From Mesorhizobium mediterraneum (lineage in GTDB: Bacteria > Pseudomonadota > Alphaproteobacteria > Rhizobiales > Rhizobiaceae), in assembly GCF_002284565.1 (NCBI RefSeq), contig NZ_NPKI01000051.1, positions 123,104-187,103 on the forward strand: a stretch of 64,000 bases of DNA. Reading direction: 5' to 3'. The translations under genes and the position numbers were made by a program. How positions within the stretch are numbered: position 1 is the first letter of the stretch; each line of letters opens with the position of its first letter. Under the pieces are notes generated by a model. It was not told the DNA's origin. It did not search any database and was given only the letters and a program-made list of their open reading frames with translations. Shown here one piece after another: positions 1 through 64,000 of the stretch.

Positions 1-1600
1 GCACGCCGCCGGCACCTTCCAGAGCCTCGCGGGTGTCGACATCGATGGACGCCCCCTTGCCGATCTCGACATCGACGACATCAAGCCCCTCGGCCTCGAC
101 CAGATGGCGTGCGCCGGTATCGCCTTCGAGATGAGCGATCGCCGCAAACAGCGAGCGCGGCAACAGCACCGGATTGCCGCGCTTTCCCTCATGCGAGGCG
201 CGCACGACCGATCGGCCCTCGGACTTGCGGAATGCGTCGATCAGCCTGTCGAGGTCGGCCGACGAAACGCCCGGCATGTCGCCGAGAACGATCATGGCGC
301 CGGCGGCGTCGCCGCTGACCCGCGCGATGCCGACCTTCAGCGATGAAGACAGGCCGTCAGCGAAATCCGGATTGTCGGCGAAGGTCACGTCGAGGCCCGA
401 CAATACCGTCCGCACCCGCTCGCGCTGATGGCCGGTAACGACGATTGTATCAGAGGCTTTCGAGTCGAGCGCGCGCTCGGCGGTGCGGCGCACCAGCGGC
501 TTGCCGTCGAACAGCGCCAGCAGCTTGTTCGGGCCGCCCATTCGGCTGGAGCGGCCAGCGGCCAGCAGCACGACATCGACCTTCAACTCGGCCCTGGCCG
601 GCAGCGGCTCGCGCGGCTGCGGCCGCGTCGGGATCTCCATCAACAAACCGCCGACACCCATGCCGGCAATATCGTTGGCCGTCACGTCGATGCCGGCAAT
701 CAACCGGTCGAGAACCCAGTCGAAGCCGTTCTCCTTGGGACTGCGGGCGCAGCCAGGCGCACCGATAATGCGCTTGCCGCCAAGTGTGCCGAGCACCAGC
801 AGATTGCCGGGATCGACCGGCATGCCGGCGCGGATGACGGTCCCGCCGGCCCTCTCGATCGCCGCCGGGACGACGTCGCCAAAATCGCTCATCGCCGAGG
901 CGCCGAAGATCACCACCATGTCGTTGTCGCGCGCCAGCGAGGCCGCAGCTTCCGCAACGGGGCCAATTTCGTGCGGCGTGCGGCGCTCCGCCGTCAGCCG
1001 GCCGCCCGAGCGCGCCAGGCGGGCTTCGGTGACACGCAACGTTTTGTCGAGCACGCTCGGCTTGATGCCGGGCAACACCGTCTGGATGACGCCTACGCGC
1101 ACCGGCTGATAGGCATTGACGGCAAAGATCTCGCTGCCGGCGCAGATTTTTGTCACGGCATCGACCAAGACCGAGGCAACGGCAAAGGGAATGATCTTCA
1201 CCGTCGCGACCATCTGGCCCTTTTCGACCGGCGCGTGCTGCGCCAAGGTGGCGATGGTGATGGTCGGATCGACGGCGTTGATGGCGTCGATCATCGCCGC
1301 ATCGACGGTGAAGATGCCGGCCGCTTGAGCATGGAGGTTGACCCGGCCGGTTGCGGCGGGCTTAGCCTCGATGTTGCGGTGGATCATGCTTTCGGCGATT
1401 TTTTCGGCAGCAGCGTCCTCGCTAAGATCATCGGGCGCAAGGACAGCGGCTACAACCTCGTTGACCCCGGCCGCTTTCAGCAGTGACAGGTCATCGGCAC
1501 TTAACCGATGTGCCTTGCGGAAACGCCGTTCTCCGGCGGTAGTGGCGTGCGCCAGCACCGCGCCTTCGGCCGTATCTACGGGGATTGGACCAAATTTCAC
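1..1600 (-). CDS. MoeA-like molybdopterin-binding / MobA-like nucleotidyltransferase fusion (3' end cut by window)
   Basis: Read by hand on the minus strand from GTG at 1600; the frame stays open to base 1, so the C-terminus is missing. About the first 330 residues form a MoeA/MogA-type molybdopterin-binding region (GMPVDPGNLLVLG and GGKRIIGAPGCARS near residues 270-300). From about residue 340 an NTP-transferase domain begins (VDVVLLAAGRSSRMGGPNK), as in MobA/MocA, which attach CMP or GMP to molybdopterin. Such fusions are common next to molybdenum hydroxylase maturation genes in rhizobia. The GTG overlaps the stop of the upstream xdhC (GTGA), so the two are translationally coupled. Inferred role: final molybdenum cofactor tailoring (cytidylylation) for a CoxL-type enzyme. 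The domains are visible; the exact nucleotide donor is not. Confidence 0.85.
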   Translation of the reverse strand, partial: MKFGPIPVDTAEGAVLAHATTAGERRFRKAHRLSADDLSLLKAAGVNEVVAAVLAPDDLSEDAAAEKIAESMIHRNIEAKPAATGRVNLHAQAAGIFTVDAAMIDAINAVDPTITIATLAQHAPVEKGQMVATVKIIPFAVASVLVDAVTKICAGSEIFAVNAYQPVRVGVIQTVLPGIKPSVLDKTLRVTEARLARSGGRLTAERRTPHEIGPVAEAAASLARDNDMVVIFGASAMSDFGDVVPAAIERAGGTVIRAGMPVDPGNLLVLGTLGGKRIIGAPGCARSPKENGFDWVLDRLIAGIDVTANDIAGMGVGGLLMEIPTRPQPREPLPARAELKVDVVLLAAGRSSRMGGPNKLLALFDGKPLVRRTAERALDSKASDTIVVTGHQRERVRTVLSGLDVTFADNPDFADGLSSSLKVGIARVSGDAAGAMIVLGDMPGVSSADLDRLIDAFRKSEGRSVVRASHEGKRGNPVLLPRSLFAAIAHLEGDTGARHLVEAEGLDVVDVEIGKGASIDVDTREALEGAGGV

Positions 1601-2301
1601 GCCACCGCGTCCTTGGCTTCGAGGCCGCGCGAGCGAAAGGCGTGGATCGCCTGTGCCAGCACCGCTACCGCGATCTCGGCCGGGCTCGCTGCGCCGATGT
1701 CCAAGCCGATCGGCGCGTGGATACGGGCGATCTGGTCGGCGGTCGCGCCCAATGCGAGCAGGCGCTCGACGCGCTTAGCATGGGTCTTGCGGCTGCCGAG
1801 CGCCCCGACATAGAAGCAGTTGGCGTCGAGCGCGGCCTTCAGCGCGAAGTCGTCGATCTTCGGATCATGGGTGATGGCGGCCAGCGCCGTATAGCTGTCG
1901 AGCGGCTGGCGTTTCAGGATGTCCTCCGGCCATTCGGCATGCAGCGCCACATCGGGAAAGCGGTCTGCTGTGGCAAAGGCCGTGCGCGGATCGACGATCT
2001 CGACGGGATAGCCGGCGATCTTGGCCATCGGCGCCAGTGCCTGGCTGATATGAACGGCGCCGATCACCAACAGGCGCGGCTGCGGCAGATAGGCATTGAG
2101 GAAGAAGGTTCGTCCTTCCGCCTCGACCGACCCGGAATTGCCTGATCGAAACGCCTTGGCGATCGCAGCGCCCAATTCGCCGGCAACCTGATCGCCTTCG
2201 CGCACGATGCGATCGCGGCCGTCGCCGAGATCGGTGACCAGAATCGCCGCGCGGCGGGCGCGGCGTTCGGCGTTCAGCGTCTTTAAGGCGAATGGATCCA
2301 T
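1597..2301 (-). CDS. xdhC: XdhC-family protein, Rossmann (C-terminal) domain type
   Basis: 234 residues. XdhC proteins bind molybdenum cofactor, help sulfurate it and insert it into xanthine dehydrogenase-type enzymes. The C-terminal two thirds show the XdhC Rossmann domain: LLVIGAVHISQALAPMAK, then DPRTAFATADRF, then ITHDPKIDDFAL and YVGALGSRKTH, all typical. The N-terminal XdhC_CoxI half usually fused in one chain is instead the separate small gene just upstream (2389-2727), so this is a split XdhC. ATG at 2301 was chosen; a TTG lies one codon upstream. It is coupled to the next gene by a GTGA overlap. A palindromic repeat fills the gap to the upstream gene. Confidence 0.85.
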   Translation of the reverse strand: MDPFALKTLNAERRARRAAILVTDLGDGRDRIVREGDQVAGELGAAIAKAFRSGNSGSVEAEGRTFFLNAYLPQPRLLVIGAVHISQALAPMAKIAGYPVEIVDPRTAFATADRFPDVALHAEWPEDILKRQPLDSYTALAAITHDPKIDDFALKAALDANCFYVGALGSRKTHAKRVERLLALGATADQIARIHAPIGLDIGAASPAEIAVAVLAQAIHAFRSRGLEAKDAVA

Positions 2302-2319
2302 CAAAAGATCTCTTGTTTG

Positions 2320-2387
2320 AGCATGATCTTGTCCGAAAACCGGTTCCCACTTTTCGCTGACGCGGACCTTCGGTTCGGGATCATGCT
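2320..2387. repeat. Dispersed rhizobial palindromic repeat (copy 1)
   Basis: Perfect 9-base outer arms AGCATGATC (2320-2328) and GATCATGCT (2379-2387) enclose CCGAAAACCGG and CTTTTCG segments that continue the pairing. It sits in the gap between two genes of the Mo-hydroxylase cassette. A second copy of the same family lies at 23428-23475. I recall very similar elements scattered between rhizobial genes; copy number has to come from a genome search. Confidence 0.75.
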
Positions 2388-2388
2388 T

Positions 2389-2727
2389 CTAACCCAACCG
2401 CTCGACATAGACCTTGATGCGCCCACCACAGGACAGGCCGACCTGCCAAGCGGTTTCGTCGGCGACGCCGAACTCCAGCATCTTAGCCTGGCCGCTGTCG
2501 ATGACGTCGACCGCCTCGGTCACCACCGCGCCTTCGACGCAGCCGCCAGAGACGGAGCCGTGGAAATTGCCGTCCGCGTCGATGACAAGATGGCTGCCGA
2601 CCGGACGCGGCGCCGAGCCCCAGGTCTCGACCACAGTGGCAATGGCGACATGCTTGCCGTCCTTCATCCAGCCTTCCGCGATGATCAGCGGATCGCGTGC
2701 CTCGTCGAGATAAATACTGCTTTCCAT
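2389..2727 (-). CDS. XdhC_CoxI domain protein (small, CoxF/CoxI-like)
   Basis: 112 residues consisting of the XdhC_CoxI domain only: IATVVETWGSAPRPVGSHLV near residues 27-46, the conserved GSVSGGCVEGAVV near 58-70 and LSCGGRIKVYVE near the end. Together with the downstream Rossmann protein it makes up a full XdhC. The open frame extends further upstream, but ATG at 2727 follows a clear GGGAGAAA Shine-Dalgarno sequence about 5 bases away and gives the family start, so that start is used. Inferred role: molybdenum cofactor insertion into an aerobic CO-dehydrogenase-type or other molybdenum hydroxylase. Confidence 0.88.
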   Translation of the reverse strand: MESSIYLDEARDPLIIAEGWMKDGKHVAIATVVETWGSAPRPVGSHLVIDADGNFHGSVSGGCVEGAVVTEAVDVIDSGQAKMLEFGVADETAWQVGLSCGGRIKVYVERLG

Positions 2728-2755
2728 CACCGTTTCTCCCGGAGAAAACATATGG

Positions 2756-4006
2756 CTATGCGGCGCTTCTCGCGCCACCCTCAATCCATCGGCGTGGGTC
2801 GACGGAGCGCGCCGACTTCTTGTCCAGCGACGCGCAGAGGTCGGCGAGCGCATCGAGATTGTGCACCGAGCGGAACTCGTCGACATGCGGCAGCATCGCC
2901 TTGACGCCACGGGCGCGGGCCTCGAAGCCGTCAAAGCGCAGCAGCGGGTTCAACCAGATCAGCCGCCGGCAGGATTTGTGCAGACGCTCCATCTCCTCCG
3001 ACAGGCCGGCAACGTCGTCGCGCTCCAGCCCATCGGTGATCAGGAGAACGACAGCGCCCTGCCCCAGCACACGCCGCGACCACAGCCGGTTGAATTCGGC
3101 CAGCGTATCGCCGATGCGGGTGCCGCCCGACCAGTCCTTCACCGTCGCCGAGCAATCGGCGAGTGCCGCGTCGGGATCGCGATGGCGCATCTGCCGCGTC
3201 AGATTTGTCAGCCTGGTGCCGAAAACGAAAGCGTGCACGCGCCGGCGCTTTTCGGTCAGCGCATGCAGGAAATGCAGGAAGATGCGCGTGTACTGGCTCA
3301 TCGAACCGGAAATATCGGCAAGCACGACCAGCGGCGGGTGAACCTCGCGCGGTGACCGGAATTTCGGCAGGATCAGTTCGCCGCCAGTGCGCGCGGCCGA
3401 GCGCATCATGGCGCGCGGATCGATGCGGCGGCCATGCGCATTGGATTTGAAGCGCCGTGTCCTGACCATGTCGAAGGGCAGCCGCAACTCGGCGATCGCC
3501 TTCTTGGCGTCAGTCATCTCGGCGGCGTTCATCTGGGCAAAATCCTTGCCCCTCAACACCTCGTTGCCGGAAAAGGTGAAGCGGGCGTCGACCTCGATCT
3601 CGGGGATTTCCTGCACCGGCTGGTTCTTCTGATGACCCTCGAACATCGCCTGGCTGACGCGGTTTTCCGCGGCGCGCGGCTTCTGCTTCTCTCTAATGTC
3701 GGGCGCCACCGGCGAAAACATCGCCAGCATCTTTTCGATCAGCTCGTGCGATTTCCAGAACAGCCGGAACGTCTCGTCGAAGGTGGGGTGATCCTCATGC
3801 CGCGAGACCAGAACGGCATGCAGCGTCCAGTAAAAATCGTCGCGGGAACCGATGCCGGCGGCCAGCACCGCCTCGATCGCGTCTTTGACTGAGGCCGGGC
3901 CGACCCGCATGCCGGCCTTGCGCAAGGTGCGGGCGAAATAGACGATGTTGTCGGCGATCCGCCCGTCCGGCGTGGCCTCTTTCGGTTCGGGACGCGACGT
4001 TGCCAT
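2756..4006 (-). CDS. coxE: CoxE-like von Willebrand factor A domain protein
   Basis: 416 residues. The C-terminal half carries a VWA domain with a MIDAS-type metal site, VVLADISGSMSQYTR at about residues 226-240, followed by TRIGDTLAEF and VVLLITDGLERDD. The N-terminal region (NIVYFARTLRKAGMRVGP) is typical of CoxE. CoxE pairs with the MoxR-type ATPase CoxD, encoded 4 bases upstream, to mature the Mo/Cu or Mo centre of CoxL-type hydroxylases in the cytoplasm. CoxE-like proteins also occur with other enzymes, so the target is unknown; no coxL/M/S genes are in the window. Confidence 0.88.
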   Translation of the reverse strand: MATSRPEPKEATPDGRIADNIVYFARTLRKAGMRVGPASVKDAIEAVLAAGIGSRDDFYWTLHAVLVSRHEDHPTFDETFRLFWKSHELIEKMLAMFSPVAPDIREKQKPRAAENRVSQAMFEGHQKNQPVQEIPEIEVDARFTFSGNEVLRGKDFAQMNAAEMTDAKKAIAELRLPFDMVRTRRFKSNAHGRRIDPRAMMRSAARTGGELILPKFRSPREVHPPLVVLADISGSMSQYTRIFLHFLHALTEKRRRVHAFVFGTRLTNLTRQMRHRDPDAALADCSATVKDWSGGTRIGDTLAEFNRLWSRRVLGQGAVVLLITDGLERDDVAGLSEEMERLHKSCRRLIWLNPLLRFDGFEARARGVKAMLPHVDEFRSVHNLDALADLCASLDKKSARSVDPRRWIEGGARSAA

Positions 4007-4010
4007 CGCC

Positions 4011-4940
<930 letters not shown>

Positions 4941-4968
4941 GCTCTCTCCGTGAGTGCAACCATACCCG

Positions 4969-5526
4969 TCACAGAACGTGGTAGTCGCGGTCGTGATAGA
5001 TCAGCGGCCGCAAATTATCGCCGATGCGCAGGCCTGTCACCTTGCCAAAAAGCACACGGTGGGTGGCCAGATCCTTGATGTCGATCAGTTCGCAGTCGAA
5101 CACGGCAAGCGCGCCCTTCAACGTCGGCGCACCGGTCGAGATCACGTCCCACTCGCCCAGCGCGAAACGTTCTTCGACCGGCAGGCCTGTGAGACCGGAA
5201 AAGCCGACCGCCAACGCCTCCTGGTGCGAAGCCAGCGTGTTCAAGGCGAACTTGCCGTTCCTGACGAACGGCTCGTTCTTGGGATTTTCGCTATTGAGAC
5301 AAACCAGGATGGTCGGCGGCGTGTCCGAGACCGAACAGGCCGCAATGACCGTCGCACCGCGCCTGCCACTGGGGCCATCGGTGGTGACCACATGGACGTG
5401 GCCGGCAAAATGGCTCATCGCGTCGCGATAGGCCTGCGGCCCTATGTCGTTCTTCTTCAGCACCGGCGATTTCCATTGGTTTGAAGCGAGGTGAACCCAA
5501 CCGTTATATATGGCGGCATATTGCAT
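4969..5526 (-). CDS. Flavin reductase family protein (RutF/HpaC-like)
   Basis: 185 residues from the ATG at 5526. The conserved core is YRDAMSHFAGHVHVVTTDG, then ATVIAACSVSDTPPTILVC, FALNTLAS and a C-terminal IYHDRDYH, as in the NAD(P)H:FMN reductase partners of two-component monooxygenases. Start is uncertain: ATG 5553, ATG 5526 and GTG 5463 (with GGAAA upstream, giving about 164 residues, closest to family length) are all possible. It lies divergent from the periplasmic binding protein gene at 5655 and upstream of coxD. Which oxygenase it serves cannot be told from the sequence. Confidence 0.82.
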   Translation of the reverse strand: MQYAAIYNGWVHLASNQWKSPVLKKNDIGPQAYRDAMSHFAGHVHVVTTDGPSGRRGATVIAACSVSDTPPTILVCLNSENPKNEPFVRNGKFALNTLASHQEALAVGFSGLTGLPVEERFALGEWDVISTGAPTLKGALAVFDCELIDIKDLATHRVLFGKVTGLRIGDNLRPLIYHDRDYHVL

Positions 5527-5654
5527 GCCACAAGCGAAGTGGTTGACATGCATCCTGAATTTCGCGTGTTGCGTGGAAGCTAGCCAGCCTTTAGGTCTTG
5601 GCAGGAAGTGGCGCCGGCAAACACGCGACCGGCGCGGAGGAATTCTTCGCTCGC

Positions 5655-6728
5655 ATGCGACCCAGGACAACGACAATAGCGGTGCTGGCCTGGCTGTCTC
5701 TCGCCGGCAATGCGAACGCTGAGACGCTGCTGGTCGGCGTTGCAGCACCGCTATCCGGGCCGTCGGCGATCCTCGGCAAGCAGATCGAGGCGGGCGCCAG
5801 CTTGGCGGCAAAGGCGAACGGCGTCGAGCTCAAGTTGGTCGACGACGGATGCACGGCCAATGGAGGGGCTGCCGCAGCCAGGGAATTCGCCGCGGCGAAA
5901 GTCGGCGTGGTCGTTGGTTTCCTCTGCACCGAGGCGATCGAGGCGGCGCTGCCCATCCTGAAGGAGGCCAGCATACCCGTCATCACCGTCGGGGTGCGCA
6001 CCGAAAGCCTGACCGACCGGCGCGCCAAGACCGGCTGGCCGGTCTTTCGTCTCGGGCCGCGCGGCGACGACGAGCGCAACGCCGTCGCCACCATCCTCAC
6101 ACGGCTGTGGCAGAGCGAGCTGTTCGCCGTCGTCGACGACGGCACGATCTACGGCCGCGAGATCGCCGAGACGCTTCGGGCGGCAGCCGAACAGGCGGCG
6201 CTGAAGCCAGTGTTCGTCGACACGTTCCGGCCGCAGCTCGATAACCAGATCGGACTGATCGGGCGGCTGAGGAAAGCCGGCGCAACGCATGTCTTCGCCG
6301 GCGGCGACGGCAGCGACGTCGCCATCATGGGCCGCGACGCCGGCCAGCTCGATGCCGGCATCATTTTTGCCGGCGGCGAAACACTGCGCACGCTGCCCGG
6401 CGACGCACCCTATGCGACGGGCACGCTGATGATCGCGCCGCCCGAATGGGCCGATGTCGCCGACCCCAAGGTGCTGGAGGCGTTTGCCGCCCGAGAGATC
6501 GTGTCGGACGGCTACACGCTGCCGGCCTATGCGGCGGTCGAGATCGCCAAGGCGGCCTCGGCGCTGGCGGAAACCTCCAGCAAGCCATTGGCCGATGCGC
6601 TTACCGCGCATGACTTCAGCACCGCGATCGGGCCCGTCCGCTTTGACGGCAAGGGCGACTTGACCGAGAACCTCTATCGGGTCTTCCGTTTCAACGGCGT
6701 CCGGTTCGTGCCGATCGAGGACCAATGA
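5655..6728 (+). CDS. Periplasmic branched-chain-amino-acid type ABC substrate-binding protein
   Basis: 357 residues. ATG 5655 was chosen because it begins a clean signal peptide (RPRTTTIAVLAWLSLAGNANA, cleavage after ANA); a GGAGG lies about 14 bases upstream. The mature part begins ETLLVGVAAPLSGPSAILG, the usual start of the Peripla_BP_6 (LivJ-like) fold. No permease or ATPase genes accompany it. Its stop overlaps the start of the P1 peptidase gene (ATGA), suggesting joint work on a peptide or amino acid amide. It may be an orphan receptor or borrow another transporter. Confidence 0.82.
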   Translation: MRPRTTTIAVLAWLSLAGNANAETLLVGVAAPLSGPSAILGKQIEAGASLAAKANGVELKLVDDGCTANGGAAAAREFAAAKVGVVVGFLCTEAIEAALPILKEASIPVITVGVRTESLTDRRAKTGWPVFRLGPRGDDERNAVATILTRLWQSELFAVVDDGTIYGREIAETLRAAAEQAALKPVFVDTFRPQLDNQIGLIGRLRKAGATHVFAGGDGSDVAIMGRDAGQLDAGIIFAGGETLRTLPGDAPYATGTLMIAPPEWADVADPKVLEAFAAREIVSDGYTLPAYAAVEIAKAASALAETSSKPLADALTAHDFSTAIGPVRFDGKGDLTENLYRVFRFNGVRFVPIEDQ

Positions 6729-7747
6729 TGTTTCGTACAGGGCCGCGCAATCTCATCACCGATGTCGCTGGCCTGCGCGTCGGCAATGCTTCCGATGTGA
6801 GGCTGAAGTCCGGGGTGACCACCGTCGTCTGCGACGAACCGGCGGTGGCCGGTGTGCAGATCCTGGGCGGTGCGCCGGGCACCCGCGAGACCGACCTGCT
6901 CGAGCCGCACAATTCGATCGAGGCGATCCATGCCGTGGTGCTTTCGGGCGGCTCGGCCTTCGGTCTCGATGCCGCCTCCGGCGTGCAGGCGGCGCTGCGC
7001 GAAAACGGCGTCGGGGTGGAGGTCGGCGGCTTTCGCGTGCCGATCGTCCCGGCGGCGATCCTGTTCGACCTGCGCAATGGCGGCGACAAGGATTGGGGCC
7101 GGTATCCGCCCTATCGCGATCTCGGCTATGAGGCGGCACAGGCGGTCGGCAGCGACTTTCCGCTCGGCACGGTCGGCGCGGGCACCGGTGCATTGAGTTC
7201 CGGCCTCAAGGGCGGCCTCGGATCGGCCTCGACGGTGCTCGACAGCGGCGTCACCATCGGCGCGCTCGCCGCCGTCAACCCGACCGGCTCGGTGACAATC
7301 GCCCGTGGCAGGCATTTCTGGGCCGCACCCTTCGAGATCGGCGACGAGTTCGGCGGGCTTGGCTATCCCTCGCCGATGCCGGAGGACGCGAAACGGATCC
7401 TGCTGAAGTTTCGCGACAAGCATGTTGGGACACGGACGGCGGTCGGCGGCAACACGACCATCGCCGTCATCGCCACGGATGCCGTTCTCACCAAGGCTGC
7501 CGCCAAACGCCTGGCGATATCAGCGCATGACGGCTTCGTCCACGCCATTTGGCCGACACACACGCCGGCCGACGGGGATCTGGTTTTCGCGCTGGCGACC
7601 GGCAAGAGCGGCATCGAGCTGGCGCCCAACGACGCCATCGACCTCTACGCAGCGGCCGGCGCCACCATGGCGCGTGCCATCAGCCGCGGCGTCTTTGCCG
7701 CGACGCCTGCCAAAGGCGACCTGTTTCCGGTCTGGTCGTCGCGCTGA
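6725..7747 (+). CDS. P1 family peptidase (DmpA/S58-like)
   Basis: 340 residues. Family features: NLITDVAGLRVGNA at the N-terminus, VVLSGGSAFGLDAASGV near 76-92, and GTVGAGTGA near 149-157. These enzymes are self-cleaving N-terminal nucleophile hydrolases such as D-aminopeptidase DmpA or beta-aminopeptidases. The segment matching the self-cleavage site reads GGNTTIAVIATDAVL, so the likely nucleophile is threonine where DmpA has serine; this alignment is by eye. Translation is coupled to the binding protein gene through ATGA. No signal peptide is visible, so it probably acts in the cytoplasm. Confidence 0.85.
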   Translation: MMFRTGPRNLITDVAGLRVGNASDVRLKSGVTTVVCDEPAVAGVQILGGAPGTRETDLLEPHNSIEAIHAVVLSGGSAFGLDAASGVQAALRENGVGVEVGGFRVPIVPAAILFDLRNGGDKDWGRYPPYRDLGYEAAQAVGSDFPLGTVGAGTGALSSGLKGGLGSASTVLDSGVTIGALAAVNPTGSVTIARGRHFWAAPFEIGDEFGGLGYPSPMPEDAKRILLKFRDKHVGTRTAVGGNTTIAVIATDAVLTKAAAKRLAISAHDGFVHAIWPTHTPADGDLVFALATGKSGIELAPNDAIDLYAAAGATMARAISRGVFAATPAKGDLFPVWSSR

Positions 7748-7756
7748 ATGCGCGCT

Positions 7757-7801
7757 GCCGTAATCAAATGGGCCGTAATCAAATGGCCCGTGATCAGGTG
7801 G
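7757..7801. repeat. Three tandem 15-base repeats at convergent gene ends
   Basis: Units 7757-7771 and 7772-7786 are identical (GCCGTAATCAAATGG); 7787-7801 is a degenerate third copy (CCCGTGATCAGGTGG). They lie between the peptidase stop at 7747 and the converging DUF2171 gene. The third unit contains that gene's stop codon (7794-7796) and its last codons. Confidence 0.85.
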
Positions 7802-8048
7802 GGTCGGATTTTTCTTCCTCGAAGGTGACCGCGACATCCGAATTTGCCGACAGCCGCACTTTCTGACCCTCAATCTCGGCAACGAGACTGAGCGGAATGA
7901 AGTGATGATGGCCCCTATGAGCGCCCTCGCCGCTGTCACGCTTGGTCAGCTTGATTCTTTGTCCCTCAACTTTGTCGACGGTGCCGACATGGACGCCGTC
8001 GGCGCCGATCACTTCCATGTGTTGGCGAATCTTGGCTGCATCGGTCAT
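7794..8048 (-). CDS. DUF2171 domain protein
   Basis: 84 residues from ATG 8048, preceded by GGAG at a good distance (GGAGACCCCACC). It resembles the PRC-barrel-like DUF2171 family: VIGADGVHVGTVDKVEGQRIKL near residues 13-34, then GHHHFIPLSLV and a short acidic tail. These small soluble proteins are often stress-induced in rhizobia, but no biochemical role is established. The open frame continues upstream of 8048, but the added residues do not resemble the family. It converges on the peptidase gene. Confidence 0.85.
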   Translation of the reverse strand: MTDAAKIRQHMEVIGADGVHVGTVDKVEGQRIKLTKRDSGEGAHRGHHHFIPLSLVAEIEGQKVRLSANSDVAVTFEEEKSDPT

Positions 8049-8187
8049 GGTGGGGTCTCCATTTGAAGCTGCCGACAATAACAAATGACGGCACGATTGG
8101 ATGCATCGGCGTTGCGTTTCAGACCGCACGACGTCTTGACCGCGTCGTGATAGTGATGAATCGACCTTGGCTGCCGGGAGTAACACC

Positions 8188-8913
8188 ATGCGAATTCTTG
8201 TTCTGTTTGCCGTTTCCCTCCTTGCCCAGTTTACGACTTCGCTCGCCGCGCATGCCGGCGACGTCGCCGAGCTTGAAATCCTCGGCTTCACCGGGGATGG
8301 CGGCGTCTTCGCCTTCGAGGAATATGGCGTCCAGGACGGATCAGGATTCCCCTATGCCAATCGCTATTACATCAACACCGCGGACGACAGTTTTCTGAAG
8401 GGCACGCCGATCAGGGTGCGGCTTGACGACGAGAACGCAACGCTTGAGGCAGCGCGCCTTGCCGCCAGGCAGAAAGGCGAAGCCATCATCAAGCAGTCGG
8501 AATTGACCGCGAACCGCGGCATCACCGCCGGCTTCAACCCGGTGACCGAACTTTCGGCCGATCCGTTCCGCATGGTGGTCAACCCGCGGCCGATCTTCTC
8601 GCCGGTCGACGATCCGCTCGAGTTCCGGCTCGACGAGATCGGCATGAACGACACCGAAACCTGCCAGAGCCTGGGCGAGATCAACGGCTTTCGCCTGCTG
8701 CGCATCGAGGCGAAAAACGGCGGCAAGACCGAGCTTCTGCACGAGGACAAGTCGATCCCCAAAAGCAGAGGCTGCCCGAACGGCTACCGCATTGGTGCGG
8801 TGCAGACATTTTCGTTGCAAGGCCTCAGCGCCTACGCCGTGCTGATTGCGGTGCGCCAATATGGCTTCGAAGGGCCGGACTATCGCTGGATCGCGGTGAC
8901 CGGCCGGCTGTGA
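8188..8913 (+). CDS. Secreted DUF2259 protein
   Basis: 241 residues. ATG 8188 follows GGGAG at 8176-8180 and starts a signal peptide ending SLAAHAG, so the product is exported. The mature start AELEILGFTGDGGVFAFEEYG is the hallmark of DUF2259 predicted secreted proteins. Near the C-terminus QTFSLQGLSAYAVLIAV and DYRWIAVTG are conserved. Two cysteines (in ETCQSL and RGCPNG) could form a disulfide. The function is unknown. The next gene overlaps by GTGA, so they form a two-gene unit. Confidence 0.8.
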   Translation: MRILVLFAVSLLAQFTTSLAAHAGDVAELEILGFTGDGGVFAFEEYGVQDGSGFPYANRYYINTADDSFLKGTPIRVRLDDENATLEAARLAARQKGEAIIKQSELTANRGITAGFNPVTELSADPFRMVVNPRPIFSPVDDPLEFRLDEIGMNDTETCQSLGEINGFRLLRIEAKNGGKTELLHEDKSIPKSRGCPNGYRIGAVQTFSLQGLSAYAVLIAVRQYGFEGPDYRWIAVTGRL

Positions 8914-9428
8914 CGCCGCTCCCCGTCATACGCAACCGCGTCCGGGATCGCATCCGCAAGACCTTGCCATCGCCGGGCGCCGCGGCCTGTGGCGCCCTGC
9001 TGTGGGCCGCAGCGATGGGCGCCAGCGCGCTTGTCAATCTGCTGCTGGACGACTGGGAGACCCCGGCAAAGATCCGCTTCGTCTCGTTGCTCTATGCGGC
9101 AGGCGGTGCGCTCGCCTTTCCGGTTGGCCTGTTCCTGGCGCGGCTCGTCTCGCTCGGACGGCATTGGCAAGTCGCCTTGGCGGCCGCGTTTGTCTGTCTT
9201 CTTGCCACTACGATCAGCTTCACCGGCGGGCTCTTTGCGCTGCACTACCGTTCCTACTATGCCCAGTGGCATGAACCGGCACTGACCATCGCCTGGTCCA
9301 TCCAGTTCGTGCACACTGTGGCGACGGCGTTCTATCAATTCATCGTTCTGGGCATCCGGCTTTATTTTCCGCTCGGTTTCATAGCGCTCGCTCTCGCCAG
9401 CATCTGGTTTGCGCGGCAGCAGCGTTGA
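8910..9428 (+). CDS. Four-helix integral membrane protein of unknown function
   Basis: 172 residues starting at GTG 8910, which overlaps the previous stop (GTGA). I see four hydrophobic segments, around residues 26-46, 58-78, 87-110 and 125-165 (the last long enough for two helices), with a basic N-terminus (RNRVRDRIRK) that should stay in the cytoplasm. I do not recognise a family. Coupling to the secreted DUF2259 protein suggests a shared envelope role, but nothing more can be said. Confidence 0.65.
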   Translation: MTPLPVIRNRVRDRIRKTLPSPGAAACGALLWAAAMGASALVNLLLDDWETPAKIRFVSLLYAAGGALAFPVGLFLARLVSLGRHWQVALAAAFVCLLATTISFTGGLFALHYRSYYAQWHEPALTIAWSIQFVHTVATAFYQFIVLGIRLYFPLGFIALALASIWFARQQR

Positions 9429-9487
9429 GCATTTTGTCAGCCTCTGTTAGGACGCGGTCGAACGCCCTCGCAAGTCAGGACTGACCG

Positions 9488-10795
9488 ATGATCCCTCGCT
9501 ACTCCCGGCCGGAAATGGTGGCCATCTGGTCGCCCGAAACCCGGTTCCGCATCTGGTTCGAGATCGAGGCCCACGCTTGCGACGCATTGGCCGAGCTCGG
9601 CGTGATCCCGAAGGAGGCCGCCAAGACCATCTGGGAAAAGGGCGGGGCGGCGAAGTTCGACGTCGAGGCCATCGATGAGATCGAGCGCGTCACCAAGCAC
9701 GACGTCATCGCCTTCCTCACCCATCTCAGCGAATTCGTCGGGCCGGATGCCCGCTTCATCCATCAGGGCATGACCTCCTCGGACGTTCTCGACACCTGCT
9801 TTGCCGTGCAGCTCAGTCGCGCCAGCGACATCCTTTTGGCCGACATCGACGCGCTGCTGGCGGCGCTCAAGCGTCGCGCCTTCGAACACAAGGATACCGT
9901 CACCATCGGCCGCAGCCACGGTATCCATGCCGAGCCGACCACCTTCGGCGTCAAGCTGGCGCAGGCCTATGCTGAATTCTCGCGCTGCCGCGAGCGGCTG
10001 GTGCACGCGCGTGAAGACATTGCGACGTGCGCCATATCAGGTGCTGTCGGCACCTTCGCCAATATCGACCCCTATGTCGAAGAGCATGTGGCGAAGAAAC
10101 TCGGATTGAAGCCGGAGCCGGTGTCGACGCAGGTGATCCCGCGCGACCGTCATGCGATGTTCTTCGCGACGCTGGGTGTCATCGCCTCGTCGATCGAACG
10201 GCTGGCGACAGAAATCCGCCATCTGCAGCGCACCGAGGTGCTGGAGGCGGAAGAGTATTTTTCGCCCGGACAGAAAGGCTCGTCGGCGATGCCGCACAAG
10301 CGCAACCCCGTGCTGACCGAAAACCTCACCGGGCTTGCCCGCATGGTGCGTTCCTTCGCGCTGCCGGCGATGGAGAACGTGGCGCTCTGGCACGAGCGCG
10401 ACATTTCGCATTCGTCGGTCGAGCGCATGATCGGCCCGGATGCGACGGTGACGCTCGATTTCGCGCTGTCGCGGCTGACCAGTGTCATCGACAGATTGCT
10501 CGTCTATCCCGACAACATGCTGACGAACATGAACAAGTTCCGCGGCCTCGTGCATTCGCAGCGCGTGCTGCTGGCGCTGACCCAGGCGGGCGTCAGCCGT
10601 GAGGATGCCTACCGGCTGGTGCAGCGTAACGCCATGAAGGTTTGGGAGCAAGGCGCTGATTTCCTTGAAGAACTTCTCGCCGACAAGGAGGTCACCGCAG
10701 TCTTGCCCGAAGCCGAGATCCGTGAAAAATTCGACCTTGGCTATCATACCAAGCATGTCGACACGATCTTCAAGCGGGTGTTCGGAGAAGCGTGA
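9488..10795 (+). CDS. purB: Adenylosuccinate lyase
   Basis: 435 residues, full family length. It catalyses two steps: SAICAR to AICAR plus fumarate, and adenylosuccinate to AMP plus fumarate. The fumarase/aspartase superfamily signature GSSAMPHKRNP is present at about residues 262-272, with HEPTT-like HAEPTTFGVKLAQ near 144-156 and SDVLDTCF near 97-104. It stands apart from the other purine genes of the window (14481-21782). The following hydrolase gene starts on the last base of the stop (TGATG), so it is co-transcribed. Confidence 0.97.
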   Translation: MIPRYSRPEMVAIWSPETRFRIWFEIEAHACDALAELGVIPKEAAKTIWEKGGAAKFDVEAIDEIERVTKHDVIAFLTHLSEFVGPDARFIHQGMTSSDVLDTCFAVQLSRASDILLADIDALLAALKRRAFEHKDTVTIGRSHGIHAEPTTFGVKLAQAYAEFSRCRERLVHAREDIATCAISGAVGTFANIDPYVEEHVAKKLGLKPEPVSTQVIPRDRHAMFFATLGVIASSIERLATEIRHLQRTEVLEAEEYFSPGQKGSSAMPHKRNPVLTENLTGLARMVRSFALPAMENVALWHERDISHSSVERMIGPDATVTLDFALSRLTSVIDRLLVYPDNMLTNMNKFRGLVHSQRVLLALTQAGVSREDAYRLVQRNAMKVWEQGADFLEELLADKEVTAVLPEAEIREKFDLGYHTKHVDTIFKRVFGEA

Positions 10796-11367
10796 TGATT
10801 TCGGCGGCTGGAGAATTCGATTTTCTCGCCCTGCCGGGGCGCGGTAATTCCGGGCCAGATCACTGGATGTCGCATTGGTGCCGGGCACTCCCCAATTCGA
10901 GCCGCGTGCTGCAGGCCGAATGGGACAGGCCGAGCCCCGAGGACTGGATTGGCCGGGTGGACGCCGCGATCGCCGCAGCACCTCGGCGCGTGGTGCTGCT
11001 TGCACACTCGCTGGCGGTGGCGACGGCGGTGAAATGGGCAGCCGGCGCCAGCGAAAGCCAGCTCAACAAGGTTGCGGGCGCGTTGCTGGTTGCCGCAACC
11101 AATGTCGAGGACCCTGATCCGTCCTTCGACCTTGTTCGTCCCTTTGCGCCGATGCCGTTGAAACGCTTGCCTTTTCCGACCCTGGTGGTGGCCAGCCGCA
11201 CCGATCCGCGCGTCACCTTCGACCAGGCGACGGCCTTCGCCGCGGCCTGGGGCGCGGATCTCGCCGATGCCGGCGATCTCGGCCATATGGGAAACGAAAC
11301 CCGCCTCGGCCTTTGGCCGGCGGGCCTGCTCATGCTCGGTCGCTTGTTGGAAAAAGCCCGGCTCTAA
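10795..11367 (+). CDS. RBBP9/YdeN-type serine hydrolase (paralogue 1)
   Basis: 190 residues. Alpha/beta hydrolase fold of the RBBP9/YdeN group: LPGRGNSGPDHWMSHWC near the N-terminus, the nucleophile elbow LLAHSLAVAT (Ser about residue 70), acid region VVASRTDPRVTF and catalytic His in DLGHMGNE. The substrate is unknown for the bacterial family. ATG 10795 was chosen; a GTG directly precedes it. It follows purB without a gap. A second copy of the same family lies at 12438-12995. Confidence 0.85.
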   Translation: MISAAGEFDFLALPGRGNSGPDHWMSHWCRALPNSSRVLQAEWDRPSPEDWIGRVDAAIAAAPRRVVLLAHSLAVATAVKWAAGASESQLNKVAGALLVAATNVEDPDPSFDLVRPFAPMPLKRLPFPTLVVASRTDPRVTFDQATAFAAAWGADLADAGDLGHMGNETRLGLWPAGLLMLGRLLEKARL

Positions 11368-11383
11368 CAGGCTTCCAAAACGC

Positions 11384-12298
11384 TCAAGCCTTGCCGGGAA
11401 CGGTCCTGATCACCGTGCCCCATGGGTCCTCACGGGCCGTTGCATCAGCCACATTGTCTGAACGCATTTCCACCCAGGCTAGACCGGACCGAGAAGGATC
11501 GCGTCGGCCGGCACCGGCACTCTGCCACGCATTGGCGCCGATATGGTGGTGGTAGCCGCCTGACGACAAGAACACCGCCGCGCTGCCATATTTCGCCACT
11601 GTGTCAAAGCCGAATTCCTGATGCCACCAGGCTTCGGCGTCTTCCGGCCTGCCGACGCGCAGATGGACATGTCCGATGATGCTGTTGTCCGGCGCACCCT
11701 GCCAGCCGGCATCGCCGGCCGGCACTTCGGCAACGACAGAGGAGATGTTCAGCCGTTCGGTCGCCATCGCTATCTTGTCGCCATTCCATTTCCAGTCCTC
11801 ACGGCGGCGGTCGGCATAGATCTCGATGCCATTGCCTTCAGGGTCGGTCAGGTAAAGCGCCTCGCTGACCAGATGGTCGGAAGCGCCCTCGATGCCGATC
11901 TTGTTGGCGATGGCGTGGTTGATCCAACGGCCGAGATCGGCCCGGCTGGGCAGCAGGAAGGCAGTGTGGAAGAGGCCGGCACTGCGCGGATCGTCGGGCT
12001 TCGCCACTGCATCCGCCTCGATGTCGAGCAAGGGACGATTGGCAGCGCCCAGCGTAATCGTGCCGCCTGCGCGGCTCAGCTCCTGCAGGCCGACGACGTT
12101 GCGATAATAGGCAGCGAGATTTTCGGCATCGCGCGCCCGCAACCCGACGCGGGCAACGCTGACCGGGGTCGTGGCGGCAAAAGGCAGTTCGCTCATCAAA
12201 CTCTCCGTTTGGGCGGCCGTCGACGAGATTCCCAAAGCCAGGAGCCCGGCGCCACCTACCATTGTACGTCGTGTCAGTTCCAAAATCCTGTTTCTCAT
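11384..12298 (-). CDS. Two-domain VOC (glyoxalase/extradiol dioxygenase-fold) protein with optional Tat-like leader
   Basis: 304 residues from ATG 12298, or 270 from ATG 12196. Two vicinal-oxygen-chelate modules are visible: VSVARVGLRARDAENLAAYY at the start of the first and IGHVHLRVGRPEDAEAWW at the start of the second, as in CatE-type catechol 2,3-dioxygenase-like proteins. LTDPEGNGIEIYADR carries a probable metal-ligand Glu. The longer form adds ELTRRTMVGGAGLLALG, which looks like a twin-arginine signal. The shorter start has a far stronger ribosome site (GGAGAG five bases before ATG). Substrate unknown. Confidence 0.78.
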   Translation of the reverse strand: MRNRILELTRRTMVGGAGLLALGISSTAAQTESLMSELPFAATTPVSVARVGLRARDAENLAAYYRNVVGLQELSRAGGTITLGAANRPLLDIEADAVAKPDDPRSAGLFHTAFLLPSRADLGRWINHAIANKIGIEGASDHLVSEALYLTDPEGNGIEIYADRRREDWKWNGDKIAMATERLNISSVVAEVPAGDAGWQGAPDNSIIGHVHLRVGRPEDAEAWWHQEFGFDTVAKYGSAAVFLSSGGYHHHIGANAWQSAGAGRRDPSRSGLAWVEMRSDNVADATAREDPWGTVIRTVPGKA

Positions 12299-12437
12299 TT
12301 ACACGGCTGTTTCTTTCTCGACGACAGATCGTCGATCGCGATCGTTCACACAAGATGGCAAGAAGCGAACATGGTGTTCACCATTTTGATCGCCAGGCCG
12401 GCTCGACACGGTTGCGCGAAGCAACGGTGCTCGCTAC

Positions 12438-12995
12438 ATGCGCGCCATGAAAGTCAGAGATGCAGATATTCTCATCGTGCCGGGGTATACCAATTCCGGT
12501 CCCGACCATTGGCAGAGCCGCTGGCAATCGAAATTGTCGACGGCACGCCGCGTCGAGCAGGCAGAATGGTCGAAGCCGGTGCGCCAGGACTGGACGGCGA
12601 GCGTGGCGAAGGCGGTTAACGAGGCCGAGCGGCCGGTCGTCATCGTCGCGCATTCGCTTGGGGTCGCGGCCGCAATCCAGGCAATGCCGCAGTTCCAGCG
12701 CCCGGTCGCCGGAGCCTTCTTCGTGGCGCCGCCCGACGTCGCCAATCCCAAGATAAAACCCAGGCACTTGATGACCTTCGGCCCCTATCCGCGCGAGCCA
12801 CTGGCATTCCCTTCGGTGGTGATCGCCAGCCGCAACGACCCGTTCTGCGCGTTCGGCGTCGCCGAGGACATTGCCGGCGCCTGGGGCTCGCTGTTCATCG
12901 ACGCCGGCGATGCCGGACATCTCAATGCAGATTCCGGTTTCGGGCCGTGGCCCGAAGGATCGATGACTTTTGCGAAATTCCTGACGGATCTTTAG
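12438..12995 (+). CDS. RBBP9/YdeN-type serine hydrolase (paralogue 2)
   Basis: 185 residues, a clear relative of 10795-11367: VPGYTNSGPDHWQSRWQ, nucleophile elbow VAHSLGVAA, VIASRNDPFCAF, and DAGHLNADSG with the catalytic His. ATG 12438 or the in-frame ATG 12447 may be the start; neither has a good ribosome site. It diverges from the VOC gene across about 140 bases. Its TAG stop shares bases with the TAA of the converging aldolase gene, so the two coding regions overlap at their stops. Confidence 0.85.
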   Translation: MRAMKVRDADILIVPGYTNSGPDHWQSRWQSKLSTARRVEQAEWSKPVRQDWTASVAKAVNEAERPVVIVAHSLGVAAAIQAMPQFQRPVAGAFFVAPPDVANPKIKPRHLMTFGPYPREPLAFPSVVIASRNDPFCAFGVAEDIAGAWGSLFIDAGDAGHLNADSGFGPWPEGSMTFAKFLTDL

Positions 12996-13765
12996 GACCC
13001 GATCGAGTCCTTGACGCTCTTCAGCAGGGTCTTTGCCCCCAGACCGATCAGCGCATGCTCGGAGCCCATGGCCAGCAGCCGATAGCCCATCGATACCACG
13101 CGGCCGGCGATGGCCGGCTCGACGACGTAGATCGCGGCATGCTTGCCGGCCTTGCGTGTCCGCTCGGCGATCGAGGCGACGGTTTCCATCATGCTTTCGA
13201 GCGTCGAGTTGACGGTGGCGCCGTTCGACCAGGCAATCGAGAAATCCGATGGGCCGAGGAAGATGCCGTCGATACCCGGCGTGTCGAGGATGCCGTCGAG
13301 CGCATCGAGGGCGGCGCGCGTCTCGACCATAGCGAAAGCCATGGTGCGCTCGTTGCTGTCGCGCAGCCAGTCGGCATAATCGCCCTTGCCATGGCGCGGA
13401 AAGGCATAAGTCGGACCCCAGGAGCGCTCGCCGAGCGGCGGGTACTTCATGGCGGCGGCAAACAGCCTGGCGTCCGCCACAGAATTCACCATCGGCGCAA
13501 TCACCGCCTCAGCGCCGAAATCGAGCGCGCGGCTGGCCATGTCGAAGCGGCCGACCGGAATGCGCACCAGCGCCGGTTTGTTGGCGGCCAGCACCGGCCC
13601 AAGGCCGCGCAGCACACTGTCCTCGTGATGCCCGCCATGCTGCATGTCGAGCGTGACGGCATCGAAACCCTGTCGGGCAAGAATCTCGACCGTAAGGGCA
13701 TCAGGCACGCCGGACCATGCGGTGCACAACGTTTCATCGGCCGCAAGGCGTGACTTCAGGGACAT
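12992..13765 (-). CDS. HpcH/HpaI-family aldolase
   Basis: 257 residues from ATG 13765, which has GAGGAAACC upstream. It belongs to the metal-dependent class II pyruvate aldolases, which cleave 2-keto-3-deoxy or 4-hydroxy-2-oxo acids to pyruvate (or the equivalent) and an aldehyde. Seen: FDAVTLDMQHGGHHE near residues 31-45 with the general base His, MVETRAALDALDGIL with metal ligand Glu, and GIDGIFLGPSDFSIAW with metal ligand Asp. Substrate cannot be assigned. Its stop overlaps the stop of the converging hydrolase gene. Confidence 0.88.
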   Translation of the reverse strand: MSLKSRLAADETLCTAWSGVPDALTVEILARQGFDAVTLDMQHGGHHEDSVLRGLGPVLAANKPALVRIPVGRFDMASRALDFGAEAVIAPMVNSVADARLFAAAMKYPPLGERSWGPTYAFPRHGKGDYADWLRDSNERTMAFAMVETRAALDALDGILDTPGIDGIFLGPSDFSIAWSNGATVNSTLESMMETVASIAERTRKAGKHAAIYVVEPAIAGRVVSMGYRLLAMGSEHALIGLGAKTLLKSVKDSIGS

Positions 13766-13821
13766 AGGCGGTTTCCTCTTTGGTTGCAGCAATTCAGCCG
13801 GAAATGGCTGCAAAGGCAAAG

Positions 13822-13848
13822 AAAAACCGCCCGGTCTACCCGGGCGGT
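13822..13848 (-). terminator. Rho-independent terminator after the DUF1476 gene
   Basis: Arms ACCGCCCGG (13826-13834) and CCGGGCGGT (13840-13848) pair perfectly around a 5-base loop. On the minus strand the stem is followed by TTTTT (13822-13826). It lies just downstream of the DUF1476 gene ending at 13886. Confidence 0.88.
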
Positions 13849-13885
13849 CGATTGGTCCAGCAAGTCGATTTGGCTCAGAGAGAGA

Positions 13886-14206
13886 TCAGGTGTTCTTGAT
13901 CTGTTCAATCGCCTGCGCCATCAGATCGTCCATGGTGCGGCGAATCTGGTGGTCCGACTGGTCGACCCCGGCTTCGTCGAAATCCTTGCGTATCTTGCGG
14001 AAAACGTCGTGATCGCCAGCTTCCTCGATGTCGGCGACCACGACCTGCTTGGCATAGGCTTCGGCATCGGGTCCGGACTTGCCCAACTTTTCGGCGGCCC
14101 ACAGGCCGAGCGCCTTGTTGCGGCGCGCCGAAGCCTTGAACCGGAGCTCCTCGTCGAATGCGAATTTGCGCTCGAAACCCTCTTCGCGGTCTTTCATATC
14201 GATCAT
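13886..14206 (-). CDS. ATP synthase zeta-type inhibitor (DUF1476)
   Basis: 106 residues, the usual length of the alphaproteobacterial zeta subunit, which inhibits F1Fo-ATP synthase rotation in the hydrolysis direction (shown in Paracoccus denitrificans). Family features: MKDREEGFERKFAFDEELRF at the N-terminus, the inhibitory region, then ARRNKALGLWAAEKLG and VVADIEEAGDHDVFRKI. ATG 14206 was chosen over the longer open frame because GGAGGG stands 5 bases upstream and the protein then starts as in the family. It diverges from purC, as in other rhizobia. Confidence 0.92.
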   Translation of the reverse strand: MIDMKDREEGFERKFAFDEELRFKASARRNKALGLWAAEKLGKSGPDAEAYAKQVVVADIEEAGDHDVFRKIRKDFDEAGVDQSDHQIRRTMDDLMAQAIEQIKNT

Positions 14207-14480
14207 GGCATCCCTCCGGTCAAATCCGATTCGCTGGCGGTTGAATATGTGTTGCCGAAGCACAAACCAAAAGGCCGCGGGCCGGTCAATATGCTACATC
14301 ACTTGCTGCGCTGCGGCATTTCATTCCGGAAAGCGGTTGATTGAAAGGATTTGCCGATTGAGCAAACAGTGCGATTGGGATAGACACCGGCATTGAACCC
14401 CTACCGTTGCCGCACTAATTTAGGCATACGGACAGGAACTGGTCGTTTGCCGCCTGCCCGGAAATCCAGAGAAAAATCAG

Positions 14481-15275
14481 ATGAAAAATCGCCGCCGCAT
14501 TTATGAAGGCAAGGCCAAGATCCTCTATGAGGGACCTGAGCCGGGAACGCTGATCCAGTTCTTCAAGGATGACGCGACCGCTTTCAACAAGAAGAAGCAC
14601 GAAATCGTCGATGGCAAGGGCGTGCTCAACAACCGCATTTCCGAGCATATCTTCAACCATCTCAACCGGATGGGCATTCCGACCCACTTCATCCGCCGGC
14701 TCAACATGCGCGAGCAGCTGATCAAGGAAGTCGAGATCATTCCGCTCGAGGTGGTCGTCCGCAACGTCGCCGCCGGTTCGCTGGCCAAGCGTCTCGGCAT
14801 CGAGGAAGGCACGGTGCTGCCGCGCTCGATCATCGAATTCTATTACAAGGCCGACGCGCTCGACGATCCGATGGTGTCTGAAGAGCACATCACCGCTTTC
14901 GGTTGGGCGAGTCCTCAGGAGATCGACGACGTCATGGCGCTGGCCATCCGCGTCAACGACTTCCTCTCCGGCTTGTTCATGGGCGTCGGCATCCAGCTCG
15001 TCGACTTCAAGATCGAGTGCGGCCGCCTGTTCGAAGGCGACATGATGCGCATCGTCGTTGCTGACGAGATCTCGCCGGACTCGTGCCGTCTGTGGGACGT
15101 GGCGACGCAGGACAAGCTCGACAAGGATCGTTTCCGCCGCGACATGGGCGGATTGGTCGAAGCCTATCAGGAAGTCGCCCGCCGCCTCGGCATCATGAAC
15201 GAGAACGAGCCGCCGCGTCCCGCCGGACCAGTGCTCGTCGCCTCGACCGATGGCGTCAAAGGCAAGCCGCACTGA
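14481..15275 (+). CDS. purC: SAICAR synthetase
   Basis: 264 residues. It joins aspartate to CAIR with ATP in purine synthesis. Seen: [15 protein letters not shown] at the start, [20 protein letters not shown], the signature region [17 protein letters not shown], and [10 protein letters not shown] and [15 protein letters not shown]. First gene of the run purC-purS-ORF-purQ, so the likely promoter lies in the 274-base gap upstream (14207-14480), shared with the divergent DUF1476 gene. I saw no riboswitch there. purS follows after 41 bases. Confidence 0.97.
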
Positions 15276-15316
15276 GATTTTTGCCGCTCAACACTTTGAA
15301 CAGGAGCATGTCCAGC

Positions 15317-15559
15317 GTGATCAAGGCCCGCATTACCGTCACTCTCAAGAACGGCGTGCTCGACCCGCAAGGCAAGGCGATCGAACATGCGCTGTCCGGG
15401 ATGGGCTTTGACGGCGTCGGCCATGTGCGGCAGGGCAAGGTTTTCGATGTCGAGCTTGCTGAGAGCGACAGGGCCAAGGCCGAAGCCGATCTCAAAGCGA
15501 TGTGCGACAAGCTTCTGGCGAATACGGTGATTGAGAACTATAGTGTGGCCATTACCTGA
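15317..15559 (+). CDS. purS: Phosphoribosylformylglycinamidine synthase subunit PurS
   Basis: 80 residues, the normal size. PurS bridges PurL and the glutaminase PurQ in the three-part FGAM synthase. Seen: IKARITVTLKNGVLDPQGKA, then GFDGVGHVRQGKVFDVEL. The start was decided by the ribosome site: AGGAG at 15302-15306 is 10 bases before GTG 15317 but only 1 base before ATG 15308, so GTG is used. This also gives the family N-terminus. Confidence 0.93.
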   Translation: MIKARITVTLKNGVLDPQGKAIEHALSGMGFDGVGHVRQGKVFDVELAESDRAKAEADLKAMCDKLLANTVIENYSVAIT

Positions 15560-15577
15560 GGTTGTGCAGGAGGGCAG

Positions 15578-15832
15578 ATGGCCGAGATTGATGGAAGCTT
15601 GATATTTGAAGTCCTCAAGTCCATTCAGTCGCGGCTGGACAGGATGGATTTGACGCTCGGGGAGGTAAAGTCCGAGCTTGGCTCTATCCGCGGCCATCTC
15701 ATTGCCACCGAGGGTGACGTGAAGAACATCTACGGCGTGCTGGCTCGCCAGGACGAGCGCCTGGAACATATCGAACGCCGCTTAGACCTGCGTGAACTTG
15801 CCGAAGCCCAGAGGCCTTACGAACCGAAATGA
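15578..15832 (+). CDS. Small coiled-coil protein between purS and purQ
   Basis: 84 residues with no recognised domain. The middle (about 15-70) shows heptad-like spacing, for example [20 protein letters not shown] and [20 protein letters not shown], so a coiled coil is likely. It starts 18 bases after purS and its stop overlaps purQ (ATGA), so it is certainly co-translated with the FGAM synthase genes. A role in that complex is guesswork. The sequence resembles many small rhizobial coiled-coil proteins that sit in unrelated operons. Confidence 0.7.
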
Positions 15833-16497
15833 AATCAGCCGTCGTCCTCCTGCCAGGCCTCAACCGTGACCGCGACATGATCGCGGCGCTGACCAAGATT
15901 TCGGGAATGCCACCGGTCACGGTCTGGCAGACCGACACCGAAATCCCCGATGTCGACCTGATCACCATCCCTGGCGGCTTCTCCTTCGGCGACTATCTGC
16001 GCTGCGGCGCCATTGCCGCGCGCATGCCTGTGATGCGGGCGGTGGCTGAAAAAGCAGCCAAGGGCGTCATGGTCATCGGCGTCTGCAACGGCTTCCAGAT
16101 CCTGGTCGAGGCCGGCCTTTTGCCGGGCGCCTTGATGCGCAACACGTCGCTGAAATTCGTCTGCCGGCAAGTCAAGCTGCAGATCGCCAACGCCAACACC
16201 ATGTTCACCCGCCGCTATCAGCCGGGCCAGATCATCCGCTCGCCGGTGGCGCATCACGACGGCAATTATTTTGCCGACGACGAGACGCTTCGCAGGCTCG
16301 AAGGCGAAGGCCAGGTCGTTTTTCGCTATGCCGAAGGCACCAATCCCAACGGCTCGATCAACGACATTGCCGGCATCATCAACGGCCAGGGCAATGTGCT
16401 CGGCCTGATGCCGCATCCCGAGAACCTGATCGAAGCGGCACATGGCGGCAGCGACGGCCGGGCACTGTTCGAAAGTGCCCTCGGCATCGCCGCTTGA
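15829..16497 (+). CDS. purQ: FGAM synthase glutaminase subunit
   Basis: 222 residues, class I glutamine amidotransferase. It supplies ammonia to PurL. The nucleophile Cys sits in [20 protein letters not shown] (about residue 86), and the His/Glu pair in [11 protein letters not shown] near residues 196-206. [15 protein letters not shown]-type motif is present as [15 protein letters not shown]. Its start overlaps the small coiled-coil gene. The lipoprotein gene follows 47 bases later. Confidence 0.97.
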
Positions 16498-16544
16498 TAT
16501 CTCCAGCATTCATCCTTTTCCCGAACTCGAAACAGGGCGGCCGC

Positions 16545-16961
16545 ATGAGCCTGAGACAGACGATCGCCCGCCTCGCTCTCGTCGCCACCGCCGGCCTTGT
16601 GCTCGCCTCCTGCCAATCGAAGCCGAAGAACGCGCCGGCACCTTCGGGCAAGAGCGCGTCGCTGCTTGCCATGGAACAGGTGGCGATCGCCGCCCACAAA
16701 TGCTGGATCGCCAACAAGGATCCTGCCTTCAAGCCCTATCAGATGGCCAACGAGCTGAATTCGTTCACCGGCACGCCGCGCTTCCTGCTAGTCCCGGTCA
16801 AACACTATGGCGGAAAGCCGTTGCTGGTCGTGCAGGCGCAAGGCAATTCACGCCGCATCGACGTCTACGGTCCGCTGATGGACGAGCCGCTCGGTGCACG
16901 CATCGGCTCGGACATCGCGCGCTGGCAGACAGGCAACCCGGCCTGCGGTACGGCGGCGTAG
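16545..16961 (+). CDS. Small lipoprotein
   Basis: 138 residues. The N-terminus LRQTIARLALVATAGLVLASCQSKP has a basic start, hydrophobic core and lipobox LASC, so Cys at about residue 22 should be lipidated. The rest has AMEQVAIAAHKCWIANKDPAFKPY and RIDVYGPLMDEPLGARIG; two more cysteines (KCW and PACG) may pair. No family name comes to mind. ATG 16545 was chosen because it begins the signal; the open frame runs back into the purQ end. It is followed 4 bases later by a membrane protein gene. Confidence 0.75.
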   Translation: MSLRQTIARLALVATAGLVLASCQSKPKNAPAPSGKSASLLAMEQVAIAAHKCWIANKDPAFKPYQMANELNSFTGTPRFLLVPVKHYGGKPLLVVQAQGNSRRIDVYGPLMDEPLGARIGSDIARWQTGNPACGTAA

Positions 16962-16965
16962 CGTC

Positions 16966-17628
16966 ATGGCCCGCTTGCTGCAGATAGCGGGTCTGGTCAT
17001 AGGTCTGGCCGGGCTTGTCCTGCAAATCTGCATAACCGTTCCGGCGTCGATGGAAGCCGGCCGCAGTTTTGTTGGCTCGCTGGTCTTCTATTTCAGCTTC
17101 TTCACCATCCTGACCAATATCGGCGCCGTGCTCGTGCATGTTTCGCTGCTGTCACCCGGTGGCTACGCCTGGTTCCCAGCCTTTGCCGGGCCGCGGACAC
17201 GGGCCGGCGTAGCGGTTGCCATAACGCTGGTCTTCATCGTCTATGCCACGGTCCTGGCGCAGCTTTGGCAGCCGCAGGGCCTGTTCCTGCTCTGCGATGT
17301 CCTGCTGCACTATGTGACGCCGGTGCTGTTCGTGCTGTGGTGGCTTGTGGCAGGCGCCGATGGCTCGACGCGGTGGCGCGACATCTCCTGGTGGATGATC
17401 TATCCGGTCGCCTATTTGGCCTATGCACTGACGCGGGCGCCGATATCGGGCGAAGTGCCCTACCCGTTCCTCGATGTCGCCAAGAACGGCGCGGCCAGCG
17501 TCGCCGTCTCGGCGCTCGGCATCACCGGGCTTTTTCTCGCGCTGTGCGTAGTCGCCGTGCTTGCCGATCACGGCATCTCGCGGATGAGGAGCCCTGGCGT
17601 CCATCAAGGTACGAAAACGGCTTCCTGA
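16966..17628 (+). CDS. Pr6Pr family integral membrane protein
   Basis: 220 residues from ATG 16966. Six hydrophobic segments are visible; the FYFSFFTILTNIGAVLVHVS and LLHYVTPVLFVLWWLVAG stretches and WWMIYPVAYLAYALTR are characteristic of the Pr6Pr family, which resembles FAR-17a/AIG1-like membrane hydrolases. The function in bacteria is unknown. It starts 4 bases after the lipoprotein stop, so both are probably one transcript, possibly extending from the purine genes. It converges on the DUF1127 gene. Confidence 0.78.
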   Translation: MARLLQIAGLVIGLAGLVLQICITVPASMEAGRSFVGSLVFYFSFFTILTNIGAVLVHVSLLSPGGYAWFPAFAGPRTRAGVAVAITLVFIVYATVLAQLWQPQGLFLLCDVLLHYVTPVLFVLWWLVAGADGSTRWRDISWWMIYPVAYLAYALTRAPISGEVPYPFLDVAKNGAASVAVSALGITGLFLALCVVAVLADHGISRMRSPGVHQGTKTAS

Positions 17629-17638
17629 GACCTTCTTT

Positions 17639-17884
17639 TCAGTCCCAGAACGGCCGCAGACCCTCACGGTGGGCATCGCAGCGCGAGACGCCGATATCCT
17701 TGAGCTGATCGTCGGTCATCTCCAGCAATATCAGCCGGCTGCGCCGGCGATCGACCATGGTGTCGATCCACTTGAAGAGCGACCTGACCACGCGGACGAG
17801 ACGATTGACATAGGTCCTCCGACCTGATGGCCGCGCAGTCCGTAACTCAGCTTCCGCATAGCGAATTGTGCCGATTGTATCCAT
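17639..17884 (-). CDS. DUF1127 protein
   Basis: 81 residues. The C-terminal DUF1127 motif is clear: SRLILLEMTDDQLKDIGVSR followed by CDAHREGLRPFWD. Short DUF1127 proteins in Rhizobium/Agrobacterium affect phosphate uptake, RNA turnover and growth; this one carries an extra basic N-terminal part. It diverges from the MocR-type regulator at 17978 over about 90 bases, so it is a possible target of that regulator. Confidence 0.88.
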   Translation of the reverse strand: MDTIGTIRYAEAELRTARPSGRRTYVNRLVRVVRSLFKWIDTMVDRRRSRLILLEMTDDQLKDIGVSRCDAHREGLRPFWD

Positions 17885-17977
17885 TGCTTTTCCGCCAATA
17901 TCTGCGATTGTACCCTTTTTGCCAGATGCTTCATATGTATTGACTCATATTTCGGCGCAATATAGAAAATTGTTACC

Positions 17978-19393
17978 ATGACAAGTTGGCTTCCAGATCT
18001 CACCACAGGCCCCGGCCCGCTCTATCAGCGGTTGGCGGATTCCATTGAAACGGACATTGATCGGGGCGTGATCGATGCAGGGACAAAACTGCCGCCGCAA
18101 CGGGATCTGGCATACGATATCGGCACGACCGTCGGCACCGTCGGCAGGGCCTATCAGCTGCTGCGGGAGCGCGGATTGGTCAGCGGCGAAGTTGGGCGCG
18201 GAACCTATGTCCTGACGCAGCGCCTGGATGTCGCGAAGCCGGATTTCCTGGAACCTGTCGAGCAAGGCACGCGCTACTACTTCGATGCGCCTCGCGACAA
18301 ACTGCGCCTCGACAGCACGGCCGCGCCCGACACTGGCCAGGGCGCCATTGTCGCCGATGTGCTTTCGCGCACAACGCAGGACTATCCGCACGAGATTTCA
18401 AGCTACACGCGCGATTTCCCGGACCGCTGGTTTGAGGCAGGCAGAAGCTGGCTGTCGCGCAATTCCTTTCGCCCGACCGCGGATACCATCGTTCCGACGC
18501 TCGGCACCCATGCCGCGGTGATGGCAGCAATTGCGGGGCTCACCACTCCCGGCGACTATGTTGTCTTCGAGCACCTCACCTACTCGCAGATTTCCCGCAG
18601 CGCCGGCCTGATCGGGCGCCGGACCGCACTGGTGGCGGCGGACGACGAAGGCATCGATCCCGATGATTTCGAGCGCGTCTGTGCGCAAAAACATCCGAAA
18701 ATAATGTTCCTGATGCCGACGGCCAAGAACCCGACATTGGTGACGCTGTCGGCAACGCGCCGCGAGGCCATCGCGCGCGTCGCCCGTCAATACAATGTCG
18801 TCCTGATTGAGGATGATCTCTATGGCGGCATGACAGACGACCCAACACCATTGCTCGCCGAATATGCGCCGGAACGGACAATCGTTGCCGGCGGCCTGTC
18901 GAAATCGGTCGCGGCGGGTGTTCGTAGCGGCTGGCTAGCCTGCCCGCCGGCCTATCGCCACCGCATCAGGGTCGCCCACAAGATGATGACCGGCGGCCTC
19001 GCCTTCCTGCTGGCAGAGGTGGGCAGCCGGCTGGTGCTGTCCGGCCAGGCCAGCGAGATGCGCAAACGCAGCATTGCCGAAATCAGCGCGCGCATAGGGA
19101 TCGTTCGCGAGACACTCGACGGCTTCGACTTCAAGGCGTTGGATAACGTGCCGTTCGTTTGGCTCACTTTGCCCGATCCATGGCTTTCCGGCACCTTCAA
19201 GCAAGCCTGCCTCGAGCATGGCGTGCTGATCGACGATGAGGACGAGTTCAAGGCGGGGCGCTCCGAACAGGTTTTCCATGGCGTCCGCTTTGGCGTGTCA
19301 CAGCCCGAACGGCGAGAGGACTTAGCGCATGGTCTCGCGGTGATCAGGCGGCTTCTGGACGAAGGCCGTGCCGGCTACGACAGTTTCTCCTGA
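17978..19393 (+). CDS. MocR-type (GntR-aminotransferase) transcription regulator
   Basis: 471 residues. An N-terminal GntR winged helix (GPLYQRLADSIETDIDRGVI, LPPQRDLAYDIGTTVGTVGR) is joined to a class I aminotransferase-like domain. The pyridoxal phosphate lysine is in VAGGLSKSVAAGVRSGWL (about residue 309), and LIEDDLYGGM precedes it. MocR proteins sense PLP or amino compounds and often control the divergent gene. TTGACT (17940-17945) and TATAGA (17961-17966) sit just upstream with a 15-base spacer, so the transcript may be almost leaderless. Which pathway it controls is unknown; PLP dependence invites comparison with the B6 island at 26597-46288. Confidence 0.88.
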   Translation: MTSWLPDLTTGPGPLYQRLADSIETDIDRGVIDAGTKLPPQRDLAYDIGTTVGTVGRAYQLLRERGLVSGEVGRGTYVLTQRLDVAKPDFLEPVEQGTRYYFDAPRDKLRLDSTAAPDTGQGAIVADVLSRTTQDYPHEISSYTRDFPDRWFEAGRSWLSRNSFRPTADTIVPTLGTHAAVMAAIAGLTTPGDYVVFEHLTYSQISRSAGLIGRRTALVAADDEGIDPDDFERVCAQKHPKIMFLMPTAKNPTLVTLSATRREAIARVARQYNVVLIEDDLYGGMTDDPTPLLAEYAPERTIVAGGLSKSVAAGVRSGWLACPPAYRHRIRVAHKMMTGGLAFLLAEVGSRLVLSGQASEMRKRSIAEISARIGIVRETLDGFDFKALDNVPFVWLTLPDPWLSGTFKQACLEHGVLIDDEDEFKAGRSEQVFHGVRFGVSQPERREDLAHGLAVIRRLLDEGRAGYDSFS

Positions 19394-19541
19394 ACCGGCT
19401 TGAAACAGGCGGGTCGAGTGGCGATCTTTCGCTACTTGCTGCCCCTGTGGCTATTCATCGTTTTCGTCGCTTGATGGGGTGTATCGGCTGCAAAGCTTGC
19501 GATAAGACGGGACTCGATCCCAAGGATATAAATTTCCGCCC

Positions 19542-21780
<2,239 letters not shown>

Positions 21781-21782
<2 letters not shown>

Positions 21783-21835
21783 TATGATCGAGTGGGGCCG
21801 TTTCGGTGTGGTTCATCCGCCATTTCGATCATATC
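21781..21835. repeat. Perfect 11-base inverted repeat in the purL-bolA gap
   Basis: GATATGATCGA (21781-21791) pairs exactly with TCGATCATATC (21825-21835) across a 33-base loop. The left arm includes the last two bases of the purL stop codon. There is no U-run, so this is not an obvious intrinsic terminator; it may be an mRNA-stabilising or processing hairpin between purL and bolA. Confidence 0.7.
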
Positions 21836-21868
21836 TATGAGATCACGACCTGAACAAGGAATCCTCGT

Positions 21869-22102
21869 ATGGCAATGGACGCGCACGACATCGAACGGCT
21901 GATCAAGGAAGGCATTCCGGACGCCAAGGTGACGATCCGCGACCTAGCCGGCGACGGCGACCACTATGCGGCCGAGGTGGTGGCCGAAAGCTTTCGCGGA
22001 AAAAGCCGCGTCCAGCAGCATCAGATGGTCTACGACGCGCTGAAGGGCAATATGGGCGGGGTGCTGCACGCGCTCGCCCTGCAGACCAGCGTGCCGGACT
22101 GA
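21869..22102 (+). CDS. bolA: BolA family protein
   Basis: 77 residues, short BolA type. The core GDHYAAEVVAESFRGKSRVQQHQMVYDAL includes the conserved His of the helix (RVQQHQ) used to hold a [2Fe-2S] cluster together with a monothiol glutaredoxin. The partner grxD is nearby at 23083, separated by one opposite-strand gene. AAGGA at 21856-21860 precedes ATG 21869. Role: iron-sulfur trafficking and iron homeostasis. Confidence 0.93.
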   Translation: MAMDAHDIERLIKEGIPDAKVTIRDLAGDGDHYAAEVVAESFRGKSRVQQHQMVYDALKGNMGGVLHALALQTSVPD

Positions 22103-22124
22103 GTTTCCGCGTCCAACCCCTTCG

Positions 22125-22919
22125 TCACCTTTTCGCTGACACGGCAATGATCGGCCCTGCCGGATAGCTTCCGCCGACGATCATCCTCTCGCCATTCGAC
22201 AGCGCCGAAACCACGCCGTCGAAGAAAAGCGCGTTGGGGCAATCTAGCTCGTCGCGGAACAGGCGTGCAAAGCTGCCGAGACTGACTTGCGAGCGCGAGA
22301 TCGCCAGCACCACCGTGTTTTCGTCACGCACGCCGACGCCGTTGCGGATGTAACGCGACGTGCCGTTCGCCTCGAAGCGGGGATGGAGCCGGCTGTCGAT
22401 CACCAGCATCGGGCCGGACTGCGTGGCGAACGCCACGTCCGGCTTTGCGGCGGCATAGGCGTTCGTTTCCATGATCGCCGCCTTGCCGTCCTTGCGGATC
22501 AGGAACACGCCGTTTGGCTTCAGGAAGAAATTGCCTTCGCCAACAGCGAGGTTGAGCGGCGCCACCTCGTGACCATTTTCGACGAGAAGGCCGACCGGCG
22601 TCAGATCCTCATGATACATGCCGGCATTCATGGCGAGCAGCACCGGCCTGCCCTCGCCCGACATCGCCTTGTCGAACTTTTCCAGCGAACCGAAGGCCCT
22701 GCCGTCGTCGCCGGCGTGGAAGACAGCGACGTCGTAGCTGCGAAGATCGATCTCGCAGACGATGTAGGGAACCGCCTCGAAGCTAAAATCCCGGCATGGT
22801 CCGGGCAGTTCGCCGCCGACGGTGACAGGCGGGTGCTCCAACGGCCTGAACCACCAGATCAGGGCCAGTGCGACAAGCAGAACACCAATCAGGATCGCCG
22901 CGCTATGTCGCCTTTTCAT
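22125..22919 (-). CDS. Membrane-anchored phosphodiester glycosidase (NAGPA) family protein
   Basis: 264 residues from ATG 22919 (GGGAAGCG upstream). An N-terminal transmembrane anchor (HSAAILIGVLLVALALIWWF) is followed by the NAGPA/DUF2233 domain: PVLLAMNAGMYHEDLTPVGL, NFFLKPNGVFLIRKDG, ATQSGPMLVIDSRLHPRF and the closing CPNALFFDGVVSALSN. The family removes sugar from phosphodiesters or acts on exopolymers. It probably faces the periplasm. The gene is inserted between bolA and grxD on the opposite strand and has no visible partner. Confidence 0.85.
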   Translation of the reverse strand: MKRRHSAAILIGVLLVALALIWWFRPLEHPPVTVGGELPGPCRDFSFEAVPYIVCEIDLRSYDVAVFHAGDDGRAFGSLEKFDKAMSGEGRPVLLAMNAGMYHEDLTPVGLLVENGHEVAPLNLAVGEGNFFLKPNGVFLIRKDGKAAIMETNAYAAAKPDVAFATQSGPMLVIDSRLHPRFEANGTSRYIRNGVGVRDENTVVLAISRSQVSLGSFARLFRDELDCPNALFFDGVVSALSNGERMIVGGSYPAGPIIAVSAKR

Positions 22920-23082
22920 CGCTTCCCGGGAAATAGCTGGCCGATGCTCTTGGCCCAATATCAAGCCATCCTTTGCGCCATTTGCGTGACGAGGCGGCAA
23001 ACGTCTTGTTTCAGGCAACCTATGGGTTTATTTGAAAGGATATGTTTCGAGCCCGACTCCCGCGGGCATGAAAGGATTCTCT

Positions 23083-23418
23083 ATGAGCGGTATCAACGAC
23101 TACATCGACAGCGAAGTGAAGGGCAACGACGTCGTCCTTTTCATGAAGGGCACGCCCGGTTTCCCGCAATGCGGATTTTCCGGTCAAGTCGTGCAGATCC
23201 TCGACTACATCGGGGCCGACTACAAGGGCGTGGACGTGCTGACCTCGGCCGATCTGCGGCAAGGTATCAAGGAATACTCCAACTGGCCGACCATCCCTCA
23301 GCTCTACGTCAAGGGTGAGTTCGTCGGCGGCTGCGACATCATCCGCGAGATGTTCCAGGCGGGCGAGCTGCAGACGTTCCTCGTCGAAAAGGGCGTGAGC
23401 GTCAAAGGCGCCGCCTGA
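23083..23418 (+). CDS. grxD: Monothiol glutaredoxin Grx4/Grx5 type
   Basis: 111 residues. The active site is CGFS ([10 protein letters not shown] near residues 29-38), preceded by [30 protein letters not shown] carries the TIP glutathione-binding motif and the GGCD loop. This class binds a [2Fe-2S] cluster with glutathione and hands it on, usually with BolA, which is encoded just upstream. A downstream palindromic repeat may help terminate or protect the transcript. Confidence 0.96.
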
Positions 23419-23427
23419 ATTCTGTTT

Positions 23428-23475
23428 GCGCATGATCCTTTCCGAAAATCGGTCCCGGTTTTCGGGGTCATGCGC
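23428..23475. repeat. Dispersed rhizobial palindromic repeat (copy 2)
   Basis: A 48-base near-perfect palindrome: GCGCATGATC (23428-23437) against GGTCATGCGC (23466-23475), with inner CCGAAAATCGG facing CCGGTTTTCGG. Same architecture as 2320-2387 (CATGATC, TCCGAAAA, CGGT-CCC, TTTTCGG). It lies between grxD and the exporter gene. Confidence 0.78.
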
Positions 23476-23591
23476 TAAACGCCGGGCCAGCCCCCACCTC
23501 GGTAAACTGACTACCTCCCCGCTATCGGGGCACAAGACGAATGAATGCGCCGGCGCGCCGGCGCTTTTTCGTTTGAAGATCGGACTTTGCC

Positions 23592-24836
23592 GTGGATCAG
23601 CATGCACAAGCGCCGCAACAGGCAAGCACCTTGCCTATTCCGCGCTGGGAATTCATCGCATTGTGCGCGGCATTGATGGCGCTCAACTCGCTGGCCATCG
23701 ACATCATGCTGCCGGCGCTGCAGCAAATCGGCGCCTCGCTGGGCGTGGAGAATGAAAACCACCGCCAATATGTGATTGCCGCCTATATTCTGGGCTTTGG
23801 CGGCGGGCAGCTTTTCTTCGGACCGATCTCGGACCGTTTTGGACGCCGTGCTCCACTCGTCGTCGGACTGGTGATCTATGTCGCAGCGGCGGCTGCCGCG
23901 GCTATCGCCCCGTCATTCGCTATTCTTCTTCTGTGCAGGCTGGTGCAAGGCATTGGTGCGGCCGCCACGCGCGTCATCGCCGTCTCGATCGTGCGCGACA
24001 CTTTCGAAGGCCGACGCATGGCTGAGGTGATGTCGCTGATCTTCATGGTGTTCATGGCCATTCCGGTGGTAGCGCCAGGCATCGGTCAGTTCATCATGCT
24101 GTTTGCTTCCTGGCACTGGATCTTCATCACCATGGCGGCAGGCGCGCTGATCGTCTCGGCCTGGTCGCTGCTGCGGCTGCCGGAAACGCTGCATCCCGAA
24201 TATCGCCGGCCGCTGACGGCATCATCCGTCCTTGGCGGTTTCCGCATCGTGCTGACCAATCGCATCGCGCTCTGCTACGCCTTTGCCAGCACCTTCATCT
24301 TCGCCGCCATGTTCGGCTTCATCGCCTCGGCACAGCAGATCTACGTCGACGTGTTCAAAGTCGGCGAGATGTTTCCCGTCATCTTTGCCGGGGTCGCGGC
24401 GGTGCTCGCCTTCTCCAACTATCTGAACTCGCGCCTCGTCGGCCGTATTGGCATGCGGCGCCTGTCGCAGAGCGCGCTGCTGCTTTTCCTGGTGATCAGC
24501 TTTGCGTGGCTGGTGGTGTCACTGGAAATGAAGATGCCGCTCTGGCTCTTCATCACCTTCTTTGCCGGCGCCATGCTCCCGTTCGGCGCGCTGGGCGCGA
24601 ATTTCAACGCGCTCGCCATGGAGCCGCTCGGCCAACTGGCCGGCACGGCATCGTCCATTCTGGGATTCATGCAGACCTTCCTCGGCGGCCTGCTCGGCAC
24701 GCTGATCGGCCAAGCCTTCAACGGCACGGTGACGCCCTTGGCCGCCGGATTCTGCAGCGTGTCGCTTGGCGCATTGGTGATGGTGCTGATCGCGGAGCGC
24801 GGCAAATTCTTCCAGCCGCAGAACCCGCCGGTCTAG
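23592..24836 (+). CDS. Bcr/CflA-type MFS multidrug exporter
   Basis: 414 residues with about 12 hydrophobic segments. MFS motif A is GPISDRFGRRAPL near residues 78-90; the opening PRWEFIALCAALMALNSLAIDIMLPALQ is the Bcr/CflA (DHA1) type, with LVQGIGAAATRVIAVSIVRD as the antiporter motif C-like region. Proton-driven efflux of drugs or metabolites across the inner membrane is expected; the substrate is unknown. The start is GTG 23592; the ribosome site is weak. Confidence 0.88.
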   Translation: MDQHAQAPQQASTLPIPRWEFIALCAALMALNSLAIDIMLPALQQIGASLGVENENHRQYVIAAYILGFGGGQLFFGPISDRFGRRAPLVVGLVIYVAAAAAAAIAPSFAILLLCRLVQGIGAAATRVIAVSIVRDTFEGRRMAEVMSLIFMVFMAIPVVAPGIGQFIMLFASWHWIFITMAAGALIVSAWSLLRLPETLHPEYRRPLTASSVLGGFRIVLTNRIALCYAFASTFIFAAMFGFIASAQQIYVDVFKVGEMFPVIFAGVAAVLAFSNYLNSRLVGRIGMRRLSQSALLLFLVISFAWLVVSLEMKMPLWLFITFFAGAMLPFGALGANFNALAMEPLGQLAGTASSILGFMQTFLGGLLGTLIGQAFNGTVTPLAAGFCSVSLGALVMVLIAERGKFFQPQNPPV

Positions 24837-24883
24837 GTTCGAAACCCAATTGTGGTTGTCAATCGCGCCGGTAAATGGATATC

Positions 24884-25333
24884 TCAGGTGGCTACCTGGA
24901 TTTCCGTCTTCACGGAATTGGCAATGAAGCACTGTTCATGCGCCGAGTGGTGCAGTTTCGCTTCTGTCGCGGCGGTTGGCGTTTCCCCGGCGTAGACAAT
25001 AGTCGGATTGAGGTCAACGCGGCTGACTACCAATCGTCCGTCCACCTTCTCCATCATGCCGACCGCCTTGTCGGTATAGCTCTCCACGACGATCCCCCGG
25101 GGCGCCGCGATCGAGAGAAAGGTCAACATGTGGCAGCTGGAAATCGCCGCGATGTAAGCCTCCTCTGGATCGACGTTGGCTTCCACTGAATAAGGAAGCG
25201 GAACGATATGCGGCGAAGCGGATGCCAGCACCACCTGGCCTCCGTCGAAGCGCCAGATGTGCGCGCGGCTGTAGCGCTTGTCGGTGAATACCGCTCCTTC
25301 TCGCTCCCAGTGCACTTCGACGGTCATTTTCAT
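24884..25333 (-). CDS. OsmC family peroxiredoxin-like protein
   Basis: 149 residues from ATG 25333. The two OsmC/Ohr cysteines are in AAISSCHMLTFL (about residue 60) and SAHEQCFIANSV (about 133). The first lies in the usual AYIAAISSCHML helix. OsmC/Ohr proteins reduce organic hydroperoxides with dihydrolipoamide-type thiols. The ATG overlaps the stop of the upstream GntR regulator (ATGA), so the two are one operon. Confidence 0.9.
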   Translation of the reverse strand: MKMTVEVHWEREGAVFTDKRYSRAHIWRFDGGQVVLASASPHIVPLPYSVEANVDPEEAYIAAISSCHMLTFLSIAAPRGIVVESYTDKAVGMMEKVDGRLVVSRVDLNPTIVYAGETPTAATEAKLHHSAHEQCFIANSVKTEIQVAT

Positions 25334-25959
25334 GATTGATCCTTTGTCGGAACGGAAAGAAGTCTTGCAGTCGTCTGGGTCAGATGGCAGCGAAGATGCT
25401 GCGCCGCAGCGTCGAAATCGCGCCTCGCACAAGCGGCAACGATCGCCGCGTGTTCCTCGAAGAAATCAATTCGCTCCTGGGCGCCACGCTCTTGGTGAAG
25501 GGTTGCCCGCCGGGATTCTCGTCGAAGGTCTCCGATGGTCTTAAGCAATCGAGAATTCGTGCAACCGCTGTACAGGGCTAGGTGAAACTGTTGGTCGAGC
25601 TCCAGAATCCGTGACGGATCGTACTCCGCGAACAGCTCTTCATTGAGCCTCTCAGCCTTACGCAAAGCGGAAGGCTGAAGCCCCGGCACCGACTGCTCCA
25701 AGGCAGCGACCTCCAAAATAGACCGAACTTCGCAAAGTTCAGTCGCCTCCCGTACTGAGAGGATCGCTACCGCCAGGCTTCGATCGGGACGCCGCACGGC
25801 CAAGCCACTCCCGAGTAACCGGTCCAAGGCCTGCCGGACGGGCTGGCGGCTGACCCCGAAACGCTCCGCGATCGATTCCTGCTTGAGAACGGAGCCCGGT
25901 GCCAATTCACCTGACTCAATCTCGTCCTTGAGTTCGCTAAAGATCGACTTTGGATCCAT
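25330..25959 (-). CDS. GntR-family (FCD) transcription regulator of the osmC operon
   Basis: 209 residues from ATG 25959. Winged helix: LAPGSVLKQESIAERFGVSR and QPVRQALDRLLGSGLAVRR near residues 17-55. A FCD effector domain follows (LCEVRSILEVAALEQ, ELDQQFHLALYSGCTN, HAAIVAACARRDFDAAAQHL), with His residues likely to hold a metal and an organic acid. A TTG 12 codons upstream is also open, but the ATG lies inside a perfect palindrome that should be its own operator. OsmC follows with overlap. Autoregulation is inferred. Confidence 0.88.
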   Translation of the reverse strand: MDPKSIFSELKDEIESGELAPGSVLKQESIAERFGVSRQPVRQALDRLLGSGLAVRRPDRSLAVAILSVREATELCEVRSILEVAALEQSVPGLQPSALRKAERLNEELFAEYDPSRILELDQQFHLALYSGCTNSRLLKTIGDLRRESRRATLHQERGAQERIDFFEEHAAIVAACARRDFDAAAQHLRCHLTQTTARLLSVPTKDQS

Positions 25960-25970
25960 GGATCCAAAGT
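25947..25970. promoter_or_regulatory. 24-base perfect palindrome over the gntR start codon (putative operator)
   Basis: The half site ACTTTGGATCCA (25947-25958) is followed directly by its exact reverse complement (25959-25970), with the axis between 25958 and 25959. It contains two TTGGATCCA-type halves. The ATG of the GntR gene begins at the axis on the minus strand, so the first four codons are part of the operator. Bound repressor would block transcription or translation start directly. Confidence 0.7.
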
Positions 25971-26114
25971 ACGATGCCCCGGCGAAGTTGGTCAAGCCCT
26001 AGTCACAATAGTCCTCCTGGGATTGCGGCGTCCCGCCCTTCTGCCTCGGCTCAAGAAACGGAAATGACCAAGGGCCGTTGCGCCGATGCACTAATGCACA
26101 TTGCCGGACGCGCT

Positions 26115-26522
26115 TTAGGATGCACGCCCACTCGCCGCTGTGAAGCGAGGGAACAGCGTGCGCCCTGCGATCGCTCCACCCATGCTGTCCGAAACGGGCA
26201 GCGGCAGAGCCTTGTCGAGAGCATCGAGGACGGAAGCCACGAAGGCCCGGTTGAGGGCGCCATCATTCCCGAGACGGGAGTAAGTGGCGCGAGGCTTGCC
26301 GATAAGTGCGCCGTTTCGGCGAATTGAGAACTGCAGCGTCAGGGTCATGCCCGCGGTTCCGGGCGGTGGCTCCCAACAGGCGAAGATCGCGGAGAACATC
26401 TCGTTTATGGTGTCGATGGGAGCGGAACTGCGACATGCGCGTTCCTGCGATCTTGCCTCGTTCGGGCCGGCAACCAAGGCGACGACAACGGCCAGTGCGC
26501 CAATTGCGGGCCGAGGTTTCAT
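26115..26522 (-). CDS. Small exported protein, TonB-C-like
   Basis: 135 residues from ATG 26522 (CCGGAG upstream). Signal peptide KPRPAIGALAVVVALVAG with cleavage near EARSQ. The mature part, MFSAIFACWEPPPGTAGMTLTLQFSIRRNGALIG then ATYSRLGNDGALNRAFVASVLDAL, resembles the short TonB C-terminal-like domain seen in rhizobial periplasmic proteins. Two cysteines (ERACRS, FACWEP) may pair. No role can be given. It lies between the gntR-osmC operon and the end of the B6 operon, all on the minus strand. Confidence 0.72.
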   Translation of the reverse strand: MKPRPAIGALAVVVALVAGPNEARSQERACRSSAPIDTINEMFSAIFACWEPPPGTAGMTLTLQFSIRRNGALIGKPRATYSRLGNDGALNRAFVASVLDALDKALPLPVSDSMGGAIAGRTLFPRFTAASGRAS

Positions 26523-26596
26523 ATCGGATCTCCGGTTTCGCGCGAACAAATATAATTAACGAGCTTCGCATGAACCCTTTCAGACGCAACGCGCTT

Positions 26597-27355
<759 letters not shown>

Positions 27356-27383
27356 TCAATTTGTGATCTGGTGATGTTCTGGT

Positions 27384-28562
27384 TCATGTGTCGGCGTCGA
27401 TAACGGCCAGCGCCGCGTCGACGCCTTTGCCGACCGCGAGTTTCTGGCCCAAGGAATTCATCGCGCCGCCAAGTGCCGTCAGCGCCGCGACCGCATAGAT
27501 CGGCTGGGCGGTCGGGCCCATATGGCCGATGCGTGTCAGCTTGCCCAATGTTTCGCCACGGCCAGACGAAAACACCACGCCGTAGCGGGCGCGCGCGGCC
27601 TGGCGAACCGCCGTCTCGTCGATGCCTTCTGGCGTCCGGATGGCGGTCGTGGTCGGCGACGCGATATTGTCGCTTGCGGCCCAGATCGACAGGCCCATGG
27701 CAGCGACACCCGCCCGCATGGCCTTGGCGGTGAGCGCGTGACGCGCCCACACCGCCTCCGCTCCCTCGTTGAGGTAGAGGTCGAGCGCGACGTCGAGCCC
27801 GTTCATCTCCGCGACGGACGGCGTGAACGGAAACGGCTTGTCCTTCGACCACGCATGCTCCCAGTCGACGATGCTGAGCATCGACGCGCTCGGCGCCAGC
27901 GGGTTTGCCTTCATCTTGGCCCACGCCCGCTCGCTGACACCCATCATCGTGAGGCCGGGAGGCGCGCCCAAGCATTTGTTCGGGCCAGTGACATAGATAT
28001 CGGCCTTGCATTCCTCTGGATGCGTCCTCATGCCGCCGAAGGACGAAACGGCATCGACGATCAGATAGGCGCCGTGCGCCGAAACCAGCGCGCCGATCGC
28101 GTCGATCGGATTGATAGTGCCGGACGGCGTGTCGTGGTGGCAGACGGAAACGACGGTGATTTCCGGATGCGCTTCCAGCATTGCCGCAACCGCCTGCGGG
28201 TCGATCGCCTCGTTGTAGGGCACCTCGATTTCGATGAGATGCGGCGAATAGCGCTTCGCCCAATAGCCAAACCCCTTGCCGTAGACACCGGAAGCAAGGT
28301 TGAGCACGACGTCGTCCGGCGTGATCAGGGAGGCTGCGGCCGCCTCCAGGCCAAGCACCGGCTCGCCATGAAGAATGACCGGCTTATTCGACAGCCGCAT
28401 CGCCTTCTGCGCCTTGTCGACCACACGCTCGTAAAAGAGCTGGAACGCCGGGTCGTAATCGTAGAGCACCGTGCGGCCGAGGCCGCGCAGCACGTCGGGA
28501 TAGGCGTTCACCGGCCCCGCTGTGAGCGTGATGACAGGTTCGGCGTGTTCGAAATAGCGCAT
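27384..28562 (-). CDS. ppaT: Pyridoxamine-pyruvate aminotransferase
   Basis: 392 residues (M. loti mlr6806: 393, by recall). It converts pyridoxamine and pyruvate to pyridoxal and alanine, without bound PLP; the substrate itself forms the aldimine with Lys196 (VTGPNKCLGAPPGL), the equivalent of Lys197 there. Other matches are LTAGPVNAYPDVLRGLG at the N-terminus and SSGRGETLGKLTRIGHMGP near the C-terminus with the two carboxylate-binding arginines. Fold type I, related to serine-glyoxylate aminotransferases, which is the fallback reading; the pathway neighbours make PPAT the better one. Confidence 0.94.
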   Translation of the reverse strand: MRYFEHAEPVITLTAGPVNAYPDVLRGLGRTVLYDYDPAFQLFYERVVDKAQKAMRLSNKPVILHGEPVLGLEAAAASLITPDDVVLNLASGVYGKGFGYWAKRYSPHLIEIEVPYNEAIDPQAVAAMLEAHPEITVVSVCHHDTPSGTINPIDAIGALVSAHGAYLIVDAVSSFGGMRTHPEECKADIYVTGPNKCLGAPPGLTMMGVSERAWAKMKANPLAPSASMLSIVDWEHAWSKDKPFPFTPSVAEMNGLDVALDLYLNEGAEAVWARHALTAKAMRAGVAAMGLSIWAASDNIASPTTTAIRTPEGIDETAVRQAARARYGVVFSSGRGETLGKLTRIGHMGPTAQPIYAVAALTALGGAMNSLGQKLAVGKGVDAALAVIDADT

Positions 28563-28586
28563 GATCTTGTCTCCGGTCGGTGGCGA

Positions 28587-30378
<1,792 letters not shown>

Positions 30379-30382
30379 GGCT

Positions 30383-31480
30383 TCAGGCCTTTCGCGACTG
30401 GTTATAGCGGTGATCAATGTATTCGGCGAGCGCGAGCACGATCAGCACGATGGAGACGAGCACCAGCGTGAAATGGTTGGGCACGCCGAGCCGGCGGGCC
30501 GCGCTCTCGCCGCCGATCGACAGCACCGAAAGCAGGAACACGAAACCGATCGCGGCAAAGCCGTTCATGCGGGCGAGGAACACGACGGGGATGACAGCCA
30601 GCCCGTAAGCGGGGTTCCAGTCCGCGCGCACATTGCCCTGGACGCCGAGGATATCGACAGCGCCGGCAAGACCGGCCAGCCCGGCCGAAATGGCGAAGAC
30701 GGCAATGGTGAGCTTCGGCACGCCGAGCCCCGCATGGATGGCCGCGCGTGGGTTAGCCCCGACGATCCTCAACTTCAGGCCGAAGGCCGTGCGCGTCATC
30801 ACCAGATGCACGGTGATGATCGCCACCAGTCCCAGAAGCAATCCGCTTGTGATGGTCGTGTCGAACAGGCGCGGCAGCCGGTCCTCGACCGGCAAGGTGC
30901 GGGTCTGCGGCACGGTTGTGCCCGGATCGCGAAACATCAGCTTGACCAGCACGTTGGCAAGCGAGGTGCCCAGAAACGTCATCATCAGCGTGGTGATGAT
31001 CTCGTTGACGCCCTGATAGGCGCGCAGCAGCGCCGGCACCAGGGACCAGATCATCGCGACCAACATGGCGATGACGAACGAGCAGATCAGCGCCAGCCAG
31101 GCCGGCATGACCTCCACGAGAACCGGAGCGCTGGCCGCCGCCGTTACCGCGCCGAGCAGGAACTGGCCATCACCGCCGAGATTCCACATGCCGGCGCGAA
31201 AAGCCACGATCAGGCCGGCGGCAAGAAACAGCAGCGGCGCCATGCGCGTCAGCGTCTGTTGGATGCCGAGCGGCGATAAAAGCCCTCTCTTGAGGACAAA
31301 GCCATAATAGGCAAGCGGGTCGACGCCGACGGCAAGCAGGATGCAGCCGGCGATGATCAACGCGGCCAGGATCGGGCCGAGGGTCATCAGCAGCCGATGC
31401 TGGATGTCGCGGCGCGTCGCCACCGCGGCCGTGGCATCGAGGGCGGTTGCGCCGGCGGCTGGTGCGGTGTCGATGCTCAT
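30383..31480 (-). CDS. ABC importer permease, BMP/RbsC-type (first permease)
   Basis: 365 residues from ATG 31480. Its ATG overlaps the stop of the ATPase gene (ATGA), so it is coupled to it. After about 35 hydrophilic residues come nine or so membrane spans. GLIVAFRAGMWNLGGDGQFLLGAV and YQGVNEIITTLMMTFLGTSLAN are typical for YufP/BmpC-like permeases. It pairs with the permease at 29443-30378 to form the membrane channel of the importer. Confidence 0.87.
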   Translation of the reverse strand: MSIDTAPAAGATALDATAAVATRRDIQHRLLMTLGPILAALIIAGCILLAVGVDPLAYYGFVLKRGLLSPLGIQQTLTRMAPLLFLAAGLIVAFRAGMWNLGGDGQFLLGAVTAAASAPVLVEVMPAWLALICSFVIAMLVAMIWSLVPALLRAYQGVNEIITTLMMTFLGTSLANVLVKLMFRDPGTTVPQTRTLPVEDRLPRLFDTTITSGLLLGLVAIITVHLVMTRTAFGLKLRIVGANPRAAIHAGLGVPKLTIAVFAISAGLAGLAGAVDILGVQGNVRADWNPAYGLAVIPVVFLARMNGFAAIGFVFLLSVLSIGGESAARRLGVPNHFTLVLVSIVLIVLALAEYIDHRYNQSRKA

Positions 31481-33045
31481 GCGGCAAGCCCGATCATCAA
31501 GCGACCGACCTTGGTGCGGGCGTCGTCGGCATTCTCGACGGTGCCGACGAGCGACCCGTTCGAGATGACGGCGATGCGGTCGCACATGCTGAGCAACTCT
31601 TCGAGATCGGTGGAGATGAGGAGCACGGCAAGGCCGCGAGCCGCCGTATCGCGGATTCGCTGGCGCGAAGCCAATGTGTTGGAGAGATCGAGCCCATAGG
31701 TTGGCTTGTTGAAGATCACCACTTTTGCGCCCTCGGCGAGTTCGCGCGCCAGCAGCACCTTCTGGATATTGCCGCCGGAGAGCCGGGCGACCGGCGTCTT
31801 CAGGCTTGGCGTGCGCACGTCATATTCGCGGACCAGTTGGGCCGCGCGCTTGTCGATTTCGGCGCGCTGCTCGACGCCTTTGCGCCAGAAGGGCGCCGCG
31901 CCAACCTGCTTCAGGAAGAAATTGATCGAGACCGGGAAGGTCCCGACCGTGCCCTCGCCGAGGCGGTCGTCGGTCAGGTAACGCAGGCCTTTCTGGCGGC
32001 GTTCGCCGACGCTCAGCGCCTCGATCGGCGTTCCCTGCAGCCGCACCGAACCGCCCACCGTCGCACGCTGGCCGGCCAACGCCTCCGCCAGGTGCTTCTG
32101 GCCATTGCCGTCGATACCGGCGATGCCCAGCAGCTCGCCTGGACAGATGTCGAAGGAAATCGACGACAGGCCCGGTGCATCGTCTGTCGGCGCAACCGCA
32201 AGATCACGCACTTCAAGCAAGGGAGCCGCTTCGGCACGGATGGTGCGAACGGGACGCTCTGCCGCTTCCGGGTCGTCCTTCTGCTTGCCGAACATCAATT
32301 CGACGATCTCCGAAATGATCGCCTGCTCGCCCAGCGCGCGAAACCGCTCGGGAGGAATTTCGCCGACCTTGCGGCCGAGTTTCAGCACCGAGATGCGGTC
32401 GCCGAAGGCCGCCGCCTCCTTGAGCTTGTGGGTGATGAAGACGATCGCCAACCCCTGCTCGACCAGACGGCGCATCAAGGCGCCCAGCTCGTCGATGCCT
32501 TTCGGCGTCAGCATCGAGGTCGACTCGTCGAGGATCAGAAGCCGGCTATTGCGCACCATCGCGCGCAGGATCTCGACCTGCTGCTGTTCGCCGAGCGAAA
32601 GCTCGGACACCTTGGCATGCAGCTTTACCGTGATACCGAGCGTTCTGGTGATCTCGGCGACGCGCGCTTCCAATTCTTCGGTCTTGGGGCGCTGCCACCA
32701 CGGTCCGCCGAGCAACAGGTTTTCCGCCACCGTCAGCGTCGGCACCAGCATCATGTGCTGGAATACTGTTCCGATGCCGAGCGCCAGTGCATGGCGGGGC
32801 GAAGTGATCGCGGTCGGCTCGCCGTCGACCAATATGCGCCCCTCGTCCGGCTGCTGCAGGCCCGACAGCATGCCGATCAAAGTGGATTTTCCGGCGCCGT
32901 TTTCGCCGAGCAGCACATGCACTTCACCTGGACGGATCTCCAGATCGACGCTGTCGTTGGCGACGACGCCGGGGAACCGTTTGGTGACGCCTTCAAGCGC
33001 GACGATATCGCGCTTAGCGACCGACAATGAGGAAGCACTGCTCAT
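31477..33045 (-). CDS. ABC importer ATPase with two nucleotide-binding domains (BMP/sugar type)
   Basis: 522 residues from ATG 33045 (a TTG three codons upstream is less likely). NBD1: Walker A GENGAGKST (about 49-57), signature LSLGEQQQVEILRAM and Walker B LLILDEST. NBD2: Walker A replaced by GIDGNGQKH, and signature LSGGNIQKVLLARE, as usual in the sugar/nucleoside class with one degenerate site. It energises the importer encoded with the two permeases and the BMP-type protein. Part of the B6 operon. Confidence 0.88.
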   Translation of the reverse strand: MSSASSLSVAKRDIVALEGVTKRFPGVVANDSVDLEIRPGEVHVLLGENGAGKSTLIGMLSGLQQPDEGRILVDGEPTAITSPRHALALGIGTVFQHMMLVPTLTVAENLLLGGPWWQRPKTEELEARVAEITRTLGITVKLHAKVSELSLGEQQQVEILRAMVRNSRLLILDESTSMLTPKGIDELGALMRRLVEQGLAIVFITHKLKEAAAFGDRISVLKLGRKVGEIPPERFRALGEQAIISEIVELMFGKQKDDPEAAERPVRTIRAEAAPLLEVRDLAVAPTDDAPGLSSISFDICPGELLGIAGIDGNGQKHLAEALAGQRATVGGSVRLQGTPIEALSVGERRQKGLRYLTDDRLGEGTVGTFPVSINFFLKQVGAAPFWRKGVEQRAEIDKRAAQLVREYDVRTPSLKTPVARLSGGNIQKVLLARELAEGAKVVIFNKPTYGLDLSNTLASRQRIRDTAARGLAVLLISTDLEELLSMCDRIAVISNGSLVGTVENADDARTKVGRLMIGLAA

Positions 33046-33125
33046 AAAAGCCAAGGCCTTGAAAATATGAAATCGGTCCGGAGGGGCGAACGGATCGCCC
33101 CTCCGGCAGCCTGCTGTTAATCGCC

Positions 33126-34154
33126 TTACTGGGCGACGCTGGTCATCAGCGCCCTGACGGCGGCTGCATCATAGACCGGATCGACCTTGGTCTTGCCGGA
33201 AATGACGTCTTCGCGCAGCGCCTGGATCTCAGCCCAAATATTGTCCGGGATCGCAGCGGTCTTCAGAAGCTTGACGGAATCGTCCTTGAGGCCGATCGAG
33301 TAGCTCTTCGTGCCGAACGTGTCGGCCTTCAGGTCTGCGATCATCGCCGCATAGACCGGCTCGATGTTCCAGACCACCGACGACAGCAGGAAACCTTTGT
33401 CGATGGGCGTCTTGTCGCCGATGACATCGATGAAATAGACCTTGCCGCCATCCCCGGCCTTGGTCGTCTCGACCGCCTGCAGCATGCCGAAGCTCGAGCC
33501 GTTGCCCTGGCCGAAGATGATGTCGGCGCCCGATGCGATCACGCTTTCGGTGACGCGCTTGCCGCCGGCCGCATCGCTGTAGGCGGCGGGCCCGATCACA
33601 GCATAGGTAACCTTGACGTCCGGGCTCTCGGCCTTCACCCCCTGCGCGAACGCCGCCGACTGCGAATTCCAGGACGGAGGCTCGCCGGACACGACGATGC
33701 CGACCGATTTGGAGCGCGACATCTTGGCGGCGAGACGGCCGGCAAGATACGCGCCTTCGTGACCGCTCAGCGTGTAGTCGGCGACGAGACCCTTCTCCAG
33801 ACCGGTCGGTGTGTCGACGATCGCCACCGGCACCTTGGTTTCCTTGGCGATTTCGGGAGCCGAGGTGTTGTAGCCGCTGGCATGAGCGATAAGCAGGCTG
33901 GCGCCGTCAGCCGCCAGTTCGCGCAGTGTCGGCCGTACGTCGCCATAGCCGAGCCCCTGGGCCACGACTATCTCGACGCCGGCAGCTTTCGCCGCCGCCT
34001 TGGCGGCGTCGATACCTTGCTGGTTCCAGCCATAATCGGTGCCTTCTTCCGGCGTCAGGATGGCAATGGACTTGACCTCGGCGGCAAGTGCGTTGCCGAG
34101 CAAGAATCCGCTCAATATAACAGCGCTTACGCTGCTCTTCAAAAACTTAGACAT
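33126..34154 (-). CDS. BMP-family (PnrA-like) periplasmic binding protein
   Basis: 342 residues from ATG 34154, with GAGAGGG upstream. Signal peptide SKFLKSSVSAVILSGFLLGNALA, cleavage before AEVKS. The mature protein has the BMP fold: IAILTPEEGTDYGWNQQGIDAA, then LIAHASGYNTSAPEIAKET, HEGAYLAGRLAAKMSRSK and IFGQGNGSSFGMLQAVE. BMP proteins bind nucleosides and other ring compounds. First gene of an operon that ends with the three upper-pathway B6 enzymes, so a B6 vitamer is a reasonable ligand. GGTTGACC just upstream weakly resembles the operator seen at 42001-42012. Confidence 0.88.
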   Translation of the reverse strand: MSKFLKSSVSAVILSGFLLGNALAAEVKSIAILTPEEGTDYGWNQQGIDAAKAAAKAAGVEIVVAQGLGYGDVRPTLRELAADGASLLIAHASGYNTSAPEIAKETKVPVAIVDTPTGLEKGLVADYTLSGHEGAYLAGRLAAKMSRSKSVGIVVSGEPPSWNSQSAAFAQGVKAESPDVKVTYAVIGPAAYSDAAGGKRVTESVIASGADIIFGQGNGSSFGMLQAVETTKAGDGGKVYFIDVIGDKTPIDKGFLLSSVVWNIEPVYAAMIADLKADTFGTKSYSIGLKDDSVKLLKTAAIPDNIWAEIQALREDVISGKTKVDPVYDAAAVRALMTSVAQ

Positions 34155-34251
34155 GTTACCCTCTCTGTTCGGTTGACCCAAGATATTCTTATTGTTATTG
34201 CGCAAAAGCGAGGTAGACTGCCTGAACAATTATATCAGGAGTTCAAGCAAG

Positions 34252-34677
34252 GTGGTTGTGCGATATGTCCTTCCGATAACGCTGGCGTTCACCTCGTTCG
34301 CCAACGCGGTTGAATTGCGGCACATCACTGTGCGGACCGGCACCGACGGGCTCGATCCCGTGCCGCTGACGATCTCGAATGCGGGGCGCGAGGCGCTTTC
34401 CTGCAGCGCCGACTTCGCCCACTGGTATTCGGCCACGATCGCCACCGCGGCGCCTGGCAAGAGCGCACGTGTCGAGCTGTGGTTCGATCCAAAGACCGGG
34501 ACGTTTGCGATTCTCAACGACAAGCGCGAAAACCTGCCCATCGAGCGGCTGTGGTGCGGCCTGGCGGGCCAGGCATACGCCACGCGCGTGCAGATCGCGC
34601 TCGACCGGGCCAGCGCCGCAAGGGGGCAAGTGGCCGTGACGTGCGTCAGCGCGGACGGCAGGTTGGCCTGCCGGTAG
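34252..34677 (+). CDS. Small exported protein between the two B6 operons
   Basis: 141 residues from GTG 34252, chosen because AGGAG (34237-34241) is 10 bases upstream and the protein then begins with a signal-like VVVRYVLPITLAFTSFANA. The only in-frame ATG (34192) would add an unlikely N-terminus. The mature part is about 120 residues with four cysteines (ALSCSAD, LWCGLA, VTCVSA, LACR), enough for two disulfides. I do not recognise a family. Its strand is opposite to the ABC genes on both sides, so it splits the catabolic genes into two transcripts. Confidence 0.6.
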   Translation: MVVRYVLPITLAFTSFANAVELRHITVRTGTDGLDPVPLTISNAGREALSCSADFAHWYSATIATAAPGKSARVELWFDPKTGTFAILNDKRENLPIERLWCGLAGQAYATRVQIALDRASAARGQVAVTCVSADGRLACR

Positions 34678-34716
34678 ACGCTGACTGTTTGCCACTTCAG
34701 ACATCGCCCTGAACCT

Positions 34717-35727
34717 TCACTCTACCGCCAGGAACTTGTCGGTGAAGACGTCGTCTGCCGACAGCGCCGTTTTGAGCACGCCCTGATCCGTCAGCGTCTT
34801 CAAGGTCTCTTCCCACTGGGCCTTCGTCATCCAGCCGAGACCGTGTTCCTTCGTCGCCGGGCTGTTGAACGTCGAGGCGATGTCGGCCTTGAGCTGGGCC
34901 AGCAGCACGTCCTTCTTTTCGGCATAGCCCGGAACGGCCTTGGCCGTGATCTCGGCGGCTTCATCCGGATGAGCTGCGACATAGTCGAAAGCTTCCCTGT
35001 AGGCCTTCACGAAACGGCGCACGACATCAGGCTTGTCCTTGATCATCGCTTCAGAGGTGAACAACCCCGAGCCGTAGGCTTTCCAGCCGTGATCCGCGCC
35101 GAGCATAATGCTCAGCGACCCCGGGCCGCCGGCCTTGGCTTCGAGTTCGGGCACTTCGGCGTCGAGATAGCCGACCACAGTCTGCACACGTCCGAGCAGC
35201 AGATAGCTCTCGTAAGGCGGCGAGACGCTGTTGAGCGTCATGTCCTTCTCGCTCATGCCGTTGGCAGCCAGGAAGCCTCTGAAGAAGATGTAGGTGGATC
35301 CTGCCGGGTGGATGCCGATGGTCAGGCCCTTGAGGTCGGTTGGCTTGGTCAGCTTGAGCGTCTTGGCGAGCGAGATAATGCCCAGCGGCGACTGCTGGTT
35401 GACCGCCGCCAGCGCCACGACGGGAACATTCTGCGACCTTGCCACGGCAAGCGTGGGAAGATCGCCGAAGCCGAATTCAGCGTTGCCGTTACCCACCAGG
35501 CGCATGGCGTCTGGCGAGCCGGAGCCCTTGCGGACCTCGCTCACATCGATGTCGTTCTTGGCGAAAAAGCCCTTGTCCTTGCCGACAAAGAACATGGCGT
35601 GATTGCCGCGCACGACCCAGTCGAGCTGAACGTTGACCTTATCCGCCGCCAGCGCCGCGTTCGAGAAGCCAAGCGCGCCGACAAACGCCGCAAAGGTGGC
35701 TGCCTTGATAAGAGAGCGTCTCAGCAT
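34717..35727 (-). CDS. NMT1/THI5-like periplasmic binding protein
   Basis: 336 residues from ATG 35727 (AAGGGAAC upstream). Signal peptide LRRSLIKAATFAAFVGALGFSNAALA. The mature start KVNVQLDWVVRGNHAMFFVG and FGFGDLPTLAVARSQ, TDLKGLTIGIHPAGSTY identify the NMT1/THI5-like family, which includes binding proteins for thiamine pyrimidines, riboflavin, taurine and nitrate-like ligands. It is served by the permease and ATPase encoded just upstream. Thi5 enzymes use PLP, so a pyridine or pyrimidine ligand is chemically sensible. A B6 vitamer is my inference. Confidence 0.87.
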   Translation of the reverse strand: MLRRSLIKAATFAAFVGALGFSNAALAADKVNVQLDWVVRGNHAMFFVGKDKGFFAKNDIDVSEVRKGSGSPDAMRLVGNGNAEFGFGDLPTLAVARSQNVPVVALAAVNQQSPLGIISLAKTLKLTKPTDLKGLTIGIHPAGSTYIFFRGFLAANGMSEKDMTLNSVSPPYESYLLLGRVQTVVGYLDAEVPELEAKAGGPGSLSIMLGADHGWKAYGSGLFTSEAMIKDKPDVVRRFVKAYREAFDYVAAHPDEAAEITAKAVPGYAEKKDVLLAQLKADIASTFNSPATKEHGLGWMTKAQWEETLKTLTDQGVLKTALSADDVFTDKFLAVE

Positions 35728-35764
35728 GTTTGTTCCCTTCTTTGATCTTGGTTGTTCGAGAAGC

Positions 35765-36580
35765 CTAGGCCTGGCTGAATTTCGGCGCCCACGGCACCAC
35801 GATGCGTTCGAGAATTTCGGCTGCGTAGTAGAAGGCGATGCCGAGCACGGAAACGAGCAGCAGCGCCGCAAAGACCAAGGGCGTGTCGAGTTGGGTCGAC
35901 GCGAACTGGATGACGTAGCCGAGCCCGTCCGAGGCTCCGGCAAATTCGCCGACGATCGCGCCGATCACACTCAGGGTTGCCGCGATCTTGGTCCCGGCCA
36001 TCAGGCTCGGAAGCGAGTGGGGAACGCGGATCCTGAACAGGATCTGGGTCGGGCTGGCACCGACCGAATTCACCAGCGACAGAAGCGACCGGTCGACCGA
36101 TTGCATGCCCGCCAGCATCGACAGCGTCACCGGGAAGAAGGCGATGACCAGGATCAGACCTATCTTGGGTGCAAGCCCGTAGCCGAACCAGAGGATGAAG
36201 ATCGGCGCCAGCGCAACTTTCGGCACGTTCTGGAACAACACGACGAGCGGGTATAGAGCGCGGCCCAGCCAGTCGAAACGCACGATGACGAGAGCAAGCG
36301 CAATGCCGACTATGACCGAGACAAGAAAGCCAAACAGGATTTCGCCCGCCGTGACCACCGTCGCCTGCATGAGAGTGCCCCATTGCGCGACCAGCGATTT
36401 CGCAATCTCGGATGGGGCAGGAACGATAAAGGAGGAAATGGAGAATATCCGCACCGCGGCTTCCCACAACACGATCGTCACCAGCAAAAGGATGACCGCC
36501 GGAAGCCAGCTGCTTGTCGCCGCGTTCCAGCCGGAAACCGGCTGTGGCTGGGAGAGGTTCATGAGAGGTTGCTCGCTCAC
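35765..36580 (-). CDS. ABC permease, SsuC/TauC/ThiX type
   Basis: 271 residues, six spans. The inner-membrane-component motif is ILFRIRVPHSLPSLMAGTKIAATLSVIGAI near residues 180-209. It starts on the stop of the ATPase gene (ATGA), and the binding-protein gene follows 37 bases later, giving a complete NMT1/THI5-class importer of three genes. Confidence 0.9.
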   Translation of the reverse strand: MSEQPLMNLSQPQPVSGWNAATSSWLPAVILLLVTIVLWEAAVRIFSISSFIVPAPSEIAKSLVAQWGTLMQATVVTAGEILFGFLVSVIVGIALALVIVRFDWLGRALYPLVVLFQNVPKVALAPIFILWFGYGLAPKIGLILVIAFFPVTLSMLAGMQSVDRSLLSLVNSVGASPTQILFRIRVPHSLPSLMAGTKIAATLSVIGAIVGEFAGASDGLGYVIQFASTQLDTPLVFAALLLVSVLGIAFYYAAEILERIVVPWAPKFSQA

Positions 36581-37455
36581 GTCGCGTCTCCTGGCTCATG
36601 ACTGGATCGCAGCATGGTCCGAAGCTGAAGCACCAGCCTGACGAATTCGGGGACTTCGGTCACGGAAGTGTCGCGCGGATAAGGCAGCGGAATGTCCAGG
36701 CTCTGGGTAATGCGCCCTGGGTTGATTCCCAGCACATGAACCTGGCGCGATAACTGAATGGCTTCGTCGATCGAATGCGTCACCAGGACGATCGTCTTGC
36801 CGGTCCGCTGCCATATCTCCAGCAGCGACTGGCCCATCGAATCGCGCGTGATCGCGTCAAGCGCGCCAAACGGCTCGTCCATCAGCAAGACCGCCGGATC
36901 GAGCGCCAAAGCCCGGGCGATGGCCACCCGCTGACGCATGCCGCCAGACAGTTCGTTTGGGCGCTTGTGGGCGGCATCGCCAAGCCCGACCAGTTCCAGC
37001 ATCTCCTGCCCACGCGCTCGCAGCGCCGCGCGCGACATCGACTTGTCGGCGATACCGAGCAGCATCGAGGCATTGTCGACGGCGTTTTTCCACGGCAGCA
37101 GATTGGCGTCCTGGAAGACGAGACCGATCATCCGTTTGCGCGCCGCCTCGCCTGGTGAAACGCCGGCGACCGAGACGCTGCCGCTGCTCGGACTGACCAG
37201 CCCAGCCAGCACTTTGAGCAATGTGCTCTTGCCGCAACCCGAAGGGCCGATGAGGGATACGAACGAACCTTTCGGAACCGAAAGGTCAATATCCCTAAGG
37301 ATCAGCTGCCGGTTCTGATCGGTGCCCATGACCACCGAAACGCCCTTGGCGGAAATCAAGTCGTCGTGGCGGATGTGGGTCGATCTGCCACCGGCGGGTC
37401 GAATGGTTTCAACCTGCATGGCTTGTCGTCCCACGCACGTTCGTTGCTTGAACAT
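36577..37455 (-). CDS. ABC ATPase, SsuB/TauB/ThiZ type
   Basis: 292 residues from ATG 37455, or 280 from ATG 37419; the ribosome sites do not decide. Walker A GPSGCGKST (about 81-89), Q-loop FQDANLLPW, signature ELSGGMRQRVAIARAL, Walker B LLMDEPFGALD, switch His in VLVTHSIDEA. It follows the FHMPC dehydrogenase gene after about 90 bases and is the first gene of the transporter part of the bicupin operon. Confidence 0.9.
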   Translation of the reverse strand: MFKQRTCVGRQAMQVETIRPAGGRSTHIRHDDLISAKGVSVVMGTDQNRQLILRDIDLSVPKGSFVSLIGPSGCGKSTLLKVLAGLVSPSSGSVSVAGVSPGEAARKRMIGLVFQDANLLPWKNAVDNASMLLGIADKSMSRAALRARGQEMLELVGLGDAAHKRPNELSGGMRQRVAIARALALDPAVLLMDEPFGALDAITRDSMGQSLLEIWQRTGKTIVLVTHSIDEAIQLSRQVHVLGINPGRITQSLDIPLPYPRDTSVTEVPEFVRLVLQLRTMLRSSHEPGDAT

Positions 37456-37546
37456 CCGCCTTCACGGCGATGTTCCCGGCCCCATGCGCACAAGCGGCCA
37501 ACCGGCAGAACTTCCCAACCCGGCTGCGCGCAACTTGTGCCATTGC

Positions 37547-38479
37547 CTACTCCCGGCCTTCGAGGATGCGGCGCACGGCGACCAGCTTGCGCGCCCGTTC
37601 GCCTTGCAGCGCCTTAATCTGCTCGGGCGTGTAGGAGAACATGCCCTCGCCCGACTTGATGCCGAACTTCGATGCGCCGGTCTTCTCCAGAACCATCGGC
37701 GCGACATCATCACGATTGGAAAGATCGGCGTTGAGGAACGACGAGACGGATTTGTAGATATCGAGGCCGGCCATATCGAGCAGCGCCATTGGCCCGATAA
37801 CGGCGATCTTGTAGCCGATGCCCCAGGAGACGCAGGTATCGAGATCCTCCGGCTCGATGACGCCGCGCTCAACCAGATCGACCGCTTCGCGCAGCAGCGC
37901 ATAGAGCACGCGATTTTCGACGAAGCCGGGAACGTCCTTCTTCACCACCACCGGCAACAGGCCGATCGAGCGGATCAGCTCGCGTATGGTCGCCACGGTT
38001 TCAGGCGCGGTCTTCTCGCCGCCGATCACCTCGATCATTGGAATGATGTGCGGCGGGTTCGACCAGTGCATGCCGACCATTCGTTGGGGATGGGAGATAT
38101 GGGCCTGCAACTTGGTGATCGGAATGCCTGAGGTATCCGAGGCGACGATCACCGAAGAACCGATCAGCGGGTCGATGGCGCGATAGGTCTCGGCCTTGAT
38201 GTCGATATTCTCAGGCACGTTCTCGATGACCAGCTCCGCACCATCGACAGCCTCGGCGAGGGTGCGGACGAACCGCGCCGTGCCCGCGCCCGCAGTCGGC
38301 CCCTTGATGTCGAGCCGGTCCAGAACCCCGCCGGCCAAATCGAGCATGCCGCGGGCGCGTTCGACCGCAACTTCGGAAACATCATACGCCGCCACGTCGA
38401 GCCCGCCGCGCGAAAGCCGCGCGGCGATGCCCGGACCCATCGTTCCCAGTCCGATGAGGGCGGCGCGCTTGATCATCAT
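37547..38479 (-). CDS. FHMPC 5-dehydrogenase (3-hydroxyacyl-CoA dehydrogenase fold)
   Basis: 310 residues. It oxidises 5-formyl-3-hydroxy-2-methylpyridine-4-carboxylate to HMPDC with NAD+. Recognised from its close match, by recall, with M. loti mlr6793: GLGTMGPGIAARL at the N-terminus, VIENVPENIDIKAETYR, VGMHWSNPPHIIPMIEV, and VPGFVENRVLYALLREAVDLVERGV. The fold is that of 3-hydroxyacyl-CoA dehydrogenases, with no CoA pathway nearby. ATG overlaps the stop of the GST gene (ATGA; an ATG one codon in is also possible). Its location in the bicupin operon is the main link between the known pathway and the new genes. Confidence 0.92.
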   Translation of the reverse strand: MMIKRAALIGLGTMGPGIAARLSRGGLDVAAYDVSEVAVERARGMLDLAGGVLDRLDIKGPTAGAGTARFVRTLAEAVDGAELVIENVPENIDIKAETYRAIDPLIGSSVIVASDTSGIPITKLQAHISHPQRMVGMHWSNPPHIIPMIEVIGGEKTAPETVATIRELIRSIGLLPVVVKKDVPGFVENRVLYALLREAVDLVERGVIEPEDLDTCVSWGIGYKIAVIGPMALLDMAGLDIYKSVSSFLNADLSNRDDVAPMVLEKTGASKFGIKSGEGMFSYTPEQIKALQGERARKLVAVRRILEGRE

Positions 38480-39096
38480 GCGGCCTTTGCGGGAGCCGCG
38501 GCGGTCGCCGCCTTGAAGGCCGGCCGAGCGGCGATTGCGGCCACCCAGCGCTCCAGATTCGGCAGCGACGGCCGGTCGATCTTGAAGTCGATGCAGCGCT
38601 TCAGGATCGGCGCGCAGGCGATGTCGGCAATGGTCAGCTTGCCCAGCGCCAGGAAATCCTTGCCGGCCAGATGCCCGTCAATGATCTTGAGTTGCGCCAC
38701 AAGGTCCTTCACCTGTTCCTTATATTCGGCGGTTTGCTCTTCGGGCGTCAGCTTCGCACCCTTGAAGGCGGCCAGATAACCGGGATTGACCGCCGCCAGC
38801 AGAAAATCCATCCAGCGCTCGACCTCGGTCTTTTCGGCAGGGGTGGCGCCGTTCAGCTGTTCGCCGCCGGATGCCGCGAGATAGCGCAGGATGGTGTTGG
38901 ACTCCCAGATCACGATGTCGCCGTCGACCAGCGTTGGGACTTTGGACGTCGGGTTGAGTGCCTTGTATTCGGCCGTCTGGGTGTTTTCGAATTGGCGGCC
39001 GTAATCCTCGCGCTTATATAGCGCACCAAGCTCTTCGAGCATGAAGAGCACCTTTTGAACGTTGCCCGATGTCTGGCGTCCCAAAAGCTTGTACAT
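38476..39096 (-). CDS. Glutathione S-transferase family protein in the bicupin operon
   Basis: 206 residues from ATG 39096 (GAGGAG upstream). N-terminal thioredoxin fold: YKLLGRQTSGNVQKVLFMLEE, NPTSKVPTLVDGDIVIWESNTILRYLA with the cis-Pro and the glutathione-binding ES pair. C-terminal helical domain with ADIACAPILKRCIDF. The catalytic Ser is probably in QTSGNV. In gentisate degradation a GST-fold isomerase follows the ring-cleaving dioxygenase, so an isomerase role on the ring-cleavage product is possible. Coupled by ATGA to the FHMPC dehydrogenase gene; 25 bases after ridA. Confidence 0.87.
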   Translation of the reverse strand: MYKLLGRQTSGNVQKVLFMLEELGALYKREDYGRQFENTQTAEYKALNPTSKVPTLVDGDIVIWESNTILRYLAASGGEQLNGATPAEKTEVERWMDFLLAAVNPGYLAAFKGAKLTPEEQTAEYKEQVKDLVAQLKIIDGHLAGKDFLALGKLTIADIACAPILKRCIDFKIDRPSLPNLERWVAAIAARPAFKAATAAAPAKAA

Positions 39097-39121
39097 GTCG
39101 TCTCCTCGATTGTGTCGTGGC

Positions 39122-39529
39122 CTATTTGCCGGCCGGCAGCGGCTTGTAGACGATGGCATCCATTTCGATCTTGGTGTTGATGACCGCCTTTGCCTCGACG
39201 GTCGTGCGTGCCAGCACCGCGTCACCGATCCCTTCGAGGAACGCCTTGTTGTAGCGGCCGAAGTCGCGCGTATCCTCGAGATAGGTGGTGATCCGCACGA
39301 CATCGGAGAGCGTTGCACCCTCGTCGGCAATGACGCGCGCGATGGTCTTCAGCGTCGCCAGCGTCTCTTCCTCGATCGTGCCGCTGATCATGTTGTTGTT
39401 CTCGTCCTTCGGCACCTGGCCGGAGACAAAAATGAAATCACCGGCACGCACCGCCGGATGAAACGGCAGGTTCGGATTCTTCTTGCCGATGGCGTAGTGG
39501 CTGGCGGATTTTCGCGTGCTGTCGCTCAA
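39122..39529 (-). CDS. RidA (YjgF/UK114) family imine/enamine deaminase
   Basis: 135 residues. The start is TTG 39529, preceded by AGGGGG at good spacing; I see no ATG that would do. The key Arg that binds the substrate carboxylate is present (LARTTVEAK, Arg108) and the Glu near the end too (KIEMDAIVYK, Glu122), so it should be an active 2-imino acid hydrolase. The upstream LVIVD gene ends 9 bases before. RidA proteins release ammonia from 2-iminopropanoate and similar compounds. In this operon it may act on the open-chain imine from the dioxygenase reaction. Confidence 0.9.
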   Translation of the reverse strand: MSDSTRKSASHYAIGKKNPNLPFHPAVRAGDFIFVSGQVPKDENNNMISGTIEEETLATLKTIARVIADEGATLSDVVRITTYLEDTRDFGRYNKAFLEGIGDAVLARTTVEAKAVINTKIEMDAIVYKPLPAGK

Positions 39530-39538
39530 CCTATCCCC

Positions 39539-40672
39539 CTAGAGAACGCTGGTTTCGATGATATCGACGCCACGGATACGGTCGATCAGGTAGACGATGC
39601 CGCGGTCGTCGATGGTGACGTCGTTGGAAGAGGAACGCTCGGCGCCTTCAGGCGCATCGGGCATGAAATGGCCGACCTCCTTGGGTGCGAACGGGTCGGC
39701 GATGTCGACCAGCCGCAGCCCCTGCGCGAACCATGCAAACGGAATGATGGTGCCCTTGAACCGTTCGGAAGGCTGATGGCAGCCGGTCATCGGCGGTTGC
39801 GGTGCGCCGTCCGGGTCGAGGCCGGGCACCTGGAAGGTCGCGATCGGCAGCGGATTCGTCTCGTCGGTGATGTCATAGATCCAGGTGAAAGCCGGCGGCG
39901 AAGGCCGGAGCTTGGCGACATCCTCGTCCGCCACCACCATGATGTTGCGGCCCTTGAGCGGCTGCGGGATCGGCAGGCACGTATGCGTGGGATGCGGAAA
40001 ACTTGGGCTCGAATTGATATGCGAGACAAGCTTCGGCTTCGAAATGTCGGAAATGTCGAGGATGAACAGGCCGTGATGCCAGTAGCTGACATAGAGCCGG
40101 TCGCCCATGCGCAGCGGATGGTGGCAGCGTGGCGTGACGTAGTCATGCCACGGATACTCTTCACCGCCGCCGGTCCACTGGCCTGGTATCCACCAGCGCC
40201 CGACCTCGACCGGGCTCGCCGGATCGATCAGGTCGAGGATCATTACGATGTTGCCGACATAGCCGTCGGCGGTTGGCGAGATATAGGCGTAGCGGCCGTC
40301 ATAGTCGTAGCGATGCACGCCATGGCCGCCGGTTATCCACTTCGAGATGAGCTTCGGCTCTGCCGGCCGGCTCGTGTCGTAAAGCGCCAGGCCACCGCCG
40401 AAATCGGCAGGGCCCGCATCGCCGAAGCGCTCGTGGTTGATGATCATCAGACCGTCCTGGGCGCGCACCTTGTGTGAATGCCAACCCGGCGGAACATCGA
40501 TCGTCGCGATCTTCTTCGGATTGCGCGGATCGGAAATATCGACCAGCGTCGTGCCGCTCGGCGGACGCATGTGGCCGATATAGAGAATGTTGCGGTCGAC
40601 CCAGACCTGACCACCGCCCGGACAGTCGATATGGCCGATCAGCTTTGTGTTGAACGCCGAAACCAAATGCAT
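39539..40672 (-). CDS. LVIVD-repeat beta-propeller protein, His-rich
   Basis: 377 residues, no signal peptide. At least five LVIVD-type blades: TLVDISDPRNPKKIATIDVP (near 34), ALYDTSRPAEPKLISKW, LFILDISDISKPKLVSH, WIYDITDETNPLPIATF and LRLVDIADPFAPKEVGHF. Loops carry many His: WHSHKV, GGHGVHRYD, PWHDYV, RCHHPLR, YWHHGLF, PHPTHTC and GCHQPSE. Their positions at blade ends suggest a central metal site, as in the selenium-binding protein/methanethiol oxidase propellers. I know no activity for this protein. The operon places it between the bicupin and RidA genes, so it may be a lyase or decarboxylase of this pathway. Confidence 0.8.
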   Translation of the reverse strand: MHLVSAFNTKLIGHIDCPGGGQVWVDRNILYIGHMRPPSGTTLVDISDPRNPKKIATIDVPPGWHSHKVRAQDGLMIINHERFGDAGPADFGGGLALYDTSRPAEPKLISKWITGGHGVHRYDYDGRYAYISPTADGYVGNIVMILDLIDPASPVEVGRWWIPGQWTGGGEEYPWHDYVTPRCHHPLRMGDRLYVSYWHHGLFILDISDISKPKLVSHINSSPSFPHPTHTCLPIPQPLKGRNIMVVADEDVAKLRPSPPAFTWIYDITDETNPLPIATFQVPGLDPDGAPQPPMTGCHQPSERFKGTIIPFAWFAQGLRLVDIADPFAPKEVGHFMPDAPEGAERSSSNDVTIDDRGIVYLIDRIRGVDIIETSVL

Positions 40673-40748
40673 ACGCCCTTGCTGCTGAAAACGTCTTTTT
40701 CGGTGTCCGCGCCGCTATGGCGGCGCGGACAGGTTTCCGCTGCAAAAG

Positions 40749-41900
40749 CTAGACGATGCGGAGTAGATCGCCGGCCTGGTTGCGGCCCCAGCGTTTGTAG
40801 AGGAGCAGCGCCTTCTGGGTCGGCGCATCGGTCGCGCCGAAGAAGATGACCGGCTCGGACGAGGAGCCATTGACGTGCTCGACCCAGGAACCACCCGGTA
40901 TGGCGATCGTCTCGAACTGGTTCCAGTCGTAGCGTTTGCCGTCGATGATTGAATGGCCATTGCCGCGGAACGGCGCCAACAGCAGGCTGGCGGTCTCGCG
41001 CTGCGGCAGCGTCTTTTCGCCCGGCCGCAACATCTGGACGTAGAAGTTGATCGTGTGGAAGACCGGGCCGCCGGTGGTGGGGTCGACATAGTCGATGACG
41101 ATACCTTCGTGCGGATCGCCGTCCCAATCCTTGTGGGCATCGAGGATCGCTTCCATCTTCTCCCAGCGATAGACATACATCGGCGACGACAGGCCGCCGC
41201 CGCGTTTGTGGTCGACGAAGCGCGGCATCAGGCCGCCCTCCCCATAGATGCGTTGCGAATAATCGCTCGGGAAACGGGCGGTCTGCACCTTCTTCTCGAC
41301 TTCCTTGCCGTCGACCATCTCGGTGTATTTGTGGTCGAAATGCACGGCGTGCAGTGTCTCGACCAGCGGCAGGTCGAGAACCGAAAGGTTGACTGCCTGC
41401 TCGCCGCCGACAGTGCCGTGATTGTGCCAGGCATCATTGGGTGTCAGCACCATGTCGCCGGGGCCGAAAACCACATCCTCGCCTTCGACGCCGGTAAAGT
41501 TGCCCTTTCCGGTCAGGCCAAAACGTATGGCGCTCGGCGAGTGCTTGTGCGGCGGCATGATCTCGTCTGGATCATTCAGGCGATAGGCGGTGTACATCGT
41601 GCTGACCGATGCGCGCTTGGGCGCAAGACCGGGATTGACCAGGATCAGCGAGCGGCGCTCGCTATCGTCCATGGTGACCAGTTCGGCGGCGCGCTGCAGC
41701 AGCGGCTCGATGTCGGCATAGGACCAGACGAAGGGTATCGCCTTCGACGTCGCCATGAGCTGCTTAATCTCGTCGTGATCGACGCCTTCCGATGTCGCCC
41801 AGAACGGAAACATGTTCTTTTCGTAGAGGGCGTCATACAGGCCCTTCAGCGCGGCCTTCTTGTTGGTGACGGCAAGGTCTGCTGGTTGCGCCATGGACAT
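40749..41900 (-). CDS. Gentisate 1,2-dioxygenase-like bicupin, candidate ring-cleaving enzyme
   Basis: 383 residues from ATG 41900 (AGAGG upstream). Cupin 1 has the complete Fe(II) triad: His118, His120 (IMPPHKHSPSAIRF) and His159 (AWHNHG), with Arg126 and Arg82/83 (ERRSLILVNPG) in the places that hold the substrate carboxylate in gentisate and salicylate dioxygenases. Cupin 2 (GHSIIDGKRYDWNQFETIAI) lacks the metal ligands, as expected. Near residue 103 the sequence STMYTAY looks gentisate-type rather than salicylate-type. First gene of the operon bicupin-LVIVD-RidA-GST-FHMPC dehydrogenase-ABC. It probably opens an aromatic ring bearing OH next to COOH; HMPDC is the obvious candidate. Confidence 0.88.
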   Translation of the reverse strand: MSMAQPADLAVTNKKAALKGLYDALYEKNMFPFWATSEGVDHDEIKQLMATSKAIPFVWSYADIEPLLQRAAELVTMDDSERRSLILVNPGLAPKRASVSTMYTAYRLNDPDEIMPPHKHSPSAIRFGLTGKGNFTGVEGEDVVFGPGDMVLTPNDAWHNHGTVGGEQAVNLSVLDLPLVETLHAVHFDHKYTEMVDGKEVEKKVQTARFPSDYSQRIYGEGGLMPRFVDHKRGGGLSSPMYVYRWEKMEAILDAHKDWDGDPHEGIVIDYVDPTTGGPVFHTINFYVQMLRPGEKTLPQRETASLLLAPFRGNGHSIIDGKRYDWNQFETIAIPGGSWVEHVNGSSSEPVIFFGATDAPTQKALLLYKRWGRNQAGDLLRIV

Positions 41901-42188
41901 GTCTGACACCTCTCTTCGCGAAGAAAATGCATTTAACCAACTCAACCGTATTCGGATTGGTTTTGCTCGACAATCCCAAAACTGAGAATTTTTTAAGTTT
42001 TTGGTTGAGTGCTTTTCTGAAAGGCAAATGCCCCGAAAAGCGGCAGAAAAACTCGGAAATGCGCGAGAAAACGGATAATCGAGCAGATGCAGATCAAACT
42101 ACCGCGACCGTAGCAATTGCTCGGCAGCCCAACCAATTCGAATTTTTCTTTCAACCAAAGGATTTTGGTTGAACACCGGGCGCCGCCA
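41901..42188. promoter_or_regulatory. AT-rich promoter region of the bicupin operon with repeated operator sites
   Basis: 288 bases, AT-richer than the surroundings, between the bicupin start and the GMC gene end. It holds AACCAACTCAACC (41935-41947), TTGGTTGAGTGC (42001-42012), AACCAATTC (42131-42139) and a perfect inverted repeat TTCAACCAAA/TTTGGTTGAA (42150-42159/42164-42173). The first two recur exactly, one as its complement, in the GMC-gntR intergenic region. I read them as sites for the GntR regulator at 44030. Confidence 0.65.
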
Positions 42189-43817
42189 TCAGGCCGCCAT
42201 GGCTTGTTCAGCACGGCTGCGGATCAGGTCCGAGGCCTTTTCGGCGATCATGATGACCGCCGCATTGATGTTCCCGCAGATGAGGTCCGGCATCACGGAA
42301 GCATCCACTGCGCGAAGACCGGCAACGCCGCGCACCCGCAGTTCGGGATCGACCACCGACCCGGCGTCGACACCCATGCGACAGGTGCCGCCGGGATGGT
42401 GCACGGTGATCGAGGTCTTGCGAATATGCTCGTCGATCTCGTCGTCGCTCTGGCATTGCGGCCCCGGAAAGAATTCCGAGGCGATAAACGGCGTCATCGA
42501 CGGTTGCGCAGCGAGGTTGCGCGCCACGCGGAAGCCGGCGCGGAGCGACTGCCAGTCACGCGGTGAGGACAGGAAATTCTGGTGGATCAGCGGCGCGGCC
42601 AACGGGTCGCTCGACGCCAGCTTCACGCTCCCCCTGCTCTCCGGCTGGACGGCGACGATGCGCGTCGCAAAACCATCGGCGAAGGGCGCCTTGAATGGTG
42701 CCATGTAGGGCCATGCGGCAAGCGGTGCAGCCGTGAAAAGCAACTGCACGTCTGGCAACGGCCGGCTTGCATCGCTTTTCAGGAACGCCACGACCCCGCC
42801 TGGCACATCGCCAGAAAAGCCCTTGCCGGTGAGATAGGTCTTGACGAAATCCAGCCCGATACGATCGGCTCGCATCATTTTGAGGAATGGTCCCGGCTGC
42901 TTGCGCCGATACATCAAGATGACCGAAACGTGGTCCTGCAGGTTCTTGCCGACCTGCGGACGGTCGACTTTCGTCTCGATACCATGCGCGGCGAGCTCGC
43001 CACTATCGCCAATCCCCGACAGCATCAGCAGCTGAGGCGTATTGATGACGCCGCCGGCAAGCAGAACCTCACGCCGCGCCAAAACCTGATGGGTAGCACC
43101 GCCTCTGGCGTAGGCGATGCCGGTCGCGCGCCCATCCTTCAGCAGGATCCTCGTCGCCATCGCGCCGGTCAGCACCTTGAGATTGCTGCGGCGCATGGCG
43201 GGACGCAGATAGGCCGACGCGGTCGAACAGCGGCGACCGTTTGCGATCGTCATCTGCAGTCGGCCAAAACCCTCCTGCACGGCGCCATTATAGTCGTCGG
43301 TCTGAGGATATCCCGCATCCCGGCTGGCTGTGGCGAAGGCATCTATCAGCTCGTCCTTGTAGCGGCAGAACTGGGTATTCAGCGGTCCGCTGCCACCGCG
43401 ATAGTCGCTCTCGCCCTTTTCCCAGCGCTCCTGCTTCTTGAAATAGGGCAGCACCTTGTCGAACGACCAATCGGTGAGGCCGCTGGCCGCCCAGCGATCA
43501 TAGTCGCCACGATTGCCGCGCACATAGGCCATGGCATTGGTGGAGGAGGAGCCGCCGATGACCTTGCCGCGGGCGCATTCGACCTTGCGTCCGCCGACAT
43601 TGGCCTCGGGCTCGCAGAAATACATCCAGTCGTGACGGCGCTCGGTCAGAATCTTGCCCCAGCCAAGCGGGATATGGATCATCGGATCGCGATCCCAGTC
43701 CCCGGCTTCCAAGAGCAGCACGGAAACATCCGGATCTTCGCTCAAGCGGTTTGCAAGCACGCAGCCGGCCGACCCGGCTCCGACAATGACATAGTCAAAT
43801 GTTTCCCCAAACGGCAT
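42189..43817 (-). CDS. GMC flavoprotein, putative 4-pyridoxic acid dehydrogenase
   Basis: 542 residues from ATG 43817 (GAGG upstream). FAD site [20 protein letters not shown] (8-27), GMC signature [20 protein letters not shown] (about 81-100), second signature [15 protein letters not shown], and the active-site His in [13 protein letters not shown] and NINAAVI. M. loti uses a membrane-bound GMC flavoenzyme (mlr6792) for 4-pyridoxic acid to FHMPC; position beside the B6 regulator and pyridoxine oxidase makes this the best match. An alcohol or choline dehydrogenase is the alternative reading from sequence alone. Confidence 0.82.
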
Positions 43818-43878
43818 GCACGGTCCTCGGGAGAAGGACGGCCCCACCGAGATGTGAGCCGTCAAAGAAACAACTGCG

Positions 43879-43951
43879 GCACTCAACCATCGCGCAACTG
43901 GTGTTGTCAACCACTGGGCGCAGATGTAGATTGGTTGAGTTGGTTGAGTGC
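43879..43951. promoter_or_regulatory. Operator cluster in the divergent GMC/gntR promoter region
   Basis: GCACTCAACCA (43879-43889) and its exact reverse complement TGGTTGAGTGC (43941-43951) face each other. Between them GGTTGAGTTGGTT (43933-43945) overlaps the right site, and GTCAACCA (43907-43914) is a further half. TTGGTTGAGTGC (43940-43951) and GGTTGAGTTGGTT recur in the bicupin promoter at 42001-42012 and, reversed, at 41935-41947. Likely binding sites of the GntR protein encoded at 44030. Confidence 0.7.
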
Positions 43952-44029
43952 CGTGTTCATCGATTCCGCGTCACAAGATGATGTCAGGACGTTGAGTCGG
44001 CGGCTGCCGATCAGACAGGAGATTTGGTT

Positions 44030-44707
44030 TTGAACGCATTCGAGCCGCAGATCGTATCATCGGATCTCGACGACATCATTGCAGCGGTCCGCCGGTTGCA
44101 ACAGGGTGGCGGCAAGTTGCCTTCCGAGCGTGACCTTGCCGAACATCTGAATGTGAAGCGTCACCAGCTTCGCAAGGCGCTCGAATTGCTGCGTCAATCA
44201 GGCGATTTGAAACCGGCGCGCGCCCGGCGTGCGCCAACCGCCCTGCCCCGATATGGCGAGGAGCTTGTCAGGGTAACCAATCCAATCGAGGTTTTGGAAT
44301 TGCGCCTGCTGATGGAGCCGGGCCTCGCCCGGCTGGCATCGCTGCGCGCTTCGTCATTCGAGACGGCCCGGATCATCGATGCGGCAACCACGCCGGAGAA
44401 TGCCTCGTCGGGCGCAGTCGATTTCGCGTTTCATCTCGCCATCGTTGCAGCCGCTCGCAACCATCTTGCCACTGAATTCTACAAGATGCTGCGCCAGGTC
44501 GGGGTCGATGCGCGGGTGAAGATCGCACGCACCGCGGCACCCACCTGCCCCAAGCGGATCGCCGAGCGCGACGGCGAACATCGTCTGATTGCCGAAGCGA
44601 TCTCGAAACGCGACCCGGAAGCGGCCGAGGCGGCGATGCGCGCGCATTTGCTGTCCGTGCAAAGACAGATCACCGAACGATCGAATGCCGGCGCCTTTGC
44701 CGCATAA
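44030..44707 (+). CDS. GntR-family (FCD) regulator of vitamin B6 catabolism
   Basis: 225 residues. TTG 44030 is used because AGGAG (44017-44021) is 8 bases upstream; the in-frame TTG 44024 is too close. Winged helix: KLPSERDLAEHLNVKRHQLRKALELLRQSG near residues 28-57. FCD ligand domain: EVLELRLLMEPGLARLAS, VDFAFHLAIVAAARNHLA, ERDGEHRLIAEAISKRDPEAA with His residues for a metal-held carboxylate effector. The pyridoxine oxidase gene follows after 45 bases; the GMC gene diverges. A pyridine carboxylate such as 4-pyridoxate is a sensible inducer, by inference. Confidence 0.88.
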   Translation: MNAFEPQIVSSDLDDIIAAVRRLQQGGGKLPSERDLAEHLNVKRHQLRKALELLRQSGDLKPARARRAPTALPRYGEELVRVTNPIEVLELRLLMEPGLARLASLRASSFETARIIDAATTPENASSGAVDFAFHLAIVAAARNHLATEFYKMLRQVGVDARVKIARTAAPTCPKRIAERDGEHRLIAEAISKRDPEAAEAAMRAHLLSVQRQITERSNAGAFAA

Positions 44708-44752
44708 GCGTGTTTTCCTATTAGCCAGACAGCCTGCGCGGGGACTTCAAAA

Positions 44753-46288
44753 GTGAAACGTCATTTCGACGTGCTGGTCGTCGGCGCGGGATCGGCCGGC
44801 TCGGTGGTGGCCAGCCGGCTGAGCGAGGACCGATCATGCCAGGTCGGCCTGATCGAGGCCGGGGTGATGCCGTCCGATCCCGATATCGCCGACCCGCTGA
44901 AATGGACGATGCTGCAAGGCCGCGCTTACGACTGGGCCTATCGGACAGTGCCGCAACCCTTTACCGCAAACCGCGTGCACGAATGGCCACGCGGAAAGAT
45001 CGTCGGCGGTTCGAGCTGCCTGCATGCCATGGCCTATGTGCGTGGTCATCCCGATGATTTCGAACCCTGGGCGGCTGCCGGCGGCGAGCGCTGGTCCTTT
45101 TCGGGCTTGTTGCCGGGCTTTGTCCGCAGTGAAGCTTTCACCGCCTTCGATGCGCCGTCGCGCGGCCGCAGCGGACCGCTGGATGTCTATTTGCCGGATG
45201 CAGAGGTCAGCCCCGTCGTCCGCGCCTATATGGCCGCCGGACGGGCCATGGGAATCTCCGCCCTGACCGATCACAACAGCGGCGAACTGGCCGGCACCAG
45301 CCCCAATTCGCTGAACATCCGCGCCGGCCGGCGCCTGAGCGTCGCCGATGCCTATCTGCCGCCGGAGGTCAGGGCACGACCGAACCTTGCCTTGCTCACC
45401 GCCCACGAGGTCGAGCACCTCCTGCTGGAGGGCCAGCGGGCCACGGGTGTGGCTGTCGTGCGTGACGGAGAGACCACGACGGTCTCCGCCGACAGGATCG
45501 TTCTTTGCGCCGGTGCGGTGTCCTCACCGCTCATCCTCATGCGATCGGGCATCGGCGATGCGGACACGCTGAAGCAAGCGGGGATACGCTGCCTCGCCGA
45601 CCGAAGCGATGTCGGCCGCAATTTGCAGGACCATCTGCTGGTCCTTGGAAATGTCTACAGCACCAAAAAACCGCTGCCGCCGTCGCGCCTGCAGCACTCG
45701 GAATCGCTGATGTACCTGCACGGCAGCGACATTACCCGTTCGACGGGAAGCCCCGATATTGTGCTAGCCTGCGTCGTTGCCCCATCAGCCGCAGACGGCC
45801 TGAGTGCCCCGCCCTATGGCTCGGCTTTCACGATCCTATGCGGCGTCACCCATCCGACCAGCCGTGGGCGCATCGCACCGAGCGGGCCGGGCCGGGCCGA
45901 TGCACCCATCATCGACCCGCATTATCTCGAAACCGAACACGACCGGGCGGTTTTCAGGACGGCGCTGAAGACGGCGCGCACGATTGGTCATCATCCAGCG
46001 CTCGACGAATGGCGCGACGTGGAAGTCCTGCCGGGATCAGCGGTGCGGTCGGACGCCGACCTTGACGCTTTCGTCGCGAGCGCTGCCTCCACACATCATC
46101 ATCCTGCCGGCACGTGCAGGATGGGCGGGGATGCCGACGCAGTCGTCGACCCGGATTTGCGGCTGAACGGCTTCGACAATGTCTTCATCGTCGACGCGTC
46201 AGTGATGCCGACGATCCCGAGCGGGCCGATCAACGCCGCCGTCGTCGCAATCGCGGAAACCTGGGCGACAGCCTCGGCTAGCGCGTGA
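44753..46288 (+). CDS. pno: Pyridoxine 4-oxidase (GMC family)
   Basis: 511 residues from GTG 44753 (GGGGA upstream). It oxidises pyridoxine to pyridoxal with oxygen, making H2O2. The N-terminal 115 residues nearly match the M. loti enzyme (mll6785) by recall: KRHFDVLVVGAGSAGSVVAS, WPRGKIVGGSSCLHAMAYVR, GHPDDF. C-terminal ATTHHHP-type His motif is seen as STHHHPAGTCRMGGDADAVV, and INAAVVAIAETWA closes the fold. Identity falls in the middle third, so the enzyme may differ in specificity. Operon: gntR-pno. Confidence 0.9.
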   Translation: MKRHFDVLVVGAGSAGSVVASRLSEDRSCQVGLIEAGVMPSDPDIADPLKWTMLQGRAYDWAYRTVPQPFTANRVHEWPRGKIVGGSSCLHAMAYVRGHPDDFEPWAAAGGERWSFSGLLPGFVRSEAFTAFDAPSRGRSGPLDVYLPDAEVSPVVRAYMAAGRAMGISALTDHNSGELAGTSPNSLNIRAGRRLSVADAYLPPEVRARPNLALLTAHEVEHLLLEGQRATGVAVVRDGETTTVSADRIVLCAGAVSSPLILMRSGIGDADTLKQAGIRCLADRSDVGRNLQDHLLVLGNVYSTKKPLPPSRLQHSESLMYLHGSDITRSTGSPDIVLACVVAPSAADGLSAPPYGSAFTILCGVTHPTSRGRIAPSGPGRADAPIIDPHYLETEHDRAVFRTALKTARTIGHHPALDEWRDVEVLPGSAVRSDADLDAFVASAASTHHHPAGTCRMGGDADAVVDPDLRLNGFDNVFIVDASVMPTIPSGPINAAVVAIAETWATASASA

Positions 46289-46374
46289 CCCGAAAAGTCG
46301 GAATCATATCGAGCGCAATGCGGGCTAATCGAGATCGGCCGGGCGTGGCCTGAACCGGATCGATGCCGGACGGC

Positions 46375-47202
46375 CTATTCCGCCCAGAGCTCGCGGCGCA
46401 GTTCGTGCCAGCTTTCCTTGTCCGGCGCGACAAGAAGGCCGCCTCCGACATGCGAAGGCAGATAGGCGCTGCCGTCGAAACGCGCCGCGTAACCACCTGC
46501 CTCGGCATGAATCAGCACACCGGCCAGATGATCCCACGGCATCAGCTTGTTGTAGACGACGAAGTGGGCGTGGCCGCTCGCCAGCAGGCGGTATTCGTGC
46601 GCCGCGCAGCGATAGCCGAACTGCGACAGGGATTTCGTCTGGTTGCGCGCCAGCCGTGACCGTTCCGGCTCGGGCATGTATTGCCAGGAAACCGCACCGG
46701 TCATTTGCGAGATCGGTGCAGGCTCGGCGACATGCACCTTCTCCAGAGTGCCATGCGCATGCCGTATGTGGCTGCCGGCACCCTTGGCGCCGATCAGCCA
46801 GTCCTTGCCGACGGGATCGTGAATGATGCCGGCGACGGTCTCGCCCTTCACCACGACGCCGAGCATGACGCCGAACAGCGGCACGCCGGAGGCGAAGTTG
46901 AAGGTGCCGTCGACCGGATCGATGACGAAGGCGAGATCGGCGTCGCCGAGACCCTGGAGCAGCGCCGGATCGTCGGAGCATGCCTCTTCGCCGACGATCA
47001 TCGCCTGGGGGTAACGCTCACGCAGCCTGACGGTGATGAGCCGCTCGGCATTCACGTCGGCCTCCGTCACCAGGTCGGCTGCCGAGGTTTTTTGGCGGAC
47101 GTCGCCCTCATCCAACCGACGAAAACGCGGCATGATCTCGGCAATGGCGGCGTCGGACAGAAGGGTGGCAAGCCAGTCGATCGCGGTATCGTCAAATGTC
47201 AT
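46375..47202 (-). CDS. Inositol monophosphatase family protein
   Basis: 275 residues from ATG 47202. Metal sites of the family: VGEEACSDD (Glu), [13 protein letters not shown] (Asp-Pro-x-Asp-Gly-Thr) and [17 protein letters not shown] (Trp-Asp-His/Leu-Ala). It may act on inositol-1-phosphate, 3'(2')-phosphoadenosine phosphate or another sugar phosphate; these cannot be told apart by eye. Its start overlaps the end of ttcA by 11 bases. It is not clearly part of the B6 cluster: the pno stop lies 86 bases away on the other strand. Confidence 0.88.
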
Positions 47203-48085
47203 CGGGAATGTCTTGCCTTGTGGTGAGGGTCTCGTTGAGGGCGGCGAAATCGAACAGCTTTCTGTCGAGCAGATGCGAGGGCCGCACATTGGTCATGGCG
47301 TGGATCATCGTGTCCTTGCGGCCGGGCATGCGCTTTTCCAGGCCGTCGAGCATCGCCTTCATCGCATTGCGCTGCAAGCCATCCTGGCTCCCGCATAGAT
47401 CGCACGGGATGATCGGGAACTTCATGGCGCCGGCGAATTTTTCGAGATCGGCCTCGGCGCAATAGGCGAGCGGCCGCAGCACCATGACGTCGCCGTCGTC
47501 GTTGAGCAGTTTTGGCGGCATGGCGGCGAGGCGCCCACCATGGAATAGGTTCATGAAAAAGGTTTCAAGTATGTCCTCGCGGTGATGCCCGAGCACCAGC
47601 GCCGAGCAACCCTCCTCCCGCGCGATGCGGTAGAGATGGCCGCGCCTGAGCCGCGAGCACAGCGAGCAATAGGTATTGCCCTCGGCGATCTTGTCGGTCA
47701 CCACCGAATAGGTGTCCCGATATTCGATGCGGTGCGGAATGGCATATTTATCGAGATAGTCGGGCAGGATGTGTTTCGGAAAATTCGGCTGGCCCTGGTC
47801 GAGATTGCAGGCCAACAGCTCGACCGGCAGCAGCCCGCGCCATTTGAGGTCGAGCAGCGAGGCAAGCAGGCCGTAGGAATCCTTGCCGCCCGACAAGGCA
47901 ACCAGCCAGCGATCGCCTGGCCTCACCATCGAAAAATCGTCGATCGCCTGACGGGCGAGACGCAGCAGCCGTTTGCGCAGCTTGTTGAACTCGACGGAGG
48001 ACGGCACATCGGCAAACAGCGGATGAAAGCCGCCTGCAGCATCGGCGATCGGTTCGAGTGTCTTGGCATCAGGCAGCATGTTCAT
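47192..48085 (-). CDS. ttcA: tRNA-cytidine(32) 2-thiolation protein TtcA
   Basis: 297 residues. PP-loop ATP pyrophosphatase motif [14 protein letters not shown] (about 63-76), Fe-S cysteine pairs [13 protein letters not shown] (CxxC) and [12 protein letters not shown] (CxxC), and [20 protein letters not shown]. TtcA thiolates C32 in tRNA using a [4Fe-4S] cluster and ATP. ATG 48085 or the ATG two codons in may start it. The phosphatase gene overlaps its 3' end. Confidence 0.93.
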
Positions 48086-48134
48086 GGCGCGTCGGCCTCA
48101 AAATCCTCGTTGCTGCCCGGATTAGCGCATCGGC

Positions 48135-48158
48135 CCGAAAATCGAAATCGATTTTCGG
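48135..48158. repeat. Palindromic repeat between ttcA and rpsD
   Basis: CCGAAAATCGA (48135-48145) and TCGATTTTCGG (48148-48158) pair perfectly with 2 bases between; flanking GCATCGG and GGATGC continue the pattern (48126-48162). The CCGAAAATCG core is shared with the repeat at 23428-23475, but the outer arms differ, so it is probably a second family. Confidence 0.65.
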
Positions 48159-48161
48159 ATG

Positions 48162-48195
48162 CCCAAAAGAAAAGGCCGCCTCGAGGGGCGGCCTT
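48162..48195 (-). terminator. Terminator of rpsD
   Basis: AAGGCCGCC (48172-48180) and GGCGGCCTT (48187-48195) pair perfectly around a 6-base loop. On the minus strand the stem runs into TTTTCTTTTGGG. It lies 27 bases after the rpsD stop. Confidence 0.88.
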
Positions 48196-48222
48196 CGATG
48201 CTGTTGCAGATGAAGAAATCGA

Positions 48223-48840
48223 TCAGCGCGAATAGAATTCGACGACCAGGTTCGGTTCCATCTGCACGGCGAAGGGAACATCCGACAGGCCGGGGATGCG
48301 CCCGAAGGTCGCGGTCATCTTGTTATGATCGACCTCGATGTAGTCAGGCACGTCGCGCTCGGCCAGGCCTACCGATTCCAGGACGATCACCAGCTGCTTC
48401 GACTTTTCGCGCACTTCAATGACGTCGCCCGGCTTGCAGCGGTACGAGCCGATGTTGACACGCTTGCCGTTGACATTGATGTGGCCGTGATTGACGAACT
48501 GGCGAGCGGCAAAAATGGTCGGCACGAACTTGGAACGGTAGACGACCGCGTCGAGACGCGATTCGAGCAGGCCGATCAGGTTCTCCGAGGTGTCGCCCTT
48601 GCGGCGGTCCGCCTCTTCATAGACCTTCCGGAACTGCTTTTCCGAAACGTCGCCGTAGTGACCCTTCAGCTTCTGCTTGGCACGCAGTTGCAGGCCGAAA
48701 TCGGAAAGCTTGCCCTTGCGGCGCTGGCCGTGCTGGCCGGGACCGTATTCACGCTTGTTGACCGGGGATTTCGGGCGGCCCCAGATGTTTTCGCCGAGAC
48801 GGCGGTCGATCTTGTATTTCGCGGATTCGCGCTTGCTCAT
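48223..48840 (-). CDS. rpsD: 30S ribosomal protein S4
   Basis: 205 residues from ATG 48840, with AAAGGGAAT upstream; a further ATG 5 codons earlier was not used since [20 protein letters not shown] is the family start. S4 core: [29 protein letters not shown]-like region and the S4 RNA-binding domain [28 protein letters not shown] with [20 protein letters not shown]. Stands alone, away from the alpha operon, as in many alphaproteobacteria. S4 often represses its own mRNA; the leader lies in 48841-49000. Confidence 0.98.
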
Positions 48841-49208
48841 CGCATTCCCTTTCAAAACAGTACACCCGGAACCTCATGGTCCGGCTGAAGGAAACGCGCC
48901 CTCCTCTGGCCCCCGTTTTCGAGACCTGACAGGGTTTTCCCACGCAACGCGGCGGAAAACCCACGGGACACGTCATTTTACACAAGACTCAGGAAATAGA
49001 GCGCTTCCCAAACGTCTTGCGCACATAAAGAAACCACCGGGCGTTGCGGCCCGGTGTTGGTGGGCTGATTAAACGGAGATTTAACCGGTGTCAAGCTTGC
49101 GGCTGGCGTCGGTGATGGCGAGTGGATACGACCCAAGGGCCGCGGCTCGGCCGCGGCTGTCAAACCATGGAACCGGAACCGACCTCCCTGCCTGGTGCGG
49201 ACGAGCGG
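48841..49208. other. 368-base gap between rpsD and the DUF3008 gene
   Basis: I see no convincing coding frame. The part next to rpsD (48841-49000) should hold its promoter and leader. A hairpin at 49035-49056 is probably the terminator of the DUF3008 gene. CCGCGGCTCGGCCGCGG (49140-49156) can also pair. No tRNA fold or riboswitch was found by eye; a small RNA cannot be excluded. Confidence 0.5.
49035..49056 (-). terminator. Probable terminator of the DUF3008 gene
   Basis: CACCGGGC (49035-49042) and GCCCGGTG (49049-49056) pair around a 6-base loop. On the minus strand the stem is followed by GTTTCTTTATG, a modest T-rich tail. It lies about 150 bases after the stop at 49209. Confidence 0.6.
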
Positions 49209-49397
49209 CTAGTGCTTCGCTTTCTTCTCCGGCAGGCCCTTACGCTTGGTCTCGGCGAATTCCTCGAGCTGTTTTTCGCTCATGGATTTGTACATGCCCT
49301 TCGAAGGGCCTTTGAGCTCGCTCTTCTTGGTCTCGCCACGCTTGGCGGACAATGCCGCGCCGGCGGCTTTCTGCTGGGCCTTTGATGTGGCTGGCAT
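49209..49397 (-). CDS. Small basic DUF3008 protein
   Basis: 62 residues, very rich in Lys and Ala. PATSKAQQKAAGAALSAKRG and GPSKGMYKSMSEKQLEEFAE are the pattern of DUF3008, a family of short proteins common in rhizobia and near stress genes. Mostly charged and probably helical or disordered; it may bind nucleic acid, but that is a guess from composition. ATG 49397 has GGAGAAACGATC upstream. Confidence 0.82.
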   Translation of the reverse strand: MPATSKAQQKAAGAALSAKRGETKKSELKGPSKGMYKSMSEKQLEEFAETKRKGLPEKKAKH

Positions 49398-49457
49398 GAT
49401 CGTTTCTCCTGTTGCAATAGGAAGGAAACGTGTCGGTCGGGATGATGTTCCTAAACA

Positions 49458-50276
49458 TCAGGAAATCGCCAGCCCAAACCCCTGCATCAGGCGGCGAGTC
49501 GGAAAATCAACCCGCTTTGAGGTGAAGACAGCAAGATCGGCGCCTTCTGGCAACGCCTCGCCGCGATTCCTGACCTCGGTCTCCGCGAGCAGCGAGAGCG
49601 CCCGCCGCGCGATCGCCTCGGCGGGATCGAGCCAATCGACCGGCCAAGGTGCCGTCTTGCGCATGCGGTTGGCCAGAAAGGGATAGTGAGTGCAGGCAAG
49701 CACGACGATGTCGGTCCGCAGCGCGTCATGCTCGACGAAGCACGGCGCGATTTCGGTGCGCACGGCCTCTTCATCGACAAAGCCCTCACGCATATAGACC
49801 TCGGCCAGCCCCGCCAGATTGTCGCTGCCAACCAGGCGGACGTGGCATTTCTGAGCCCATTTGCTGATCAGGTCGCGCGTATACTGGCGCTTGACGGTGC
49901 CGGGCGTCGCCAGCACCGAAACCAGCCCGGAGCGCGTGCGTTCCGCCGCCGGCTTGATCGCCGGCACCGTGCCGACGAAAGGATGGCCGGGAAATCTTTC
50001 GCGCAGCGCATCGATGACCAGCGTCGAGGCGGTGTTGCAGGCGATGACCGAAATGGCCGGCGAAAACCGGTCGAGCAGCTTGCCGAACAGCTCCAGAACA
50101 TGTGCCCTCAGCGCCGGCTCCTCCCAAGCGCCATAAGGGAAAGCCGCATCGTCGGCGACATAGACGAAGCGACGATCGGGCATCAGCACGCGCGCTTCGC
50201 GCAACACTGTCAGGCCGCCGATGCCGGAATCGAACATCAGGATCGGGCGGGCGCTTGAGGGATCTGTCATTGTCAT
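49458..50276 (-). CDS. murI: Glutamate racemase
   Basis: 272 residues. It makes D-glutamate for peptidoglycan. The two catalytic cysteines are in [17 protein letters not shown] (about residue 80) and [10 protein letters not shown] (about 193); [11 protein letters not shown] (15-25) and [11 protein letters not shown] are also typical. ATG 50276 or ATG 50270 may start it. Its leader contains three 19-base tandem repeats and, further up, a 28-base near-palindrome. Confidence 0.95.
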
Positions 50277-50283
50277 TGATTAG

Positions 50284-50340
50284 GAGAAAGGACTGGGATT
50301 ACGAGAAAAGACTGGGACTCAGAGGGAAGGCTGGGACCAC
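50284..50340. repeat. Three imperfect 19-base tandem repeats in the murI leader
   Basis: Units 50284-50302 (GAGAAAGGACTGGGATTAC), 50303-50321 (GAGAAAAGACTGGGACTCA) and 50322-50340 (GAGGGAAGGCTGGGACCAC) are adjacent with no spacer. They lie 7 bases upstream of the murI start. Confidence 0.85.
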
Positions 50341-50365
50341 GGCAGGAAGATGGTCGCACATCCGA

Positions 50366-50393
50366 GGGTCCATCATTTTGAAATGATGGACCC
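50366..50393. repeat. 28-base near-perfect palindrome between trmJ and murI
   Basis: GGGTCCATCATTT (50366-50378) and AAATGATGGACCC (50381-50393) are exact reverse complements with only TG between. It would form a strong 13-pair hairpin or bind a dimeric protein. No T-run follows on either strand, so a simple terminator is unlikely. Confidence 0.82.
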
Positions 50394-50439
50394 CACCAAA
50401 TAACATTCGGTTACCAGTGGTAGGCCCAACGATTTGTTC

Positions 50440-51285
50440 CTAGTCGTTGTCTTCCGCCTTGGCGGCGCGTGCCGCGGCTGCCGGAAGCCGTCTCGGATCA
50501 TCACCCGGCGATCCGTCGCCGCGCGGCATGGCCGGCGAGAACCTGTCCAGCGATGATATTATGCCGCGCAGCACCTTGAGCTCCGGCTCGGCGAAGCCGG
50601 CGCGCGTCAGCACCGCGCGCAGATTGTCGACCATCTTCGGCTTCTTCGGCGCCGGGCGGAAATAGCCGCGCGCTTCGAGCGCACCTTCCAGATACGCGAA
50701 CAGGCCGTGCAACTGCTCCTTGGTCGCCGGCATCATGTCAGGGCTGGAAAAATTGGTTTTCGTCTCATCTTCCAAACCCGACTTCATCCATTCATAGGAC
50801 ATCAGCAGGGCCGCCTGGGCGATGTTGAGCGAAGAGAAGGCGGGATCGACCGGGAAGGTGACGATCTCGTCGGCGAGGCCGACCTCGTCATTGTAGAGCC
50901 CGAACCGCTCGCGGCCGAACAGGATGCCGGTGCGCTGCCCGGCTTGCTGGCGCGCTCTCAGCGCCCTGCCCGCCTCGACCGGTCCGCGCACCGGCTTGAA
51001 ATTATCACGCGCGCGCGCCGTGGTGGCGAAGACGAAGTTCAGGTCGGCAACCGCCGAGGCCAGATCGTCAAAGACCGTGACGGCATCGATGACATGGTCG
51101 GCGCGGCTCGCGGCGGCGCGCGCCTTCTCGCTTGGCCAGCCGTCGCGCGGATTGACGAGGCGCAGTTCGGCAAGCCCAAAATTCGCCATGGCGCGCGCGA
51201 CCATGCCGATATTCTCGCCGAGCTGCGGCTCGACGAGGATGATCGCCGGGCCTGCGGCAGGAGGGATGTCGTTGCTGGCTTGCAT
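50440..51285 (-). CDS. trmJ: tRNA/rRNA 2'-O-methyltransferase, TrmJ type (SPOUT)
   Basis: 281 residues from ATG 51285. SpoU motifs: IILVEPQLGENIGMVARAMANFG (about 15-37), FGRERFGLYNDEV and FSSLNIAQAALLMSYEW. A C-terminal extension of about 90 residues ends in a charged tail (AAARAAKAEDND). TrmJ methylates position 32 of some tRNAs; TtcA, encoded nearby, thiolates the same position. The frame stays open far upstream against icd, but residues there resemble nothing, and this ATG fits the family. Confidence 0.9.
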   Translation of the reverse strand: MQASNDIPPAAGPAIILVEPQLGENIGMVARAMANFGLAELRLVNPRDGWPSEKARAAASRADHVIDAVTVFDDLASAVADLNFVFATTARARDNFKPVRGPVEAGRALRARQQAGQRTGILFGRERFGLYNDEVGLADEIVTFPVDPAFSSLNIAQAALLMSYEWMKSGLEDETKTNFSSPDMMPATKEQLHGLFAYLEGALEARGYFRPAPKKPKMVDNLRAVLTRAGFAEPELKVLRGIISSLDRFSPAMPRGDGSPGDDPRRLPAAAARAAKAEDND

Positions 51286-51504
51286 GATGTCAATGAACTG
51301 CTGTTTGCGGCATTTCAGCGTCCCCTGCCATATCCGGCCGCGAAAATGAAGCTTTCGTGGAGAACGCCCAAATGCCACGGTCGAGCCCGCCAGCGCGGAT
51401 CGCCGTTTGCGCGGCCAAAAATGCTTTGATATACGGGCCGCATCCCCGGCCGAAAGCCATGCGGGCAAGGCCGTTCCGATCCCCAACAATGAGGCATTCT
51501 TTCC

Positions 51505-52716
51505 ATGGCGAAGATCAAGGTGGCGAACCCGGTCGTCGAACTCGACGGCGACGAGATGACCCGCATCATCTGGCAGTTCATCAAGGATAAGCTGATCCAC
51601 CCCTATCTCGACCTCAAGCTTGAATATTACGACCTCAGCGTAGAGCACCGCGACGCCACCAACGACCAGGTGACCATCGATTCGGCCAATGCCATCAAGA
51701 AACATGGCGTTGGCGTGAAATGCGCGACGATCACGCCCGACGAGCAGCGCGTCGAGGAATTCAAGCTGAAGAAGATGTGGAAGTCGCCGAACGGCACGAT
51801 CCGCAACATCCTCGGCGGCACCATCTTTCGCGAGCCGATCATCATGAAGAACGTGCCGCGGCTGGTACCCGGCTGGACCAAGCCGATCATCGTCGGCCGT
51901 CATGCTTTCGGCGACCAGTACCGCGCCACCGACTTCCGCTTTCCCGGCAAGGGCAAGCTGACGATCAAGTTCGTCGGCGAGGACGGCAAGGTGATCGAGC
52001 ATGAGGTGTTCGATGCGCCGGCCGCCGGCGTCGCCATGGCCATGTACAATCTCGACGAGTCGATCCGGGAATTTGCCCGCGCCTCGCTGAATTACGGCCT
52101 GCTGCGCAACTATCCGGTCTATCTCTCGACCAAGAACACCATCCTCAAGGCCTATGACGGCCGCTTCAAGGACATTTTCCAGGAAGTCTACGAGGCTGAG
52201 TTCGAAGCCGAATTCAAGGCGAAAAAGATCTGGTACGAGCACCGGCTGATCGACGACATGGTCGCCTCCAGCCTGAAATGGTCGGGCGGCTATGTCTGGG
52301 CCTGCAAGAACTACGATGGCGACGTGCAGTCGGACACGGTGGCGCAAGGTTTTGGGTCGCTCGGCCTGATGACCTCGGTGCTGATGACGCCGGACGGCAA
52401 GACGGTGGAGGCGGAGGCCGCGCACGGCACCGTCACCCGCCACTATCGCCAGCACCAGAAGGGCGAGGAAACCTCGACCAATTCGATCGCCTCGATCTTC
52501 GCCTGGACGCGCGGCCTCACCCATCGCGCCAAGCTCGACGACAATGCCGAGCTGAAGCGTTTTGCTGAGACGCTCGAAAGGGTCTGCATCCAGACCGTCG
52601 AGGCCGGCTTCATGACCAAGGACCTGTCGCTGCTGATCGGCCCCGACCAACCATGGCTTTCGACTACCGGCTTCCTCGACAAGATCGACGAGAATCTGCA
52701 GAAGGCGATGGCCTGA
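51505..52716 (+). CDS. icd: NADP-dependent isocitrate dehydrogenase
   Basis: 403 residues, the eukaryote-like dimeric type usual in rhizobia. It converts isocitrate to 2-oxoglutarate. Seen: [19 protein letters not shown] at the start, [19 protein letters not shown] with substrate Ser/Asn/Arg, [19 protein letters not shown] with catalytic Lys/Tyr and metal Asp, and [19 protein letters not shown] for NADP. It diverges from trmJ; a terminator follows at 52739. Confidence 0.97.
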
Positions 52717-52738
52717 CGGCCAAAACCCGGCAACATAG

Positions 52739-52764
52739 AAGGCTCCGAGAGGAGCCTTCTTCTT
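52739..52764 (+). terminator. Terminator of icd
   Basis: AAGGCTCC (52739-52746), loop GAGA, GGAGCCTT (52751-52758), then CTTCTT. A standard intrinsic terminator 23 bases after the icd stop. Confidence 0.9.
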
Positions 52765-52799
52765 AGGGCAAGCAACCGAGAGCGGAAGAAGGGTGATCG

Positions 52800-53426
52800 A
52801 TGACCAAGCCGATCCTCTACGGGGCGGACTACAGCGTCTATGTACGCATCGTCCGCCTCGCACTCGAGGAAAAGGGCATCGACTACGAACTTGTGCCGGT
52901 CGACATTTTTGCGGCGACCGGCACTCCGGGCTGGTATTTCGACCATCACCCGTTTGGCCGCATCCCTGCCTTCGAGCATGACGGGTTTCGCCTCTACGAG
53001 ACCAGTGCAATTGCCAGATATGTCGACGAGGCGTTCGACGGGCCGGCGCTGCAACCGCAAGAGGCGCGCAGTCGGGCGACCATGAACCAGATCATCGGCA
53101 TGCTCGACGCCTATGCCTATCGGGCTATGGTCTGGGATGTCGCCGTCGAGCGGCTGGAGAAGACAACACCCGACGAAGCCCTGATCGCCGACGGGCTTTT
53201 AAAGGCCCGCACGACTTTGCAGGCGCTCTCCTCCCTGAAAGCCCCGGGACCATGGCTGATGGGAAGCGAACTGACGCTGGCCGACCTGCATGCGGCGCCG
53301 ATCATCGGCTATTTCATCAGGGTCGCCGAAGGGCGGAACCTGCTCGCCGAGTTTGCCGATGTCCAGGCCTGGTGGGTTCGCATCGCCGAGCGCCCGAGTT
53401 TTGCCCGTACTGAAAAGGCCGGGTGA
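52800..53426 (+). CDS. Glutathione S-transferase family protein
   Basis: 208 residues. Thioredoxin-fold half: PILYGADYSVYVRIVRLALEEKG, FGRIPAFEHDGFRLYETSAIARYVDE with cis-Pro and the glutathione-binding ETS. Helical half ends GPWLMGSELTLADLHAAPIIGYF, the usual N-capping box. Probably detoxification or thiol chemistry in the cytoplasm. Stands alone after icd; it is not close in sequence to the GST of the B6 island (38476-39096). Confidence 0.88.
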   Translation: MTKPILYGADYSVYVRIVRLALEEKGIDYELVPVDIFAATGTPGWYFDHHPFGRIPAFEHDGFRLYETSAIARYVDEAFDGPALQPQEARSRATMNQIIGMLDAYAYRAMVWDVAVERLEKTTPDEALIADGLLKARTTLQALSSLKAPGPWLMGSELTLADLHAAPIIGYFIRVAEGRNLLAEFADVQAWWVRIAERPSFARTEKAG

Positions 53427-53454
53427 GGCGAAGCGGTCTCCGAATGGCAGCTGC

Positions 53455-54234
53455 TCATTCGGGAAGATAGATTTCCGCCTTCATGAAAGTCTTCGCACGA
53501 CCTATGATCAGCACGCGATCTCCAGCCAGGTCGCACAGCAAATGCCCGCCGCGCCGCGAGCATTGGAATGCCGACAGATGCGTCTTGCCGAGTTTTTCAG
53601 ACCAGTAAGGCACCAGTGTCGCATGAGTGGAGCCAGTCACCGGGTCCTCGGGAATGCCCGCCCCAGGCACGAAATAACGCGAGACGAAATCATGGGCTCG
53701 CCCAGGCGCCGTAATGACCAGGCCAAGAGGATGAAGGGTTCCGATCCTCAGCAGATCGGGAACGAATGACCGTACGGAAGCCTCGTCGGCAAGCTCGACA
53801 AACAGGTTTTCGAAATTGCGGAAGCTCGCAACCGGACGCAGGGGAAATATCTCTTGCAGCGCCAGCGTTAACTTCCCTCCGAGCGGCTGCGGCGGAAAAC
53901 ACGGCAGATCGAGCTGGTAGGTACCTTCCCGCTGGGAAACTCGTAACTCACCCACCCGCGTGGCAAAGGCCATGTCGCCAGGCACATTGTGTTCCGCGGC
54001 CAATACATGGGCGGTCGCAAGAGTAGCATGGCCACAGAAGTCGACTTCATGAACCGGCGTGAACCAGCGCAAATCCCAACTCTCGCCATTCGGCCGCGCA
54101 AACGCGGTTTCAGCAAGATTGTTCTCGTTTGCGATGGCCTGCATCACATCGTCCGATAGCCAGTCCGCCAAAATGAGAACGGCAGCAGGGTTGCCCTGGA
54201 AAGCCCGTTCGGCAAAGGCGTCGACTTGATACAT
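53455..54234 (-). CDS. PhzF family isomerase/epimerase-like protein
   Basis: 259 residues from ATG 54234 (a TTG two codons upstream would give LTMYQ). N-terminal half: YQVDAFAERAFQGNPAAVLIL, NNLAETAF with the catalytic Glu, and VDFCGHATLATAHVL. C-terminal half: GAGIPEDPVTGSTHATLVPYW. PhzF proteins are diaminopimelate-epimerase-like isomerases; only a few have known substrates. It lies 59 bases after alaS on the same strand and may be co-transcribed. Confidence 0.9.
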   Translation of the reverse strand: MYQVDAFAERAFQGNPAAVLILADWLSDDVMQAIANENNLAETAFARPNGESWDLRWFTPVHEVDFCGHATLATAHVLAAEHNVPGDMAFATRVGELRVSQREGTYQLDLPCFPPQPLGGKLTLALQEIFPLRPVASFRNFENLFVELADEASVRSFVPDLLRIGTLHPLGLVITAPGRAHDFVSRYFVPGAGIPEDPVTGSTHATLVPYWSEKLGKTHLSAFQCSRRGGHLLCDLAGDRVLIIGRAKTFMKAEIYLPE

Positions 54235-54293
54235 GGTCAACGTTGCCACATCATCCCCGCTGCCACTTCGGCCTCGCCTGACTGGTGGAGGAT

Positions 54294-56960
54294 TCACGCA
54301 GCTTCCAGCGCCGCCTTCACCGCAGCAATCGCTTCCTCGGCTTTCGAGGCATCCGGGCCGCCGGCCTGGGCCATGTCAGGCCGACCGCCGCCGCCCTGCC
54401 CGCCCAAGGCAGCGGATGCCACGCGCACCAGATCGACGGCGCTGAAGCGAGCGGTCAGATCGTCGGTGACACCGACCACGACGCTCGCCTTGTTGTCCTC
54501 GCCGGCGCCAACGAAGACCACGATGCCGGAGCCGAGCGACTTCTTGCCGGCATCGGCCAACGGCTTCAAATCTTTTGGCGAGACGCCGGACACCGCCTTG
54601 CCAAGGAAACCGATACCGGCAATGGTTTCGTTTTCCGCAGGCACACCGGATGGCGAGCGGTCGCCCAGCGCCAGCTTCTTGCGCGCCTCGGTCAGTTCCT
54701 TTTCGAGCTTCTTGCGCTCATCGAGCAGCGCCTCGACGCGGGCGGGCACGTCGGCCGGCGAAATCTTCAGCGTGGCAGCGACCGCCTTCAGCCGTTTGTC
54801 CTGCTCGTCGAGATGCTTTCTGGCCGCCTCTCCGGTCAACGCCTCGATACGGCGCACGCCGGCGGCGACAGCGCTGTCCGACACGACGCGCACCAGACCG
54901 ATATCGCCGGTCGCCCTGACATGCGTGCCGCCGCAGAGCTCGACCGAATAGGGCCGGTTGGCCTTGGCGCCATGCAAGCCCGTTCCCATCGAAACGACGC
55001 GCACTTCGTCGCCATACTTCTCGCCGAACAGCGCCATGGCGCCCTCGGCGATGGCGTCGTCGACCGACATAAGGCGCGTCGACACCGGGCTGTTCTGGAC
55101 GACGATCTCGTTGGCCATGCGCTCGACCTCTTCGAGCTCGTCCGGCGAAATCGGCTTGTTGTGCGAGATGTCGAAGCGCAGACGCTCGGGCGCAACCAGC
55201 GAGCCCTTCTGCGCGACATGAGTGCCGAGCACCTCGCGCAGCGCCTCATGGATCAGATGCGTCGCGGAATGGTTCGCGCGCAGCCTGGAGCGGCGCGCAT
55301 GGTCGACCTTCAGCTCGACGGTTCCGCCCGTGTTGACCGTGCCGCTGATCACCTTGCCGAGATGCACGAAAAGCCCATCGGCCTTCTTCTGCGTATCGGA
55401 GATCTCGATCGAGAACCCTTCGCCTAAAATGAGGCCGGTGTCGCCCATCTGGCCGCCGGATTCGCCATAGAACGGCGTCTGGTTGACGACCACGGCAACG
55501 GCGTCGCCCTTGGCCGCGCTGTCAACGGTCTTGCCGTCCCTGACCAGCGCCTGGATGAGGCCTTCCGCCTGCTCGGTCTCGTAACCGAGGAACTCGGTGG
55601 CGCCGTTCTTCTCGCGCACCGGGAACCACACCGTTTCGGTCGCGGCCTCGCCGGAGCCAGCCCAGCTCTTGCGCGCCTCGGCCTTCTGCTGCTCCATCGC
55701 ATTGGTGAAGCCGGCAAGATCGACCGAGATGTTGCGCTGACGCAGCGCGTCCTGCGTCAGATCGAGCGGAAAGCCATAGGTGTCGTAGAGCTTGAAGGCT
55801 GTCTCGCCATCCAGCATGTCGCCGGCGCCCAGTCTTTCCGTCGCCTCTGAAAGCAGGCCCAGGCCGCGCACCAGCGTCTTGCGGAAACGCGTTTCCTCAA
55901 GCTTCAGCGTCTCGGTGATCATCTGTTCGCCGCGCACCAGTTCCGGGTAGGCCTGGCCCATCTCGCGCACCAGCGCCGGCACCAGGCGCCACATCAGCGG
56001 ATCGCGGGCACCGAGCAACTGTGCATGGCGCATGGCGCGGCGCATGATGCGACGAAGCACATAGCCGCGGCCTTCATTGGACGGCAGCACGCCGTCGGCC
56101 ACCAGGAAGCAAGACGAACGCAAATGATCGGCGATGACGCGGAACGATCCGACGGTGTCCGCATCCGGACCGCGGCCGAGCGCGGACGACGCAGCGTCGA
56201 CCAGGTGACGGAACAGGTCGGTCTCGAAGACGCTCTCCACCCCTTGCAGAATGGAGGCCATGCGCTCCAGGCCCATGCCGGTGTCGATCGACGGGCGCGG
56301 CAGGTCGATGCGCTCGTCCTTCGTCACCTGTTCATACTGCATGAACACCAGGTTCCAGAATTCGAGAAAACGGTCGCCGTCCTCCTCGGGGCTGCCGGGA
56401 GGCCCGCCCCAGATGTGCTCGCCACGGTCGATGAAGATCTCCGAGCACGGCCCACAAGGTCCGGTGTCGCCCATCGCCCAGAAATTGTCCGAGGTCGGAA
56501 TGCGGATGATGCGATCGTCGGAAAAGCCGGCGATCTTCTTCCAGAAGGCGGCGGCCTCGTCATCGGTGTGATAGACGGTGACCAGCAGCTTGTCCTGCTT
56601 CAGCCCGAACTCCTTGGTGATCAGGTTCCAGGCAAGCTCGATAGCGCGTTCCTTGAAATAGTCGCCGAACGAGAAATTGCCGAGCATCTCGAAGAAGGTC
56701 AGGTGGCGGGCGGTGTAGCCGACATTGTCGAGGTCATTGTGCTTGCCGCCGGCGCGCACACTCTTCTGAGCCGTCGTGGCACGCGAATAAGGTCGCTTTT
56801 CCAGGCCTGTGAAGACGTTCTTGAACTGCACCATGCCGGCATTGGTGAACATCAGCGTCGGATCGTTGCGCGGCACCAGCGGGCTCGACGCGACGACCTC
56901 GTGACCCTCCTTGCGGAAATAGTCGAGGAATGTCGACCGGATCTCGTTAACGCCACTCAT
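54294..56960 (-). CDS. alaS: Alanyl-tRNA synthetase
   Basis: 888 residues, full length. Catalytic core from [20 protein letters not shown]; motif 2 region [21 protein letters not shown]; editing domain zinc ligands [19 protein letters not shown] (HxxxH) and [17 protein letters not shown] (CxxxH); C-terminal Ala-box domain [19 protein letters not shown] 56960. A 268-base gap (56961-57228) separates it from recA and holds its promoter plus the recA terminator. Confidence 0.98.
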
Positions 56961-57118
56961 GAATAATACTGCCTTTTAACTTTTAGAGAGAGCCGTCGGC
57001 CCGGCCGACGGCAAATGGACATGGCCTTTTAGCCGCCGCGTTGCACCCTGTCCAGAAACACGGAATTGGGCCAATTTGCAGGGCTTGTCGGTCATCTCGG
57101 CGCCGCCGCTGAAACGCA

Positions 57119-57143
57119 AACCGCCGGCGCTAGGCCGGCGGTT
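57119..57143 (-). terminator. Terminator of recA
   Basis: AACCGCCGGC (57119-57128) and GCCGGCGGTT (57134-57143) pair perfectly with a 5-base loop. On the minus strand TTTGCGTTTC follows. Located about 85 bases beyond the recA stop. Confidence 0.8.
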
Positions 57144-57228
57144 CGAAACGCAACAATACAGAACTCGATTACATGAGCTGCAGGTGATGAGCGGGAATTA
57201 TGGCCAAACTCCGGCCACCACCGAAGCC

Positions 57229-58326
57229 TCACATCGCGCCGGCTTCATCCTCGAAACCATCGTCGCCGCCTTCGGAACCACCATTCTCGAGGAATTTCTC
57301 CGCGATCAGCCCGGCATTCTGCCGCAGCGCCAATTCGATCTCGCGCGCCGTATCGGGATTGTCGCGCAGGAACAATTTGGCGTTCTCACGGCCCTGGCCG
57401 AGACGCTGCGAATTGTAGGAGAACCAGGCGCCCGACTTCTCGACCACGCCGGCTTTGACGCCAAGGTCGACCAGCTCGCCAGTCTTGGACACGCCCTCGC
57501 CATACATGATGTCGAATTCGACCACCTTGAAGGGCGGCGCCAGCTTGTTCTTGACGACCTTGACGCGGGTCTGGTTGCCGACGACCTCGTCGCGGTCTTT
57601 GACCGAGCCGATGCGGCGAATGTCGAGGCGGACCGAAGCATAGAATTTCAGCGCGTTGCCGCCGGTCGTGGTCTCGGGCGAACCGAACATGACGCCGATC
57701 TTCATGCGGATCTGGTTGATGAAGATGACCATGGTGTTGGAGCGCGAGATCGAGGCGGTCAGCTTGCGCAGCGCCTGGCTCATCAGGCGGGCCTGCAGGC
57801 CCGGCAGCGAATCGCCCATCTCGCCCTCAATTTCGGCGCGCGGCGTCAGCGCCGCGACCGAATCGACCACCAGCACGTCGATGGCGCCGGAACGCACCAG
57901 CGTGTCGCAGATCTCCAGCGCCTGCTCGCCGGTATCAGGCTGCGAGATCAGCAGGTTCTCGAGATCGACGCCGAGCTTGCGGGCATAGACCGGATCGAGC
58001 GCATGCTCAGCATCGACGAAGGCGCAGATGCCGCCCTTCTTCTGGGCCTCGGCCACCGTGTGCAGCGCTAGCGTCGTCTTGCCCGAGCTTTCCGGCCCGT
58101 AGATCTCGACGATGCGGCCGCGCGGCAGACCGCCGACGCCAAGCGCGATGTCGAGGCCAAGCGAGCCGGTCGGCACCGTTTCGATCTCGACGACCTGCTC
58201 GTTTGCGCCGAGCCGCATGATCGAGCCCTTGCCGAAGGCACGCTCGATTTGCGACAGCGCCGCATCCAGAGCCTTTGATTTATCCACTGCTTTGTCCTCT
58301 ACAAGCCGCAAAGAATTCTGAGCCAT
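57229..58326 (-). CDS. recA: DNA recombinase RecA
   Basis: 365 residues. Walker [14 protein letters not shown] (about 77-89), loop L2 region [42 protein letters not shown] with the C-terminal core, and acidic tail GFEDEAGAM. It drives homologous recombination and triggers LexA cleavage. Candidate LexA sites lie upstream at 58385-58399 and 58451-58465. Confidence 0.99.
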
Positions 58327-58384
58327 GATACATCACCCCTTGGTCGTCAATGAAGGCCGGACAATCCGTAATCCTTATTAATTT

Positions 58385-58399
58385 GTACCTTTTTTGTTC
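58385..58399 (-). promoter_or_regulatory. Candidate LexA (SOS) box upstream of recA
   Basis: GTAC-N7-GTTC on the plus strand, one mismatch from the alphaproteobacterial GTTC-N7-GTTC box. It is 59 bases upstream of the recA start. A second near match, GTTC-N7-GTTT, is at 58451-58465. The 274-base region is very T-rich, so chance matches are possible. Confidence 0.45.
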
Positions 58400-58600
58400 T
58401 CATTTGGCAAGGGGATACAACCCATTGAAAAACAAAAAGTATCCGCATTTGTTCTTTTTTTGTTTCGCGCTTTCACGCCAAGATGTATCCCGCGTCTCCC
58501 GCAGGATCGTGCCGGCATCTTCCGAATCGCGCCTCCGGTTGCCGGGTTCCGCCGGACAACCTAGTCTTCACCTGGCAACAGCAATGGTCTTCTCGCCGGC

Positions 58601-59539
58601 ATGATGAAGTCGCCGACAATCCTGGCCGTAGGCGGCGCCTATATAGATCGGCGCGGCCAGGTTTCGGGCGCCTTTGTGCCGGCAGCGTCGAATCCCGGCA
58701 CGATGCGCGAGGCTGTCGGCGGCGCCGTCTTCAATGCGCTGCGCAGCGCCGTGCGCCGCGGCGTTTCCGGCTCGCTGCTTTCGGTGCGCGGCGGTGATGT
58801 TCTGGCCGATACGGTCTCGCGCGCCATCCATGCTGCCGGCATTGCCGATCTGTCCGCGGTGTTCCTCGATCGCGCGACGCCGAGCAACACGATGCTGGTC
58901 GACGGCGACGGTGCGCTGATCGTCGGCCTTGCCGACATGGCGCTCTACGATCTGGCGCTTGCCAAGCAGATCCGCCGCGCCAAGGTGCGCGAGGCGATCA
59001 GCACTGCCGATGCGATCCTGTGCGACGCAAACCTGCCATCGGCAGCACTTGAGCGGCTGGTGGCGCTTGCCGCCGGCAAGCCGGTTTTCGCCCTTGCCGT
59101 CTCACCGGCCAAGGCGGCGCGACTCGCGCCAATGCTCGGCAGTCTGGCGCTGGTCTTCATGAACCGGCGCGAGGCCATCGCACTCGCCGATGTGGGTATC
59201 GGTGCTGCGGAGCAAGATATCATCGACGGCCTGAGGCGCGCGGACCTCAAAGGCGGCGTCGTGACGGCGGATGACGGTCCGGTGCTGGGCTTCGACGAGG
59301 TCGGCGCCTTCTCGATCCTGCCGCCAGCCCCAGGAAAGGTGTCGGACAGCGCCGGCGATGCGCTGGGGGGTGCAACGGTGGCTGCCCTGCTCAACGGCCT
59401 GACACTACGTGCGGCGCTACGCGAAGGCGTTGCCGTGGCGATGCTTGCCAGCGAGGGTATGGGGCGTGCGCCGGCTTTTACGGCGGCGAGTTTTGCTGAG
59501 GCGCTGACCCTTGTGCCCGAGGCGCAGGACTTGGCATGA
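58601..59539 (+). CDS. PfkB family carbohydrate kinase (ribokinase fold)
   Basis: 312 residues; ATG 58601 or 58604. PfkB pattern: ILAVGGAYIDRRGQV at the start, GGAVFNALRSAVRRG for sugar binding, and a C-terminal DSAGDALGGATVAALLNG where the catalytic Asp stands. The usual GAGD anion hole reads SAGD here. Related sequences near pseudouridine catabolism are called PsuK-like, but no psuG is next to it. It diverges from recA. Confidence 0.82.
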   Translation: MMKSPTILAVGGAYIDRRGQVSGAFVPAASNPGTMREAVGGAVFNALRSAVRRGVSGSLLSVRGGDVLADTVSRAIHAAGIADLSAVFLDRATPSNTMLVDGDGALIVGLADMALYDLALAKQIRRAKVREAISTADAILCDANLPSAALERLVALAAGKPVFALAVSPAKAARLAPMLGSLALVFMNRREAIALADVGIGAAEQDIIDGLRRADLKGGVVTADDGPVLGFDEVGAFSILPPAPGKVSDSAGDALGGATVAALLNGLTLRAALREGVAVAMLASEGMGRAPAFTAASFAEALTLVPEAQDLA

Positions 59540-59564
59540 GGTGATGACCAGCGGGGAGGCAAGC

Positions 59565-59888
59565 CTACTTGCCGGCCCGCAGCCCCGCCTCATAGGCCCG
59601 GCGTGCCCAGACCGCCATCTCATCCGGATCATCGAAGGCACTGTCAGGGATGCTCCAGTATGGCATGGACACGAGTTTGCCATGCCTCGAGCCGGTATAG
59701 GTCCATTGCCGACAGCCGGCCGCTTCGAATTCCGGCGCGCTTTCCGCGTCGGCCTTCAGCAAAAGTTCACCGCGAAGGACGATCGCGACGATGACCCGGT
59801 CGAAGTAGATGCCCTTGCCGCCGAACAGCTTGCGGATGCTGACCGGGCCCAAGCCTTCGAAAAGTTCGGCGATGCGTTCATTGTCCAT
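59565..59888 (-). CDS. TfoX N-terminal domain protein
   Basis: 107 residues. IAELFEGLGPVSIRKLFGGKGIYFDRVIVAIVLRGELLLKAD is the standard TfoX_N pattern; YTGSRHGKLVSMPYWSIPDSAFDD follows. The competence-linked C-terminal TfoX domain is missing, as is normal in rhizobia, so the function is open. It converges on the PfkB gene with a 25-base gap. Confidence 0.9.
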   Translation of the reverse strand: MDNERIAELFEGLGPVSIRKLFGGKGIYFDRVIVAIVLRGELLLKADAESAPEFEAAGCRQWTYTGSRHGKLVSMPYWSIPDSAFDDPDEMAVWARRAYEAGLRAGK

Positions 59889-59978
59889 GCCGCGATCATG
59901 TCATCGGGATTTCTCCTTGTCATCGCCGCAACCAGCACCATCCTGACAAGTTGAGACCAATTTCGTCGGAGTTTTTTC

Positions 59979-60476
59979 ATGCCGCTTCTGCTCAAAGGGT
60001 CCTGCCGGTGCAACGCTGTCTGTTTCGAGGTGGAAAGCCACACGCCGGTGCCGTTCATGCTGTGCTACTGCTCGATCTGCCGCAAGCAGCAGGGCGGCGG
60101 TGGCTTTGCCATCAATCTCGGCGCCGATTTCGACACGTTGAAAATCAAGGGCAAACGCAATCTTGGCGTCTACCAGGCGGAGATCGAGGACGACGAGCAT
60201 CCGCAATGCGAGGTTTCAACGGGCGAGCGGAATTTCTGCCGGAAATGCGGATCGGCACTGTGGCTCTACGATCCGACCTGGCCGGAACTGGTCCATCCCT
60301 TCGCGTCGGCGATCGACACAGACCTGCCGAAACCACCTGAAAAGGTGCATCTCATGCTGAAATACAAGGCGAACTGGGTCGAACCTGACGTCGGCAAGGG
60401 CGACAAGGTGTTCGACGTCTACCCGGAAGAGTCGATCGCCGACTGGCACAAACGAACAAAAATGTGGGTGGAGTGA
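59979..60476 (+). CDS. GFA family (glutathione-dependent formaldehyde-activating) protein
   Basis: 165 residues. Zinc ligands of the Mss4-like fold: GSCRCNAVCFEV, LCYCSICRKQQGGGGFAINLG and NFCRKCGSALW. GFA proteins bind glutathione adducts, but most members have unproven activity. Ends 10 bases before the converging sufA. Confidence 0.9.
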   Translation: MPLLLKGSCRCNAVCFEVESHTPVPFMLCYCSICRKQQGGGGFAINLGADFDTLKIKGKRNLGVYQAEIEDDEHPQCEVSTGERNFCRKCGSALWLYDPTWPELVHPFASAIDTDLPKPPEKVHLMLKYKANWVEPDVGKGDKVFDVYPEESIADWHKRTKMWVE

Positions 60477-60485
60477 GGAGCCCGA

Positions 60486-60866
60486 TCAGGCCGAAGCGCG
60501 TGCCTCGGCCAGTGCCTTCAGATCGGCCGGCTTGAGCTCAACCGATTCGCCGCAACCGCAGGCCGAACTCTGGTTCGGGTTGCGGAAGGTGAAGCCGGTG
60601 CGCAGCGTCGTCTGCTCGAAATCCATCTCGGTGCCGAACAGGAAAAGCGCCGCTTCGGGCGCGACATAGACATGGGCGCCGTCGCGCTCGATATGATCGT
60701 CCTTGGTGTTCGGCTCGGTCACCAGGTCGACCGTATACTCCATGCCGGCGCAGCCGCCCTTCTTGATGCCGAGACGAATGCCATGCGCATTCTCACGGGT
60801 TGCGACGATCTCGCGCACCCGGTCAGCAGCCTTTTCGGTCATCGTGATGACGGCGAAGCGTCCCAT
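60486..60866 (-). CDS. sufA: A-type iron-sulfur carrier SufA
   Basis: 126 residues. The three cysteines of A-type carriers are present: KKGGCAGMEY and SSACGCGESV (CGC). Carries Fe-S clusters from the SUF scaffold to targets. Last gene of the suf operon sufC-sufD-sufS-sufT-sufA; a 93-base gap separates it from sufT. Confidence 0.94.
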   Translation of the reverse strand: MGRFAVITMTEKAADRVREIVATRENAHGIRLGIKKGGCAGMEYTVDLVTEPNTKDDHIERDGAHVYVAPEAALFLFGTEMDFEQTTLRTGFTFRNPNQSSACGCGESVELKPADLKALAEARASA

Positions 60867-60959
60867 CTTCTTCTTTCTCCATTGCGTGCAGGTTCAAGGC
60901 CTGCCGAATGATTCCTCACCTAAAATGGTGAAATTTTCTGCCCGGCGCAAGTATGCCCA

Positions 60960-61361
60960 TTAATACCAGCCCACCGCGACCTGCGCCTCTTCCGACATGC
61001 GGTCGGGCGACCAGGGCGGATCGAAGGTCATGTTGACCTCGACGCCGGACACGCCTTCGACGGCGCCGACGGCATTCTCCACCCAGCCGGGCATTTCGCC
61101 GGCCACCGGACAGCCCGGCGCGGTCAGCGTCATGTCGATCTTGACCGAGCGGTCGTCCTCGATGTCGATCTTGTAGATCAGGCCAAGCTCGTAGATGTCG
61201 GCCGGGATTTCCGGATCGTAGACTGTCTTGAGCGCCGAGACGATGTCGTCGGTCAGCCGCGCCAGTTCGTCGGCGGGAATGGCCGAGGCGGAAACTAGAC
61301 CGTTAGCGGTCGTTTCCGAAGTGGTCTCAGCGGTGCGGCCTGCATCATCCATGATCGTCAC
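60960..61361 (-). CDS. sufT: SUF-associated MIP18/DUF59 protein SufT
   Basis: 133 residues from GTG 61361, overlapping the sufS stop (GTGA); ATG 61352 is an alternative. Domain of about 100 residues: VYDPEIPADIYELGLIYKIDI and MTLTAPGCPVAGEMPGWVE with the conserved Cys, then NMTFDPPWSPDRMSEEA. SufT helps Fe-S maturation in bacteria. Confidence 0.93.
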   Translation of the reverse strand: MTIMDDAGRTAETTSETTANGLVSASAIPADELARLTDDIVSALKTVYDPEIPADIYELGLIYKIDIEDDRSVKIDMTLTAPGCPVAGEMPGWVENAVGAVEGVSGVEVNMTFDPPWSPDRMSEEAQVAVGWY

Positions 61362-62599
61362 CCGAAGAACTTTCGCGCTTTTTCGAGCGCATCTGCCAAA
61401 GCGTCGACTTCGGCCCTGGTATTATACATGCCGAACGATGCTCTGCATGTGGAGGTTACGCCGAAACGTTTCAACAGCGGCTGGGCGCAATGCGTGCCTG
61501 CGCGGACAGCAACGCCTTGCCTATCGATTACCATCGACACGTCGTGGGCATGAATGCCCTGAAGCTCGAAGGAGATGATGGCGCCCTTATCGGGCGCATC
61601 GCCGAAGATGCGCAGCGAGTTGATGGCCCGCAGCCGCTGATGGGCATAATCCTTCAAATCGGCCTCGTGCGCGGCAATGCGCTCGCGGCCGATCTTTTCC
61701 ATGTATTCCAGCGCAGAGCCCAGCCCGATCGCCTGCACGATCGGCGGCGTGCCGGCCTCGAAGCGGTGCGGCGGATCGTTGTAGGTGACGATGTCTTGCG
61801 TCACCTCCTCGATCATCTCGCCGCCGCCCATGAATGGGCGCATGCGTTCCAGCATGTCCTTCTTGCCATAGAGCACGCCGATGCCCGAGGGCCCGTAGAC
61901 TTTGTGGCCGGTGAAGACGAAGAAATCGCAGTCGAGATCCTGGACGTCGATCGGCATATGCACGGCGCTCTGGCTGCCGTCGACCAGCACCGGAATGCCG
62001 CGCGCGTGCGCGATACGGACGATCTCCTTGATCGGCGTCACCGTGCCCAACGCATTCGACATGTGCGTGATGGCGACGAGCTTGGTGCGATCGGTCAGCC
62101 GCTTCTCGAACTCTTCGATATGGAAGACGCCGAGATCGTCGACCGGCACCCAGACAAGCTTGGCACCCTGCCGCTCGCGGATGAAATGCCACGGCACGAT
62201 GTTGGAATGGTGCTCCATGATCGAAAGGACTATTTCGTCGCCCTCGCCGATATTGGGCATGCCATAGCCGTAGGCGACAGTGTTGATCGCCGCGGTCGTG
62301 TTGGAAGTGAAGACGATGTTGTCGGTGCTTGGCGTGTTGAGGAAACGGCGAACCGTCTCGCGCGCTTTCTCATAGGCATCGGTCGCGGCATTCGACAGGA
62401 AATGCAGCCCGCGATGGACGTTGGCGTATTCCTGGGAATAAGCGTGCTGGATGGTGTCGAGCACGATCTGCGGCTTCTGTGCCGAAGCGCCATTGTCGAG
62501 ATAGACCAGCGGTTTGCCGTAGACTTCCCGCGACAGGATCGGGAAGTCGCGGCGGATCGCCTCGACGTCGTAGGGGATGTTTTCGACTTTCTGGTCCAT
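61358..62599 (-). CDS. sufS: Cysteine desulfurase SufS
   Basis: 413 residues from ATG 62599. PLP lysine in FVFTGHKVYGPSGIGVLYG (about residue 225), reactive Cys in RAGTHCAQPLLKRFG (about 363), and YLDNGASAQKPQ near the N-terminus. Takes sulfur from cysteine for the SUF scaffold. It follows sufD after 52 bases. Confidence 0.97.
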   Translation of the reverse strand: MDQKVENIPYDVEAIRRDFPILSREVYGKPLVYLDNGASAQKPQIVLDTIQHAYSQEYANVHRGLHFLSNAATDAYEKARETVRRFLNTPSTDNIVFTSNTTAAINTVAYGYGMPNIGEGDEIVLSIMEHHSNIVPWHFIRERQGAKLVWVPVDDLGVFHIEEFEKRLTDRTKLVAITHMSNALGTVTPIKEIVRIAHARGIPVLVDGSQSAVHMPIDVQDLDCDFFVFTGHKVYGPSGIGVLYGKKDMLERMRPFMGGGEMIEEVTQDIVTYNDPPHRFEAGTPPIVQAIGLGSALEYMEKIGRERIAAHEADLKDYAHQRLRAINSLRIFGDAPDKGAIISFELQGIHAHDVSMVIDRQGVAVRAGTHCAQPLLKRFGVTSTCRASFGMYNTRAEVDALADALEKARKFFG

Positions 62600-62651
62600 C
62601 ACAAGCTCTCTCGAGGCATCGCCTCATTCCGTCCAGCACCCCTCACCCACT

Positions 62652-63920
62652 TCACCCGTGCGTCGCGAACCAGCCGTCGAGCCTCGTTTCCAGCGCCTCG
62701 ACAATCGCCTCGTCGTCCAGTTCCTCGATCACCTCGGCGACGAACGCCTTCACCAACAGGCCACGGGCCGACTTCTCGTCGATACCGCGCGCCATCAGGT
62801 AGAACAGATGGCTGTGGTCGATCTCGGTGACGGTCGCGCCATGGCCGCAGACGACGTCGTCGGCGAAGATCTCGAGCTCCGGCTTGGTCGAGAACTCGCC
62901 GTCGTCCGACAGAAGCAGCGTGTTGCAGGCCATCTTGGCGTTGGTCTTCTGCGCATATTGGTGGACGTTGATGCGCCCCTGGAAGACGCCGCGCGCTCTT
63001 CCCGTCACCACGTTGCGGATCACTTCCGTGGAAGCCGTGTGCGGCACGGCATGGTCGAGCACCATGGTCACGTCCGTATGGGTGTCGCCGGCAAGCAGGT
63101 TGATGCCGCGCAGCGTGAAATCGGCGCCTTCGCCTGTCGTCTTGACCACGATCTCCTGACGCACCAGCTTGCCGCCGGCATTCATCACGAACAGCGTCAG
63201 TTTGGAATTCTTGCCAAGATGCGCCTTGAACTGGGCAAGATGCGTGGCCGTATCCGGCTGCTCCTGCACGATCAGCCACGTCACGTCGGCGCCCTCGTCA
63301 AGCAGAAGCTGGCTGACCGAACTGACCAGTGCGGCGCCCTCGCCCGTCTGGCGCTCGACGATGACAGCCTTGGCGCCGGCACCGACGCGGACGGCCAGGC
63401 GCACATGCGTCTGGCCGCCGGCCTGCAGGTTCTGCAACTCGACTGGCTTGTCCAGTTCGGCGCCATCGGCGATGTCGACAAAATAGCCGTCGGCGACAAA
63501 GGCTGTGTTCAGTGCGCCGATGGCATCGTCGGTGCCGTAGGGATCGAGCCCAGGTGCGATGCTGCCGTCGGTTAATTTCTCCGACAGGCGCTGGACGATA
63601 ACGCCGTCGATGACAGGCACTTTCGCGCTCGACACGCCGTTCAGCACCGGCAAAATGACGGAGCCCTCAACGATCGGCGCAATGGCTTTCGCGGCGGCTG
63701 CCGGATCGAAGTCCGGCACTGCATTCAGCAGACGGCGCAGGTCGGTGTAATGCCAGGATTCGATGCGCCGCGTCGGCAGTCCGCTCTTGATCGCCTCGAT
63801 GGCGTCGTCGCGCTTCAGCATCACCGTGCCGTCGCCGGGCAGCAGCGACAGCCGGTCGCTGAAGGCGTCGATCAGCGCTGTTTCGGCCGGCGTTCGCTGG
63901 GGTGTCGTGTGTATATTCAT
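62652..63920 (-). CDS. sufD: Fe-S assembly scaffold protein SufD
   Basis: 422 residues from ATG 63920 (AAGGCGAAAC upstream); an ATG 14 codons earlier is less likely. The SufBD beta-helix core is seen: ARGVFQGRINVHQYAQKTNA, EIFADDVVCGHGATVTEID and LFYLMARGIDEKSARGLLVKAF. The His in CGHGAT is the conserved SufD residue at the SufB-SufD interface. Confidence 0.97.
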   Translation of the reverse strand: MNIHTTPQRTPAETALIDAFSDRLSLLPGDGTVMLKRDDAIEAIKSGLPTRRIESWHYTDLRRLLNAVPDFDPAAAAKAIAPIVEGSVILPVLNGVSSAKVPVIDGVIVQRLSEKLTDGSIAPGLDPYGTDDAIGALNTAFVADGYFVDIADGAELDKPVELQNLQAGGQTHVRLAVRVGAGAKAVIVERQTGEGAALVSSVSQLLLDEGADVTWLIVQEQPDTATHLAQFKAHLGKNSKLTLFVMNAGGKLVRQEIVVKTTGEGADFTLRGINLLAGDTHTDVTMVLDHAVPHTASTEVIRNVVTGRARGVFQGRINVHQYAQKTNAKMACNTLLLSDDGEFSTKPELEIFADDVVCGHGATVTEIDHSHLFYLMARGIDEKSARGLLVKAFVAEVIEELDDEAIVEALETRLDGWFATHG

Positions 63921-63963
63921 CAGTTTCGCCTTGTTTGGCTTGCCTTCTGGGCCTTCTGGCATC

Positions 63964-64000
63964 TCACGCGGCTTGGCCGATCACGCCGGCATAGCCATTG
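63964..64000 (-). CDS. sufC: SufC ATPase, last residues only
   Basis: Reading back from TGA at 63964 gives NGYAGVIGQAA at the C-terminus, which fits the usual SufC ending (KNGYA...EAA). The gene is otherwise outside the window. Position directly before sufD agrees. Confidence 0.72.
   Translation of the reverse strand, partial: NGYAGVIGQAA

Follow-up and report, generated by a model that had tools for sequence, protein, structure and literature searches.

Vitamin B6 is probably degraded, by the gene cluster described here, along the known upper route to 5-hydroxy-6-methylpyridine-3,4-dicarboxylate (HMPDC), after which a bicupin, a RidA-family protein and an LVIVD-repeat protein would finish the breakdown. 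The genes, the residues, the exchange of a gene slot and the complementary distribution reported below are observations; the substrate of the bicupin, the bond that it cuts and the later steps are inferred without activity data.

The vitamin B6 cluster

The cluster lies in a 64,000-nucleotide stretch of Mesorhizobium mediterraneum DNA (the window), from a genome of 7.19 Mb (G000); its genes are listed in Table 1. Four B6 enzymes, FHMPC dehydrogenase, 4-pyridoxolactonase, pyridoxamine-pyruvate transaminase and pyridoxal 4-dehydrogenase, exceeded their NCBIfam equivalog cut-offs. The upper part of B6 pathway I, defined by pyridoxine 4-oxidase, pyridoxal 4-dehydrogenase, 4-pyridoxolactonase and FHMPC dehydrogenase, was complete, and judged from these assignments this is a genuine vitamin B6 degradation cluster. 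Downstream of the bicupin gene, the LVIVD, RidA, GST and FHMPC dehydrogenase genes follow on the same strand, with gaps of 76, 9 and 25 bp and finally an overlap of 4 bp, and this run is operon-like. GMC1 lies upstream of the bicupin gene, with 288 bp between them. We propose it as the 4-pyridoxate dehydrogenase from its position and from the M. loti gene order; no solved 4-pyridoxate dehydrogenase was among its structure matches.

Table 1. Genes of the vitamin B6 cluster, with positions in the window
Feature	Position	Strand	Remarks
Pyridoxal 4-dehydrogenase (SDR)	26597..27343	-	NF047923 423 bits, cut-off 325
Pyridoxamine-pyruvate transaminase	27384..28562	-	NF046070 660 bits, cut-off 600
4-Pyridoxolactonase	28587..29393	-	NF047925 488 bits, cut-off 325
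ABC transporter permease, BMP-type system	29443..30378	-	
ABC transporter permease, BMP-type system	30383..31480	-	
ABC transporter ATPase, BMP-type system	31477..33027	-	
BMP/PnrA-like solute-binding protein	33126..34103	-	Start chosen by script; in the ORF list the frame starts further upstream
NMT1/THI5-like solute-binding protein	34717..35727	-	
ABC transporter permease, NMT1-type system	35765..36562	-	
ABC transporter ATPase, NMT1-type system	36577..37419	-	
FHMPC dehydrogenase (makes HMPDC)	37547..38479	-	NF042925 558.6 bits, cut-off 500; 4om8 554 bits
Glutathione S-transferase-like protein (GST), 206 aa	38476..39096	-	GST_N/GST_C; by inference a candidate cis-trans isomerase
RidA-family imine/enamine hydrolase, 135 aa	39122..39529	-	PF01042
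LVIVD-repeat beta-propeller, 377 aa	39539..40672	-	PF08309; by inference a candidate metallo-hydrolase acting on the ring-opened product
Bicupin, ring-cleaving dioxygenase candidate, 383 aa	40749..41900	-	C3-C4 cleavage of HMPDC proposed
GMC oxidoreductase GMC1, proposed 4-pyridoxate dehydrogenase	42189..43817	-	GMC domains
GntR/FCD regulator	44030..44707	+	Divergent from the catabolic operon
Pyridoxine 4-oxidase-like GMC2	44753..46288	+	4ha6 584.7 bits

The lower part of pathway I, which requires HMPDC decarboxylase and MHPC oxygenase (MHPCO) in the genome, was not met by G000. A search of the whole genome for the decarboxylase gave only two matches (26% and 24% identity, E ~1e-5), and for MHPC oxygenase the best match was partial, with 37% identity over about 160 residues. 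A copy of either enzyme hidden elsewhere in G000 was ruled out by this search, which bore out the original prediction that the decarboxylase is absent. No acetamidomethylene-succinate (AAMS) hydrolase was found in the cluster, to which the search for this enzyme was confined.

A small gene at 34258-34677(+) lies between the two ABC transporters, divergent to the operon. Neither Pfam nor, at E 1e-20, NCBIfam matched it, and classic as well as bicupin loci hold relatives of it (32-88% identity). The far end of the cluster, at 24884-25995(-), has an OsmC-like gene that overlaps a GntR/FCD regulator.

Two exchangeable cassettes

FHMPC dehydrogenase (NF042925) was searched in 397 genomes of the order as the starting set; 11 genomes exceeded the cut-off, and a twelfth (G226) reached 467 bits. 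The neighbourhoods within 20 kb of this gene held two exchangeable cassettes. The classic cassette, in the order MHPCO, AA_synth gene, YbhB-like gene, HMPDC decarboxylase, GMC1 and FHMPC dehydrogenase, was found in 34 of 56 genus loci; in 32 of these, AAMS hydrolase was recognised immediately ahead of MHPCO. Its MHPCO matched the solved MHPC oxygenase 3alj at 844 bits, its decarboxylase the Mlr6791 structure 2z7b at 460 bits, and its AAMS hydrolase 3kxp at 509 bits. The other 22 loci had the order GMC1, bicupin, LVIVD, RidA, GST and FHMPC dehydrogenase. GMC1, FHMPC dehydrogenase, the BMP transporter, the lactonase and the transaminase flank both cassettes, and GMC1 was present in 56 of 56 genus loci. 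The bicupin is the one recognisable O2-activating enzyme of its cassette, in which no known decarboxylase, hydroxylase or amidohydrolase was recognised. LVIVD, RidA and GST, which had no place in the original prediction, travel with the bicupin.

The AA_synth (PF06684) and YbhB/YbcL-like genes were present in 36 of 36 classic loci (e.g. L032:5857-6936), and to our knowledge neither has a part in B6 breakdown; an AA_synth gene also occurs in two bicupin loci (L113 and L114, 42-43% identity). The second transporter of the cluster varies across L032-L042 and L043-L122, being an NMT1-type ABC system, a TRAP system or a third type. This third type, named by eye, stands beside the NMT1-type ABC or TRAP system, alone or together. 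In L037, Pfam identifies the binding protein of the TRAP system as DctP.

Distribution of the two cassettes

Whole-genome searches of the 12 order genomes found the bicupin in seven and MHPCO in five, without overlap, and HMPDC decarboxylase co-occurred with MHPCO. Among 146 genus genomes, 56 had FHMPC dehydrogenase over the cut-off. The bicupin was found in 22 and MHPCO in 34, no genome had both, and together they made up exactly these 56, while none of the 90 genomes without FHMPC dehydrogenase had either one at the thresholds used (E 1e-120, and E 1e-80 for the decarboxylase; weaker homologues were not counted). The bicupin as an incidental neighbour was ruled out by this census (22/22 with FHMPC dehydrogenase, 0/90 without). 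HMPDC decarboxylase occurred in 35 of the 146 genomes, namely the 34 with MHPCO and G511, a 79% complete genome with no match to FHMPC dehydrogenase, the bicupin or MHPCO.

At the class level (385 genomes), five genomes besides G000 matched FHMPC dehydrogenase at E ≤1e-100, three of them over the cut-off. The bicupin was present in all five (58-64% identity), and an MHPCO orthologue in none; the decarboxylase census leaves these five out. The genomes beyond the genus census numbered 12 (10 bicupin, 2 MHPCO), and the total was 68 genomes with FHMPC dehydrogenase, of which 32 had the bicupin, 36 had MHPCO, none had both and none had neither. These 68 were selected for the presence of FHMPC dehydrogenase. 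In one bicupin genome (G120), the bicupin and FHMPC dehydrogenase are on separate contigs, the latter contig starting at GST. Another genome of the bicupin type (G819) encodes, on a different contig, two proteins resembling MHPCO (41-42% identity); two MHPCO genomes hold paralogues of 42-43% besides MHPCO itself, so such proteins were not counted as MHPCO.

The FHMPC dehydrogenase tree, a quick tree with long-branch warnings, had three type changes, at least two of them forced by starred branches. Within the genus there was one type change for FHMPC dehydrogenase, one for GMC1, two for the BMP transporter genes and four for the lactonase (4PAL), which would fit block exchange by recombination. 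The complementarity thus appears to rest on no more than about three independent swaps, and the 68 genomes are far from being separate events. Comparison of the genomes nevertheless gives strong though indirect evidence, from the same slot and the 68/68 complementarity, that the bicupin cassette replaces the classic finish.

Occurrence and make-up of the bicupin loci

A collection of 84,980 species was scanned with two peptide patterns, so that relatives without these patterns were missed; 101 relatives were confirmed and the best 80 were taken, which overlap in part with the 146 genus genomes. The best 80 of the 101 came from Mesorhizobium, Pseudaminobacter, Bauldia, Rhodobacteraceae, Roseomonas, Inquilinus, Rhodoplanes and Betaproteobacteria such as Pandoraea and Polaromonas, those of 95-99% identity being mostly Mesorhizobium. 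In these best 80 loci, LVIVD adjoined the bicupin in 74 and stood one gene further away in six. RidA was in 70 of the 80 flanks, GST in 68 and GMC1 in 65; RidA and GST, missing from 10 and 12 flanks, may thus help and not be essential, and some contigs were short. MHPCO, the decarboxylase and AAMS hydrolase were found at ≥50% identity in none of the 80 flanks. FHMPC dehydrogenase (≥40% identity) was in 58 of them, at only 43-46% identity in three (L115, L116 and L122). Four of the 22 loci without it had an aldehyde dehydrogenase beside GMC1 (Pfam was checked on L087 only, to which the other three are 65-66% identical), and the CH2OH-to-COOH logic may there be met by another family. The remaining 18 of the best 80 loci had neither enzyme in the flank, the only region covered; some of their contigs were short.

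In L107-L111, which are alphaproteobacterial MAGs (three labelled Rhodospirillales), a bicupin, FHMPC dehydrogenase and LVIVD run lies near a hydantoinase/oxoprolinase A and B pair, identified by Pfam on L107 only and by the same gene sizes in the other four; their flanks contained no RidA and no GST. Pseudaminobacter salicylatoxidans DSM 6986 (L061) also carries the B6-type bicupin cassette, and the salicylate 1,2-dioxygenase structures come from this species. Mesorhizobium ciceri WSM1271 and M. loti DSM 2626 are also among the carriers of the cassette.

The bicupin and its active site

The bicupin frame starts with ATG at 41900, from which residues were numbered, and the ORF list begins it at TTG 41945. 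Pfam assigned Cupin_2, marking the first cupin domain only. The closest solved relatives by sequence were 3bu7, 2d40 and salicylate dioxygenase entries, and the AlphaFold model (monomer, no metal, mean pLDDT 84.5) had 3bu7 and 2phd as its top Foldseek matches. Pfam, sequence and fold place the protein among the gentisate/salicylate 1,2-dioxygenase bicupins, the family that the original prediction had named. The sequence and fold features of the 3-His bicupin superfamily are present, namely two cupin domains, three His ligands and the equivalents of Arg83, Arg127 and His162. Catalysis is inferred, as no activity data for a cassette bicupin were found in the open literature. Residues 35-50 of the model have pLDDT below 50; they belong to the N-terminal part, which in salicylate dioxygenase contributes to a neighbouring active site (PMC10306065). 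The gentisate 1,2-dioxygenase model TIGR02272 scored 205.1 bits against a curated cut-off of 442.1, and its best E value among 54 cassette bicupins was 4e-66; the 5-aminosalicylate 1,2-dioxygenase model NF049978 scored 197.1 bits against 650.

The iron triad and arginines claimed earlier (His118, His120, His159, Arg82, Arg83 and Arg126) were all present in the frame and, together with His161, were invariant in 81 of 81 cassette bicupins (the window protein and the best 80 of the 101 relatives). These seven metal/catalytic residues were also kept in 9 of 9 paralogues, that is, full-length weaker matches after three short ones (E ~5e-4) had been excluded. Ala124, Arg126, His161 and Leu175 were likewise kept in the 81 (window and best 80 of 101), whereas Gln108, Trp172 and Asp174 in salicylate dioxygenase numbering were replaced in every one of them by Arg107, Asn171 and Ser173 in bicupin numbering. 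The Leu38 equivalent was left out of the comparison. Gln, Trp and Asp at these three positions were retained by all nine paralogues from the same genome set; paralogue L127 passes the gentisate dioxygenase cut-off (489 bits), and L129, which retains Gln and Asp, passes that for 5-aminosalicylate dioxygenase (713 bits).

In salicylate dioxygenase (PMC10306065), Arg83, Gln108, Arg127 and His162 bind the substrate carboxylate, and Asp174 together with Trp104 reads the 5-OH of gentisate. All gentisate dioxygenases reportedly conserve Leu38, Gln108, Ala125, Arg127, His162, Trp172, Asp174 and Leu176 (PMC11264262). With Arg, Asn and Ser at 108, 172 and 174 in 81/81 proteins (window and best 80 of 101), the cassette bicupins do not fit this pattern, which argues against gentisate as the substrate. 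In salicylate numbering we infer that HMPDC has no 5-OH and carries an extra C6 carboxylate beside the C1 carboxylate contacted by Gln108. The loss of Asp174 and the Arg at 108 would suit a substrate with an extra carboxylate and without a 5-OH, for example HMPDC, an inference from residue identities alone. The STMYTAY stretch, which had earlier raised the doubt that the enzyme is of the gentisate type, does not discriminate: the Tyr at this position occurs in most gentisate dioxygenases (PMC10306065 and PMC11264262), and the gentisate-reading Gln108 and Asp174 are Arg107 and Ser173 in the same 81 of 81 (window and best 80 of 101).

The partner proteins

The best Foldseek match of LVIVD was the phosphotriesterase 5hrm (TMq 0.72), to which its sequence was only weakly similar (E 3e-8, 20% identity, covering little). 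LVIVD was rich in invariant His, Asp and Glu, with His65, 67, 120, 184, 185, 227, 230 and 299 invariant in 81 of 81 proteins (window and best 80 of 101). Because of the fold match and the eight invariant His, our guess is that LVIVD is a metal-dependent hydrolase of the C5 product. RidA scored 65.7 bits with TIGR00004 (cut-off 106) and 43.7 bits with RutC, under its cut-off too; its Arg108, which we take to be the catalytic Arg, was invariant in 71 of 71 cassette proteins (window and loci of the best 80 of 101). The classical RidA reaction is the hydrolysis of 2-iminopropanoate to pyruvate, and the substrate of RutC is of the 3-aminoacrylate type. GST reached 45.5 bits with maiA, under its cut-off.

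Proposed route and alternatives

HMPDC is inferred to be the substrate because its producer is kept, its known consumers are gone and the bicupin is the sole O2-enzyme candidate in the cassette. The slot swap and the 68/68 complementarity lend strong, if indirect, support to the original prediction that the bicupin may cleave HMPDC and spare the decarboxylase; the activity, the substrate and the C3-C4 position are inferred. In the proposed route, the known upper route would run to HMPDC, made by FHMPC dehydrogenase, and the departure from the known route would come there, with the bicupin standing in for the decarboxylase, the flavin oxygenase and the amidohydrolase. The Fe(II) bicupin would chelate the 3-oxide and the 4-carboxylate of HMPDC and put O2 between C3 and C4, following the chelating-pair chemistry of the family. 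This cut would leave N1=C2(CH3)-COOH, and the opened ring would consist of an N-substituted 2-iminopropanoate linked to an aminomethylidene-oxaloacetate. RidA would turn the imine into pyruvate and aid the release of ammonia; the non-imine half of the open product would be a substituted 3-aminoacrylate, resembling a RutC substrate. LVIVD, with GST where present, would handle the C5 half, most simply to oxaloacetate and formate. A mass balance of HMPDC + O2 + 3 H2O to pyruvate + NH3 + formate + oxaloacetate is possible.

The same replacement might also hold with the bicupin acting on an earlier intermediate, FHMPC or 4-pyridoxate (one or two steps back), and with FHMPC dehydrogenase acting on another compound or forming a side branch. 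Both compounds also have the salicylate-like pair of a 3-OH beside a 4-COOH, and 18 of the best 80 of 101 loci have neither FHMPC dehydrogenase nor aldehyde dehydrogenase in the flank (some on short contigs). However, FHMPC dehydrogenase is over its equivalog cut-off in the window and in 58 of the 80 flanks at ≥40% identity, an aldehyde dehydrogenase is beside GMC1 in four further loci (both of the best 80 of 101), and the invariant Arg107 (81/81, window and best 80 of 101) suggests an added anionic group, all of which makes an earlier step improbable.

MHPCO opens the ring at C2-C3, and the bicupin could have reused this bond in HMPDC. Such a cut would give an N-acetyl compound and need an amidohydrolase, which is absent from the flanks: AAMS hydrolase was found in none of the flanks of the best 80 of 101 loci, the only regions covered, versus RidA in 70. 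Gentisate dioxygenase, moreover, cuts C1-C2, between the carbons bearing COOH and OH (PMC4019311), corresponding to C3-C4 in HMPDC. We consider C2-C3 cleavage very improbable and infer the C3-C4 position, because of the family chemistry and because RidA is present and AAMS hydrolase absent in the flanks.

There is only a slight chance that another cassette member (LVIVD or GST, say, working as a decarboxylase or a hydratase) prepares HMPDC and that the bicupin cleaves the resulting product. LVIVD is at most two genes from the bicupin in 80 of 80 loci (best 80 of 101) and is rich in invariant His, Asp and Glu, but without the 4-carboxylate the chelating pair used by the family would be gone (PMC10306065 and PMC4019311). 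An ordinary gentisate/salicylate dioxygenase lying in the cluster by chance, to which the same fold and metal site and the closest solved relatives would point, was rejected as scarcely credible on the sub-cut-off scores (205 bits vs 442 for gentisate, 197 vs 650 for 5-aminosalicylate), on the loss in 81/81 cassette bicupins (window and best 80 of 101) of Gln108 and Asp174, residues kept in the paralogues, and on the genus distribution (E 1e-120; 22 genomes, all with FHMPC dehydrogenase, and 0/90 without). Direct cleavage of HMPDC by the bicupin remains the preferred reading.

Comparison with known systems

Two B6 degradation routes have been identified, one to succinic semialdehyde and one to 2-(hydroxymethyl)-4-oxobutanoate (PMC3538738), and neither is the bicupin route. 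We found no description of a bicupin route in B6 breakdown in the open literature, subscription papers and preprints being outside the scope. The preferred reading is a third B6 route that combines a known pathway and a known enzyme superfamily in a new way, probably with a new substrate class.

It is possible, although we hold it only tentatively, that this is in full a third, undescribed B6 route of Alphaproteobacteria and some Betaproteobacteria, in which the bicupin would open an intact pyridine dicarboxylate at C3-C4, with no decarboxylation or hydroxylation beforehand, RidA would convert an imine that belongs to the pathway and is no by-product to pyruvate, and LVIVD would be a new C-C/C-N metallo-hydrolase. 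HMPDC would then give pyruvate, ammonia, formate and oxaloacetate, not succinic semialdehyde, acetate, ammonia and two CO2. If true, this would account for the end of the pathway in 22 of the 56 FHMPC dehydrogenase-positive genomes of the genus. It would then also assign a function to a bicupin only weakly matched by the gentisate model, point to roles of an LVIVD propeller and a RidA protein in the pathway, and mean that a gentisate-type enzyme was adapted to a pyridine ring by a few identifiable substitutions.

The salicylate 1,2-dioxygenase of P. salicylatoxidans (2phd) and the gentisate 1,2-dioxygenases 3bu7 and 2d40 share with the bicupin the fold, the 3-His iron site and the equivalents of Arg83, Ala125, Arg127, His162 and Leu176, but the identity is 25-30% and the equivalents of Gln108, Trp172 and Asp174 differ. 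The 5-aminosalicylate 1,2-dioxygenases are in the same superfamily, but the bicupin falls far short of the cut-off of their model. The 2,5-dihydroxypyridine dioxygenase NicX also opens a pyridine ring with a mononuclear Fe(II) centre, but is not known to be a cupin. According to PMC7910607, the ligands of its iron are two His, one Ser and one Asp, and it cuts a dihydroxypyridine at C5-C6. The phosphotriesterase of Sphingobium TCM1 (5hrm) shares the beta-propeller fold with LVIVD, at 20% identity. B6 pathway I, known from Pseudomonas MA-1 and Mesorhizobium loti MAFF303099, shares with the window the upper enzymes to HMPDC, the gene neighbourhood and apparently the genus. However, pathway I has HMPDC decarboxylase and MHPC oxygenase, which the window genome lacks, and its AAMS hydrolase is missing from the window cluster; bicupin, LVIVD, RidA and GST stand in the place of these three.
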